A stretch of DNA of 64,000 bases, taken from Daphnia pulex. Its lineage: Eukaryota; Arthropoda; Branchiopoda; Diplostraca; Daphniidae. The notes under the pieces are model-generated. The model did no database searches. It saw only the letters and a program-made list of their open reading frames with translations, and was not told the DNA's origin. This document shows positions 1 through 64,000 of this stretch, piece after piece. Where the stretch lies: contig NC_060024.1 in assembly GCF_021134715.1 (NCBI RefSeq), positions 8,432,001 through 8,496,000 on the forward strand, given 5' to 3'. How positions within the stretch are numbered: position 1 is the stretch's first letter; the number at the start of each line of letters is the position of its first letter. The translations under genes and the position numbers were made by a program.

Positions 1-47
1 TTGTAATATATCTGTCTTTTTTACCGTATTATTTCTGTGATAGTGAT

Positions 48-3000
48 TCAGTTGTATGCCTCAAAATCACGCTCTTCTTTAGTATTAGTTGACCGGTAAT
101 CTTCATCAGATTTTGTTAAAGTTTTGCTGACTGCAGAGTTCGGATATTGTTTGTTTTCATATTTATCCTCGTCGTTTTGTTGTTCGCCAGAGGAGATCAC
201 AAAAAGTTTCTCGTTTAAATCGTAGAGACCTGTTGCTTTGGAGCAATCGAATTCATACCACCAAACACAGACGAAATGTTCCTGACTAAAAATAGTTCCG
301 TTTGGACAGAGGAAGCTCCATTGACGATCCCCTAAACAAATATGGAAAACTTGACAACGGGCAGATACATCGGCATAATAGCCTGGCAGACGTTGCTCTG
401 AACAATTAAATTGATTGTTTGGAAGTTCAGAAAAGATGGGATAATCGGTTCCAGGCTCTCCCGGAATCGCAGAGTAATCTCCCTCACTTTCAGATCCATC
501 GTGGTCGCCAGTTTTATAGTTCTCTGCGATAGCTGCAAAAGATTTGGATGAGTCAGCTTTTTCGTTTAGTTTAGAGTTGTAAGTGGAAAGATAATCAGCA
601 GGTGATTCAATGGGTTGGGTTTTATAATTTGACTTATTTCCCGTGCTGATTGTTGGATAATTTGTGGAACTTGAGCTTTTTTCAATAGACGAATACTCAG
701 TCAAAACTGGGTTGGCTGAAGACGGCCTAACATCAACTGATAGATACTGGTCTGTACTGGTACCAGATTGATAACTAGGGGAATTTCCTTGCTTCTGATA
801 GGAATTCTCATGTTCCACTGGGTCGGAAATGACATAAACTCGATCGTTTGACTTATCCACAGAACTTGGACCAGTATTGGCATAACTAACATAAGGTGTT
901 TCACCAGGAACAAGCACTGAAGTTGGTTTCGTGTTGTAAGCCTTAGCAGGATATTGATTACTGTTGCTTTGTCCTTGAGTAGTTGAAATTGGACTCTGCT
1001 CATAAGAAGTAGGGCTGGTGTATCCCCTTTGTGTTAAATGTGTAGATGTCGCCAATGAGGAATGGGTGGTGGATTCCTCATACCTAGATGTAGTACTGTA
1101 ATAGGATGATGTTCTCTCTTGGGGAGGAATTTTATATGTTTTAGTTGTGGTTTTAGTTGTAGACTCAGTTGAGTATTTCAACGGCGCCGTGGCCTTAGTC
1201 AAAAGAACTGATGGTGACTCGGTTTGAGGATAAGACTTTAATTCTTGTGTGGAATATGGCGATTTGGTCACTGGAGAAATAGACGCAGACTTTGGTTGGT
1301 AAGGTTTTGAAGTAGGAACGTAATTTGGAACATTTTGTTTTTTAGTATCTTCGGTATGTGGTAATAGAGACTCGATTTCTCTGTAGAATCCTGGGGCAGA
1401 ATAACCTGGATTTTTGCTTTCACTGGTGTTAGATTCTTTATTCTTTTTGTAAGGTTCACTTGAGGGTTTTTCTTCCGAGCTAAAAGAAGGAAGACTCGGG
1501 GAATTAAATTTCTTCTTATTTTCAGTGTCCGGAGAAGAATCAACTTCCTTGTGGGAGAGGGAGGCAGAAGGAACTGAAACCTTTGGTTCACTTTCGTCCA
1601 CATGCGACACTTGTGATAGCTTTTTGTCATAAGATTCTTTTGAAGGTTTTTGTTCCTGTGTGCCATGAGAACTACTTGAAACGTAAGATGGGGCATCAAG
1701 TTTCTTCTTTTCTTCGTAATCTGACAGAGACTCGGCTTTCTTGTAGGACTGAGGAATAGGATAAACTGTTGTTTTCGATTTTTCTTTCTCTACATTTAAA
1801 ACATCATGTGGTTTACTCGTTGAAGGTTTATCACTCACGGTTTTGTATTGTGGTGTGGAATAAAGAGATTTGGGGATATCTTCTTTCTTCTTGTTTTCGG
1901 TAGCGGGCGAAGATTTCACATATTTCGATGATGGGGTTTCAGAATAACCTGAATACTTTAACTTGATTTTGTCCACATTATATTCTTTCTTTTCAGTATA
2001 AGAATGTTCTTTCTGTGCATAAGATTCACTTACTTCAGCTGCGGAGGATGGTGTTGTAATCTCTGATTTTGTGGGTGTCTTCAAATAAATTTCGGTTGAT
2101 GGGTAGGCTTTTGTTTCCTTATAGGTAGAAGAAACAGTAGGTTTTGAAATGGATGGTTGGGTCGTCTGGTATTTTAACGTTTCTCCTTTTGAATATGAAT
2201 TATGTTCTGGATAGCTCGCAGAATCAGATACGTACGCAGATGCATAAATCGTTGATTTTAAAGGGGAAATGTAGACTGGAACGGTTTCTGGCAACTTGAC
2301 AACAGAGACATTAGAAACTGCAGACTGAGATTGACTTTTGTGGTGTTGATTATCCGTGGGAAGCTTTTTTCCATATTGGTGGGGTTTCGTAAGTTGAGCT
2401 TGCTGGACAGGATAGGGTGATTTTGCAGGATCGATATTTTGTTGATACGTTACTGTCGATTTAGGGTTTACGGATATGGTCGGATTTGTCTTTAATGCGG
2501 GATTCGCTGCCTTTGTGTTTTGCATTGATGGAGGAATTGATTTTCCACTCTGGAAGGACGTTTCAGGGAAATTGGAGTAATGGTTAGGTATTTGAAGGGA
2601 ATTTGGCCCAACACCAAATACTACTATTCCAGGTCTCGGGGCAGCTGGGCGAACAGGCAATTGTCTTTGTGCCGAAGCTGTTGAATAAACGTTCGAGGGA
2701 GTGTGATAATTGTTGTGTGGAACGTGTAGTTGTGGTAGTTGTTGAGTTGGCAAATTTTGATTCTGATAGGCTTGAACCGAAGGTATAATCCGACGACCTT
2801 TTCCTCTTTTCTACATTTGGTAACAAATTTAGACGCGAATTAATACATATTAATAAACTTAAATATTTTTATTCGGTTTAAAATGCAAATTATTTTTGTT
2901 ACTACTAATTATTTATTTTTGTTCATTGATTTCTAAATAAGTAGGACCTGAAATATAAAACTTACGTGTGAAATGGCGTCTGTGATGTCAAGTATTCCTG

Positions 3001-3713
3001 AAATTTTAAATATGTATAAATGTAAAAATTGTTTCTTGACTCAATATAAAATACTTCAATAAAAAGTAAAATGGTAGATAAACTTAATCAATGTATTTAT
3101 GAACTCAATCTCATTTGTGTTCCGTTTGAAAATAAATCATTACTTCAGATTGGTAAACCATTATAGGGCTCTTTGGGATCTGTTTTCTTTTGCCGTTTAT
3201 CTGGCAACACAGCATGGCTGTGCACTTTTGTAGCGCGAGAACGAGGAGAAGAAGGAGAATGGGACGAATGGGGGAGATGAGGAAACGTTGGTCCCCTTTT
3301 TTTCGTACGCCCTCCTCCCTCCCATTCGCCCCATTCTCCCTCTTCTCCCCGTTCTCGCGCTACAAAAGTGCACAGCCATGTTGCGTTGCCAGATAAAACG
3401 GCAAAAGAAAACAGATCCCAAAGAGCCCTATAATTGTTCAGAATTATTTTTATTTAGTTGAATAATAACATAATTGGTCTTGAAATCAATCAATCAAAAG
3501 ATAATTTTTAACACGAATTTTATCATTTTAAATTTCAAATAATGGAAATTGATTGAAAAATATTTGCTATTTTTGTTTACTCATCAGCATTTAAATTAGC
3601 AAATATTCTTTAATAATTTATTTACTTAAAATTATAATCACTTATTTCGTACTTTAAAAAGGGTTCTTACCTAAAACCAAGATGGTGAAAACCAAAGGTC
3701 TGGCCGCGAACAT
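48..3713 (-). CDS. Secreted ChtBD2 (peritrophin-A) protein, array copy A
   Basis: Three coding exons, 3671-3713, 2966-2997 and 48-2810, give 945 aa. Exon one starts at the ATG at 3713 and encodes a signal peptide (MFAARPLVFTILVLG); a 32-nt micro-exon follows (ILDITDAISH), then a long exon beginning KRGKGRR. All junctions keep phase with GT-AG sites. Residues about 30-820 are low-complexity and rich in Ser, Thr, Pro, Lys and Tyr. Six cysteines at about 828-881, spaced C-x15-C-x5-C-x9-C-x12-C-x7-C, form one type-2 chitin-binding domain, followed by an acidic tail of about 64 aa. One such domain in a secreted protein matches the CPAP1 cuticular class, which binds chitin in cuticle or matrix; that role is inferred. 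This copy differs from the others at several residues (for example Ser for Thr in the ChtBD2). Confidence 0.92.
3162..3432. mobile_element. 271-bp palindromic MITE in copy A intron
   Basis: Nearly the whole segment is an inverted repeat: TATAGGGCTCTTTGGGATC at the left matches its reverse complement at the right, and arms of about 110 bp include a GC-rich core. Flanking bases fit a TA target duplication, as for Tc1/mariner-type MITEs. It sits between the signal-peptide exon and the micro-exon. Short open frames on both strands here are by-products of the palindrome. Confidence 0.8.
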
Positions 3714-4062
3714 TTTTACAGATTAGTCGAAGATAGATGATTATATAAATCTAAAAATAATTAAACAATGAATGTTTTACGGTAAAATAATCTGTACATT
3801 GACTTGAAAAATAGAAACTAGGCAAACTGAAAAATATCTATCTAAAATCACATTAATTCCTGGAACTTTGAGGAAGCAAATACTATTCGATACCGATGTG
3901 GATAAACCAATACTTTAAAATAATAGCTGGAAAACAAAGAGTTGTTTTTTTCTAAAAAATATAAAATTACCTTTAATTCTCTGTTTTGAACTACTCTTAT
4001 TACACTGTACTGCTTTGAAGGTGTGGAAGTGATATGATTTCCTATCAACAATTTGAGTGACT

Positions 4063-4068
4063 CTTATA
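4063..4068 (-). promoter_or_regulatory. TATA box of copy A
   Basis: On the minus strand the sequence reads GGTATAAGAG. It lies about 90 bases upstream of a splice donor (intron start 3970, exon end 3971), which suggests a non-coding first exon of roughly 3971-4037. The acceptor of the next exon is at 3750 (TTTTTAG), giving a 37-nt leader before the ATG at 3713. The TATA box, donor and acceptor are all kept in the diverged copy D, which supports function. Confidence 0.7.
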
Positions 4069-4160
4069 CCACGTGAAATGAAAGTTTTCGTTTTAGTTGC
4101 GAACATTACGCAATACAAAAACCAAAGGGCTGGACTCCAACAAATTCACGTGAATCGATG

Positions 4161-6500
4161 ACTGCCGCAAGGTCCACCTGAAAAAGTTACTTGTTAAGTA
4201 CAATGACATCCACTTCGTAAAGTATAATTTAGTATCAACTAACTTTTTTGTCCTCAGTGTATCATTCTTTCTTTTTGGGCCTAAACTACGCTGTGTTTAA
4301 ATTATATTTAGTGACTTTAATTATTTTACGCCTTCCCAATTAAATGACCATAAATCATTTTAAGGAATTTACGAAAGAATTTCTATATCTATTTTGTAGC
4401 TTGAAGAGTAAATGTGCACTTCAATTGTTAATACGCAGAAACCTGTTTAGCCTGTTCGGTATAGAATTATTGTTAGAGGTCATAAAAAGAGGGTGTTTTT
4501 ATGTAAAATATATTTATTCTCTTTTACCCAAGAAGGAAATTTTTTATTTGACGAGAGAAAGTTGACGAAAAGATTCGTGGTTTCAATGTTTTTCCTTGAT
4601 GGCAGGCAGAGAGTTGAATTGGAAAAGCTAGCCTTTCCATAGTTGACAACGCCCAAATAATTATTTTAATGAAAACTTTTGAAAAATTATTTTGGTGTTC
4701 AACTCAATTGAAGATTATAAAAATCTGGATAAATTAGCTATTTAAGGTTCTTCTTATTATCTAACTGGCGCAATATTTCATAAAATGCGCCTCATGATTA
4801 TGTTGTCTTCTATTATCAATTATTAATCGAAGATAAAGACTTATTTCATGCACAAAATTAATTCTATGTGTTTTTATGTCATGTAAAAATTACCAATGTC
4901 GCAGGCACTGATGCATAATTCATCCTCGAAATTTAATTTTTTTCTTGGTTTCTGTTTTCTTTGTTGAGTTAGTTTTTGTCTAGTTTCTCGCCGTCTTCTT
5001 CAAATTAACATTTTCATTGTCCTCTTCATCTTAGTTGTGATATTTTACAATATATATAAATGCCGTTCCCTACTTGGAGAAATCTGCTAGATTCTCCAAT
5101 TTAGATTATTCCAAAAGTTATCACAATTGGCTCCATAGGTTTGGCCCTTCTCGAATCTGTCGGCTTTTATTGTCGTGGATCCGTAGTAAATTCATTAAAC
5201 CACATAGGCGTTCTCCAAAGATCGATTTTAATAGTCTCTTACTGATTCAAATAAATTTATAGCTGAATGAGAGCTTTGCGGTTTTGGTAGTGGTAGCGTA
5301 ACTCCCTTCTTGTTGGAGAATGTAACTCGTTCATGTCTTATTGACAAGAAAATGGTATATGTGAGGGAGTTTGGTTCTGATTGTTTTACCTTATTGAATG
5401 TGATTGTTTAATAACCCTGTGAAAAACTGCAAAAGCAATGACGCAATTTTCAAACTAAACTGTTTTTCATTCTCCAAAATTTGTTTGGGTTTTATAGTTT
5501 CCGCATTGAACTTTGTAATATTTACATTGAAAACTATCAAACACCCATTTTGCTGATGTATTTTGGTAAAAAATCGAGTTTAGTTTTGATTCTGAATTAA
5601 AACAATGCAAACGGGGAAAACAACAGCAGAGTGCTTCTCTAGTTGAATTTATTTCTATAAAATTTGGGAAGGTTTAGAAATACTTGTTTAGCCTCTCCAA
5701 GAAAGGATATATCTACACGCAAACACTTACAGTACTTACCTATAAAGTTTTAGAACGCGTGAGAGAACCTTATGGAATTAGGCAATTTTCTCGGCGCTCC
5801 CAAAAATGGAATTTCGTCGGAGAGAAAGATAAAGTTTTCATCTTCAAATAAATCACAGTTTAGAATCGCTTGTTAAACAAGTGAAGTTTGAAAATTAATC
5901 GCGGTACAATGTAACCCCTACTGTGATGGCCTTTAAGTTAGAAACGGTCAAAACTAGAAAGATGGGATGAGTTTTAAAATTGCTTTCTCTTATAACTCTT
6001 CCACTTCTACTATTATTTGATGCCTATAATTAGTAAATCGTGTAACTTTAAGGCATCTGTTCAAATGCCTAGAATAATATTTTCCTGGAAAATATTGAAA
6101 AAGCAAGATAAACACAACTGGTGCATATAGTAAATATGTAGTGTAAAATATTTGTATTTAAAATCTGAAACAATGTACATCGATGCAGTGAAATTTATAA
6201 GTATACATTTTGAGATGAAAAATTGCATAACATATACAAAATGAGACAGTTTTCCTTTAAAAATAAACTTTTGTGTGGCTGCTGATGCTATTTAGAACTT
6301 TTAATTTAAAATATTTCTGAATATTCGCCTGGCGAAAGCCAGATTGGCGTTGTAACCAAGTCACATTAAAATATTGTAGATTTTAAATAGATCAGCTGCG
6401 CATCAACATCATTTTTTGCATAAAAATAGTACACACAAATATGTAGAGAAAATTAAGTAAGTAAATCACTTTTGGTTAACATAAGGAACACAAGAAACAC
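4161..6500. other. Array spacer upstream of copy A (also 10668-13007, 17175-19514)
   Basis: About 2.3 kb of AT-rich DNA between the promoter of one copy and the poly(A) region of the next. No convincing coding region was found; short frames such as 4344-4565 and 5074-5262 are untyped and identical in each unit, so conservation cannot be used as a test. A good minus-strand donor (CTTTATAG then GTAAGTACT, exon end 5740) could mark an alternative upstream leader exon. A TTTATT hexamer at 6502-6507 is AATAAA on the minus strand, 48 bases past the stop of copy B, and serves as its likely poly(A) signal. Confidence 0.6.
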
Positions 6501-6554
6501 CTTTATTTTGTAATATATCTGTCTTTTTTACCGTATTATTTCTGTGATAGTGAT

Positions 6555-9500
6555 TCAGTTGTATGCCTCAAAATCACGCTCTTCTTTAGTATTAGTTGAC
6601 CGGTAATCTTCATCAGATTTTGTTAAAGTTTTGCTGACTGCAGAGTTCGGATATTGTTTGTTTTCATATTTATCCTCGTCGTTTTGTTGTTCGCCAGAGG
6701 AGATCACAAAAAGTTTCTCGTTTAAATCGTAGAGACCTGTTGCTTTGGAGCAATCGAATTCATACCACCAAACACAGACGAAATGTTCCTGACTAAAAAT
6801 AGTTCCGTTTGGACAGAGGAAGCTCCATTGACGATCCCCTAAACAAATATGGAAAACTTGACAACGGGCAGTTACATCGGCATAATAGCCTGGCAGACGT
6901 TGCTCTGAACAATTAAATTGATTGTTTGGAAGTTCAGAAAAGATGGGATAATCGGTTCCAGGCTCTCCCGGAATCGCAGAGTAATCTCCCTCACTTTCAG
7001 ATCCATCGTGGTCGCCAGTTTTATAGTTCTCTGCGATAGCTGCAAAAGATTTGGATGAGTCAGCTTTTTCGTTTAGTTTAGAGTTGTAAGTGGAAAGATA
7101 ATCAGCAGGTGATTCAATGGGTTGGGTTTTATAATTTGACTTATTTCCCGTGCTGATTGTTGGATAATTTGTGGAACTTGAGCTTTTTTCAATAGACGAA
7201 TACTCAGTCAAAACTGGGTTGGCTGAAGACGGCCTAACATCAACTGATAGATACTGGTCTGTACTGGTACCAGATTGATAACTAGGAGAATTTCCTTGCT
7301 TCTGATAGGAATTCTCATGTTCCACTGGGTCGGAAATGACATAAACTCGATCGTTTGACTTATCCACAGAACTTGGACCAGTATTGGCATAACTAACATA
7401 AGGTGTTTCACCAGGAACAAGCACTGAAGTTGGTTTCATGTTGTAAGCCTTAGCAGGATATTGATTACTGTCGCTTTGTCCTTGAGTAGTTGAAATTGGA
7501 CTCTGCTCATAAGAAGTAGGGCTGGTGTATCCCCTTTGTGTTAAATGTGTAGATGTCGCCAATGAGGAATGGGTGGTGGATTCCTCATACCTAGATGTAG
7601 TACTGTAATAGGATGATGTTCTCTCTTGGGGAGGAATTTTATATGTTTTAGTTGTGGTTTTAGTTGTAGACTCAGTTGAGTATTTCAACGGCGCCGTGGC
7701 CTTAGTCAAAAGAACTGATGGTGACTCGGTTTGAGGATAAGACTTTAATTCTTGTGTGGAATATGGCGATTTGGTCACTGGAGAAATAGACGCAGACTTT
7801 GGTTGGTAAGGTTTTGAAGTAGGAACGTAATTTGGAACATTTTGTTTTTTAGTATCTTCGGTATGTGGTAATAGAGACTCGATTTCTCTGTAGAATCCTG
7901 GGGCAGAATAACCTGGATTTTTGCTTTCACTGGTGTTAGATTCTTTATTCTTTTTGTAAGGTTCACTTGAGGGTTTTTCTTCCGAGCTAAAAGAAGGAAG
8001 ACTCGGGGAATTAAATTTCTTCTTATTTTCAGTGTCCGGAGAAGAATCAACTTCCTTGTGGGAGAGGGAGGCAGAAGGAACTGAAACCTTTGGTTCACTT
8101 TCGTCCACATGCGACACTTGTGATAGCTTTTTGTCATAAGATTCTTTTGAAGGTTTTTGTTCCTGTGTGCCATGAGAACTACTTGAAACGTAAGATGGGG
8201 CATCAAGTTTCTTCTTTTCTTCGTAATCTGACAGAGACTCGGCTTTCTTGTAGGACTGAGGAATAGGATAAACTATTGTTTTCGATTTTTCTTTCTCTAC
8301 ATTTGAAACATCATGTGGTTTACTCGTTGAAGGTTTATCACTCACGGTTTTGTATTGTGGTGTGGAATAAAGAGATTTGGGGATATCTTCTTTCTTCTTG
8401 TTTTCGGTAGCGGGCGAAGATTTCACATATTTCGATGATGGGGTTTCAGAATAACCTGAATACTTTAACTTGATTTTGTCCACATTATATTCTTTCTTTT
8501 CAGTATAAGAATGTTCTTTCTGTGCATAAGATTCACTTACTTCAGCTGCGGAGGATGGTGTTGTAATCTCTGATTTTGTGGGTGTCTTCAAATAAATTTC
8601 GGTTGATGGGTAGGCTTTTGTTTCCTTATAGGTAGAAGAAACAGTAGGTTTTGAAATGGATGGTTGGGTCGTCTGGTATTTTAACGTTTCTCCTTTTGAA
8701 TATGAATTATGTTCTGGATAGCTCGCAGAATCAGATACGTACGCAGATGCATAAATCGTTGATTTTAAAGGGGAAATGTAGACTGGAACGGTTTCTGGCA
8801 ACTTGACAACAGAGACATTAGAAACTGCAGACTGAGATTGACTTTTGTGGTGTTGATTATCCGTGGGAAGCTTTTTTCCATATTGGTGGGGTTTCGTAAG
8901 TTGAGCTTGCTGGACAGGATAGGGTGATTTTGCAGGATCGATATTTTGTTGATACGTTACTGTCGATTTAGGGTTTACGGATATGGTCGGATTTGTCTTT
9001 AATGCGGGATTCGCTGCCTTTGTGTTTTGCATTGATGGAGGAATTGATTTTCCACTCTGGAAGGACGTTTCAGGGAAATTGGAGTAATGGTTAGGTATTT
9101 GAAGGGAATTTGGCCCAACACCAAATACTACTATTCCAGGTCTCGGGGCAGCTGGGCGAACAGGCAATTGTCTTTGTGCCGAAGCTGTTGAATAAACGTT
9201 CGAGGGAGTGTGATAATTGTTGTGTGGAACGTGTAGTTGTGGTAGTTGTTGAGTTGGCAAATTTTGATTCTGATAGGCTTGAACCGAAGGTATAATCCGA
9301 CGACCTTTTCCTCTTTTCTACATTTGGTAACAAATTTAGACGCGAATTAATACATATTAATAAACTTAAATATTTTTATTCGGTTTAAAATGCAAATTAT
9401 TTTTGTTACTACTAATTATTTATTTTTGTTCATTGATTTCTAAATAAGTAGGACCTGAAATATAAAACTTACGTGTGAAATGGCGTCTGTGATGTCAAGT

Positions 9501-10220
9501 ATTCCTGAAATTTTAAATATGTATAAATGTAAAAATTGTTTCTTGACTCAATATAAAATACTTCAATAAAAAGTAAAATGGTAGATAAACTTAATCAATG
9601 TATTTATGAACTCAATCTCATTTGTGTTCCGTTTGAAAATAAATCATTACTTCAGATTGGTAAACCATTATAGGGCTCTTTGGGATCTGTTTTCTTTTGC
9701 CGTTTATCTGGCAACACAGCATGGCTGTGCACTTTTGTAGCGCGAGAACGAGGAGAAGAAGGAGAATGGGACGAATGGGGGAGATGAGGAAACGTTGGTC
9801 CCCTTTTTTTCGTACGCCCTCCTCCCTCCCATTCGCCCCATTCTCCCTCTTCTCCCCGTTCTCGCGCTACAAAAGTGCACAGCCATGTTGCGTTGCCAGA
9901 TAAAACGGCAAAAGAAAACAGATCCCAAAGAGCCCTATAATTGTTCAGAATTATTTTTATTTAGTTGAATAATAACATAATTGGTCTTGAAATCAATCAA
10001 TCAAAAGATAATTTTTAACACGAATTTTATCATTTTAAATTTCAAATAATGGAAATTGATTGAAAAATATTTGCTATTTTTGTTTACTCATCAGCATTTA
10101 AATTAGCAAATATTCTTTAATAATTTATTTACTTAAAATTATAATCACTTATTTCGTACTTTAAAAAGGGTTCTTACCTAAAACCAAGATGGTGAAAACC
10201 AAAGGTCTGGCCGCGAACAT
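6555..10220 (-). CDS. Secreted ChtBD2 (peritrophin-A) protein, array copy B
   Basis: Same three coding exons as copy A shifted by 6,507 bp: 10178-10220, 9473-9504 and 6555-9317, giving 945 aa. Signal peptide, 32-nt micro-exon, low-complexity Ser/Thr/Lys/Tyr-rich body and single six-cysteine ChtBD2 domain are all present. The protein of the main exon is identical to that of copy C. Likely poly(A) signal at 6502-6507. A first non-coding exon is predicted downstream of the TATA box at 10570. Extracellular matrix or cuticle role inferred from the domain. Confidence 0.92.
9669..9939. mobile_element. Palindromic MITE in copy B intron
   Basis: Identical in place and structure to the element at 3162-3432; copied with the tandem unit rather than inserted independently. 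Confidence 0.8.
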
Positions 10221-10569
10221 TTTTACAGATTAGTCGAAGATAGATGATTATATAAATCTAAAAATAATTAAACAATGAATGTTTTACGGTAAAATAATCT
10301 GTACATTGACTTGAAAAATAGAAACTAGGCAAACTGAAAAATATCTATCTAAAATCACATTAATTCCTGGAACTTTGAGGAAGCAAATACTATTCGATAC
10401 CGATGTGGATAAACCAATACTTTAAAATAATAGCTGGAAAACAAAGAGTTGTTTTTTTCTAAAAAATATAAAATTACCTTTAATTCTCTGTTTTGAACTA
10501 CTCTTATTACACTGTACTGCTTTGAAGGTGTGGAAGTGATATGATTTCCTATCAACAATTTGAGTGACT

Positions 10570-10575
10570 CTTATA
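10570..10575 (-). promoter_or_regulatory. TATA box of copy B
   Basis: GGTATAAGAG on the minus strand, at the position equivalent to 4063 in unit A, upstream of the predicted first-exon donor (exon end 10478). Confidence 0.7.
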
Positions 10576-13061
10576 CCACGTGAAATGAAAGTTTTCGTTT
10601 TAGTTGCGAACATTACGCAATACAAAAACCAAAGGGCTGGACTCCAACAAATTCACGTGAATCGATGACTGCCGCAAGGTCCACCTGAAAAAGTTACTTG
10701 TTAAGTACAATGACATCCACTTCGTAAAGTATAATTTAGTATCAACTAACTTTTTTGTCCTCAGTGTATCATTCTTTCTTTTTGGGCCTAAACTACGCTG
10801 TGTTTAAATTATATTTAGTGACTTTAATTATTTTACGCCTTCCCAATTAAATGACCATAAATCATTTTAAGGAATTTACGAAAGAATTTCTATATCTATT
10901 TTGTAGCTTGAAGAGTAAATGTGCACTTCAATTGTTAATACGCAGAAACCTGTTTAGCCTGTTCGGTATAGAATTATTGTTAGAGGTCATAAAAAGAGGG
11001 TGTTTTTATGTAAAATATATTTATTCTCTTTTACCCAAGAAGGAAATTTTTTATTTGACGAGAGAAAGTTGACGAAAAGATTCGTGGTTTCAATGTTTTT
11101 CCTTGATGGCAGGCAGAGAGTTGAATTGGAAAAGCTAGCCTTTCCATAGTTGACAACGCCCAAATAATTATTTTAATGAAAACTTTTGAAAAATTATTTT
11201 GGTGTTCAACTCAATTGAAGATTATAAAAATCTGGATAAATTAGCTATTTAAGGTTCTTCTTATTATCTAACTGGCGCAATATTTCATAAAATGCGCCTC
11301 ATGATTATGTTGTCTTCTATTATCAATTATTAATCGAAGATAAAGACTTATTTCATGCACAAAATTAATTCTATGTGTTTTTATGTCATGTAAAAATTAC
11401 CAATGTCGCAGGCACTGATGCATAATTCATCCTCGAAATTTAATTTTTTTCTTGGTTTCTGTTTTCTTTGTTGAGTTAGTTTTTGTCTAGTTTCTCGCCG
11501 TCTTCTTCAAATTAACATTTTCATTGTCCTCTTCATCTTAGTTGTGATATTTTACAATATATATAAATGCCGTTCCCTACTTGGAGAAATCTGCTAGATT
11601 CTCCAATTTAGATTATTCCAAAAGTTATCACAATTGGCTCCATAGGTTTGGCCCTTCTCGAATCTGTCGGCTTTTATTGTCGTGGATCCGTAGTAAATTC
11701 ATTAAACCACATAGGCGTTCTCCAAAGATCGATTTTAATAGTCTCTTACTGATTCAAATAAATTTATAGCTGAATGAGAGCTTTGCGGTTTTGGTAGTGG
11801 TAGCGTAACTCCCTTCTTGTTGGAGAATGTAACTCGTTCATGTCTTATTGACAAGAAAATGGTATATGTGAGGGAGTTTGGTTCTGATTGTTTTACCTTA
11901 TTGAATGTGATTGTTTAATAACCCTGTGAAAAACTGCAAAAGCAATGACGCAATTTTCAAACTAAACTGTTTTTCATTCTCCAAAATTTGTTTGGGTTTT
12001 ATAGTTTCCGCATTGAACTTTGTAATATTTACATTGAAAACTATCAAACACCCATTTTGCTGATGTATTTTGGTAAAAAATCGAGTTTAGTTTTGATTCT
12101 GAATTAAAACAATGCAAACGGGGAAAACAACAGCAGAGTGCTTCTCTAGTTGAATTTATTTCTATAAAATTTGGGAAGGTTTAGAAATACTTGTTTAGCC
12201 TCTCCAAGAAAGGATATATCTACACGCAAACACTTACAGTACTTACCTATAAAGTTTTAGAACGCGTGAGAGAACCTTATGGAATTAGGCAATTTTCTCG
12301 GCGCTCCCAAAAATGGAATTTCGTCGGAGAGAAAGATAAAGTTTTCATCTTCAAATAAATCACAGTTTAGAATCGCTTGTTAAACAAGTGAAGTTTGAAA
12401 ATTAATCGCGGTACAATGTAACCCCTACTGTGATGGCCTTTAAGTTAGAAACGGTCAAAACTAGAAAGATGGGATGAGTTTTAAAATTGCTTTCTCTTAT
12501 AACTCTTCCACTTCTACTATTATTTGATGCCTATAATTAGTAAATCGTGTAACTTTAAGGCATCTGTTCAAATGCCTAGAATAATATTTTCCTGGAAAAT
12601 ATTGAAAAAGCAAGATAAACACAACTGGTGCATATAGTAAATATGTAGTGTAAAATATTTGTATTTAAAATCTGAAACAATGTACATCGATGCAGTGAAA
12701 TTTATAAGTATACATTTTGAGATGAAAAATTGCATAACATATACAAAATGAGACAGTTTTCCTTTAAAAATAAACTTTTGTGTGGCTGCTGATGCTATTT
12801 AGAACTTTTAATTTAAAATATTTCTGAATATTCGCCTGGCGAAAGCCAGATTGGCGTTGTAACCAAGTCACATTAAAATATTGTAGATTTTAAATAGATC
12901 AGCTGCGCATCAACATCATTTTTTGCATAAAAATAGTACACACAAATATGTAGAGAAAATTAAGTAAGTAAATCACTTTTGGTTAACATAAGGAACACAA
13001 GAAACACCTTTATTTTGTAATATATCTGTCTTTTTTACCGTATTATTTCTGTGATAGTGAT

Positions 13062-16000
13062 TCAGTTGTATGCCTCAAAATCACGCTCTTCTTTAGTATT
13101 AGTTGACCGGTAATCTTCATCAGATTTTGTTAAAGTTTTGCTGACTGCAGAGTTCGGATATTGTTTGTTTTCATATTTATCCTCGTCGTTTTGTTGTTCG
13201 CCAGAGGAGATCACAAAAAGTTTCTCGTTTAAATCGTAGAGACCTGTTGCTTTGGAGCAATCGAATTCATACCACCAAACACAGACGAAATGTTCCTGAC
13301 TAAAAATAGTTCCGTTTGGACAGAGGAAGCTCCATTGACGATCCCCTAAACAAATATGGAAAACTTGACAACGGGCAGTTACATCGGCATAATAGCCTGG
13401 CAGACGTTGCTCTGAACAATTAAATTGATTGTTTGGAAGTTCAGAAAAGATGGGATAATCGGTTCCAGGCTCTCCCGGAATCGCAGAGTAATCTCCCTCA
13501 CTTTCAGATCCATCGTGGTCGCCAGTTTTATAGTTCTCTGCGATAGCTGCAAAAGATTTGGATGAGTCAGCTTTTTCGTTTAGTTTAGAGTTGTAAGTGG
13601 AAAGATAATCAGCAGGTGATTCAATGGGTTGGGTTTTATAATTTGACTTATTTCCCGTGCTGATTGTTGGATAATTTGTGGAACTTGAGCTTTTTTCAAT
13701 AGACGAATACTCAGTCAAAACTGGGTTGGCTGAAGACGGCCTAACATCAACTGATAGATACTGGTCTGTACTGGTACCAGATTGATAACTAGGAGAATTT
13801 CCTTGCTTCTGATAGGAATTCTCATGTTCCACTGGGTCGGAAATGACATAAACTCGATCGTTTGACTTATCCACAGAACTTGGACCAGTATTGGCATAAC
13901 TAACATAAGGTGTTTCACCAGGAACAAGCACTGAAGTTGGTTTCATGTTGTAAGCCTTAGCAGGATATTGATTACTGTCGCTTTGTCCTTGAGTAGTTGA
14001 AATTGGACTCTGCTCATAAGAAGTAGGGCTGGTGTATCCCCTTTGTGTTAAATGTGTAGATGTCGCCAATGAGGAATGGGTGGTGGATTCCTCATACCTA
14101 GATGTAGTACTGTAATAGGATGATGTTCTCTCTTGGGGAGGAATTTTATATGTTTTAGTTGTGGTTTTAGTTGTAGACTCAGTTGAGTATTTCAACGGCG
14201 CCGTGGCCTTAGTCAAAAGAACTGATGGTGACTCGGTTTGAGGATAAGACTTTAATTCTTGTGTGGAATATGGCGATTTGGTCACTGGAGAAATAGACGC
14301 AGACTTTGGTTGGTAAGGTTTTGAAGTAGGAACGTAATTTGGAACATTTTGTTTTTTAGTATCTTCGGTATGTGGTAATAGAGACTCGATTTCTCTGTAG
14401 AATCCTGGGGCAGAATAACCTGGATTTTTGCTTTCACTGGTGTTAGATTCTTTATTCTTTTTGTAAGGTTCACTTGAGGGTTTTTCTTCCGAGCTAAAAG
14501 AAGGAAGACTCGGGGAATTAAATTTCTTCTTATTTTCAGTGTCCGGAGAAGAATCAACTTCCTTGTGGGAGAGGGAGGCAGAAGGAACTGAAACCTTTGG
14601 TTCACTTTCGTCCACATGCGACACTTGTGATAGCTTTTTGTCATAAGATTCTTTTGAAGGTTTTTGTTCCTGTGTGCCATGAGAACTACTTGAAACGTAA
14701 GATGGGGCATCAAGTTTCTTCTTTTCTTCGTAATCTGACAGAGACTCGGCTTTCTTGTAGGACTGAGGAATAGGATAAACTATTGTTTTCGATTTTTCTT
14801 TCTCTACATTTGAAACATCATGTGGTTTACTCGTTGAAGGTTTATCACTCACGGTTTTGTATTGTGGTGTGGAATAAAGAGATTTGGGGATATCTTCTTT
14901 CTTCTTGTTTTCGGTAGCGGGCGAAGATTTCACATATTTCGATGATGGGGTTTCAGAATAACCTGAATACTTTAACTTGATTTTGTCCACATTATATTCT
15001 TTCTTTTCAGTATAAGAATGTTCTTTCTGTGCATAAGATTCACTTACTTCAGCTGCGGAGGATGGTGTTGTAATCTCTGATTTTGTGGGTGTCTTCAAAT
15101 AAATTTCGGTTGATGGGTAGGCTTTTGTTTCCTTATAGGTAGAAGAAACAGTAGGTTTTGAAATGGATGGTTGGGTCGTCTGGTATTTTAACGTTTCTCC
15201 TTTTGAATATGAATTATGTTCTGGATAGCTCGCAGAATCAGATACGTACGCAGATGCATAAATCGTTGATTTTAAAGGGGAAATGTAGACTGGAACGGTT
15301 TCTGGCAACTTGACAACAGAGACATTAGAAACTGCAGACTGAGATTGACTTTTGTGGTGTTGATTATCCGTGGGAAGCTTTTTTCCATATTGGTGGGGTT
15401 TCGTAAGTTGAGCTTGCTGGACAGGATAGGGTGATTTTGCAGGATCGATATTTTGTTGATACGTTACTGTCGATTTAGGGTTTACGGATATGGTCGGATT
15501 TGTCTTTAATGCGGGATTCGCTGCCTTTGTGTTTTGCATTGATGGAGGAATTGATTTTCCACTCTGGAAGGACGTTTCAGGGAAATTGGAGTAATGGTTA
15601 GGTATTTGAAGGGAATTTGGCCCAACACCAAATACTACTATTCCAGGTCTCGGGGCAGCTGGGCGAACAGGCAATTGTCTTTGTGCCGAAGCTGTTGAAT
15701 AAACGTTCGAGGGAGTGTGATAATTGTTGTGTGGAACGTGTAGTTGTGGTAGTTGTTGAGTTGGCAAATTTTGATTCTGATAGGCTTGAACCGAAGGTAT
15801 AATCCGACGACCTTTTCCTCTTTTCTACATTTGGTAACAAATTTAGACGCGAATTAATACATATTAATAAACTTAAATATTTTTATTCGGTTTAAAATGC
15901 AAATTATTTTTGTTACTACTAATTATTTATTTTTGTTCATTGATTTCTAAATAAGTAGGACCTGAAATATAAAACTTACGTGTGAAATGGCGTCTGTGAT

Positions 16001-16727
16001 GTCAAGTATTCCTGAAATTTTAAATATGTATAAATGTAAAAATTGTTTCTTGACTCAATATAAAATACTTCAATAAAAAGTAAAATGGTAGATAAACTTA
16101 ATCAATGTATTTATGAACTCAATCTCATTTGTGTTCCGTTTGAAAATAAATCATTACTTCAGATTGGTAAACCATTATAGGGCTCTTTGGGATCTGTTTT
16201 CTTTTGCCGTTTATCTGGCAACACAGCATGGCTGTGCACTTTTGTAGCGCGAGAACGAGGAGAAGAAGGAGAATGGGACGAATGGGGGAGATGAGGAAAC
16301 GTTGGTCCCCTTTTTTTCGTACGCCCTCCTCCCTCCCATTCGCCCCATTCTCCCTCTTCTCCCCGTTCTCGCGCTACAAAAGTGCACAGCCATGTTGCGT
16401 TGCCAGATAAAACGGCAAAAGAAAACAGATCCCAAAGAGCCCTATAATTGTTCAGAATTATTTTTATTTAGTTGAATAATAACATAATTGGTCTTGAAAT
16501 CAATCAATCAAAAGATAATTTTTAACACGAATTTTATCATTTTAAATTTCAAATAATGGAAATTGATTGAAAAATATTTGCTATTTTTGTTTACTCATCA
16601 GCATTTAAATTAGCAAATATTCTTTAATAATTTATTTACTTAAAATTATAATCACTTATTTCGTACTTTAAAAAGGGTTCTTACCTAAAACCAAGATGGT
16701 GAAAACCAAAGGTCTGGCCGCGAACAT
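13062..16727 (-). CDS. Secreted ChtBD2 (peritrophin-A) protein, array copy C
   Basis: Exons 16685-16727, 15980-16011 and 13062-15824; 945 aa with signal peptide, micro-exon, low-complexity body and C-terminal ChtBD2. The main-exon protein equals copy B exactly, but the upstream spacer has private substitutions, so the two units are not perfect duplicates. Likely poly(A) signal at 13009-13014. Confidence 0.92.
16176..16446. mobile_element. Palindromic MITE in copy C intron
   Basis: Third copy of the 271-bp palindrome, same intron position as in units A and B. Confidence 0.8.
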
Positions 16728-17076
16728 TTTTACAGATTAGTCGAAGATAGATGATTATATAAATCTAAAAATAATTAAACAATGAATGTTTTACGGTAAA
16801 ATAATCTGTACATTGACTTGAAAAATAGAAACTAGGCAAACTGAAAAATATCTATCTAAAATCACATTAATTCCTGGAACTTTGAGGAAGCAAATACTAT
16901 TCGATACCGATGTGGATAAACCAATACTTTAAAATAATAGCTGGAAAACAAAGAGTTGTTTTTTTCTAAAAAATATAAAATTACCTTTAATTCTCTGTTT
17001 TGAACTACTCTTATTACACTGTACTGCTTTGAAGGTGTGGAAGTGATATGATTTCCTATCAACAATTTGAGTGACT

Positions 17077-17082
17077 CTTATA
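17077..17082 (-). promoter_or_regulatory. TATA box of copy C
   Basis: Same TATAAGAG motif and spacing as in units A and B. Confidence 0.7.
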
Positions 17083-19568
17083 CCACGTGAAATGAAAGTT
17101 TTCGTTTTAGTTGCGAACATTACGCAATACAAAAACCAAAGGGCTGGACTCCAACAAATTCACATGAATCGATGACTGCCGCAAGGTCCACCTGAAAAAG
17201 TTACTTGTTAAGTACAATGACATCCACTTCGTAAAGTATAATTTAGTATCAACTAACTTTTTTGTCCTCAGTGTATCATTCTTTCTTTTTGGGCCTAAAC
17301 TACGCTGTGTTTAAATTATATTTAGTGACTTTAATTATTTTACGCCTTCCCAATTAAATGACCATAAATCATTTTAAGGAATTTACGAAAGAATTTCTAT
17401 ATCTATTTTGTAGCTTGAAGAGTAAATGTGCACTTCAATTGTTAATACGCAGAAACCTGTTTAGCCTGTTCGGTATAGAATTATTGTTAGAGGTCATAAA
17501 AAGAGGGTGTTTTTATGTAAAATATATTTATTCTCTTTTACCCAAGAAGGAAATTTTTTATTTGACGAGAGAAAGTTGACGAAAAGATTCGTGGTTTCAA
17601 TGTTTTTCCTTGATGGCAGGCAGAGAGTTGAATTGGAAAAGCTAGCCTTTCCATAGTTGACAACGCCCAAATAATTATTTTAATGAAAACTTTTGAAAAA
17701 TTATTTTGGTGTTCAACTCAATTGAAGATTATAAAAATCTGGATAAATTAGCTATCTAAGGTTCTTCTTATTATCTAACTGGCGCAATATTTCATAAAAT
17801 GCGCCTCATGATTATGTTGTCTTCTATTATCAATTATTAATCGAAGATAAAGACTTATTTCATGCACAAAATTAATTCTATGTGTTTTTATGTCATGTAA
17901 AAATTACCAATGTCGCAGGCACTGATGCATAATTCATCCTCGAAATTTAATTTTTTTCTTGGTTTCTGTTTTCTTTGTTGAGTTAGTTTTTGTCTAGTTT
18001 CTCGCCGTCTTCTTCAAATTAACATTTTCATTGTCCTCTTCATCTTAGTTGTGATATTTTACAATATATATAAATGCCGTTCCCTACTTGGAGAAATCTG
18101 CTAGATTCTCCAATTTAGATTATTCCAAAAGTTATCACAATTGGCTCCATAGGTTTGGCCCTTCTCGAATCTGTCGGCTTTTATTGTCGTGGATCCGTAG
18201 TAAATTCATTAAACCACATAGGCGTTCTCCAAAGATCGATTTTAATAGTCTCTTACTGATTCAAATAAATTTATAGCTGAATGAGAGCTTTGCGGTTTTG
18301 GTAGTGGTAGCGTAACTCCCTTCTTGTTGGAGAATGTAACTCGTTCATGTCTTATTGACAAGAAAATGGTATATGTGAGGGAGTTTGGTTCTGATTTTTT
18401 TACCTTATTGAATGTGATTGTTTAATAACCCTGTGAAAAACTGCAAAAGCAATGACGCAATTTTCAAACTAAACTGTTTTTCATTCTCCAAAATTTGTTT
18501 GGGTTTTATAGTTTCCGCATTGAACTTTGTAATATTTACATTGAAAACTATCAAACACCCATTTTGCTGATGTATTTTGGTAAAAAATCGAGTTTAGTTT
18601 TGATTCTGAATAAAAACAATGCAAACGGGGAAAACAACAGCAGAGTGCTTCTCTAGTTGAATTTATTTCTATAAAATTTGGGAAGGTTTAGAAATACTTG
18701 TTTAGCCTCTCCAAGAAAGGATATATCTACACGCAAACACTTACAGTACTTACCTATAAAGTTTTAGAACGCGTGAGAGAACCTTATGGAATTAGGCAAT
18801 TTTCTCGGCGCTCCCAAAAATGGAATTTCGTCGGAGAGAAAGATAAAGTTTTCATCTTCAAATAAATCACAGTTTAGAATCGCTTGTTAAACAAGTGAAG
18901 TTTGAAAATTAATCGCGGTACAATGTAACCCCTACTGTGATGGCCTTTAAGTTAGAAACGGTCAAAACTAGAAAGATGGGATGAGTTTTAAAATTGCTTT
19001 CTCTTATAACTCTTCCACTTCTACTATTATTTGATGCCTATAATTAGTAAATCGTGTAACTTTAAGGCATCTGTTCAAATGCCTAGAATAATATTTTCCT
19101 GGAAAATATTGAAAAAGCAAGATAAACACAACTGGTGCATATAGTAAATATGTAGTGTAAAATATTTGTATTTAAAATCTGAAACAATGTACATCGATGC
19201 AGTGAAATTTATAAGTATACATTTTGAGATGAAAAATTGCATAACATATACAAAATGAGACAGTTTTCCTTTAAAAATAAACTTTTGTGTGGCTGCTGAT
19301 GCTATTTAGAACTTTTAATTTAAAATATTTCTGAATATTCGCCTGGCGAAAGCCAGATTGGCGTTGTAACCAAGTCACATTAAAATATTGTAGATTTTAA
19401 ATAGATCAGCTGCGCATCAACATCATTTTTTGCATAAAAATAGTACACACAAATATGTAGAGAAAATTAAGTAAGTAAATCACTTTTGGTTAACATAAGG
19501 AACACAAGAAACACCTTTATTTTGTAATATATCTGTCTTTTTTACCGTATTATTTCTGTGATAGTGAT

Positions 19569-22500
19569 TCAGTTGTATGCCTCAAAATCACGCTCTTCTT
19601 TAGTATTAGTTGACCGGTAATCTTCATCAGATTTTGTTAAAGTTTTGCTGACTGCAGAGTTCGGATATTGTTTGTTTTCATATTTATCCTCGTCGTTTTG
19701 TTGTTCGCCAGAGGAGATCACAAAAAGTTTCTCGTTTAAATCGTAGAGACCTGTTGCTTTGGAGCAATCGAATTCATACCACCAAACACAGACGAAATGT
19801 TCCTGACTAAAAATAGTTCCGTTTGGACAGAGGAAGCTCCATTGACGATCCCCTAAACAAATATGGAAAACTTGACAACGGGCAGTTACATCGGCATAAT
19901 AGCCTGGCAGACGTTGCTCTGAACAATTAAATTGATTGTTTGGAAGTTCAGAAAAGATGGGATAATCGGTTCCAGGCTCTCCCGGAATCGCAGAGTAATC
20001 TCCCTCACTTTCAGATCCATCGTGGTCGCCAGTTTTATAGTTCTCTGCGATAGCTGCAAAAGATTTGGATGAGTCAGCTTTTTCGTTTAGTTTAGAGTTG
20101 TAAGTGGAAAGATAATCAGCAGGTGATTCAATGGGTTGGGTTTTATAATTTGACTTATTTCCCGTGCTGATTGTTGGATAATTTGTGGAACTTGAGCTTT
20201 TTTCAATAGACGAATACTCAGTCAAAACTGGGTTGGCTGAAGACGGCCTAACATCAACTGATAGATACTGGTCTGTACTGGTACCAGATTGATAACTAGG
20301 AGAATTTCCTTGCTTCTGATAGGAATTCTCATGTTCCACTGGGTCGGAAATGACATAAACTCGATCGTTTGACTTATCCACAGAACTTGGACCAGTATTG
20401 GCATAACTAACATAAGGTGTTTCACCAGGAACAAGCACTGAAGTTGGTTTCATGTTGTAAGCCTTAGCAGGATATTGATTACTGTCGCTTTGTCCTTGAG
20501 TAGTTGAAATTGGACTCTGCTCATAAGAAGTAGGGCTGGTGTATCCCCTTTGTGTTAAATGTGTAGATGTCGCCAATGAGGAATGGGTGGTGGATTCCTC
20601 ATACCTAGATGTAGTACTGTAATAGGATGATGTTCTCTCTTGGGGAGGAATTTTATATGTTTTAGTTGTGGTTTTAGTTGTAGACTCAGTTGAGTATTTC
20701 AACGGCGCCGTGGCCTTAGTCAAAAGAACTGATGGTGACTCGGTTTGAGGATAAGACTTTAATTCTTGTGTGGAATATGGCGATTTGGTCACTGGAGAAA
20801 TAGACGCAGACTTTGGTTGGTAAGGTTTTGAAGTAGGAACGTAATTTGGAACATTTTGTTTTTTAGTATCTTCGGTATGTGGTAATAGAGACTCGATTTC
20901 TCTGTAGAATCCTGGGGCAGAATAACCTGGATTTTTGCTTTCACTGGTGTTAGATTCTTTATTCTTTTTGTAAGGTTCACTTGAGGGTTTTTCTTCCGAG
21001 CTAAAAGAAGGAAGACTCGGGGAATTAAATTTCTTCTTATTTTCAGTGTCCGGAGAAGAATCAACTTCCTTGTGGGAGAGGGAGGCAGAAGGAACTGAAA
21101 CCTTTGGTTCACTTTCGTCCACATGCGACACTTGTGATAGCTTTTTGTCATAAGATTCTTTTGAAGGTTTTTGTTCCTGTGTGCCATGAGAACTACTTGA
21201 AACGTAAGATGGGGCATCAAGTTTCTTCTTTTCTTCGTAATCTGACAGAGACTCGGCTTTCTTGTAGGACTGAGGAATAGGATAAACTATTGTTTTCGAT
21301 TTTTCTTTCTCTACATTTGAAACATCATGTGGTTTACTCGTTGAAGGTTTATCACTCACGGTTTTGTATTGTGGTGTGGAATAAAGAGATTTGGGGATAT
21401 CTTCTTTCTTCTTGTTTTCGGTAGCGGGCGAAGATTTCACATATTTCGATGATGGGGTTTCAGAATAACCTGAATACTTTAACTTTATTTTGTCCACATT
21501 ATATTCTTTCTTTTCAGTATAAGAATGTTCTTTCTGTGCATAACATTCACTTACTTCAGCTGCGGAGGATGGTGTTGTAATCTCTGATTTTGTGGGTGTC
21601 TTCAAATAAATTTCGGTTGATGGGTAGGCTTTTGTTTCCTTATAGGTAGAAGAAACAGTAGGTTTTGAAATGGATGGTTGGGTCGTCTGGTATTTTAACG
21701 TTTCTCCTTTTGAATATGAATTATGTTCTGGATAGCTCGCAGAATCAGATACGTACGCAGATGCATAAATCGTTGATTTTAAAGGGGAAATGTAGACTGG
21801 AACGGTTTCTGGCAACTTGACAACAGAGACATTAGAAACTGCAGACTTTGATTGACTTTTGTGGTGTTGATTATCCGTGGGAAGCTTTTTTCCATATTGG
21901 TGGGGTTTCGTAAGTTGAGCTTGCTGGACAGGATAGGGTGATTTTGCAGGATTGATATTTTGTTGATACGTTACTGTCGATTTAGGGTTTACGGATATGG
22001 TCGGATTTGTCTTTAATGCGGGATTCGCTGCCTTTGTGTTTTGCAGTGATGGAGGAATTGATTTTCCACTCTGGAAGGACGTTTCAGGGAAATTGGAGTA
22101 ATGGTTAGGTATTTGAAGGGAATTTGGCCCAACACCAAATACTACTATTCCAGGTCTCGGGGCAGCTGGGCGAACAGGCAATTGTCTTTGTGCCGAAGCT
22201 GTTGAATAAACGTTCGAGGGAGTGTGATAATTGTTGTGTGGAACGTGTAGTTGTGGTAGTTGTTGAGTTGGCAAATTTTGATTCTGATAGGCTTGAACCG
22301 AAGGTATAATCCGACGACCTTTTCCTCTTTTCTACATTTGGTAACAAATTTAGACGCGAATTAATACATATTAATAAACTTAAATATTTTTATTCGGTTT
22401 ATAATGCAAATTATTTTTGTTACTACTAATTATTTATTTTTGTTCATTGATTTCTAAATAAGTAGGACCTGAAATATAAAACTTACGTGTGAAATGGCGT

Positions 22501-24968
22501 CTGTGATGTCAAGTATTCCTGAAATTTTAAATATGTATAAATGTAAAAATTGTTTCTTGACTCAATAAAAAATACTTCAATAAAAAGTAAAATGGTAGAT
22601 AAACTTAATCAATGTATTTATGAACTCAATCTCATTTGTGTTCCGTTTGAAAATAAATCATTACTTCAGATTGGTAAACCATTATAGGGCTCTTTGGGAT
22701 CTGTTTTCTTTTGCCGTTTATCTGGCAACGCAGCATGGCTGTGCACTTTTGTAGCGCGAGAACGAGGAGAAGAAGGAGAATGGGACGAATGGGGGAGATG
22801 AGGAAACGTTGGTCCCCTTTTTTTCGTACGCCCTCCTCCCTCCCATTCGTCCCATCCCAGCCATGTTGCGTTGCCAGATAAAACGGCAAAAGAAAACAGA
22901 TCCCAAAGAGCCCTATAATTGTTCAGAAGTATTTTTATTTAGTTGAATAATAACATAATTGGTCTTGAAATCAATCAATCAAAAGATAATTTTTAACACG
23001 AATTTTATAATCTTTAATTTCAAATGATGGAAATTTATTGAAAAATATTGGCCTTTTTATGTTTACTCATCAGTATTTAAATTTGCAAATATTCGTTAAT
23101 AATTTATTTACTTAAAATTATAATCACTTATTTCGTACTTTCATGTGTTGTTGTTTATCGTTCTAAAATAAATCGCTACGTTTTTTGACAGATCTGCTGA
23201 CAAGTGACAAGCTCAAACACACAAGAAAAGACTAAACAGCATCCCAGGCTTGGACTTTCTTTAATTTTAATGGGTAAACTAAGCTGAATTATACATTTCA
23301 AATTACTCTATAAAAAGCAGAATGTTCTAAACAACGATAATCCTGAACATTTCTAAGATTAGATAAGTAATTCTATGCTTAAATAATAAAAAACCCGCTT
23401 TCTACTATCCCCACAACGTTAAAAGGACCCGTTGGCGCACGATCCTAATTTAGCGGTTGTGCAACTCAGCATCCGGAACTTGTCTATTATGTAGCGTTCA
23501 AAGACTTTTTTTATTATTATTATAGTTTATACGAATTATAAAATAATTTTTCGTTAAATTAATCAATAGGAGAATTTTCTCAAAACATAATAAATTCATT
23601 ATTGAAATTGATTTACGAATACTAACCTATCCCGTACGAAACGGCAAGCTGATTTTTAGCTTAATTACAGCTATCCATTTAGGGGGGTAAAGCTAGCTGC
23701 TTCTAGGGTAAAATTTTTAAAAAACAGCATGGAATTTCAGGGTTAAATTAAACTTATCGCGCTAAGCTAGCGTAGCAAGGTAATTTCAACCTATTTTTTA
23801 TGTAAGACAAAACAGAAAAAGCGCGCGGCGCCAACTCATAGCTTTCTATTATAGCTAGCATACTTCAACTTATAACTCCTTTTTTTTTATATCGGGTCAC
23901 CCATCCGAATGCTGATGATGTTCAAGGGCGCTGCGCTTCTTTCCTACTGGTCTCCGGTGATCCTGTTCGGCCATACTTAGATACTATATATTTACAAATA
24001 TCAATGGCTATACATTGCTTAAATATAAACTAATTCCACGATACGCATTATTGATTTATTGTTTTCTGCGGCAGAGTAATCGAAAAGGTGCTGGCATAGG
24101 ACGATATATATTTTTATATATTCTTAAATTTATGAATACAGTAAAATATACACTAAATTAATATATTTTCTGTTCATTTCTATTAATAATAACAATTATT
24201 TGTTTGTAAATTATTATTATTTTTACGCATAGCTGATTTTCATTTAACTTAAATCAGTTTAATAATATATTAAGTCGAACGACTAGCTTGAAATAGCTTT
24301 ACGTACATAGGCTGGCCGTCACTAGCTATCACTGGTTAAATTATAGCTGAACGCAATTATAGAAAAATTTTATAAGTCGAAAGATTAGCTTGAAATAGCT
24401 TAACATACATAGGCTGGCCGTTACTAGCTATCCATGGTTAAGTTACAGCTGAACGCAATTAGATAAATTTTAAAAGTCGAACGACTAGCTTGAAATAGCT
24501 TTGCGTACATAGGCTGGCCGTTACTAGCTATCCAAGGTTAAATTACTGCTGAACGCAAGCAGTCTAGTATCAACAGGTTTAAGCTAGCTGGTAGAAACGA
24601 GGCTGCTCCCGTTCAGCTGTAATGTAACTTAAAGAAAGATAGTTATGACCAACCTACGTACGTAAAGCTATTTTTTAGCTAGTCGTTCAGAGACCCAGCT
24701 AAACAATTCGTACGGGATAGAGTGGTTCGAGGTTGCCATCTCGGATGTTTTTTTTCCAGTTTGGTGCAACCTCAAACCAAACGATAGGGAAACCAACACA
24801 GCCGAGAATAGACCAGGAGTCTATAGCTCTGGTAGCTCATTGGATATTATTAAATATTCTTTAAAAATGTATTTACTCAAAATTACCATTTCTTCTGTTT
24901 ACTTTAGTTTCTAGAGAGCTCTTACCCAAAATTAAGATGGTGAAAATCAACGATCTGGCCACAATCAT
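19569..24968 (-). CDS. Secreted ChtBD2 protein, array-edge copy D with diverged 5' exon
   Basis: Exons 24926-24968, 22487-22518 and 19569-22331. The main exon is nearly identical to the array but has private changes (Met to Leu, Asp to Asn, Gln to Lys, Ser to Cys in the low-complexity body). The signal-peptide exon is clearly diverged (MIVARSLIFTILILG) yet keeps length, phase and donor, so it looks functional. The intron between it and the micro-exon is enlarged to about 2.4 kb by a 1.7-kb insertion. Upstream leader acceptor, donor (exon end 25175) and TATA box (25265) are also preserved. Role as for the other copies. The splice across the enlarged intron is inferred. Confidence 0.8.
22683..22917. 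mobile_element. Shortened palindromic MITE in copy D intron
   Basis: Same element as in units A-C but about 36 bp shorter: part of the right arm after the central CCTCCTCCCTCCCATTCG is deleted. Sequence beyond it is only moderately similar to the other units, marking where array homogeneity ends. Confidence 0.75.
23889..23985 (-). pseudogene. 5S rRNA-like fragment (5S-derived SINE or pseudogene)
   Basis: On the minus strand the segment contains GATCACCGGAG followed about 50 bases later by TTCGGATGGGTGACC, resembling the 5S rRNA GATCACCGAAG and the internal-control-region box C (TTGGATGGGTGACC). Order and rough spacing agree with 5S; the 5' and 3' ends of a 5S gene do not match. It is followed by an A-rich stretch on the minus strand, as in a SINE. 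It lies inside the TIR element. Confidence 0.45.
24270..24560. repeat. Three tandem ~100-bp repeats inside the TIR element
   Basis: Three imperfect units begin AAGTCGAACGACTAGCTTGA at about 24273, 24377 and 24476. Each contains ACATAGGCTGGCCGT and ends with CTGAACGCAA. A further degenerate inverted copy lies at 24605-24695. Confidence 0.8.
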
Positions 24969-25264
24969 TTTCTCAGATTTGTCGAAGATGATTATTTAAA
25001 TAAATCTAAGAACAATTGAACAAAGAATATTAGATATTTAAAAAATCTTTATAGTAGGCCTAATTTGATATATATATAACCAAACTAGGCAAACTGTAAA
25101 ATATCGATCTAAAGTCATATTAACATAGAAATCAAATGTTCTTTGATATCAATATATAAACCAATAAAACATACCTATAATCCTCTTCTCTAAACTAATA
25201 TTGTTACACTGTACTGCTTTGAAAGTGTGGAAGTGATATGACTTCCTATCAACAATTTGCGTGG

Positions 25265-25272
25265 CTCTTATA
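25265..25272 (-). promoter_or_regulatory. TATA box of copy D
   Basis: TATAAGAG on the minus strand, within a block conserved with units A-C (TTGTTGATAGGAA, then CATATCACTTCC) although flanking DNA has diverged. The donor of the first exon follows (exon end 25175, GTATGT). Homology with the array ends near 25355. Confidence 0.7.
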
Positions 25273-25355
25273 CCACGCAAAATGAAAGTTTTTGTTTTAA
25301 ATACGGATATCTGGCAACACAAACCGATAGAGCTGGGCTCCATCAAATTCAACTG

Positions 25356-27890
25356 TAAACGCTACGATTGTTCCGCCCATTTTGAACAACGAAAAGAACA
25401 TGCTACACATGCTATACTTTCAGAATTGCGCAAATCATGTATTTTTTTTTAATTTTGATAAACGTAAATTAAATTGTATTCTATATTTTATATAATGAGT
25501 ATAACCGTAATATCTAAAAATAAGTTTAATACGTAAAACGTCTAAAAGAATTCCAAAATAGTCCCTTATAACTAATAGGCCTATACGACAAATGAGGTTT
25601 TAAACATTACTTGCTTTGATTACAATTTTTTATATTAATACACTAGGCCTATCATTTACCGTCCTATAAAAGAATGGGAGTTAGCCTAACGAACATAGAG
25701 ATTCTTTTTTCTGCATTCTTTTTCCGATTTAATCGGACTTAATTTCATTAGTGCTCAGCTTTTAATATAGGCCTACCCTAATTGAATCTCATACGACCAC
25801 CAGAAAACTTAAAAAAAGTTAAGAATCTACATAAATTTATAGAATCGCATTTAATCTCCAATATCCCCCAAAATCTTGTGGAAACCTTTAAAATCTCAAA
25901 GGTTTCCAATTTTTTCATACATATTAGTTTTTAGTTGCAAACTCCTCGCATAAATTATAGCCTGTTCCTTGTATATTATCCGATTATAGTAAAGCTTATT
26001 ATTAGAAGATTTGGATCGATTTGGATTTATATCGAGACATACGGCCTACTTTTGCCCCTCTTTCTATATATTTATTTTAGTCGATATTCGCTAAAACCAA
26101 ATGTTTTAGCTTTCGTTTTTGATTGGACAGAACAGAATAAGACTTGGAGAGAAAACAAAAATATATTTTCGCTGCAATCTGAGTGCTATTCCTACCTATA
26201 CATTCTAAAAAAAAAAGGATTCACGAACATTCCCAGAGTGAAAGTTAGGCACGATCGATTTTAGCTGGCGGGACCACTAATTCTAATTGTTTTAAAAAAT
26301 TCATGAGATCAGTCAAATGAAGCATGTTGTTTTATCTACTATACTGAAAAGACCTGGAAGCGAAATAGCGCGAAATAGTGTCTGTCGATGGCGGTGAATA
26401 TATGCATAACATTCTGTTAGAGAGTGATTGGCTACGGGGTACTGGGTACGGGCTACCACATGGAATGGGACAAATGATTAAAAGGCAATCACTGTTAGAT
26501 TGCTAGATTGTGTCCAATCTTTTTCCTGAGGGTTGAGGGCTGAATCCGAAAAATTTCTTGTGGTGAATTCCAGAAAAAAAAACTCTTTGTGCATGTTAGT
26601 GATAGTTGGCTTGTTTTGTGGTTGTTTCCTTTTCAAATTCATATCATCAAGAATATTGGTAGCGAAAATTGTACACGTTTTCTCCGGCATATTACACCGC
26701 TTGAAGAATGTGGTGTGGTGATTTTTGTTTTTAAATCACGCCAGTGCTGTTCGGTAATACTGAAATCATGATGAGACAACATTCTTCGACACGGCGGATC
26801 GATTTTCACTATTTCCTGTAGGCACGCTTTTCCTGTAAAAGTTTAAGGGCTCTAAAAATCAAGCCTATAGCCCAGCCTTTGGCCAATTTTTTCAATCTAC
26901 GACCACCCAGTCCTTCGTTTTATAGCATAATTTGGGTTAAGCCCAATTTTGCAGCGTTTGATTACTCGGCAAGTATTACACGATTGGATCAACGCGATGG
27001 ATATAATCTACGATGAATGAGATAGACACAGTTGCGAAAGCAGCATATAGCAGAGGCGCTCAAACATTCTCTTATTATGAAGAACCGTGATGGAGAACAT
27101 ATCGCTTTAAATCTGGAATTTTCTCCGATGCTCCACATTTTCCGATCCCTTTCCTTTTTTCCTTTTTTTCGATTTCCCATCAACTTTCCGAAGTTCAAAT
27201 TTTTCGAATTTTTATTTATGTTTTTTTTTTACTGTGGACCCTTTCTCTACTGCCCTTGGGCATTCTATTGCATCGGTTCTTGGTTGGGTGTTTCCGGTCA
27301 ATTTTTATTGACTAATAACCGTAATAATAACCTTAATTATGTGTATAGTCTATATGTTGACATTCGACTGTGTGTTGCGCGTGTTGTATCTTTTGAATTT
27401 CACTTTCTTTCTCTCTTTTACTGTTTGTAGCTCTTCACCACGAATTGCGATCGTTTTTTAACAACACAAATCGACAAAAATCAATATTTTGGATGCACAT
27501 ATTAGTGATGCACAATTGCAGAATAAACTAGTTTATTTTGGAAACTAATCTCTATAAGAACTCAACGCAATTTCTTCCTGCGTGTACCAACTGTCCTAGG
27601 TGTCTCCGTGTCTGTATAGTCATGTATAATAAACATGCAATGGAACTTCTCAATTGGATTTCTGGATCAATCAAGTGGGTAATAATAAACTAGAACGACG
27701 TTGCTATGAACTATAACACTTTCATGGTGGAGTTCCAGTATCGCTCTCCTACTCAATAGTTGTTTACTGTTATACTGAAGTTGTTTATGGCATCCCGTTC
27801 ACATTAAGGAAACATAAGTAAATTTTAAATGACATAGGCTATTTGCTAAAAAAAAGGCACAACGCATGATATAAACAATTATATTACGAC
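25356..27890. other. Gene-poor AT-rich region
   Basis: About 2.5 kb with no recognisable gene. Open frames on both strands (for example 25935-26264, 26478-26690 and 27032-27430) are low-complexity and lack domains or supporting splice sites. The octamer TAGGCCTA or close variants occurs several times (about 25050, 25577, 25646 and 25770). Confidence 0.5.
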
Positions 27891-27892
27891 TG

Positions 27893-28411
27893 GTCCTATA
27901 ACTATTCCCGAATCCTGCCTCTGTATGACAGCAGTGTTAAATGGACGTGATTTTGTTATTAATTACGTGTATTAAATTTTCCAAGCAACAACTTTATTAT
28001 TACGATTCCCTTCTAGCGTGAAAGTCGATGGCATTATGTGGTTTCCGGGTGAAAGTGAAACCGCGCGTGGCAGCGGGAAATGTCTGCAGGGTTGGTTGTT
28101 TGTATTACCTTCACTGCTACTTTTTGCCAATTATTATGTATCCGTTGCACAGTGGGTGTTACACAGTATGGAGCAGTTGGACATCGTCTGGAAATCTCAT
28201 TTGTGTCCAAAAAGGGCCAATCAGCGTACAGCCTCTTTAAAACGCTGTACGCTGATTGGCCTTTATTGGACACAAATCAGATTTCCAGACCTGGCAACGC
28301 AGGATGTCCAACTGCTCCAATGGCTATATTTTGTATAGGATAAAGTGACTTTACAAATGTCGCTATAATCGTTGGTCAGCTGATGTAGGGCTAATAAATT
28401 AATGAAAAGGC
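27893..28411. repeat. Dispersed block, copy 1
   Basis: Shares long stretches with 34793-35150, for example TTCCAAGCAACAACTTTATT, GTGAAAGTCGATGGCATTAT and CGTTGGTCAGCTGATGTA. It is either part of the tandem duplication that made the two kinase genes or a mobile repeat. A hairpin element (28169-28319) has inserted into this copy only. Confidence 0.75.
28169..28319. mobile_element. 151-bp hairpin MITE
   Basis: TGGAGCAGTTGGACAT at the left is the exact reverse complement of ATGTCCAACTGCTCCA at the right, and the interior continues as a palindrome (ATTTGTGTCCAA with TTGGACACAAAT; GGCCAATCAGCGTACAGC with GCTGTACGCTGATTGGCC). The related block at 34793-35150 lacks it, so it is an insertion. No target duplication is evident. 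Confidence 0.75.
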
Positions 28412-29094
28412 GCACAAAAAGTTCTGTGTTTCATTAAGGCATTAAATGAAGAAAAATTACTGGCACCTTAAAGTAAATGCAGCTGTAACGGCGACGGCGT
28501 TATATGGAATTGAGGAACATAACTATGGCAAGCCGTTCGTGCCACCGTTTGGTCATGCATAAACCGTAACGGAATGCATAAACAGCTGCGTAATGGTAAG
28601 CATAAACCTTAACGCAATGCATAAACAGCTAGTTAATAACCAATTAAACTAACCATTAGAAATGATCGCAATATTGGTTTTATGAATAGATGTAATATCT
28701 ATTTAAACCTAATGCGAACCCGCAATTAGATGGCTCATTTAATCGTAGTATTCTAATGCCCCGTTTTCAATCGAGCCAGTAATAGCTCGACATTTTCGCC
28801 ATCTAGGAAGGGAAATTCGAAAAATTTATTTAGAATAAAATGTCATCCCCGTAGTGTCACCTAGTGTTGCATGATACAAGATTCTCATATTCAAAAATTG
28901 TTCCCGGCACTTTTTGAATAGATATTCTTATGAATTAAGATCGGAAGCGTTTATTAGCTCCCGAAGATACAATCAAGGACATGCTAGACGAAGTCAACGT
29001 CACCCAGGGCCAAGAAGAATTGTTGAAAATGACGCGCGGCGATTATTTCACCTTTATAACCAGAGAAGACGAACTGCGTATGCTGGCGGGCCAA

Positions 29095-29460
29095 ACGTGG
29101 CCATGATGGACTTGCAGTCTGACTGCTCCGTTCCAAAGTTATCATCCTCGCTAGACGTTTCCGTAGACATTTTACCGCATTTTACTATAGACGCCGGAAA
29201 TCTTGCATAGAAAATCGCCCAGCAGTTTGATCGAGCTGTAGCGAATGCGCCAGTTGTCGTCGAACAGACCAATCCAGTTCGGGTAATAAAAGAATGATGG
29301 CGCATGCAGTCGGCGTATTTTTGACATGTAAAAAATGCGCTGCCCAGCGCGCAGGACCGTGTCTTTGACAAACATTTCTTGTCGGCGAGCGCCTTCAGTA
29401 TAAAATGATTGATCTAGCTAATGCAAGGCGTGAATCGGCGTGAATTCGATCTGGAACACT
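29095..29460 (-). pseudogene. Decayed GCN1 fragment, left arm
   Basis: Minus-strand translation in shifting frames gives VLRAGQRI, GLFDDNWRIRYSSIKLLG and MSTETSSEDDNFGTEQSDC. These match the conserved GCN1 HEAT-repeat region (canonical order: ALRAGQRI, GLFDDxWRIRxSS, TETxSEDDNFGT). GCN1 is the ribosome-associated activator of the eIF2-alpha kinase GCN2. Frameshifts, missing bases and no flanking exons show this is a captured, non-functional fragment. The assignment rests on recalled family motifs. Confidence 0.7.
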
Positions 29461-29509
29461 CCGTCAAGTAGCCTCTAGATGAACATGGTGAAATAACCAT
29501 CCTGGAAAT

Positions 29510-30110
29510 GAACGTGACAGCGCTCAATTTAGCGCCATTCATTTTATCGTATAATTTACGAAACGCATAATAATACAAGCGCTAAAATAAATATTTAGCG
29601 CCCCTTTAGTTAAATTTAGCTCGATGCGCGTGAGTATTAATTGTGATAAGTATTAATTTTAAAGCGCTTGCGCGTTTCGTATAAATAATATGACGAAATG
29701 AATTGCACGAAATTTAGCGCATCGCAGTGAATCGAGGATAAATCGTTAATGACCTGCACGCTTATAGATAGCGCGAAATCTAGCGCGAAATATTTTACTT
29801 TTCGTGCAGTTAACCACCGAAAGTGCGGACGGGCGACAGCGCAAAAATAGCGGACGGATCAGCGATGAGCGCCAGAATAGCGCGCAGGAACGGACGAGCG
29901 CCGCAATTTGTTTTCATGTCACGTCCAGTTATAATTAAATTCAGTGCGATGTGCGATAGATAGCGTTAAATATTTATTTTAGCGCTTGTGCGTTTTTTAA
30001 ATTATAAGAGATTAAATGAATTGCGCTAAATTGAGCGCATAGTGTGCAAGTTAATCATAGCGCCCTTCTCTCTTAGTAGCGCTTATTCTAGTATACGCAT
30101 CAATATTTAA
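29510..30110. repeat. Loop region dense in AGCGC/GCGCT motifs
   Basis: About 17 AGCGC or GCGCT pentamers lie in 600 bp, often as TTTAGCGC or GCGCTAAA, in otherwise AT-rich DNA. No coding sequence. The similar GAAATAGCGCGAAATAG occurs at about 26365 outside the element. Confidence 0.6.
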
Positions 30111-30419
30111 CCTAATTATTTTTGCGTACATGGTAGCCTGTAACGGCGGAAGGGCGACGCTTCGCAATAAAAAAGTGGGCGGGTCCGTCGCGTAAGAGCT
30201 AAAATAACAGAAGGACGCGCTACCCGTCCACCCAGCCGCTGCAATGATTTTTTTGTCTCAGTAAAATGATTTGGCCAAGTATATTTGCTGTTGCATTCCG
30301 ACCCTATACGTCCGATCAGCAAGAACCTCATCAAATTTTACAGCGACAGATTGGATTGGACTCCGGCCCGCTCCGGCCGTCTTCGATAATTTTGCCACGT
30401 TCATCTATAGGCCTACTTG

Positions 30420-30800
30420 GCGGAGTGTTCCAGAACGAATACACGTCAATTCATGCCTTACATTGGCAAGATCATTCGTTTTATACTGAAGGCGCTCGCC
30501 GACAAGAAATGTTTGTCATAGACAAGGTCCTGATGCGCGCCGGATGACAGCCCATTGTCAACATGCAAGTCAACATGTACGCCAACTGTGCCATCATTCT
30601 TTTGTTACCTGAACTGGAGAAGGTCTGTTCGACGACAACTGGCGCATTCGTTACAGCTCAATCAAATTGCTGGGCGAGTTGCGGTAAGATTTCCGGCGTC
30701 TCTGGTAAACTGTCTATGGAAACGGGTAGCGAGGATGATAACTTTGGAACGGAGCAGTCAGACTGCAAGTCCATCATGGCCACGTTTGGCTCGCCCGGGC
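30420..30800 (+). pseudogene. Decayed GCN1 fragment, right arm
   Basis: Plus-strand translation gives FMPYIGKIIRFILKALADKK, then after a frameshift NMYANCAIILLLPELEK, then GLFDDNWRIRYSSIKLLG in another frame, then METGSEDDNFGTEQSDC. The order is that of GCN1. It mirrors the left-arm fragment, and each arm has its own lesions, so one capture was followed by duplication in inverted orientation and independent decay. Confidence 0.72.
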
Positions 30801-31489
30801 TCACCAAACAGTTCGCCTTCTCTGGTTATAAAGGTGAAATAATCGTCGCACGTCAGCACCTCCAACAATTCTTCTTGACCCAGGGTGACGTTGACTTCGT
30901 CTAGCATGTCCTTGATTGTATCTTCGGGAGCTAATAAACGCTTCCGATCTTAATTCAGAATATATATTCAAAAAGTGCCGGGAACAATTTTTGAATATGA
31001 GAATCTTGTATCATGCAACACTAGGTGACACTACGTGGATGACATTTTATTCTAAATAAATTTTTCAAATTTCCCTTCCTAGATGGCGAAAATGTCGAGC
31101 TATTACTGGCTCGATTGAAAACGGGGCATTAGAATACTGCGATTAAATGAGCCATCTAATTGCGGGTTCGCATTAGGTTTAAATAGATATTACATCTATT
31201 CATAAAACCAATATTGCGATCATTTCTAATGGTTAGTTTTTAAAATTGGTTATTAACTAGCTGTTTATGCATTGCGTTACGGTTTATGCATGACCAAACG
31301 GTAGCACGAACGGCTTGCCATACATAACGCATAACCGTAATTAAGCAGTATTTTCAAAGATTAATATAGGAATATAGGTAGCTCCAGCTCCTCGTATACG
31401 ACTAGATCGAAGCAAAAGTAGCTAGCTTATTTATACATCGCGTTCAAATGTTTCAAGAAGTTCATTTTCTTGGTTTATAAATTGTCCTG

Positions 31490-31940
31490 TCATTTAATTC
31501 CGTTTAATTCGGTGTAGGCGTTATATTCATTGTCTATGTCGAAGCTTTTTATATCGCGTTCAACTGACGTAGAATTAATTTTGAGAACTACGTTTTCTAG
31601 GTTAAATTTGCCCTGAATCCTGTCATTTAATTTGGTGTAGCTATCGTTTGCAACTAAATTTGGAACCACGTCATAGGTCACACTAACAATCGCAGATTCG
31701 TTTTCGCGCCTAGTAATTGATGCGTCTGTGTAATAGTATGGACTGTCTATGTTGTCAGGGTTTCCATTTTTTCTTGGAAATTTCGCGATTTCGGCCCTGG
31801 AAGAAAAATACTATTTTCTCTGAAAAAGACTTAGGTGAATTAGAATTATGTAAACTGATATACCTTTGGTGGAATAATTTGACGAAAGCTATGAGTGCAA
31901 AAACAATTGCAGTCACAGTCACACCCAAGGAAATCAACAT
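31490..31940 (-). CDS. Small single-pass membrane protein, two exons, family not recognised
   Basis: Exons 31864-31940 and 31490-31796 join in phase (donor CAAAG then GTATATC; acceptor TTTTTCTTCCAG) to give 127 aa. Residues 2-20 are hydrophobic (LISLGVTVTAIVFALIAFV) with a following Lys, as in a signal anchor or uncleaved signal. The remaining ~100 residues are hydrophilic with three N-glycosylation sequons (NES, NDS, NST) and no cysteine, consistent with a luminal or extracellular domain. The intron is 67 bp, normal for this genome. I do not recognise the family. The start ATG lies 11 bp from a MITE terminus. Both exons being open and joining in phase is the main evidence. Confidence 0.6.
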
Positions 31941-31950
31941 GATCTTTTGA

Positions 31951-32204
31951 TCCGCAACTCAAATTTACTACAATACAAAAGGTAAAAAAGCAAAAATAAG
32001 TGAAAAAAGGAAAAAAATAGGAAATCTACTTTACAGGCTAAAAGAAGGGCGCGCGCGAACGAACCCCCCCCCCTCCTCCCCATCCCCTCCCTACCATTTC
32101 ATTTTCGCTTGAAGGAAAGCCTATCTCAAAAGTAAAAAAGGAAAATCAAGCAAGGAAAAAGTAAAAAAATAAAATAAAAATAAAAAGTAAATTTGAGTTG
32201 CGGA
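31951..32204. mobile_element. 254-bp MITE with perfect 19-bp TIRs
   Basis: TCCGCAACTCAAATTTACT at 31951-31969 is the exact reverse complement of 32186-32204. The interior has an A/G-rich part and a C-rich run (about 32065-32092). It covers the region directly upstream of the small membrane-protein gene. Confidence 0.7.
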
Positions 32205-33577
32205 CCCCTTGATAAATACCGTCTTTTTTATACCGTGAGCATATTACCTCTAGATCAACAAATAATGCAGGTGGTTTTTCCTATTTATCTAATCTATTTT
32301 AAAAAAAAATTTCAATTCAATAAGATTTGTTCCGTCACGTTTGAATTGCAATAATGAATGTATGCTATTTTGTTCGATCTTTTATTTCATTATTGGTGGA
32401 TTTTCGCAAGTTCCGATTTTAATTTGATTGAATGATGATTACTGGCAATAATAAAAAATTTTTTTAATGATAACACTTCTCAGAAGATACTTTGAATACT
32501 CATTTAGGGTTAGGGTAAGTGGCAAATCAGCAGAGATCACATTTTATATTTGTAATCTCTTAAGTATTTACTTCCTTGATCTTTTTAAAAATTTTATTTG
32601 ATCTTTTAAATTTTTACTTGATCTTTTGGGGATGGGAAGATCAAGTGGGAGTGGTTTCATCACTTCGAAGCAAGCAACGACCTTGCATAAAAGAAATTAA
32701 GTCTAGACATACTGGAAAATTTGTCAACCCTTTCCTCAGTTTGCAAACATTCTTGATTCTTGATCATCGGTTTTTTTCTTTTTTTTTTTTAGTTTCGAGT
32801 TTGAACGGATTCGGTCTGGCGCGAACTTGTTAATAATGGTGGTGCGGTGTGTGTGTCCGCTCCGAAAATATTCGGATTTTTTTTTGCGGGGCGGATTGGG
32901 GCCTCATTGACTGCCTCAATCTGGTCGGAGTAGATCATTCAGTTATACGTCTCGCTAGCAGTAGGTACTGAGAATTTTTCTTCTTCATCAACGTTGCACC
33001 AATAGTCGGTAATAGTCGCCAATAGTCGTAAGTTACATCCGAAATTCTTATTCCATTTTCTTATTGTTATGTAGATAATTAAATTTATCACAGATTGCAA
33101 GGAATTAAGTGTACCGTATGCAAATTTGAGTTCAATAACGAATTTAATGAGCTAATCAAAAAAGTGTTTTATCAAATGAAACGTCGTAATTGCGTAGGAA
33201 TTAGAAATAGCTGTTTCGTTCGTTAGATTTATTTTCTTTGTACTAAGTCTTCAAATTGAAAACTAATCTCAGCTGTTACTTCGGAAATGCGCTATGCTGA
33301 AGCTGTAGTATGTAGGCCTAACATGTTACATTTTTTGCAATGTGTTTCTAGTAGATTTGTTAAAGTAAAAGCACTTACCAAGCATATTAGAATTGATTTA
33401 TTAAATAGTTGCTTGTATACAGTGCTCTTATTAAACCAGAAACTTGACAAGCTTTATATTTTGAAGGCTGCATCACACTTGTAATTTTTCTAAATTCTCT
33501 ACTGTACAACTGTGAGCAAACAATTTTTAACACTTTCTTTTTTGTATGTGTGATTAGAACATAGGCATTCCACATAG
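32205..33577. other. Upstream and leader region of kinase gene 1
   Basis: No coding gene seen. Segments near 32930-33060 and 33270-33480 match 36410-36520 and 36790-37010 upstream of the second kinase. A shared donor (GTAAGTTAC at 33028; 36482 in the second copy) and acceptor (exon start 33578; 37096) define a 5' leader intron in both genes. A short direct repeat, AATAGTCG three times, lies at 33001-33028. Confidence 0.6.
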
Positions 33578-33587
33578 GACCATTAAG

Positions 33588-34322
33588 ATGGCAAATTTTG
33601 CTAGAGAAAATAATGCATCGGAAGCAGAAATCAACCTGGATTATGTTTTTGCAACAGGTGCATTCAAATATGTATACAAGGGAAGATATACTAAAGGAAG
33701 AAGAGCCGGTCAAGAATGTGTTTGCAAAATCTTTAAATCTGGCAGTGTCTTTGAAGAATCCTACTTCCGAGTAGAACTTGATGTAGTTGCAAAGGCACTT
33801 GAAGTTGTCAACAGCTTCAACAAGGATAAAGTCATCAACAAGAGCATTTGGCTCAATAAACCAACCATTTGGACCTTCATGCCTGGTTCAGAAAGAGAAG
33901 GTGAAAAAAATTTGATGGAGCCATTGATTTTCAACTTTGAAAAATTCAATTCGAACACTGGATGGACTCCTCGAAAATCGTCTCCTTGGATCGATGTGAT
34001 GCAAGCTCTTAGTCACTATTCGTATCATTCAAGCAATCGTAGTTTGCTGTTCTGCGACCTCCAAGGTGGCGTGTACAAGGATGGATTTATCATCACTGAT
34101 CCCGTTATCATGTCAACTGCCCAGGAGTATGGACCAACTGATCTCGGTCCTGCAGGAATATCTTCTTTCTTTGCTCGCCACAAGTGCAACGAATACTGCA
34201 ATTCCGGATGGATTATTCCGCACGATAGAAGACAGTATTTCCATGTTCAGAAAGGTACTACAATGGTTCTCCCAACCCGCCAAAGTCGTACTCCATTGAC
34301 TTATAAAAAACCAGGCTTGTAA
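33588..34322 (+). CDS. Alpha-kinase domain protein, intact copy
   Basis: A 244-aa protein that is essentially one atypical alpha-kinase domain, in a single coding exon preceded by a spliced leader. Visible features: loop FATGAFKYVYKGRY (21-34), ATP-contacting Lys47 in CVCKIF, Glu111, catalytic DLQ at 157-159, Asp171 in TDP, and zinc ligands His143 plus HKCNEYC (His198, Cys200, Cys204). This is the set known from TRPM7, eEF2K and myosin heavy-chain kinases. A Ser/Thr kinase role is therefore likely; the substrate is unknown and no targeting or regulatory domain is present. It forms a tandem pair with the gene at 37106. Confidence 0.92.
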   Translation: MANFARENNASEAEINLDYVFATGAFKYVYKGRYTKGRRAGQECVCKIFKSGSVFEESYFRVELDVVAKALEVVNSFNKDKVINKSIWLNKPTIWTFMPGSEREGEKNLMEPLIFNFEKFNSNTGWTPRKSSPWIDVMQALSHYSYHSSNRSLLFCDLQGGVYKDGFIITDPVIMSTAQEYGPTDLGPAGISSFFARHKCNEYCNSGWIIPHDRRQYFHVQKGTTMVLPTRQSRTPLTYKKPGL

Positions 34323-34329
34323 ATCCAAG

Positions 34330-34792
34330 AAGAATAAACTGATTCAGGAATGTTCCTATGTGATTAAGAATTTTTTTTTTTATTTATTGATCGTTGTTGT
34401 CATGCCTTCTATCCCAGTCCCAACAAAATTGTAGATTTCTGCGGTAAAGTTTTTTTTTTTTTTTGGGGGGCGGGGGGTGGACTTGACCGAATAACAAAGA
34501 CATTGAATATTCATTTATTTAATTAAATAGCTAAGAAGGTCCATAGCGGGCGACGTAAAAAAAAAAAAAAATAACGAGTTTTCATGAGACGAAACCGACA
34601 CATAAGCTTCTAAATTTTTTAAAATCCCGCCATTTTATGAATTGATTTTATTCGAGCGTTCGATTGCGTATAACTCTCCTGTAGATGGCATCCAGGCGCA
34701 CAAATTCAATAGTTGTGGAAGAATAATGTTCAACGCTCTTTTTGTTATCTTGCCATTGTAATTGGTATATTGACAATTATAACGACTGTGGT
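34330..34792. other. Kinase 1 3' flank with homopolymer runs
   Basis: An AATAAA lies just after the stop at 34334-34339. Long T, G and A runs occur at 34370, 34450-34480 and 34558-34572. No gene seen. Confidence 0.5.
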
Positions 34793-35150
34793 TTTATAAC
34801 TTTTCCTGCCTCTTTATGACAGTGTTAACTGGACGTGATTTTTTTTACTAATTACGTGTATAAAATTTTCCAAGCAACAACTTTATTTTTTATTATTACG
34901 ATTCCCTTCTAGCGTGAAAGTCGATGGCATTATGTGGTTTCCGGGTGAAAGTGAAACCACGCGTGGCAGCGGGAAATGTCTACAGGGTTGGCTGTTTACC
35001 TTCACTTCTATATATTGCCGATTATTGTGTATCCAGCGAACAAAAGTGGGTGCTGAAGTAATGCTATTTCGTGGAGGATAAAGTGAATTCATATACACTG
35101 TCACCATAACCGTTGGTCAGCTGATGTAATAAACAACTGAAAAAGGCGCA
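34793..35150. repeat. Dispersed block, copy 2
   Basis: Homologous to 27893-28411 without the hairpin MITE and with some deletions. It precedes the second kinase as copy 1 precedes the first, which fits a tandem duplication of block plus kinase. Confidence 0.75.
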
Positions 35151-37095
35151 GAAAAAAGCTCGGATTTTGAACATGTTTAACTGATTAAATAGTCTAATGT
35201 ATTTCCAGCAAAGCAATCGCTTAAAAAGTGATCTATTCGAAAATCAGAAAAAGCCTCAAATTCTAAGTTAAACGACAATGAATGTGTGTAGATAGTATTT
35301 GGCTGCCTACATATAATGAAGTATGTATATGTGATATTAACTTAGATATCATTTCACTGTTAAAACGTTTGAGCTGTCCTAATCTGAGTTTAAATTATGT
35401 ATTTCACATTTGTAAGATTGCGTTATAAGCAGACGCTACACCACTCTACACTGTCCTAGTGCAATGAAAACTAACAGAATGAAAATGAATCAATATTAGC
35501 TATGCGCGTAAGACAGGTAAATAGGCATTTTTAGAGGACTAGAATATATAATGCACTTAATTAATAATATTTTTTAGTCTAATCTTTTCCCCAACTGTCT
35601 CTTACCAGATTACCAGTTTATAAAATTAAAATATAGACACTTATAATCAACGCGTGACAAATATATATTCAACAGTGTGTAAAAAAATAAGTAAATATTA
35701 CTTTTGCGTTCATTCATCAACGATTATTCTGGATAAAAGTATACATGGTATAGGCCGTATTAGCCTATCTGTTAAATCAAGTACTAGGCCAGTTACCTGT
35801 TGATGTTATCAGCCTGGAAGACGGGAAGTTTCGTTTAATCTGCGCCGCCTTATTCGCCGCCAATCAAAATGGAGATAAAGCGCGTGCATCATTGCGTCAT
35901 CACGGTCCCTTTGAATTCTTTCATATGAGTTTACACTCCAACCAGACAAGATTAAGTTACTGGTGTTCGAAATCAGAGTCCTACGAGTAGCACCGGAAGA
36001 ATGTATATCGATGTCCTTTCTGCGGATATTATTTGATCCTGGGTTGAAAAATGCGAACAATGAACTCTCTTGTCTCTGTAGCCTATATATATATTTTGTC
36101 CAACCATATTTCTCTAATTCTTAAGTAATTATACTAAATTGTGTGCGGGGATGGGAACAGAATTATTACACCGGTATCTCTATCGAAAACTAACGTCCAT
36201 ATGCGATTATGCGAATGATGTGTGTAGTTTGTTTTCTTATCTTTGTTTTGTTTGCATGTTTTTGGTTGTAATGGAAGAAATTTCGCCAGGCTTTAAACGC
36301 CTCAAGCAAGAGGCCAACAAGTCTGAACAAGACCAAAGAATCTCGGATAACAAGACGTCGATGTTTCGAATATTGCACCATTCGTTGGCGTCTGTGCTTC
36401 AGAGTAGCATCATTCAGTCAAACGTTTGGCTAGCAGTAGGTACTGTGTTCAACATCTTCAACATCTTCACACCAATTGTTTGTAAGTTACATCAGAAAAT
36501 TCTTATTCTATATGTTTTAAAATAAACTATAAAATATATCATAGATCGTACGGTAGTGTAAGAATTAAGGATGTTGAAATCTTAAATTCAATAACGAATG
36601 TAATAACGACACTAATGAGCCTAATTCTGAAGAGTTTTTTTTTTCTAAGTTGAAGATTCTTAATTAATCTGTACAAACGTCATAATTGTGTTGGGAGTGC
36701 CGAAGTAGAAATAGATTTTTTTGTTCGTTTGATTTTACATTTTAATTTCTTGTCTTTGTCTTGAAATAGACATCAAACTAATATCGCATTGTTATAGAAA
36801 TGCGCAATGCTGTATAGCCTGTAGCTCTAATATTACCGCCCAATAACATGTTAGAATTTTTACAATGTTTATACAAGTTTATTTGTTGAAACAAGCACAG
36901 TCACAGACCAAGCATAAAGTCTGAGTTGATTTATTAGATACTAGATAATTATTTTGTTACATAATGAACTTGACAAGCATTATATTTTGAAGCTTGTAGT
37001 GCTTTAATTGTGCTTTTAACTGTTTAAAAATTCTCTACTGTACAACTCTTGAGTTTTCATGCTTCCTTTTTTTGTGTGTGTGATTTTGAATACAG
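35151..37095. other. Upstream and leader region of kinase gene 2
   Basis: No convincing gene in the first 1.2 kb. From about 36410 it is homologous to the leader of kinase 1, including TAGCAGTAGGTACTG and the donor GTAAGTTACATC. The open frame 36139-36525 overlaps this leader and is not supported as a protein. Confidence 0.5.
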
Positions 37096-37912
37096 GACCA
37101 TTAAGATGGCAAATTTTGCAAGAGAAAACAATGCAACTGAAGCAACCATCAGTATGAATTCTGTTTTTGCAACAGGTGCATTCAAAAATGTGTATAAAGG
37201 AAGATATACTGTAGGAGAAAGAGCCGGTGAAGAATGTGTCTGCAAAATCTTTAAATCTGGCAGTGTCTTTGAAGAATCCTATTTCCGAGTAGAACTTAAT
37301 GTTGTTGCAAAGGCACTTGAAGTTGTCAATAGCTTCAACAAAGATAAAGTCATCAACAAGAGCATTTGGCTCAACAAACCAACCATTTGGACCTTCATGC
37401 CTGGTTCGGGAAGAGAAGGTGAAAAAAATCTGATTGAGCCAATGATTTCCAACTTTGAAAAATTCAATTCTAACAGGGTGTCCCTAAACTATGGACTTGG
37501 ACAGTCCATTTTGGACTACTAAACTATGGACTTCGATCGAAAACTATGGACTTCACCAGATGGCGCTGCCTGTCCGAAACTATGGACTTAGGGACCTAAA
37601 ATATGGACTTTAACCTGCAGAAACTATGGACTCCATCAGATGGCGTTATATCCGAAACACTGGACTTGGCGTCTAAAGTATGGACTTTAAATGTATAAAC
37701 TTGGCTTAGATCCGAATATTTTCGCTTAAGTTTTAAACGGTTCAATGAATATATCTTTTAATTAAATTTAAGCAAACCACAAATTCATTCTGAATGGTGT
37801 ATTGCGAGTATTGATACACGATTTACAAGGTACATTTTGAACATTTCAAAAAAGGTTTTATTATTCTTGAATTGACATTTGAGAAAAGAAATAAAACAAA
37901 GTCATTTAACGT

Positions 37913-38312
37913 TTAAATGCAAGATGAGCAATACCAGAGCACTTTTTTGCACTTGATGGCAGATTCGGGTATGTTCTCGCATTCCGGATGGAAATTTTAT
38001 TTGCAAATGTTGCAGTGTACCATAACGTGAAATTTTTTAGGAAGGAGTTTATGAAATCCAAAGTCGGGCATCCGACACACACAGAAGAGGGGAATGGAAA
38101 TTTGTTTCTTTGGTCTCCAATTTGAACGCGTTCGGAGTCCTTTGGTTGGAAAAGGAATGATTGCGCCGTCGGAAATGCATTTCATTAGATGGGAGCGCAT
38201 TTGTGACCCATCAAACCTCAATTCAGATGGATTAAATGAAAATGCCAAGGCTGTCGCAAATGCGATGGCATATAGTCCGCAACTTCCGCTTTCTTTTTGG
38301 CTTTCGCATTAC
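37913..38312 (-). pseudogene. Ulp1-like protease C-terminus with PHD-like zinc finger, transposon-borne
   Basis: Minus-strand frame with one internal stop. It contains ESGSCGLYAIAFATALAF, resembling the catalytic-Cys segment (DCGxFAI) of transposon-carried C48 peptidases; the Asp before Cys is Ser here. Then comes SQMRSHLMKCISDG, and then a Cys/His series (CVCRMPD, HCNICK, FHPEC, WYCSSC) typical of a PHD-type finger. The stop lies between NICK and NFHPEC. Probably a remnant of the element's own protein. Confidence 0.6.
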
Positions 38313-38349
38313 CCATTATACCCATTATTTTTATCCCTTTATTTTTTTA

Positions 38350-39000
38350 AGATATGGTAGTGGTTTTGTTAATAATGGAGCTATTGATCTTTTAGGTACA
38401 CAGTATGAACACATTTCTCAAAAGAGGGAATTAATTTTAAATGTGCTGCAGAACCGCTTATGTCTCTAAAGACTGCTCTTGCCCTATACGTTGTTTTATA
38501 TAAAAGCAAAAGTCAATTTAAAAAAAATGAGATCTTAAGTATGAATCGAAGATATAAAAAGCATAGCTCATCATCTGATAGAAAGCTTAAACTTATTAAT
38601 TAAGCAAAAAAGATATGTAGCTCATGCTTCTCTTGCAGTTGGTGCTTTACTTGGACAACCCGAATTTTCAATTTTATCTTTAGAACCGGGTAAACTTAGT
38701 GAGAGTAATGTGGATATAGGAGGAAGGAATATTAGTTAAATTCGCAAATAGAAGCTTAAAAATATATAAGAGATTTTGCCTTTAATTAACTCGGAAAAAC
38801 ATCTTGTATTTAAACCGTTTTATAGATCGGATAAAGCAAGACAGCGAATTAATAAAAAATAATACTTTAGAAGAAATTAACAAAATAATAGAATATTTTA
38901 CAAAAATATATCCTACCGCCGACGGAATTCTACCAAGCAGTGTTTTGGCATTTGATACCAAACAAATTTTGGCTTTAAAAAAGTAAGTGTCCCGCCAGCT
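38350..39000 (+). other. AT-rich coding-like stretch inside the transposon, unidentified
   Basis: Plus-strand fragments read like protein in successive frames, for example NNGAIDLLGTQYEHISQKRE, RYVAHASLAVGALLGQPEFS and the 60-aa frame 38804-38986 ending SVLAFDTKQILALKK. They are rich in Lys, Asn and Ile and lie opposite to the Ulp1-like frame. Family not recognised; possibly captured DNA in decay. Confidence 0.35.
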
Positions 39001-39672
39001 CTAGAAAGCTCGTGGCTTCTTGCAGTTTATTGAACGGACGTTAAATATATAAAACAAAAAAATGATAGAACGATTCGTAGTTTATGTTTTATGTTGAATT
39101 TGGATAAAGTCCATACTTTTCAGGAAAAGTCCATAGTTTAGTATGGTCATTGGTGGAGCGTTCAGGTTCTAAAATATGGACTTTGACAGGCAGCGCCATC
39201 TGGTGAAGTCCATAGTTTTCGATCGAAGTCCATAGTTTAGTAGTCCAAAATGGACTGTCCAAGTCCATAGTTTAGGGACACCCATTCTAACACTGGATGG
39301 ACTCCTCGAAAATCGTCTCCTTGGATCGATGTGATGCAAGCTCTTAGTCACTATTCGTATCATTCAAGTAATCGCCGTCTGCTGTTCTGTGACCTCCAAG
39401 GTGGCGTGTACAAGGATGGATTTATCATCACTGATCCTGTTATCATGTCAACTGCCCAAGAGTATGGACCAACTGATCTCGGCGCTGCAGGAATATCTAC
39501 TTTCTTTGCTCGCCACAAGTGCAACAAATACTGCAATTCCGGATGGATTATTCCGCATGATAGAAAAGTTTATTTCAATGTTCAGAAAGGTTCTGCAATG
39601 GTTCTCCCAACCCGCCAAAGTCGTACTCCATTGACTTTACAATTATCAGGCTTGTCTATTCAAGAAGAATAA

Positions 39673-40445
39673 ACTGATTTCCGGAATGTACTTATGTGAT
39701 AAGGACTTTTTTTTATTATTTAACGTCGTGTTCTTGTCTACTATCGAGGTACTAACATAATTTTAGTTTTTCCTGCGTAAACAAAAAAAAATTCTTACCG
39801 AAGAATAAAAAGTAATCATTTACCTTAGATATAGTGAAGGGTCATGTCAGGGCAAGTAACAAAAATGTTAAACGAGGTTAAATTATATGTAAGAGACGAC
39901 AGATGGGCTTTAAATTTTTTTAAAAGACCTGTCATTTCTATAAGCGATATAGTGTTCGATTGTGCGTAAAACCCTCTGAAACCCAAGCGCACAAATTGGT
40001 TAACACAAATGGAACAAATGTGAGAAGAAAAGCGCGTTTAGACCCTTCTTAACTTGCCATTACAACTGGTTACTACATCAATTTGACTGCAGCATCTCGG
40101 TTGACCCAGTTATTATTATTTGTTATATTTGGCCATTGTGACCAACTTGTTTTAAGAAGAGAATGGCCCAATGGATAACATAATGAAGATATGTGCTGTA
40201 ACACAATGACAATGTACCATTCCAAACCAAATGAGATTGATTAGAAATCGAAATGACACAAAAACAACGGAAAAATCAGACCCATTTTGTTTTCCCCTTC
40301 GCCGATTAGAAAACAAAATATACTGTACATACATTAATTTCCTTTTTATTAACTTTTACAGGAAATCTGAGTTGCTTAACATTTGAAAACAAATTAAATT
40401 GCGGATTTCTTAATTGTGATTATCAATTCAAATAATTTGTCTCGA
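39673..40445. other. Convergent intergenic region, kinase 2 and GTSF1-like
   Basis: No gene identified. AATAAA at 39669-39674 overlaps the end of the kinase copy. The rest is AT-rich. Confidence 0.5.
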
Positions 40446-41517
40446 TCACTCTAAATGGCCCCAACCGGTAACAGCTGCTGGTCCTGTTGAGGACAACTTA
40501 AATGGATTAACCTGTACTTATCTTTGTTTCTTTAAGCTTGTTATCTCACCTAGGATACCCCTGCCTCTTCCTCCTCCTCCTATCTGAGCTGGAAATTTGG
40601 CAGCAATGCGTCCGAGTCTTAGCATAGAAATCTCATCTAAAAGGGCAATTAAAATATAAAGCTCAGATATGATTCCAGTTGAAACTTTATCTTAAAGTCA
40701 ACCTGGTTTTCGTGGCGTTGGAAGAGGCTTCGATTGTCCGTTGTCAAATGTAATGTCGTTTCCCTTTCCATGACCAACGTTTTCATTCTTCCTCTCTCTG
40801 GAATATAATTTTAAATGTAAACAATAATTGAAGAATGCTCACAAAATAAAAATTCTAAATATTACCCGCGCAGCCGAAGCCGTTCAAGTTCTTTTTCACG
40901 AAATTCTTGGCGCTTTGACTTTGATAGACCTTGAGGAACCCTATTGAGGTAAAATTAACCACTTTTAAGGTAATTCAAAATAAAAGTAAAACACAATAAG
41001 TTACGTCATATGGATCGCTCCGGCGATCATTTCGTCAGCTTTGAAACAAGGTCCTCCTGTGTCAGTATCCCAAGAATCCAAAAACTCACTTGCATTAGAC
41101 ACACAATTTTCAGCCGGTTCATTAACCAATAGTTTAGGCTCAAAAAACTTGGTCGTCTCGGCTGAAAAAGCAATGATCAAATAAAAAATGATCAAAAAGA
41201 GAAAAATTTGGGCAAAAAGTTAACTTACATTCCCATGTAACCTTGAAGGCTTCTTTTTCAAGCCTATGTTGACAACTGGCATGATGTGAATCCAACTCAC
41301 TTTTCCTTACATAGTGCAAATGCCAGAAATTGCACTGCACATAGTCATGATTGGTTGGAAGATTCTGTTTATAGTTAAAAAAACCAGCAATTATTAAATT
41401 ATATTTTAAAAAGACAAACATTGACAGACTTACTCGTTTGCATTTGATTAAATGAGCTTGTAGTTTTCTGCTTTCCACAACGTGGGCCGGATCAAACGGA
41501 CACGAAACATGATTCAT
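40446..41517 (-). CDS. GTSF1-like: GTSF1-like double CHHC zinc-finger protein
   Basis: Seven exons (41434-41517, 41229-41364, 41005-41161, 40866-40940, 40703-40797, 40550-40636, 40446-40483) join in phase to 223 aa. Two CHHC fingers share one spacing, C-x5-H-x9-H-x3-C: Cys6/His12/His22/Cys26 and Cys39/His45/His55/Cys59. This is the hallmark of the U11-48K/GTSF1 (Drosophila Asterix) family. GTSF1 proteins bind RNA and support PIWI-piRNA silencing in the nucleus. After the fingers come an acidic region, a basic helix (VPQGLSKSKRQEFREKELER) and a Gly/Arg-rich tail (GGGGRGRG). The protein is longer than vertebrate GTSF1 (about 167 aa), the excess being C-terminal. Divergent from MIPEP, about 0.9 kb apart. 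Confidence 0.9.
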
Positions 41518-42421
41518 TCTTCATAAATAATAAAATGAACTCGACAAACGAAAGAAAATCTTCTTTGAAAACGCAAAACCACAATAATTCACTACAGCTG
41601 AAAGATTTCCTCTCACCCCGAACACTCGACCGTGACTCGACGTTGACGATTGACGAAAAAAACAAACAAAAGATGAAAACGCAAGCACCAAACTTCTCCT
41701 CAGAGGGTGGGGGACTTATTTTGGTGTCGGTGATCAAGGTCGCGCAATTTCAAGGTCCCTGGTTGAGCAGGTTGGGTACGATGTACGATAATCTTCAGAA
41801 ATAAATAAATAAAACCAGCTTAGACATCAATCGCATGTGAGCTGCATGTGAGAGGACGTACGAGAATTAAAATATATCGACTTGCATTAGGAAAATTTTA
41901 AACAGGGCACAGGCATAGGCAGTTCATTAAATTAAACTCAGTAGTTCCGTTTTTCCGTCTCTAGTGGTTATGGCGTCTGACAACGGATTTTGTAGTAATT
42001 AGTAAAATAATTAATTTTTTTAAATTTTGACATTAAAGGATTTCCCATTTGCAATACTGTATACAAAATTACGATTTACGAACGACTAATAACACGTAAC
42101 GATATTTTCCTCCGGTAGTTGCTATTTTTCATCAATAGGTTGCGCTGACGGGCGGACGTTCATTCAAGGCGGCGATTCGCCGATTCATCTAAAGAAAAAC
42201 TTGTTAAGTGGAGACACCAGATACCCCTGGTGGAGAGAACTAGAAAAGCTAAAGGCCTGAAATATTAAGTAAGCTATGTTACAACAAAACAGACGATTTT
42301 TTACCCATCTTTCATCGTGTCCTTGAAGGAAGGAAATTTGAACAGGAAAAATAAATCAATTATTCATTAATTGTTACACAAGTTACATATTTGCTAAGAA
42401 CTCACAAGAGTGTTCAGAGTA
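41518..42421. promoter_or_regulatory. Shared upstream region of GTSF1-like and MIPEP
   Basis: The two genes are transcribed away from each other from this 0.9-kb interval. No TATA box is obvious for either gene and no other gene is visible. The open frame 41535-41804 is unsupported. Confidence 0.5.
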
Positions 42422-45205
42422 ATGTCTTCTTCTGCCTATTTCCAACAAGTTATAAAATGTTTTACACCAAACCAGTTTCTCCATCGATGTACAGCAGCCG
42501 GTCTTGCACATTTAACACAAAAAGCAACGTATGTTAACAGCAGTTCTTCACCACTTACAGCAGCATTCAACTCCAAACCTCGAAAACTCAACTTAAATTT
42601 TTCATTAACAACAGAAAATTCGGTAAAACTATTGTCAGAAATAACCTTATGTTTATTCTTTATTGTAAGGGTTTAATTCAAATTTATTACTATGAAGGGA
42701 TTATTTGATATTCCACTATTAAGGAGCCCAGACGGAGTATATCTTTTGAAAGAAAACAGACTCAATCAGGTTGAAGAACTGGTAGCAGAATGTTGTGATC
42801 CTGATAGGAAGAGACGAATGGTTGAGATCTTTGATGATTTATCAAATGCCTTATGTCTGGTTGCTGATCTTGCAGAATTCTTGAGAATCGCTTCACCAAA
42901 TCAACAATTTGCAAGTGCAGCAGAGAATGCCTGTGTTGCAATCTCTAACCTGGTTGAACAGTAATAATGATCTGTTAAACAAATTGAAAAATTTGCACAT
43001 TTAAGATTTAACCTTGTTCTTTTACTTCAAAAGGCTAAACACAAACAGAAATCTTTATGAAATTTTAAAGAGAGCAGTTGAAAAAGGAGATTGTTTGCCC
43101 ACTTCACCTATGGATGTGCATGTTGCACAGTTGTTTATATTTGACTTTGAGCAAAGTGGAATTCATTTGCAAGAAGCTCAAAGGCAACAAGTTGTTAATT
43201 TGAATGAATATATTCTTCAACTTGGACAAAGATTCGGCATGAATGCCCATGAACCAAGACAAGTAAACAAGGAAGCTCTCCCATCACATATTAGACATCA
43301 GTATGTAATAATACCAATTTGTGTTCATATCTTACCTCCATGAAAACTATTTAAAGGTTATTCCGAATTGATTTATTATAGATTTGCGCTTGATGGGGAA
43401 AATATCACTATAAACGGACTCTACACCGACGCAGCAAATGAAATTGCTCGAGAAGCTGCCTACAAAATCTATCTCTATCCATCGGAAGAGCAAGAAGATA
43501 CGCTACAAAAACTTCTCCGAGCTAGACATCACTTGGCGCAGTTGTGTGGTTTCCCCACATATCCTCACAGGTGCTTTGTGTATTTCTATTTCAAATGAAG
43601 TGAAAATTTACAGTGAAGTTCGCATAGAGCACTTAAAGGAAGCCTGGCAGAAAATCCTGAAATGGTGATGAACTTTCTTGACTCGCTGTCCACAGAACTT
43701 AACCCTCGAGCTGCGAGGGACTACAACACCATGAGAGACTTGAAGAAAAAAACAAATTACAATAACAAAGTAAATCATTTTTTTTTTTTTTTCCTGAAAT
43801 GTTATGCCTTTATTCTAAGTTTTCATTCATTTTTCAAGGAATTGGCTGTCTGGGATACGCCTTTTTTCACCGGATTGGCTCGTCGTCAGATTTCTGGTCA
43901 CGGCGACGATCTTTCACCTTTTTTCTCTCTCGGAGCCTGTATGGAAGGATTGGACATGATTTTCAATAGTCTCTATGGTATTCGATTGCAACTTAGCACT
44001 CTTAAGCCAGGAGAGGCCTGGTGCCAAGATATTTACAAGATCGACGTAGTTCACGAATCCGAAGGCCTGATTGGACACATTTATTGTGATTTTTATGATC
44101 GACCACGCAAGCCTCACCAAGATTGTCACTTTACAATTGTTGGTGGGAAAGAACTTGCTGACGGAACATATCAAGTATGCATCTACTACAAACGTTGTTT
44201 TTTAAACTTTCATATTAAACCGAACTTTGTGTGTCGTTTAACAGAATCCTGTTGTTGTATTGATGCTTACGTTGCCGTCTCCCTCATGGGGAACTCCAAG
44301 CTTGCTAACACCCAATATGGCCGACAATCTATTCCACGAAATGGGACATGCCATGCATTCCATGTTGGCCAGGTAATACATCGCTAAAGTTGTTCCCTTC
44401 ACATGCCTTTAATTTTTTCCTTTTAATTCTAGAACCCGTTATCAACACGTAACAGGAACGCGTTGTGCGACAGATCTTGCAGAAGTGCCTTCTATTTTGA
44501 TGGAGTTTTTTGCGTCCGATCCAAGAGTAAATCAAAGCTTCGATTAATTTGTTTATGAGTCAGTTATATCTTTAACTGTTTTGTCTCTTTTCAGGTGGTC
44601 TCTAAGTTTGCTCGTCACTACAAAACTGGCGAAGCATTGCCTGCGAGTCGGTTAGAATCATTATGCGCTGCCAAACACACGTTTGCTGCTGCCGAAATGC
44701 AACAGCAGGTGTTTTACTCTGCTCTTGATCAAAAGCTTCACATCCATCCATCCAGTGGAAGTAACAGCACAACCACCGATGTCACGGCGGAGGTTCAACA
44801 GCAGTATTACGGCTTACCTTTCGTTCAGAATACGGTAAACATGACTGGATGGAATATGACTTGAATGAAATCAAAACGTGTGTGAATATGTTTCTTCGTT
44901 CGCAGGCATGGCAACACCGGTTTAGTCATATCGTTGGCTATGGAGCCAAATACTATTCTTACTTACTGTCGCGCGGTGTGGCTGCATGGATCTGGCAGCA
45001 AAACTTTCAAGAGGATCCCTTTAGTCGTGAAGCAGGCGAAAGCTTCCGTCACGGCTTTCTTGCTCACGGTGGCAGCAAGCCGGCACGCGACATGGTGACG
45101 TCATTTTTAGGGAAAGAAGTAAACTCGTCCACACTGACCCATTCTCTCATCCGCGAACTTGATGCCAAGCAGGAAACATTACTGTCGCATCTGAACAAGA
45201 AATAG
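42422..45205 (+). CDS. MIPEP: Mitochondrial intermediate peptidase
   Basis: Ten exons (42422-42622, 42698-42960, 43034-43300, 43382-43570, 43628-43769, 43839-44174, 44245-44372, 44433-44526, 44595-44834, 44906-45205) give 719 aa. M3-family zinc metallopeptidase: HEMGH with His497, Glu498 and His501, and third ligand Glu526 in DLAEVPS. The [15 protein letters not shown] and KPHQDCHF blocks are also conserved. It removes octapeptides from matrix and inner-membrane precursors after MPP cleavage. The N-terminus is basic and Ser-rich, as expected for a transit peptide. I chose the ATG at 42422 as the first Met before that region. The exon 2 acceptor (CTATGAAG) is weak, but the phase and homology fit. 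A poly(A) signal lies at 45314. Confidence 0.95.
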
Positions 45206-45470
45206 GAATTTTGTAAATTAGTTATAGCCTAGTCATATTTTGTCGAATTCAAATATGCTTTCATGAATACTGTTAAAAGGACTATGGTGCGAATGTTTTT
45301 AAGAGTCCGGCTCAATAAACGTTTTTCGCTTCAAGGATTTGTTAATCAAAATTGACAAATTGTTTTTGATTTCTAATTAAGTGAAAATTCTAAGCTCCAA
45401 ATGTGTCAAAGGAAAAAATTTAACCCTCTACTTTTTTAAAAAAAGTATGCGCGATTGATATTATAGATGC
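45195..45470. repeat. MIPEP 3' end, duplicated at 49183-49400 and partly at 51330-51455
   Basis: Shared strings include AAGAAATAGGAATTTT (last Lys codons and stop), CCTAGTCATATTTTGTCGAA, GAGTCCGGCTCAATAAA and GTATGCGCGATTGATATTAT. The second copy covers the coding end and 3' UTR; the third covers only the distal part. Confidence 0.8.
45314..45319 (+). promoter_or_regulatory. MIPEP poly(A) signal
   Basis: AATAAA 109 bases past the stop. It is also present in the duplicated 3' flank near 49316. Confidence 0.7.
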
Positions 45471-45659
45471 CAAAATAACTAAAAGTCAATGAAAAATGGA
45501 GTGCACGAGCCCTTTTCCCAAACACCGTCCTCTACGAACAGCGTCTATAGTGTCTGAAAGGGAAAAACATGTCTATTTCTTGCTTTTCATTTCACGATAC
45601 GCAGACATTTCCAATATTTCCATAATGCCAAAAATCAAATGTATGAATCGGTATGAATG

Positions 45660-46510
45660 AATTTGACAAACCGTCACACTAGCATGTCTTTCAATGTAGG
45701 CGTTCCCGATATCGATTCAATTACGTGAGTGCTAAAATAATTTTTTATTATTATTCCAACAAATTGTTTATACTCTATATTTATTCCAAGCAAAAATTAA
45801 AAGTCGATTTTTAAACGACTTCATCCAGATACACCCGCAAGTACATAAAAACAAGTACACAATAATTACTATAGCGAAACAAATTTCCCGTTTCCGAAAG
45901 AGGCAATTTGGAATAAGTCAGTAAGTCACCTTATTTGGTATACCCCCCACCGTCATATACTTGTTAAAATTTGAAATCTGTTCGTTTCAAAAATATTCCC
46001 ATTTAGAATATGTTCGTGATATTTATTCATTCCCTTCTGTACAAAGAATGAAGCAATGAAGTTTAAAAAAACTATATGTCATAAATTTTAGAATTTTGTA
46101 AAATACACGGAATAGTTTAATCGAACTATTACGTGGACGTTTGGGTGAGTCGGTAAAAGCGTGTCTTGCTGCGTCTGCGGCGAGCACCTCATTAGCCACG
46201 AGTTCGACTCCCCAAAAAAGCATTCAAATTTATAAGTTCCGCCACCAGAGGGTGTGACGTTAGTCCAAACAAATATCATGGAGTGAGACTTACATCGACC
46301 TATGACTATGCAAGTGGTATGTTATGTTGCGAATTCCCTACGGCGAACCCTTCGTTGAAGGCGTTTGAGAACCGGTCCGGGAGTTCTCTAGCATAGGATT
46401 GGCTATCTTCCCTGCTTTAGAACCTCAACGTAATTCTCCTGTTAGATAGGAAATACAAATATATCACAACAACGCATGTGTACATGAATCGATGGGTCCC
46501 ATTCCTGAGT
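45660..46510. repeat. Inverted duplication, left arm (right arm 49990-50900)
   Basis: ACACTAGCATGTCTTTCAAT and AGGCGTTCCCGATATCGAT at 45680-45720 reappear reverse-complemented at about 50855-50895. GAAGGGTTCGCCGTAGGGAATTCG at about 50165 is matched in reverse near 46330. The arms contain indels. Together they flank the orphan gene at 47587. Confidence 0.8.
46140..46217 (+). ncRNA. tRNA-like SINE head
   Basis: Outer TTTGGG and CCCAAA pair. GAGTCGGTAAAAGCG resembles a pol III A box and GAGTTCGACTCC a B box, separated as in a tRNA. The central arm is non-canonical, so it is a SINE or pseudogene rather than a working tRNA. The inverted copy near 50225-50250 has lost it. Confidence 0.5.
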
Positions 46511-47586
46511 AGAATCTAGCTTTTTTCAAAAATAAATTTTGATCATGAAAATTTTAAAGTGAAGATGAAAAGAAAGTTTCTGATATTGATCATACCAACG
46601 ACATACCGGTACGCCAGACTTATAGGCTGACGTACTAGAGACGAGGAACAAATCTTTGGCGGCATCGAGTCAATCCTCTTTGTCAGCAGCTCACCAAGGT
46701 AAAATGAAAAGAAACATGTGAACATTTCGAGCAATCGAGAATGAGGAAATTATTAGCGATTCTAGTTGAAAGATTATTGGGTTGGGTTATCAGGAAAGGT
46801 CAAATTGTTTATTTGTTTCTGGTGGGACTGAGGCGAAATGTGTCGAGCTGATCATACGGGGGCATCTTTTCCTATAGTGGGGCCGACCTCAAAGACTTGG
46901 TGGGAAACCTTTTTTGGTGTTATTCTCATCACTTACTACTTATTCGAGAAAGTTAGACAGAAAAAAGCCATGCATTGAATTTTTGTCTGCGTAGTTCTAG
47001 CCAATCTGAACCGCTTTGAAAGAAAACAAACAAAATTATAGTTTCCTTCGGCTAAATTTTCTTTAAACATTGTAAAACATAGTCTGTGGTGGACCAGCAG
47101 TAGAGAGAGAGTTAGTTGAATGATTTCTACGCGTGCATAATCGCATTCGTCTCTGACTCTCTGTCGGTATATACGGGACGGAGGAATAAGTTATCGAGCT
47201 AAATTAGCTTGAGCTTTGATATTAAATGGGCCCTATTATTCCAATTAATAAAATCTCAAAAGCCTCGTTTCGAAAAGTCTCGCGAAAAGTATTCAATTAT
47301 TCATGGATTACTACGGATTCTTTCTTAAACTGTAAACCTTAAAGTGAAATGGTATGTATTTTAAATCAAATGTATGAATGAATTTGACAACAATTATTTG
47401 ATATTTGAATTGATTGTATTATTCAGTTTCGAAAAAAAGTTATGATTCCTTTGCCTACCACACTCTTCGGCACCAGACATAATCAAAATTTCCCCGTTAA
47501 AGTCGACTGCACGGCTTCGTATAGAATCCAAAAATGACTGGGCTACGTTTCAGCAAAGTAGGTTCTTGCCTCTTGATCTGCTATTC
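46511..47586. other. Intergenic, nothing recognised
   Basis: AT-rich sequence with no supported gene; the short frame 46543-46734 lacks any family features. Confidence 0.5.
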
Positions 47587-48582
47587 TCAATCCAGCAATC
47601 CAGTGTCAGACATATCCACCCATAGATCCATATCCGTATCCACCCACTGGTCCTTGTCAAAAAACATCTGCTCAACTGATGAGCGAAACCACTTGGATTT
47701 TTGAGTTGACCAACCGTCATTCGGTGACTGTGGCTTTTGCTGCTCCTGATTCTGGTTTAGGGTTATTACTTCTTCTAAATGTTCCGTTAACTCCAAAATG
47801 ACTTTTGGGTTGTAGTCTGATTCCGGCTCCAATAACGTCTCTTCCATCACGTTATCAGGAGTAGGAAAATTTAGAGCGATATCCGTGAAAGGGTTTGTCC
47901 TGGATTTGGAATCCGCGTTGGTCTCTATTTGCAACGTCTGGGACCAACCAAGATGAATTCCTTCAGTGGAGTGAAAGTTTGGTGCTTGCAGCACTAAGGG
48001 GAGTGATTTTCTCTCAGACACTTTCCCAGCAGGGGCGATTCTGTAAGGATTTGTCAATTCCTCTTTAACTTCAGGTTTTACAAGTGGATTGCGTTCGGGT
48101 TCAATCACGTCATAAGTAGAGTTTTCTTGAGTCATTCTCGCCATCAAGGGAATTGCTTCTTTTGGTATGATGCCATCTGGAAACCAAATTCGCAGTTGCT
48201 CCACTTCGGCCGGTGTAAGCGGATGGTTTTCCTTCGGAAATGCTGCTGATGGACGAACAGAAATCCCCTTTTGCTGCTTCTCCCGTTGCCTATTCTTTTC
48301 GATGGCAAAATTGTCCTTTGCCCATTGAACGCTGGGTGATTGACGAAGTTCGGCGCACTTAGTTTGTTCTTGGTTCAACTGCTTGCAGATCTGATCCCGC
48401 GCTATTTCGAGACAAGTCAACTTCCTTTCCAATTGGCTCGCCTTTTTCAACATCAGCGGGCAGTTGCTGCACCTTGAATCCTGAAGTGTAGACGGGAGTT
48501 CTGGTTGCGGAACAGATTCAGGAGCAGGTACCCACGGAAACGGGATGTTCGACGAGTGGGCCATTAAAGGTGGAATCGACAT
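47587..48582 (-). CDS. Orphan intronless protein with coiled coil
   Basis: An uninterrupted 331-aa frame from ATG 48582. Residues 1-35 are Pro-rich. Residues about 37-80 form a predicted coiled coil (CPLMLKKASQLERKLTCLE) with CSNC near its start. A basic stretch (KNRQREKQQK) follows at about 97-106, then a conserved-looking TPAEVEQLRIWFPDG, and an acidic Trp/Asp-rich C-terminus (DQWVDTDMDLWVDMSD). A basic region plus acidic tail would suit a nuclear regulator, but the heptad precedes the basic region, so it is not a standard bZIP. A TATA box lies 76 bases upstream. Family not recognised; it could be lineage-specific or a retrocopy. Confidence 0.7.
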   Translation of the reverse strand: MSIPPLMAHSSNIPFPWVPAPESVPQPELPSTLQDSRCSNCPLMLKKASQLERKLTCLEIARDQICKQLNQEQTKCAELRQSPSVQWAKDNFAIEKNRQREKQQKGISVRPSAAFPKENHPLTPAEVEQLRIWFPDGIIPKEAIPLMARMTQENSTYDVIEPERNPLVKPEVKEELTNPYRIAPAGKVSERKSLPLVLQAPNFHSTEGIHLGWSQTLQIETNADSKSRTNPFTDIALNFPTPDNVMEETLLEPESDYNPKVILELTEHLEEVITLNQNQEQQKPQSPNDGWSTQKSKWFRSSVEQMFFDKDQWVDTDMDLWVDMSDTGLLD

Positions 48583-48658
48583 TTCGGTGCTTTTACTTTG
48601 ACTGCGCGAGAAATCTCAGATAAAACTGTGAACTAGACTAGATGGGAAATGGTGTTCC

Positions 48659-48664
48659 TTATAT
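48659..48664 (-). promoter_or_regulatory. TATA box of the orphan gene
   Basis: GCATATAAGGAA on the minus strand; about 30 bases downstream lies TAGTTCACAGT, a plausible initiator, and 76 bases downstream is the start codon. Confidence 0.6.
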
Positions 48665-48669
48665 GCACA

Positions 48670-49180
48670 CTCGATCTCCGAATCGCCACTCCAACAGCCG
48701 TTTGGGTCAATATAATTACATTATATCCCAAATAATAAAATGTGATGCCATTAAGCTTTAGTTAATCTAAAACTTTATTATATTACCCATGTATTTCAAA
48801 AAAGAAATGAAGTTTTTAATTAATAGTCATCGAAATATATTCGAGAATAAAAAATCCGTACGGCTGCCAATTTCGTATAATTTTTCGTGAATCGTAATAA
48901 GAATATTTTGTCATTGACAAATGAATTCCATTAAATTTGGAAGAAGGGCATTGAGTTTAATACTGTCTTGTAATTCCATTAACGATAATTTGGAAAAACA
49001 TAAAATTTATTGTGTAAGTAAGTATATAGAGTAGGCAGAGATATAGTCCTGCCTCTATCCATAGGATGGACGAAACCCGTCCGACTCGTTCGAGTTGGAC
49101 TTGGACGTCCCATAGCCGAAAGCGTTAGTCCTGTCGCCTTTGGGCGTCGTTCAGCCTAATTTCCCACAATACCAAGAAAT
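48670..49180. other. Intergenic, nothing recognised
   Basis: AT-rich and then a GC-richer stem-forming patch at 49045-49160 (GACGAAACCCGTCC). No gene seen. Confidence 0.4.
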
Positions 49181-49989
49181 AGGAATTTTTTAAATGAGTT
49201 AGCCTAGTCATATTTTGTCGAATTCAAAAGATGCTTACATGAAATCATGAATACTGTTACCAACGATTTTCCTTACCAACTGTTACTAAGAACCTATGGT
49301 GCGAGAGTCCGGCTCAATAAAGGTTTTCGCTTCAGGTTCATCAAAATTATTTTGATTTCTAGTTAAACGAAAATTCTAAATCTCCAATTGTCTCATGTAA
49401 AAGGAAAAAAAAATGATTGATGCCCAATCAAAATGCCAAACAACCGGAAAAGGTCAAATTACTGCAGTACAATATTAAGTATACAGTAGCTAACGCCCTA
49501 AACGGATACTGGCATACACAAACAAATTTCATTTAACGAAAAACTGTTTTTCTTCATTGAGTATGTGTGTGTAAATTGTCTGTGTAACGTGTAAGTCACA
49601 TATAAAAAAATGAGCCGTTAGATATGACTACAGGAGACTGGCGAATTATTTGTCAACATTTGCCATCGTGGTTTTTGCTTTGGTCGCTTCTGCTGTGATT
49701 AATGGTTGAGGCCGTGATCATTAAAATCAATTAAAATCAATTAAAAATGAACATACATAGTATCTATTTAGGGATTTGGGGGGGGGGCGAATTAATTCAA
49801 ATCGGATCTTTTGGAAACAGGAAATTTGTATCGCTAAAATCGGCTAAAATATTTATTGTGATAATATCGGTTCATTCGCGAGACGGTATACTTTTTTGTG
49901 TATTTTGCTGATGGGCCCGCAAAAAAAAGAACTATTCGATTAAATTTATGACTGGAATAAATAACAAAAACATTGGAATAAGATTTTTT

Positions 49990-50900
49990 TTTTTTAAGCT
50001 AGATTCTACACAGGAATGGGACCCATCGATTCATGTACACATGCGTTGTTGTGATATATTTGTATTCCATATTTAATAGGAGAATTACGTTGCGGTTCTA
50101 TAGCAGGGAAGATATAGCCAATCCTATGCTAGAGAACTCCCGAACCGGTTCTCAAACGCCTTCAACGAAGGGTTCGCCGTAGGGAATTCGCAACTTAACA
50201 TACAGCATGACACGTTTTTACTGATTCACCCAAATGTCCACAAAGCAATTTGATTAAACTATTCGATACATTTTACAAAATTCTAAAATGTATGAGATCT
50301 AGTGTAATTGTACTCGGCGATACTTCAGAATTGAAGTAAAGATAATTTCAGAGTTGACAAGACTTGACGATTATTTTCTGTACGGGGTTATGTAATAGTT
50401 CCTGTCAACAACCGACGGGCGAAAAAAAAAACAAATAAAAAAGGTGAAGGTTGCACCAAGGGCGGACTCATTTATTCAGGCTAATTACATGAAAATAAAG
50501 GAAAACCTCATTCAGAAGGGAATGAATAAATATAACGTAGATGAACATAGGGAACGTAGGGAAAATTTAATCACTGAAACGAACAGAATTTGAATTTTAA
50601 CATGGTTTAAGTTTATTACTGGGGGGGGGAGAGGAACTTATTCCAAATTGGACTTTCGGAAACGGGAAATTTGTTTCGCTAAAATATTTATTGTGATATC
50701 GGTTCATTCTCGAGACCGTTTATTTTTTATGTATTTGGCTGACGTCGTTTAAAAATTGACTTTAAATTTTTCTTGGAATAAATAGAAACAATTTGTTGGA
50801 ATAATTTAAAAAATTATTTTAATTTAAAAATTATTTTAACACTCACATAATTGGATCGATATCGGGAACGTCTGCATTGAAAGATATGCTAGTGTGACGG
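49990..50900. repeat. Inverted duplication, right arm
   Basis: Reverse complement of 45660-46510 with indels. Segment 49780-49900 is a further partial copy of 50625-50720 (shared AAATTTGTTTCGCTAAAATA-type text and GGTTCATTC..CGAGA). Confidence 0.75.
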
Positions 50901-51099
50901 TATTTAACACCGAGACACGTTGAGGATGGGCTTCATACAGTTTGCAACATGGATGACGCCCTTCCCACTGCAACAGAACATATATCATCAATACATGACA
51001 ATTCAATAATTCACCAATGAAGTCTCATCCGCTCGTGAGATTTTCCGTAAGCAGAACAGATGCATGTATCCTGGTGGCGATGGGTGAAAGTGATTTTTC

Positions 51100-51172
51100 T
51101 TAGATGTGGAGTCGAACTCAGGTCTGCTTCGTACACGAAACGACGCTTTATCCAACTCAACCAATGCCTAAC
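51100..51172 (-). ncRNA. tRNA-like SINE head
   Basis: On the minus strand: TTGAGTTGGATAAAGCG (A-box-like), a four-pair arm TCGT/ACGA around a seven-base loop TTCGTGT, and GAGTTCGACTCC (B box). The acceptor stem is not convincing, so it is more likely a SINE head than a tRNA gene. Confidence 0.5.
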
Positions 51173-51455
51173 ACAATATATTATAAAAAGTAAATATTTG
51201 TTTTTCTTTCTCTCACAACAATATTTTAGTGAGCTACTAGTAGAGGTAGCCAAACGCCCTAGCCCTGTGCTCAGCCAGAATAATCAAGGGATCTTGAAGG
51301 TTCCCTGATAGGTTCCTCATCTAGGTTCAAAAATTATTTTGATTTCTACTTAAATGAAAATTCTAAATCTCTAAGTTTGCCATAGAAAAGGAAAAAATGT
51401 AACCCTCTACTTTAAAAAGTATGCGCGATTGATATTATTGATGCCCAATACACAG

Positions 51456-53080
51456 TATACAAACCGAGTAAGAAAAATATCTGACAGCATCTCAAACGAT
51501 ATATTCTAGCACGACAAATATGAGAATAGAAATATAGAAAGAAATGATGCGAGAAGAAAAGAACTAAGGAAGATAAGAGACGGTCACTTTTTTTGTTTTA
51601 ACTTGATACGTTCGACCCGTTGAAATCAGGAATCCGCTGGATGTGTAATTTATTTTTTTTTCCTTTTTCTTTCAAATTTCATTTTTCCTTTTCTTAAGAA
51701 AAGCGGAATTCCTGGAACAAGCGGGGCTGTGGCATTCTCCAACTGCAAGCATCCGTAAATGTTAGACGTGTCCGATAAGACGGAAATGAGTCGCGAAGTG
51801 TGGGGGGTGGAAAGTGCGCAGGTTTGATAATCGAAGGCGGGAGATGGAAGAGAGGGTCGAGATAATCAAAAGCGGAGAGAGCAAATTACTTCTGCACGCA
51901 GCAAATTTCGCTGACACAGATGTCAAAGGAAAAGAAAGAGAAGCACGAGACAGAAGAATCATAGTGACAACGGGAAAATCAAGAAAGTAGGAAATGGGCA
52001 AACTTAGCTGAGAGAAGGTGGGAGGAGAATAATCAGCAACAGAACAAAAAAGGAGGCAAGATTTCGATTGCCAACGTCGAAAATAAAACATGGGTGAACG
52101 ACAAAAAAATGCTGTACAGGCACAGACACACACACACGCGCGCACAATAGAGAACAGAAATGAGCTTTGAAATCATACTACAAATGGGTTATACGAGCAC
52201 ACACACACTCTGGGGGGGGGAGAGAGAAGAATAAAGACGAAGACAGTTATGTTTGAAAAAAAGGGATTAAAAAATGTTTCTTATTTCGCAATGTTCTTTA
52301 CTTCTTCCTCCCTCTCTCATTCTGTGGGACTCAGCTTCTACATGGTTATGTGGTCGGGTGTTCAAGGGATGCGAGAGACTAGATTCCTCGATACCAACAC
52401 GAGTTTTAAAAAAATTAATAATAATAATAACGCACAGTTCCACTGAGGTCTATGGTGATGACGAGTGAGCGACCAATCTGGGAATGAAAGCAAGCGAATC
52501 CCTTCTTAAACCCACACATCCCTCAATTTAACTGAAACCCTCAAAAAGATGGCGATAGAATGATTATTTGAAGAAAAAATTGATAATAATCAAAAACCAA
52601 AAATTTGAATAAACGAATGGACCCGTGATACCACCGGTGCCCTCCTGAAGTTATATATTTTGTGTTTCCTTTTTCACTCGCCATCTCTTCTCATATTTTG
52701 GAAACCGTTACTTTTTGTTGTTGTTGTTGCTGCTGTGCCCCTTTAGTGTTATCAATCAAAATTTAAGGAAACTAACTGGGAGTAAGTCTGTCCAATATAT
52801 CGGGCTAGCTACGAGATTAAATTCATCAAGTGAGCTTGAAAACGCACTCTCCAAGTGCCCTTGGGTCGTATCTGATGAATGCCGAATAATTGCATAAATG
52901 AATTAAATGGATCGTTGTCAACGGCGAGAAAAAAGTTATTGGGGTGGGGGAGCTATCGAAAGAGATGAGAGAGTTGTCTCTTCTGTGTTTTTTTTTTTTT
53001 TTTTTATCCTTCAAAGAGAGAACAGTGGGTTCGTAATAAACCCACACATTTGGTTAGAGCTACTTGTGTTAAGACCGCCA
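51456..53080 (-). other. dock 3' flank and presumed 3' UTR
   Basis: No gene. Contains a CA/CG dinucleotide run at about 52125-52145, a second CACACACAC run at about 52199, a G run at 52212 and a T run at 52988-53005. Confidence 0.5.
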
Positions 53081-54931
53081 TTAGGCCATCGGTTGCATCG
53101 GTCTTGTCGCCGGAGTGGGTGGTGCAAAAGAAGGTGGGATATATCCGACAGGCTTGGGTAGTGGTCGGATAAGGAAGAGACGTTCTCCTTTTTCTGACGT
53201 GAAAATGGGGGATCTTTGGTAGTGGTCTACCAACTGGTCGATAGAATGGAACCTAATTCGAATATTAATCAGAATGTAATTGGAAGACTATGAAATGAAT
53301 ATAATCCGATCTTACCTCCGCTGACCGATGACATACAAAGCTCCTTCGACGTGGACTCGGAAATGCTTATTGCGACCGGGTGCTTTCAGAGACACGGAGT
53401 AATCTCCAACCTATTATTTACAAATGAATTAGTAAACGTAAACTCTAAAATAGTTTTTTTTTTAAACAAATTACGTTGGTTTCAGATGATCGCACAAGAA
53501 AGTCTCCATCTTGACCATACTGATTAAGTAGATTATCGCATTCAGCTCGGGTGATGGCTCCGTAAAACCAGGATTTTTCTTTCAAGTGAGGGAAATTAGG
53601 ATCCTGGCTCAGGCTAGCAGATACGGCGGGAGGTGTATTCAAACTCAAGGCATCCAAACTTCGCCCCATGCCGTCTACTGCGTTACTTCCGTTGTTCGGC
53701 ATCGGGGGCAAATTGCTGACAGGAGGCCCACCTGGAGCACCATTACCACCAGGTGCTCGTTGACGGAAAGGTTCGGTCAAAAAGTCGCTAATCTCCTAAA
53801 GAAACAAGAAGAACAAGTTTTATTGTAACGAGCATAACGTTACCAATAATTAATTAGTCACGACGAAATAATACCTGAACGTAGTTCTTTGGAATCAAAC
53901 CAATTGAACCATTGGTGTTCCGGGCTCGATACCAATCCGGATCTGCAGGTGGACGATCAAGAATTTCAAGTCTCTCGCCTTTAACGAAGCTTAGTTCTTC
54001 GTTATTTTGTGCAGCAAAGCTGTAAAATATATCAAATACCAAAATAAATTTTAATCCAAATTAATGACTAAAATTCGGCTTACCTGTAAAGAGCAACTAC
54101 GACATCCAAAACATTCTCGGCTGCTGAGTACATGTGTTCTCCCGCAGACATAACCATAGCTGATGCAGCCGGCGGTGCGACGCTTGCTGTCATGTTTGCT
54201 ACAGGCTGCTGCTGCTGTTGTAATGAATCTGGGAGGGTATAATTTGATGGAAACCATCCAATTTGGTTTTGGTATTGACCTTTCCACCAACCATCACTGC
54301 TTTTTTCAAGCACGAGCACCTTTGTTCCTAATAAATGCATTGATTGAAGTGTTAGTAAACATACTGGGGGTGTTGACGTCAATTTGCAACAAGTTACCTT
54401 TCACAAGAGACAATTCATCAGTTTGCTGAGCAACATAATTGTAACGAACAAGCGCCCAGCCTTGGTGAGGCCCTGCATTGAGATCATGAGCTGGATAATG
54501 TGATGTATCAGGAGAAGGGCGCTTGATTACTACTGGAGAATCAACTTCTCTCACGGGAGAGCCACCGGGACTGTTGGAGGATTTGTTGATGCTATTCCCT
54601 TTTTTCACTCTCTTCTTGATTGAGTCAAATATAGATGGTTTCTCCTTCTTCACATAATTGCTAGGGACATATCCCCATTGGTGTTGAGAATTTTGAACTT
54701 TCCACCAATGTTTTGAGTCATCCAGCAATAGAAGTTTGTCATTCTTCCTTAAACTCAACTCCTGTGATCCTTGGGCAACATAATCATACTTTGCAATGAC
54801 ATAACAGTCTTCAATGGCTTTGCCTGAAACGAATGCAATAAACCAACATATAAACATCAACTAATGACAACTGCATAATGAGTCACCCTATAATAATAAA
54901 CCAACATACCCATTTTTAGACTGCTAGACAT
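53081..54931 (-). CDS. dock: NCK/Dreadlocks SH2-SH3 adaptor
   Basis: Seven exons (54910-54931, 54398-54823, 54084-54327, 53875-54019, 53475-53795, 53316-53410, 53081-53252) give 474 aa. Three SH3 domains (about 14-68, 127-178 and 227-279) show ALYDY-like and WW/W motifs and SNYV or KNYV ends. A Gly/Pro/Asn-rich linker leads to one SH2 domain (from Trp355, phosphotyrosine-binding Arg381 in FLVRSS). This is the NCK/Dock architecture linking phosphotyrosine receptors to Pak, WASP-family and actin control, for example in axon guidance. It is longer than human NCK1 (377 aa) because of the linkers. A basic stretch, KKRVKKG, lies between SH3-1 and SH3-2. The ATG at 54931 begins a 22-nt first coding exon. 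Confidence 0.95.
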
Positions 54932-55707
54932 TATGTTGTGCGACCCTTAGCGGACACCAATGAGCAATCACTGCCCAAAAATGCTTTGATTTTGAGCAAT
55001 ACTCAAGCTGAACGATGCAAATTCAATTCAATGACTCGTCTTTATCGATTTTAATCCTCGAAAAACTTTTCGTGGGCAGGGCCAGTTTTTAGTTAGCTGC
55101 CATGTTGAATACGATGCCTGCTGAGTTGCCATTTACTTTAAAGGCTAGAGCGGAGCTGACGAGAAATAAAATGTGAAATTTACATTGTAAAAAAAGTTTA
55201 GAATTTATAGAGGATTGATCCATCAATTTTGGTCATTGGAATGATTTCCGCGCATGCAATATCGTAACAGATTACGATTATTGCACTGTTGCATTTTCAA
55301 ATAGTTGCTCAGCCAAGAGGGAACTAAGAGACTTATTTCTATTTATGCTGTACTTCATTTAGCTAGTTTGACTAGTATCCACGAGCCGCAGGTGAAACCA
55401 TCCCAATCTTTCCACCTCATGATGATCGGGTACCATAACCACTGGACCACGCCAGTAATATCATTTATGAATTTTTTTTACTACACATTAAATTGTTTTA
55501 TTCACATTTTATTTTTGCGGAGCTGACGAGTCTTTTATAATTTTTTTTAAATTGATGATTATTTATTTTCCGGTAATCATATTCAGTTTACATTAAATTC
55601 GAAAATTTCTATGCGTTTCCAAATGCGGGTTTAAAATAACAAATAATTTGTCTTGAAAATGGTATTGTTTTATTGTGCATTGACGAATTAATCGTGGCGC
55701 AGTTTAA
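54932..55707. other. dock upstream region and TMLHE 3' flank
   Basis: Contains a tRNA-like segment (55385-55455) and AT-rich DNA; no gene. AATAAA-type signals for TMLHE are not clear-cut. Confidence 0.4.
55385..55455 (-). ncRNA. Possible tRNA-derived SINE fragment
   Basis: Minus strand GTGGTCCAGTGGTTATGG resembles an A-box region, and ATGGTTTCACCTG is a poor B box at tRNA-like distance. Weak. Confidence 0.3.
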
Positions 55708-57658
55708 TCAAGATATTATTCCATAATGTCGCGCTTTGCTCATAAAGTCCGATCGGGAATAATAACAACCTCTCAATACTCTTTCACCCTGATAACTTTC
55801 ACGCCCATGCAAGAGCCTCCAGTTATCAATTATCATCACGGTTCCTGGTGAGAGACGAAACCGATATTCGTTTTCTTTTTTCTTTACGAGCGTCGCCATG
55901 GTTTTTAGATAACGATAATGGGTACCGACTTCCTCTTGTGGGATACCAGAAAGAGGCGACCGATCTAGCATGTTGAACCTGAATAAAGAATAAATTTACT
56001 GTAATTAAAATAGAAACGCCTTTTTATTCAGACAAAAGTATCTTACCGAATCTGTTCCAACTTATGGCTCACTGGATGATGACGGAAGATGGGACCCCAA
56101 GAAGAGAAATGCTCACCTGGTTCAATATACTCGGCTTCCATATTTACTTTGGACAAATAATCGTAGGCAGAAGGATCAAGCTGTTTTAACTGCTTAGCCA
56201 CGTGAAATCCGTCTACCAAGAAAGATTCGCAACCCGTCCCATTGAAATGAGTACAATGAAAAACCAAAAGCCTAAAACAATGAACGGATAGGATAGAAAA
56301 GGATAAATTCAGTTCAAAAATAAGAATTAAATCAACAAGAAAAGAGGGAAATCCATACCCTTGCGCTTCAGTAAAATAAGTGTTGTCTGTATGGGCTTCT
56401 AAATAGCCGTTCAGGTAACCCGTATCCTTATGGTCGAAATTGGTACCGGTTTCCCAAAACTTTCCAAAGACCGTGTGGGACATACGGCAGATACGCTCGA
56501 TAACCGCGCTGGTGTCAAGTTTCGTTGGTGGTACTTGCTCTATTTTGACGAAGCCGTACTGAAAGACCCGGCGATATATTTCACGTAATATTTTATCATC
56601 ACTCATCAGGCGTTGATGCGAAATGGGCTCTAAACCCAATAAATTCACGGTAGTTCCATCCCATGTAGTCAATCGGTCCGTCTCTTCTTGTAGTGCTTTG
56701 TACTTCCCGTCGTAAGTATTGCTAACAAGCCACGGGATTGAATAAGATGACTTATGCCCGTCAGACCCTATGAAACAAAGCAAAATAGGAGAGTAGAAAT
56801 TTGTAATTATTGAATTTCTTGTTATGCAGTTATCTTAAATGGGAGGACTTACAGCAAATGTGCAATAAACCGTCGCTCTGTGAATAAGTTGATATCGCAA
56901 TTTGATCACTCAATTTCAGGATATCGTTGTTTCTTTGACAGGTAACGTCGTTATAGCATTCTGGACACCTGCATACAGGAGAAAATATATCGAACAAGCT
57001 CCACATCACCTTTGGCGCGCTGCCGACCGCTCAAATAGAAAAAATGCTCCGGATGTGATATTTTTATATAATGACTTACCTACAGTGGTCTCGAAGCCAG
57101 ATGGGGTGCAGCTTCAATGGTGCGCTAGTGTTGGGTAAATGTACATTCAGCAATTTTGGCCGGTCATAATGTTCGTTTTCTAGTAATTGAAAACTTGGTT
57201 GATTATTATGTTAACCATAATTTAAAAAATGAGACAAATCCGAAAAAGTCTCTAAACAAATTTCCATCGAATAATAATTGACTCTATTAATCATTCTGTA
57301 TTTAATATGAGTTTAGAAAGCAAATAATATTTTATAACTGAAAGAAATTTTTTTACACTATTGAAAATGAACATATAGCGATGACGATTACCGAAAATTA
57401 CTGATTTAGGTATAAGATCATTCTGGGGTGTAACTTACAATAAAAATGTCCCGCTATGTCGTGAGATAAAGACCGGATCTCACAAAAGAACTGTTAAATC
57501 TATAGTTCTATACTAGACCTACCTTGAATCTGAAGGTTACTTCCAGAAGAATATTTGCACAATATTTTCAAGGGGACTCTTTTAGTAGGCAGTAAAGTAT
57601 TCTTTAAAAATCCAGAAGGCAATTTGGGCAGGATGGTTTTGAATTTTAAGATACTCAT
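55708..57658 (-). CDS. TMLHE: Trimethyllysine dioxygenase, mitochondrial
   Basis: Six exons (57523-57658, 57080-57179, 56853-56968, 56359-56767, 56047-56271, 55708-55978) give 418 aa, close to human TMLHE (421). It catalyses the first step of carnitine synthesis, hydroxylating trimethyllysine with Fe(II), 2-oxoglutarate and oxygen in mitochondria. Residues 1-45 are basic and hydroxylated, without acidic residues: a transit peptide. WLRDHCRCPECY and WSDGH belong to the N-terminal domain. The iron ligands are His243 and Asp245 (HTDNTYF) and His386 (DNWRLLHGRE). BBOX1 is the alternative paralogue, but the transit peptide, length and DNWRLLHGRE favour TMLHE. Confidence 0.92.
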
Positions 57659-58537
57659 TTCTAAGCATCAAATAATAATGTTATAGCTTGTTTCTACTTG
57701 GGTGTTCACTTACAACTAAAACTGTAAGTTCACTGCCACTGTATCTACATCTGGATTATATGGCAGTTTTATTCAATGACCTAATAAAGATATTAAACAT
57801 TTGGTCAAAGAACCAAACAAATTATCAGAAGCAATTCACCTTTGGAACTTGGAAGGGGGGCAAAGAACGCAACAATATGTGACGCACAGAAGGTATTTTA
57901 CCCACAGATAGGCATGAAAAGTGATACAATAACTTCTTAATACCCTTGAATGGACACGTAGATTAATAGCTGTAGAAGGTTATCTAGAACTACAAACTTA
58001 GTTTGGGAAAATACCTTTGACAAGGTTTTTACTTTAATCCACTTTCAAATTTTTTCACGTTCAGGATATGCAGACGAAAATGAGATGGCGGTATTTACTA
58101 ATTACTATTCCTGTTCTGTATGTGTTGCAAACTTGCCGCTTCTACAAATGAATCCGTACTGCACAGTCGGCACTCTATAGTCAGACTGTCAAGAGTTTTT
58201 AAAAACATTTTTTTTGTTTAAACAACAAAATCAACTACAGGGCGTGATCAGGCTTTATCTATGCTTGTTAAATATTTAAAGGGGTTCGTTGTAAATCTTC
58301 TGTTTCTCCTCTGTTCATCATGCTGTGAGTTTCTAAGCGAATATGAAATTATAAGACTAATATGTGCTTAATACGGTTGTAGTGTCCCAGTTCGCTTATA
58401 AGAATTAAGCAGTTAATTTAAGTTTAAGTAATATCTAATGGGAAAAAATGATACGGCATTCAGTCTGGTAACAATACTTCAAGTCAAAATTGAACCCCGT
58501 AATATTTTGTCAATCCATGGATCAAAGGTAATGTTAT
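57659..58537. other. TMLHE promoter region and UTP18 3' flank
   Basis: About 0.9 kb, AT-rich, no gene. The frame 57688-57882 is unsupported. Confidence 0.45.
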
Positions 58538-60623
58538 TTAATATTGATCGTAATGATGTAGTCGATAAAGATAAGCGGACCCGTTGTTTAGTCCCGCAGC
58601 CATGTAGCCTCCATTGGGAGAGAAATCCATCGTGTTTATACGAGCAGTGCCCTTATTCTGGATTGGGAAATTCTTGAAGACCGTCATTGATGGAAAGTGA
58701 GCCAGTCTGACGGCATTTTCTTTTTCGGAGGAAAATATGGATACAATTTCAGAACTTGGATGAAAGGTAATGCCGGATATCTTCGTCACTAAATTCAGAA
58801 TCACTGCAAAATAATAATTAAAAAAAAAAAAATTATTTCACGGAGAGATTTTGGCAAAGAGAAATAGGCATTTACCTTTATCGGGTTTCGGGAGTGAATT
58901 ATTTTCTAGCTGACTAGTGTTGTACAAGTTAACAACACCAGAAGAAGAACCACAAGCGAGATACTGCTGTGTAGGTGAAATAGCAATAGACGTTCCCTTA
59001 ATACACCCGTCATCTACGAACTTATGGACACACACTTTAGCGTTCATATCCCACACATAAACTTCACCATTTTCTGGGAGAAAAAATTATTATTTAAAAT
59101 TTCGAATGATTCGAGTAGTTTTTTTTTTTACCTCCATGACTATACAATCTAGTGCCATCTACGTTAAAAGTCAAGGCATGCACTTCTCCATTCATTTTTA
59201 AAGATGTAATCCATTCCTTAGAACGTGCGCTCATTAAATGAATATATCCATATTGACCTTGATAAGCTATTAGCTTCCCGTCGGGTGAAAGAACGAAGTC
59301 CTGTAAAATACAACCGAATAAACACTTTTAGACACTTGACTTGCAACATTAGAAATTAAAAATTTTTACTTTGTACGATCCCTTTTCCATTTGCTTGTTA
59401 TGGGGAATGATTGTGTTCCTTCCATTCACCAAGTTATGTACTTGAATATTGCCTGTCACGCTCGAGGAAGCTATGACTTCTTCCCCATTCGCCGAGAAGC
59501 GAGCCTTGTGAATGGGAAATTCCTTGAAGGTGATTGACTGAATTTTAGCATTCAAAGATCCGCCAACCTAAATTTAAAAAATAATAATTACTTATAAGTA
59601 ACTCACATAGCATATGACAAGTGTAATATAAAATACCTGGAAAAGTGTAAGTACTCCAGAATTTCCTCCTACAAGAGCAACACTTTGCTTTTTATGGAAT
59701 TCGACAGAACTGATGACCCGTCCTTCTGCTCTAGTTTCTTTATTGATATCTAACATTCGCGAAAATTTAATTATTTCTTGCGGCAAAGAAATAGAATCCT
59801 TCCTTAAAAGATCTGTGGCGGTCTAGATATAAAGTGACAAAATAGTATCATTAAGAAGATCATGCAACTCCAGTTACAATTTAAGTTTTACTTTGGTCAG
59901 ATCCTCTTTTTCATCGTCACTGTCCTGGTCTTTTTTTCCCTTTTTATTCTCTAGTTGAGCCCATTTAGGAGTAACCTGACCATGAATAGATGCAAACCTT
60001 TTCTCCAGGACCTGTTTGTATACAGTTTCTGAAGTGGCCTTTTCACCAACCAGTCCCTTTTCTTTTTGAAACTGTACATTTTTACACCTATTAGAATACA
60101 AATAAATCAATATAAAATGACAAACAATTATTTAAATAAATAGTGTGATATCTTACTTTAAATCTTCATCATCTTCATCAACCCAGACTGCTTGCCTTCC
60201 TGCTGTTGAACTTAAACCTAGATTTTTACCATAGACATCTTCTGGAAGGGAATCTTTCGCTTCACTAGATGCTTTGTTGGAGATTTGTTTTCTCAATTTT
60301 TTTTTTGAAGCAGAACTTTTGCTCGTATCTTTTTTAGACTGGGGTTCTTGTTCCAGTTTCTTAAACAATTCCCCAAATAGCAACTCTTCCAGTCTCTTTT
60401 CTTCTCTTTCCCTATAGTCAATGCCCAAGACTTGAGGTTTGGATTGTTTCAACTTCTTACTTTTTGGCTCCTCATGAAGATCTTCATTTTCATCAACATT
60501 TGGTAAATCATATCCATCCAGGGCTCCAAGATCCAACTGAAACTCTGTAGACTCAACTTTTAGTTGCTCGTCATTCTTTGCTGGTTTCGGTTTTGAACTT
60601 TTTTTCTTAAATGTGCGTCCCAT
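58538..60623 (-). CDS. UTP18: UTP18, U3 snoRNP/small-subunit processome WD40 protein
   Basis: Seven exons (60157-60623, 59892-60087, 59637-59822, 59370-59567, 59132-59300, 58876-59073, 58538-58803) give 559 aa, similar to human UTP18 (556). The N-terminal ~200 residues are Lys/Glu-rich and disordered, with a basic start (MGRTFKKKSSKPK) and AVWVDEDDEDLK. The C-terminal half is a WD40 propeller (NGEVYVWDMNAKV, ISGITFHPSSEI, SGVVNLYN). UTP18 acts in 18S rRNA maturation in the nucleolus and is known to recruit the exosome via MTR4. All junctions hold phase; the introns are 56-95 bp. Confidence 0.93.
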
Positions 60624-61196
60624 CTTAAGTGTTATTTCTTCGTTTGTTGCACCTTAATAAACACGTGCTTGATGGCTTGGGTGCTTCTAAACTTGTAATT
60701 TTCAATTTGAACTAAATTCGTCTGCAACAGTCATTCCAAACTCCACATCCACTTTATCTGAAATAGGTAAATAGTGGGAGCAAATCCCAAGTTGGCTAGA
60801 CTGGACAAGACTGGACTCGCCAGGGACTCGCAGGCTAATGAAGACTAATGAAGTAATTGGTTAGCGAATTAACCATAAAAATAATGAGGTAATATGATTT
60901 ATTACTTTTGTATATTATCAAATAGACACCAACGAAAATTTCTTCTGAATCTTGATTTTATGACTTGTCCGGCTGCATTCTAGTTTCGCGCATGATTAGT
61001 AGGCCTACAGCAACCTACTAATGTATCCTACCAAGTTACATTCCCTCTGATATTTTTCAATGAAAAAAGAATCTTAAACTCTACGATATGAGACTTTAAT
61101 TTTTTTATTTCCGTTGGTGAATGAAATATTTGAAATAAGAATAAGAATAAACGCGCAAACATCTACAGATCATAGAATTGGAATTTAGAAAAGTGA
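60624..61196. other. UTP18 upstream region and TMEM9 3' flank
   Basis: About 570 bp, no gene. Contains short direct repeats of GACTGGAC or GACTCG near 60800. Confidence 0.45.
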
Positions 61197-61970
61197 TTAG
61201 TTAAGAATAGTGTGTCGATCATAAATATGTCGACGTTGTTCTTGAACAGTTTTCTTCCACTTATCAGTAGTTTGGCCAACACGGTTGAGCACACCTGCTC
61301 CACTTGCCCTTAAAGGTTGAGAATGGGTTTCACTTTCATCCTGTAGGATAAATTAGTTAAAAAGATGATTGAAGGAAGAAAAGGGAGAAATTTATAGAAT
61401 ACCTCTTCATTATTATGTTCTTGATATTGTGTAGTGGTTTTCTTGTTGAGAAGGGGATCAAGACAAACAAGAAACAGCATGTATATGACTAGTAGAGATA
61501 TTATCCAGATAACAATAATTACAACAACCTGAAATTTAAAAAAATTTATATTAGAATAGTCTACAATACATTATGTCAACAGTTTTTTTGCCTTGATTGT
61601 TGTTGTGTTCCTGCTTTCGTACTTGCATTCACATCGTGGACAAAATTCTTTTTCCTTTCCTTTGATATCATCCCCTACCCTTGGGAGCACAACATTTGTA
61701 CAATCACATTTGTTAGGTGGAACATTTTCAATGTAAAGTTTTCTATGTGACTGAGTTCCGTTTACTACGGCGGTATCTGGACAAATGCACTTGCATCTGA
61801 CATCCTCATACTGTGCATTCACCTATTAGGACAAAAACAAACAAAACCAAAATCATTAAATTTCTAAGCAATGTTTTCTTAATAGTAAACATAAAAATCA
61901 ATACATCACTGATGAATGAGAAGATGAAAAGGACGAAAAAAGAAAGAAAGAAACTCTTTCGAAGTGTCAT
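61197..61970 (-). CDS. TMEM9: TMEM9-family membrane protein
   Basis: Four exons (61905-61970, 61592-61822, 61403-61528, 61197-61340) give 188 aa. Signal peptide (MTLRKSFFLSFFVLFIFSF), then a Cys-rich luminal region (CKCICPD, NKCDC, CPRCECKYE), then one membrane span (VVVIIVIWIISLLVIYMLFLV), then a cytosolic tail ending QEQRRHIYDRHTIL. These are the diagnostic TMEM9 blocks. Human TMEM9 is a glycoprotein of late endosomes and lysosomes linked to V-ATPase and CLC transporters. The second intron appears to use a GC donor (ATCAAG then GCAAAA), because only that junction joins TTTIK to VVVII in phase. Confidence 0.92.
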
Positions 61971-62534
61971 AATTGCAGCAAAATCCGATACTGATTTGTC
62001 GGAAACAAAACAGCTGACAGACTGTCGACCACAGCTTGTGGCGCCAACTGGTTTGCTATTTAAAAAAAAAAAGAAACATTGTTTTTGTTCAAAGAGGAAA
62101 TGGGTCGTTAAACATGTATTACAGCAATAAAAATTTAAACGTTACTGTGGAATTGAAATTTAATTACTTATTCTTTTTAGTTCTAAATAAACTTTTCTCC
62201 ATTTTCGCCACTTAGGAGCCCCCATCTGACAACACTGTTTTGTTCCTAGCGCGCCATCTCGAAATTCTACTGTTACCTAAAAACGTGCCCAACTCTGTCG
62301 GCTGCGAAGTGCGAACTGCGAAGTTTGGAGGACGTTGTACTCGAAGTAGTGGAAAAGATTGTGTTAAAAGAATCAAGAATTCAAACTATCTGAGTGCACT
62401 GGAAATTGGAATATATAGGTATGGCCCATTTCAATCTCATTTAAAATTATGAACTGCTAATGCTAATTGTGTTTTTTTTTGTGATTTTTCCGAAATCCCA
62501 GAAATCGTGGGACGTTCATTTTCAGAAGAAAACG
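61971..62534. promoter_or_regulatory. Divergent TMEM9/PARP1 promoter and PARP1 leader
   Basis: The two genes diverge from this interval. A PARP1 leader exon ending about 62418 (donor GTATGG) and resuming at about 62502 (acceptor TCCCAG) is likely. No TATA box was seen. CGAACTGCGAAG-type repeats lie at about 62305-62320. Confidence 0.5.
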
Positions 62535-64000
62535 ATGGCGGATGATTTACCTTTTCGAGCAGAATATGCAAAGACGGGTCGAGCTAGTTGCAAGAAATGC
62601 AAAGAAAACATTCCTCAAGGCACTCTACGACTTGCTGTAATCTTTCAGGTAACATTTTATTTTTTATTGTTTGGTTCTGGACTTTGTACACTAGTACAGT
62701 ATTGTTGTTTTAGGCTGCCAAATTTGATGGGAAAATGGTTTCGTGGTACCACTTTGATTGCTTTTTTGAAAGGCAACGGCCCAAATCAGCTGGTGACATT
62801 GAACATTTTGATCAATTGCGCTGGGAAGATCAAGAGAAAATTAATCAGATGCTCAAAAGTAAAACATTACTAATATTGCTATACATTGTATTTAGTTGAT
62901 TTCTAACTATTTCCTTTTTCCAAAGAAATCAGTGAAGGTGGGATTGCTGAACCAAGTAAAAAAGGAAAAGGCAAGGGGAAAACAGCTAAAGTTGCTGAAC
63001 CCTTTTCTGATTTTCTAATTGAGTATGCAAAATCTGGGAGAGCTGCATGTCGAGGCTGCTTAGAAAAAATTGCAAAAGTATTATAATCATTAAGTGCAAG
63101 TTCTAAAACGATCCATGTTCAAACATGTCTATAATGTTCAAATTGTAGGATGAATTGAGGATATCAAAGAAAGGATACGACACCAAAGGAGGCATGAGAC
63201 ATGGACAAATGTTGGATATGTGGTACCACGTCAAATGTTTTAAAGAGCGACGAGAAGAATTAGAATTTGTTAGCGGAGTGGATACAATCCCTGGATTTAA
63301 AGATCTAACTGCCGACGACAAAAAAGTTCTCTCAAAAGAACTCCCTGCTCTTTCCGCTAAGTATTGACAAGAATCGAAATTTGGAAAATCATGTATTATA
63401 ACGGTTTCTTTTTTCAGCAAACGAAAAGTTGACGGGGATGCTGTCGACGGACCTTCGGATGCAAAGAAGATAAAGAAAGAAGAAAAAGAAAATGAACAGC
63501 TCAAGGAAGAGATCAAGAAGCAAAATAAAATTCAGTTTAAATACAGAGACCAGTTGGAAACTCTGACAAAACAAGAACTCCAGATTCTGCTGGAATACAA
63601 CGATCAGCAAATTCCTTCTGGAACATCTGAAGTACTTGCACTTTTTATTAATATTTTTATTTTCTTCTGAGTGTTAATCAATATGTCGCATAGTTAAACT
63701 ATATGCAGCTATTTATCTTTTTAGATGTTGGACCTTCTTGCCGATGTAATGGCGTTTGGAGCTTTGCTTCCATGCAATGAATGCAAAAGTGGACAGTTTT
63801 TCTACAAGTGATTAAAATAATAGAAATTTCAAGTCGGTAAGCCTTACCTATATAGATTTACTTCTTCTTCTACAACAGGAGTGGCATGGGTTATCAATGC
63901 TCTGGAAACATGAGTGGCTGGACGAAGTGCCCCAACTCGACAACAACTCCCGAAAGGAAACCATTCAAAGTTCCATCGGACCTCTCGGAAAATTACTCAT
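62535..64000 (+). CDS. PARP1: PARP1, N-terminal part, runs off the window
   Basis: Seven exons so far (62535-62648, 62714-62858, 62926-63077, 63149-63360, 63418-63631, 63725-63807, 63879-64000+). Zinc finger 1: Cys19, Cys22, His51, Cys54 (C-x2-C-x28-H-x2-C). Zinc finger 2 contains FLIEYAKSGRAACRGC and WYHVKC. A basic nuclear-localisation-type stretch follows (KRKVDG, KKIKKEEK), then the PADR1/zinc-finger-3 region (LLPCNECK, WTKC). This is the DNA-break sensor that synthesises poly(ADP-ribose); BRCT, WGR and catalytic domains should follow beyond the window. The start ATG precedes ADDLPFRAEYAKTGRA, as in other PARP1 proteins. Confidence 0.95.

What the first reader, a model, noticed from the sequence alone, without database searches (positions are those of the whole stretch)
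28488..31345. Foldback structure carrying inverted, decayed GCN1 fragments in both arms
Both arms contain recognisable GCN1 HEAT-region text (GLFDDNWRIRYSSIKLLG, SEDDNFGTEQSDC) in opposite orientation with independent frameshifts. Capture of a translation-control gene fragment followed by inverted duplication is unusual, and the inverted GCN1 sequence could in principle yield double-stranded or small RNA matching the real GCN1 gene.
Basis: partly seen in the sequence, partly recalled or inferred. Interest (0 to 1): 0.75.

Follow-up and report, generated by a model that had tools for sequence, protein, structure and literature searches.

The report
Jumping DNA carrying mirrored GCN1 scraps
A transposon in what is probably a water-flea genome picked up three scraps of the cell's GCN1 gene, came to hold them in a mirror-image structure and was copied to a second place; it looks like decaying gene cargo rather than a working regulator, although whether it makes small RNAs against GCN1 has not been tested.

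Summary
Window 28524-31322 is a terminal-inverted-repeat (TIR) DNA transposon without a recognised transposase, flanked by a 6-bp target-site duplication (CATAAC). Both arms carry two exon pieces (A, B) of the genome's GCN1 gene in opposite orientation; the right arm has a third (C). A second full copy with the same layout (C8:4319940-4322836) has its own duplication, ATTTGG, so the palindrome moved as a unit. Four further places hold GCN1 pieces; the end of one is 92% identical to that of a 13.6-kb element encoding an Ulp1 protease, a PHD finger and a weak IS256/ISL3/MULE-like transposase piece.

Both left arms keep 8 nt that match the intron end, so genomic DNA was probably captured. Variable sites ignore codon position. 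In the GCN1 cargo the two arms of one element differ by 6.5-19%, matching arms of the two copies by 2.3-6.7%; in the TIR this is reversed. So pairing has not been kept up across the cargo. No 21-mer of the window copy matches the GCN1 locus exactly (copy 2: two). Verdict: a multicopy Pack-TIR with palindromic cargo. A GCN1-silencing hairpin is not excluded, but nothing here supports a selected one.

The parts
28518..28523 (.). left target-site duplication CATAAC
   Evidence: identical hexamer on the other side of the element; copy 2 has its own, ATTTGG
28524..28952 (+). left TIR arm; starts TATGGCAAGCCGTTCGTGCCAC, with two 38-nt subterminal repeats
   Evidence: 99% complementary to the right arm over 28646-28928; the 20-nt end has 27 matches in the genome at up to 2 mismatches, the backwards control 1
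28953..29076 (+). GCN1 piece A, left arm, sense (C6:788404-788527)
   Evidence: 87.9% over 124 nt, E 2.6e-40
29087..29509 (-). GCN1 piece B, left arm, antisense (C6:792257-791872), including 8 nt that match the inferred intron 3' end
   Evidence: 78.7% over 427 columns, E 1.4e-100; intron remnant in the alignment
29510..30311 (.). spacer between the cargo arms, rich in AGCGC repeats with many diverged relatives in the genome
   Evidence: hits of roughly 66-85% to query 1175-1797 on many contigs (only 40 of 100 first-look candidates were scored)
30312..30394 (+). GCN1 piece C, right arm only, sense (C6:789749-789821, interrupted)
   Evidence: 84% over 57 nt plus 86% over 22 nt (E 0.017 alone); 86% over 73 nt in copy 2
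30413..30793 (+). GCN1 piece B, right arm, sense (C6:791903-792257)
   Evidence: 78.5% over 386 columns, E 4.4e-88
30808..30935 (-). GCN1 piece A, right arm, antisense (C6:788528-788404)
   Evidence: 85.9% over 128 columns, E 3.9e-38
30936..31322 (-). right TIR arm
31323..31328 (.). right target-site duplication CATAAC

Best explanation
It is a non-autonomous TIR DNA transposon that carries host gene fragments (a multicopy Pack-TIR). Shown: TIR ends, 6-bp target-site duplications at two different insertions, the same three-piece GCN1 cargo in both, and changes that ignore codon position. Well supported: genomic (unspliced) origin. Inferred: a broken element was refilled by copying from the GCN1 gene; both broken ends copied in the GCN1 sense direction and were then joined, giving TIR-A-then reversed B and C, with about 2 kb lost between B and C. 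An inverted duplication then made the palindrome, and a relative's transposase, encoded by elements such as C9:5865922-5879511, moved it as a unit. Repair between the TIRs keeps them alike within each copy, while the GCN1 cargo in the two arms drifts apart. Any double-stranded RNA from a read-through transcript would be an unselected by-product.
For: TIR ends and TSDs CATAAC and ATTTGG. 88.6% second full copy. Same A, B, C layout in both copies, and A|B in the single-arm copy C10:3764647. A 4.1-kb GCN1 search gave 17 matches: the gene itself and 16 in 6 places; five of the 6 also match this element's TIR region or its end, the sixth (C9:5434618) is known by cargo only. The end region of the C10:3764647 copy is 91.8% identical over 404 columns to the right end of the C9 element, which encodes Ulp1 (5.7e-7), PHD (1.4e-6) and weak ISL3/MULE/IS256-like pieces. 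ATTTCCAG|GATGG in both left arms matches the gene's intron end. Variable sites among five arms by codon position, A+B, are 37/164, 38/165, 40/164, chi-square P 0.92. Within 28524-29500 all 14 'same within copy' sites lie at 28546-28911, all 54 'same between copies' sites from 29006 inward, and none is of the third kind.
Against: The transposase assignment is weak (best Pfam E 4.5e-4, below its cut-off). The C9 element is flanked by a 17-bp imperfect repeat, not a 6-bp one. Five other copies with one TIR end in the stretches read (C10:3764647, C10:6893199, C2:8079490, C7:7500448, C8:1991912) showed no opposite end within 3 mismatches (C10:3764647 has one 4-mismatch match at 3768404), so they do not prove mobility. 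In piece A of the window copy the arm-arm difference (6.5%) is no larger than that between right arms of the two copies (6.7%). Only two arms reach the intron end. The exon border is inferred from the open frame, not from an annotation. The gap-filling and doubling steps are inferred. No related genome was available to show an empty site.
Confidence: 0.86

Rival explanations
1. A functional hairpin-RNA locus: the palindrome is transcribed and diced, and the siRNAs trim GCN1 mRNA, as Drosophila hpRNAs do with their parent genes.
For: Inverted arms with sense and antisense GCN1 sequence. 99 of 5,558 21-mers of the window element and 142 of 5,754 of copy 2 lie within 1 mismatch of the GCN1 locus. 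Drosophila hpRNAs are proposed to derive from their targets, and one has about 200 bp of homology to a gene's exon in its arms (PMC10317233, passages).
Against: Exact 21-mers: 0 of 5,558 in the window element, 2 of 5,754 in copy 2. Cargo arms of one element differ by 6.5-12% in A, 11-12% in B1 and 18-19% in B2, against 3.3-6.7%, 2.3-5.0% and 2.3-3.4% for matching arms of the two copies, so pairing was not restored in the cargo after the copies split. No expression data.
Confidence: 0.06
2. Unselected source of piRNA or siRNA: the element makes small RNAs through ordinary transposon silencing, with at most weak spill-over on GCN1.
For: Multicopy transposon with near-identical TIR arms. piRNA-producing clusters were identified in Daphnia magna (PMC9175491, start of abstract in a search listing).
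Against: No RNA data. Cargo similarity to GCN1 is only 78-88%.
Confidence: 0.25
3. A processed (mRNA-derived) GCN1 pseudogene that later became inverted.
For: The pieces are almost wholly exonic.
Against: 8 nt matching the intron end beside the exon in both left arms. Piece ends do not follow exon ends, and order and orientation are scrambled. TIR and TSD structure.
Confidence: 0.03

Closest known systems
Pack-TIRs of animals (Tan et al. 2021, PMC8277862; abstract, outline and passages seen)
   Same: TIR DNA transposons carrying duplicated host sequence; multicopy ones are thought to spread by transposition after fork switching.
   Different: Here three rearranged pieces of one gene lie as a palindrome, and the copies are old (77-89% identical to the window copy). 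The word Daphnia does not occur in that paper's main text.
Mutator-like elements and Rehavkus (Dupeyron et al. 2019, PMC6446971; passages seen)
   Same: [quoted passage not shown] Rehavkus is listed with a PHD finger and occurs in arthropods.
   Different: The TSD is 6 bp in both full copies, against 9 bp listed for Rehavkus and 8-11 bp for the MULE groups in the part of the table that I saw. An Ulp1 domain is present. The transposase match is weak.
Drosophila hpRNA loci (PMC10317233; passages seen)
   Same: Inverted repeat with arms homologous to a protein-coding gene.
   Different: This is a dispersed transposon; exact siRNA-length matches to the gene are absent (window copy) or nearly so (copy 2); there is no RNA evidence.

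Membership tests
Pack-TIR | terminal inverted repeats bounding the unit | tested here: met
Pack-TIR | target-site duplication | tested here: met
   CATAAC (window) and ATTTGG (copy 2)
Pack-TIR | host gene fragment inside, with the parent gene elsewhere | tested here: met
   GCN1 on C6
Pack-TIR (multicopy) | same cargo at more than one independent insertion | tested here: met
   window and C8:4319940-4322836 with different TSDs
Mutator-like element / Rehavkus | TSD of about 8-11 bp (9 bp for Rehavkus) | tested here: not met
   6 bp in both full copies; 17-bp imperfect flanking repeat at C9
Mutator-like element / Rehavkus | MULE-type DDE transposase in the autonomous relative | tested here: inconclusive
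   one piece: ISL3 4.5e-4 and MULE 0.088 in Pfam, IS256 7.5e-4 and ISL3 1.1e-3 in NCBIfam, all below the curated cut-offs; pieces searched apart
Rehavkus | PHD finger in the transposase protein | tested here: inconclusive
   PHD 1.4e-6 on the Ulp1-bearing frame of L033, not shown to be one protein with the transposase piece
Rehavkus | minisatellite before the 3' TIR | not tested
   -
hpRNA locus | inverted repeat homologous to a target gene | tested here: met
hpRNA locus | siRNA-length stretches fully matching the target | tested here: inconclusive
   0 of 5,558 (window), 2 of 5,754 (copy 2) 21-mers exact
hpRNA locus | Dicer-dependent siRNAs | not testable with these tools
   no RNA data

The most novel reading that the evidence does not exclude
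A transposon has made a mobile hairpin from three parts of a conserved translation-control gene, and transcripts of its copies yield small RNAs that lower GCN1, so that the element tunes the host's amino-acid stress response or its own silencing. The many 21-mers within one mismatch and the two exact ones in copy 2 do not exclude this.
Probability: 0.05. Interest if true: 0.8.

Novelty: new member of a known kind. Interest (0 to 1): 0.36.

Why it matters
It is a clear animal example of gene capture by a TIR transposon whose cargo then became a mobile palindrome. The switch from within-copy to between-copy similarity near the TIR/cargo border shows that the TIRs have been made alike within each copy while the cargo has not. 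It also offers a ready test of whether mobile palindromes of gene fragments make small RNAs. If the GCN1 hairpin were expressed, it would link a transposon to translation control.

Tried and rejected
Rejected: processed pseudogene (intron remnant). Rejected: protein-coding remnant (no codon-position bias among arms). Rejected: an isolated curiosity (other copies). Considered and not adopted: filing it as Rehavkus or MULE (TSD length not met, transposase match weak).

Led nowhere: Rfam and tRNA scans of the window, 0 matches each. RNA folding of two single-arm stretches gave z-scores of -0.13 and -0.38. A possible fourth GCN1 piece in the right arms (32 nt, 72%, E 0.14 and 0.15) is at chance level. 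A PDB sequence search of the Ulp1/PHD frame gave 11 sequences, matched over the PHD part, best E 5.5e-4.

Literature, held open library only. Pack-MULE with Daphnia: 2 papers, neither about Daphnia by title and abstract start. GCN1 with transpos and Daphnia: 1 paper, on ABC transporters by title. Hairpin RNA, endo-siRNA, inverted repeat, gene fragment, Daphnia, at least 4 of 5 terms: 0 papers. Daphnia pulex with Mutator-like terms: 140 papers with at least 2 of 4 terms, 12 listed. Dada transposons: 15 papers, 8 listed, none opened. Pack-MULE small-RNA terms: 67 papers, 10 listed, none opened. A 2026 survey of arthropod MULEs (PMC13359780, two passages seen) has 0 occurrences of Daphnia, Ulp1 or PHD in its main text. 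TAGGCCTA: 5 papers listed, none on point by title.

Full report
Setting. The window is C8:8432001-8496000 of a 133.2-Mb, 13-contig genome. Size, contig number and gene content fit Daphnia pulex; that is recall and inference, no tool named the species.

The structure. One search finds a long interrupted palindrome: 28646-28928 pairs with 30957-31239 at 99%, and pairing continues inward in blocks of 97% to 83%. The ends are set by comparison with other copies: TATGGCAAGCCGTTCGTGCCAC at 28524 and the matching end at 31322, flanked by CATAAC on both sides. The second full copy, C8:4319940-4322836, has the same ends and is flanked by ATTTGG on both sides. Two different 6-bp duplications mean that the palindrome was inserted as a unit. 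The 20-nt end occurs 27 times in the genome at up to 2 mismatches; the backwards control occurs once.

The cargo. Alignment to the GCN1 gene on C6 gives piece A (788404-788529), piece B (791872-792257) and, in right arms only, piece C (789749-789821). From the TIR inward an arm reads A sense, then B antisense, then C antisense. In copy 2 the C and B pieces are nearly contiguous (4321763-4321835, then 4321837 on), so about 2 kb of gene between 789821 and 791894 is missing. The A|B joint is shared by all four arms and by the single-arm copy at C10:3764647, so it probably arose once. The left arms of both copies read ATTTCCAG then GATGG, where the gene has ATTTCCAG (inferred intron end) then GATGG (exon), so genomic DNA was probably copied; the right arms and the single-arm copy do not reach that point. 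A 4.1-kb stretch of the gene gave 17 matches in the genome: the gene itself and 16 in 6 places (8 of 8 first-look candidates scored). A protein query gave 8 matches: the GCN1 exon, another exon of the same gene (C6:790517-790738) and 6 in element copies.

Relatives. The copy at C10:3764647 has an end region 91.8% identical over 404 columns to the right end of a 13.6-kb unit at C9:5865922-5879511. That unit encodes, in separate frames, a piece with weak ISL3 (4.5e-4), IS256 (7.5e-4) and MULE (0.088) matches, an Ulp1 protease domain (5.7e-7) and a PHD finger (1.4e-6). It is the best candidate for a transposase source. The window element itself shares less with it: 26 nt at 96% at the end and 185 columns at 68% further in. 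The unit's flanking repeat is 17 bp with one mismatch, which does not fit 6 bp and is unexplained. The copies at C10:6893199 and C2:8079490 carry only the first 75 and 56 nt of A. C9:5434618-5434826 carries C and B and is nearer to right arms (11.6-14.5% different) than to left arms (21-24%); no TIR end within 3 mismatches was seen there.

How it evolves. At sites informative among the two arms of the two copies, within 28524-29500, all 14 that group the arms of one copy lie at 28546-28911, all 54 that group matching arms of different copies lie from 29006 inward, and none supports the third grouping. Distances agree: in the inner TIR, 1.3% and 3.2% between the arms of each copy against 4.6% and 6.2% between matching arms; in B1, 11.9% and 11.1% against 2.3% and 5.0%; in B2, 19.4% and 18.3% against 3.4% and 2.3%. 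Piece A is in between: 6.5% and 11.9% against 3.3% and 6.7%, so for the right arm of the window copy there is no difference there. Thus the TIRs are made alike within a copy, probably by repair between them (inference), while most of the cargo is not. Among five arms (L1, R1, L2, R2 and C10:3764647; the shorter pieces at C10:6893199, C2 and C9 were left out) variable sites are spread evenly over GCN1 codon positions (37/164, 38/165, 40/164; P 0.92). The arm majority differs from GCN1 at 16, 17 and 27 sites by codon position (P 0.12); the lean to third positions is not significant.

Could it silence GCN1? The longest exact matches to the GCN1 locus are 20 nt (window copy) and 22 nt (copy 2). 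Exact 21-mers: 0 of 5,558 and 2 of 5,754; within one mismatch: 99 and 142; a reversed control has none within three mismatches (compared with the 10-kb gene locus, introns included). A transcript through the palindrome would form double-stranded RNA, but the cargo pairing is decaying. I therefore put a selected GCN1-directed hairpin at about 0.05-0.06. Unselected small RNAs from ordinary transposon silencing remain open.

Place among known things. Tan et al. (PMC8277862, abstract and passages) describe 370 Pack-TIRs in 100 animal genomes and propose gap filling or fork switching as origins; this element has the features tested. The order A forward, then B and C reversed, is what one would expect if both ends of a broken element copied from GCN1 in the sense direction and were then joined; this is inference. 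Membership in MULE or Rehavkus is not claimed, because the TSD is 6 bp and the transposase match is weak.

Limits. One genome only, no relatives, no RNA data, no gene annotation, and 16 of the 27 TIR-end places were not read. On rechecking, the number of unread places, the TIR-end control and the distances in piece A were corrected, and confidence was lowered from 0.87 to 0.86 for the piece-A result.

Noticed in passing
window 25055, 25576, 25644, 25768, 30408, 33313, 61000; L019:5752; L020:4611: TAGGCCTA occurs 7 times in the window against 0.39 expected. In the arm alignments GGCCTA appears as a 6-8-bp insertion next to TA at three places that differ between copies. TATAGGCCTAC occurs 483 times in the genome against 61 for the backwards control. 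This may be a recurrent micro-insertion or excision footprint.
   Followed up: partly
window 48-2753, 6555-9260, 13062-15767, 19569-22274 (- strand): Four near-identical units spaced 6,507 bp apart, each with a 901-aa ORF; the one scanned (19569-22274) has a chitin-binding CBM_14 domain.
   Followed up: no
window 28186-28290: A separate short hairpin with 52-nt arms at 90% complementarity and 1 nt between them, just outside the element, possibly a small MITE.
   Followed up: no
window 33588-34322, 37049-37522, 39331-39672: Alpha-kinase (PF02816) ORF and partial repeats of it downstream of the element (the third by eye from its translation).
   Followed up: no
L032:3265-3834: A trypsin-like fragment (PF00089, 1.2e-5) inside the 13.6-kb C9 element, perhaps another captured gene piece.
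   Followed up: no
L032 and L033, flanks of C9:5865922-5879511: The C9 element is flanked by a 17-bp imperfect direct repeat instead of a 6-bp duplication.
   Followed up: no
L034; C10:4466988, 8868377, 8904572, 9939390: A subgroup on C10 with TTCTTGCC-type TIR ends shares an interior with many C10 places and with the copy at C10:6893199.
   Followed up: no
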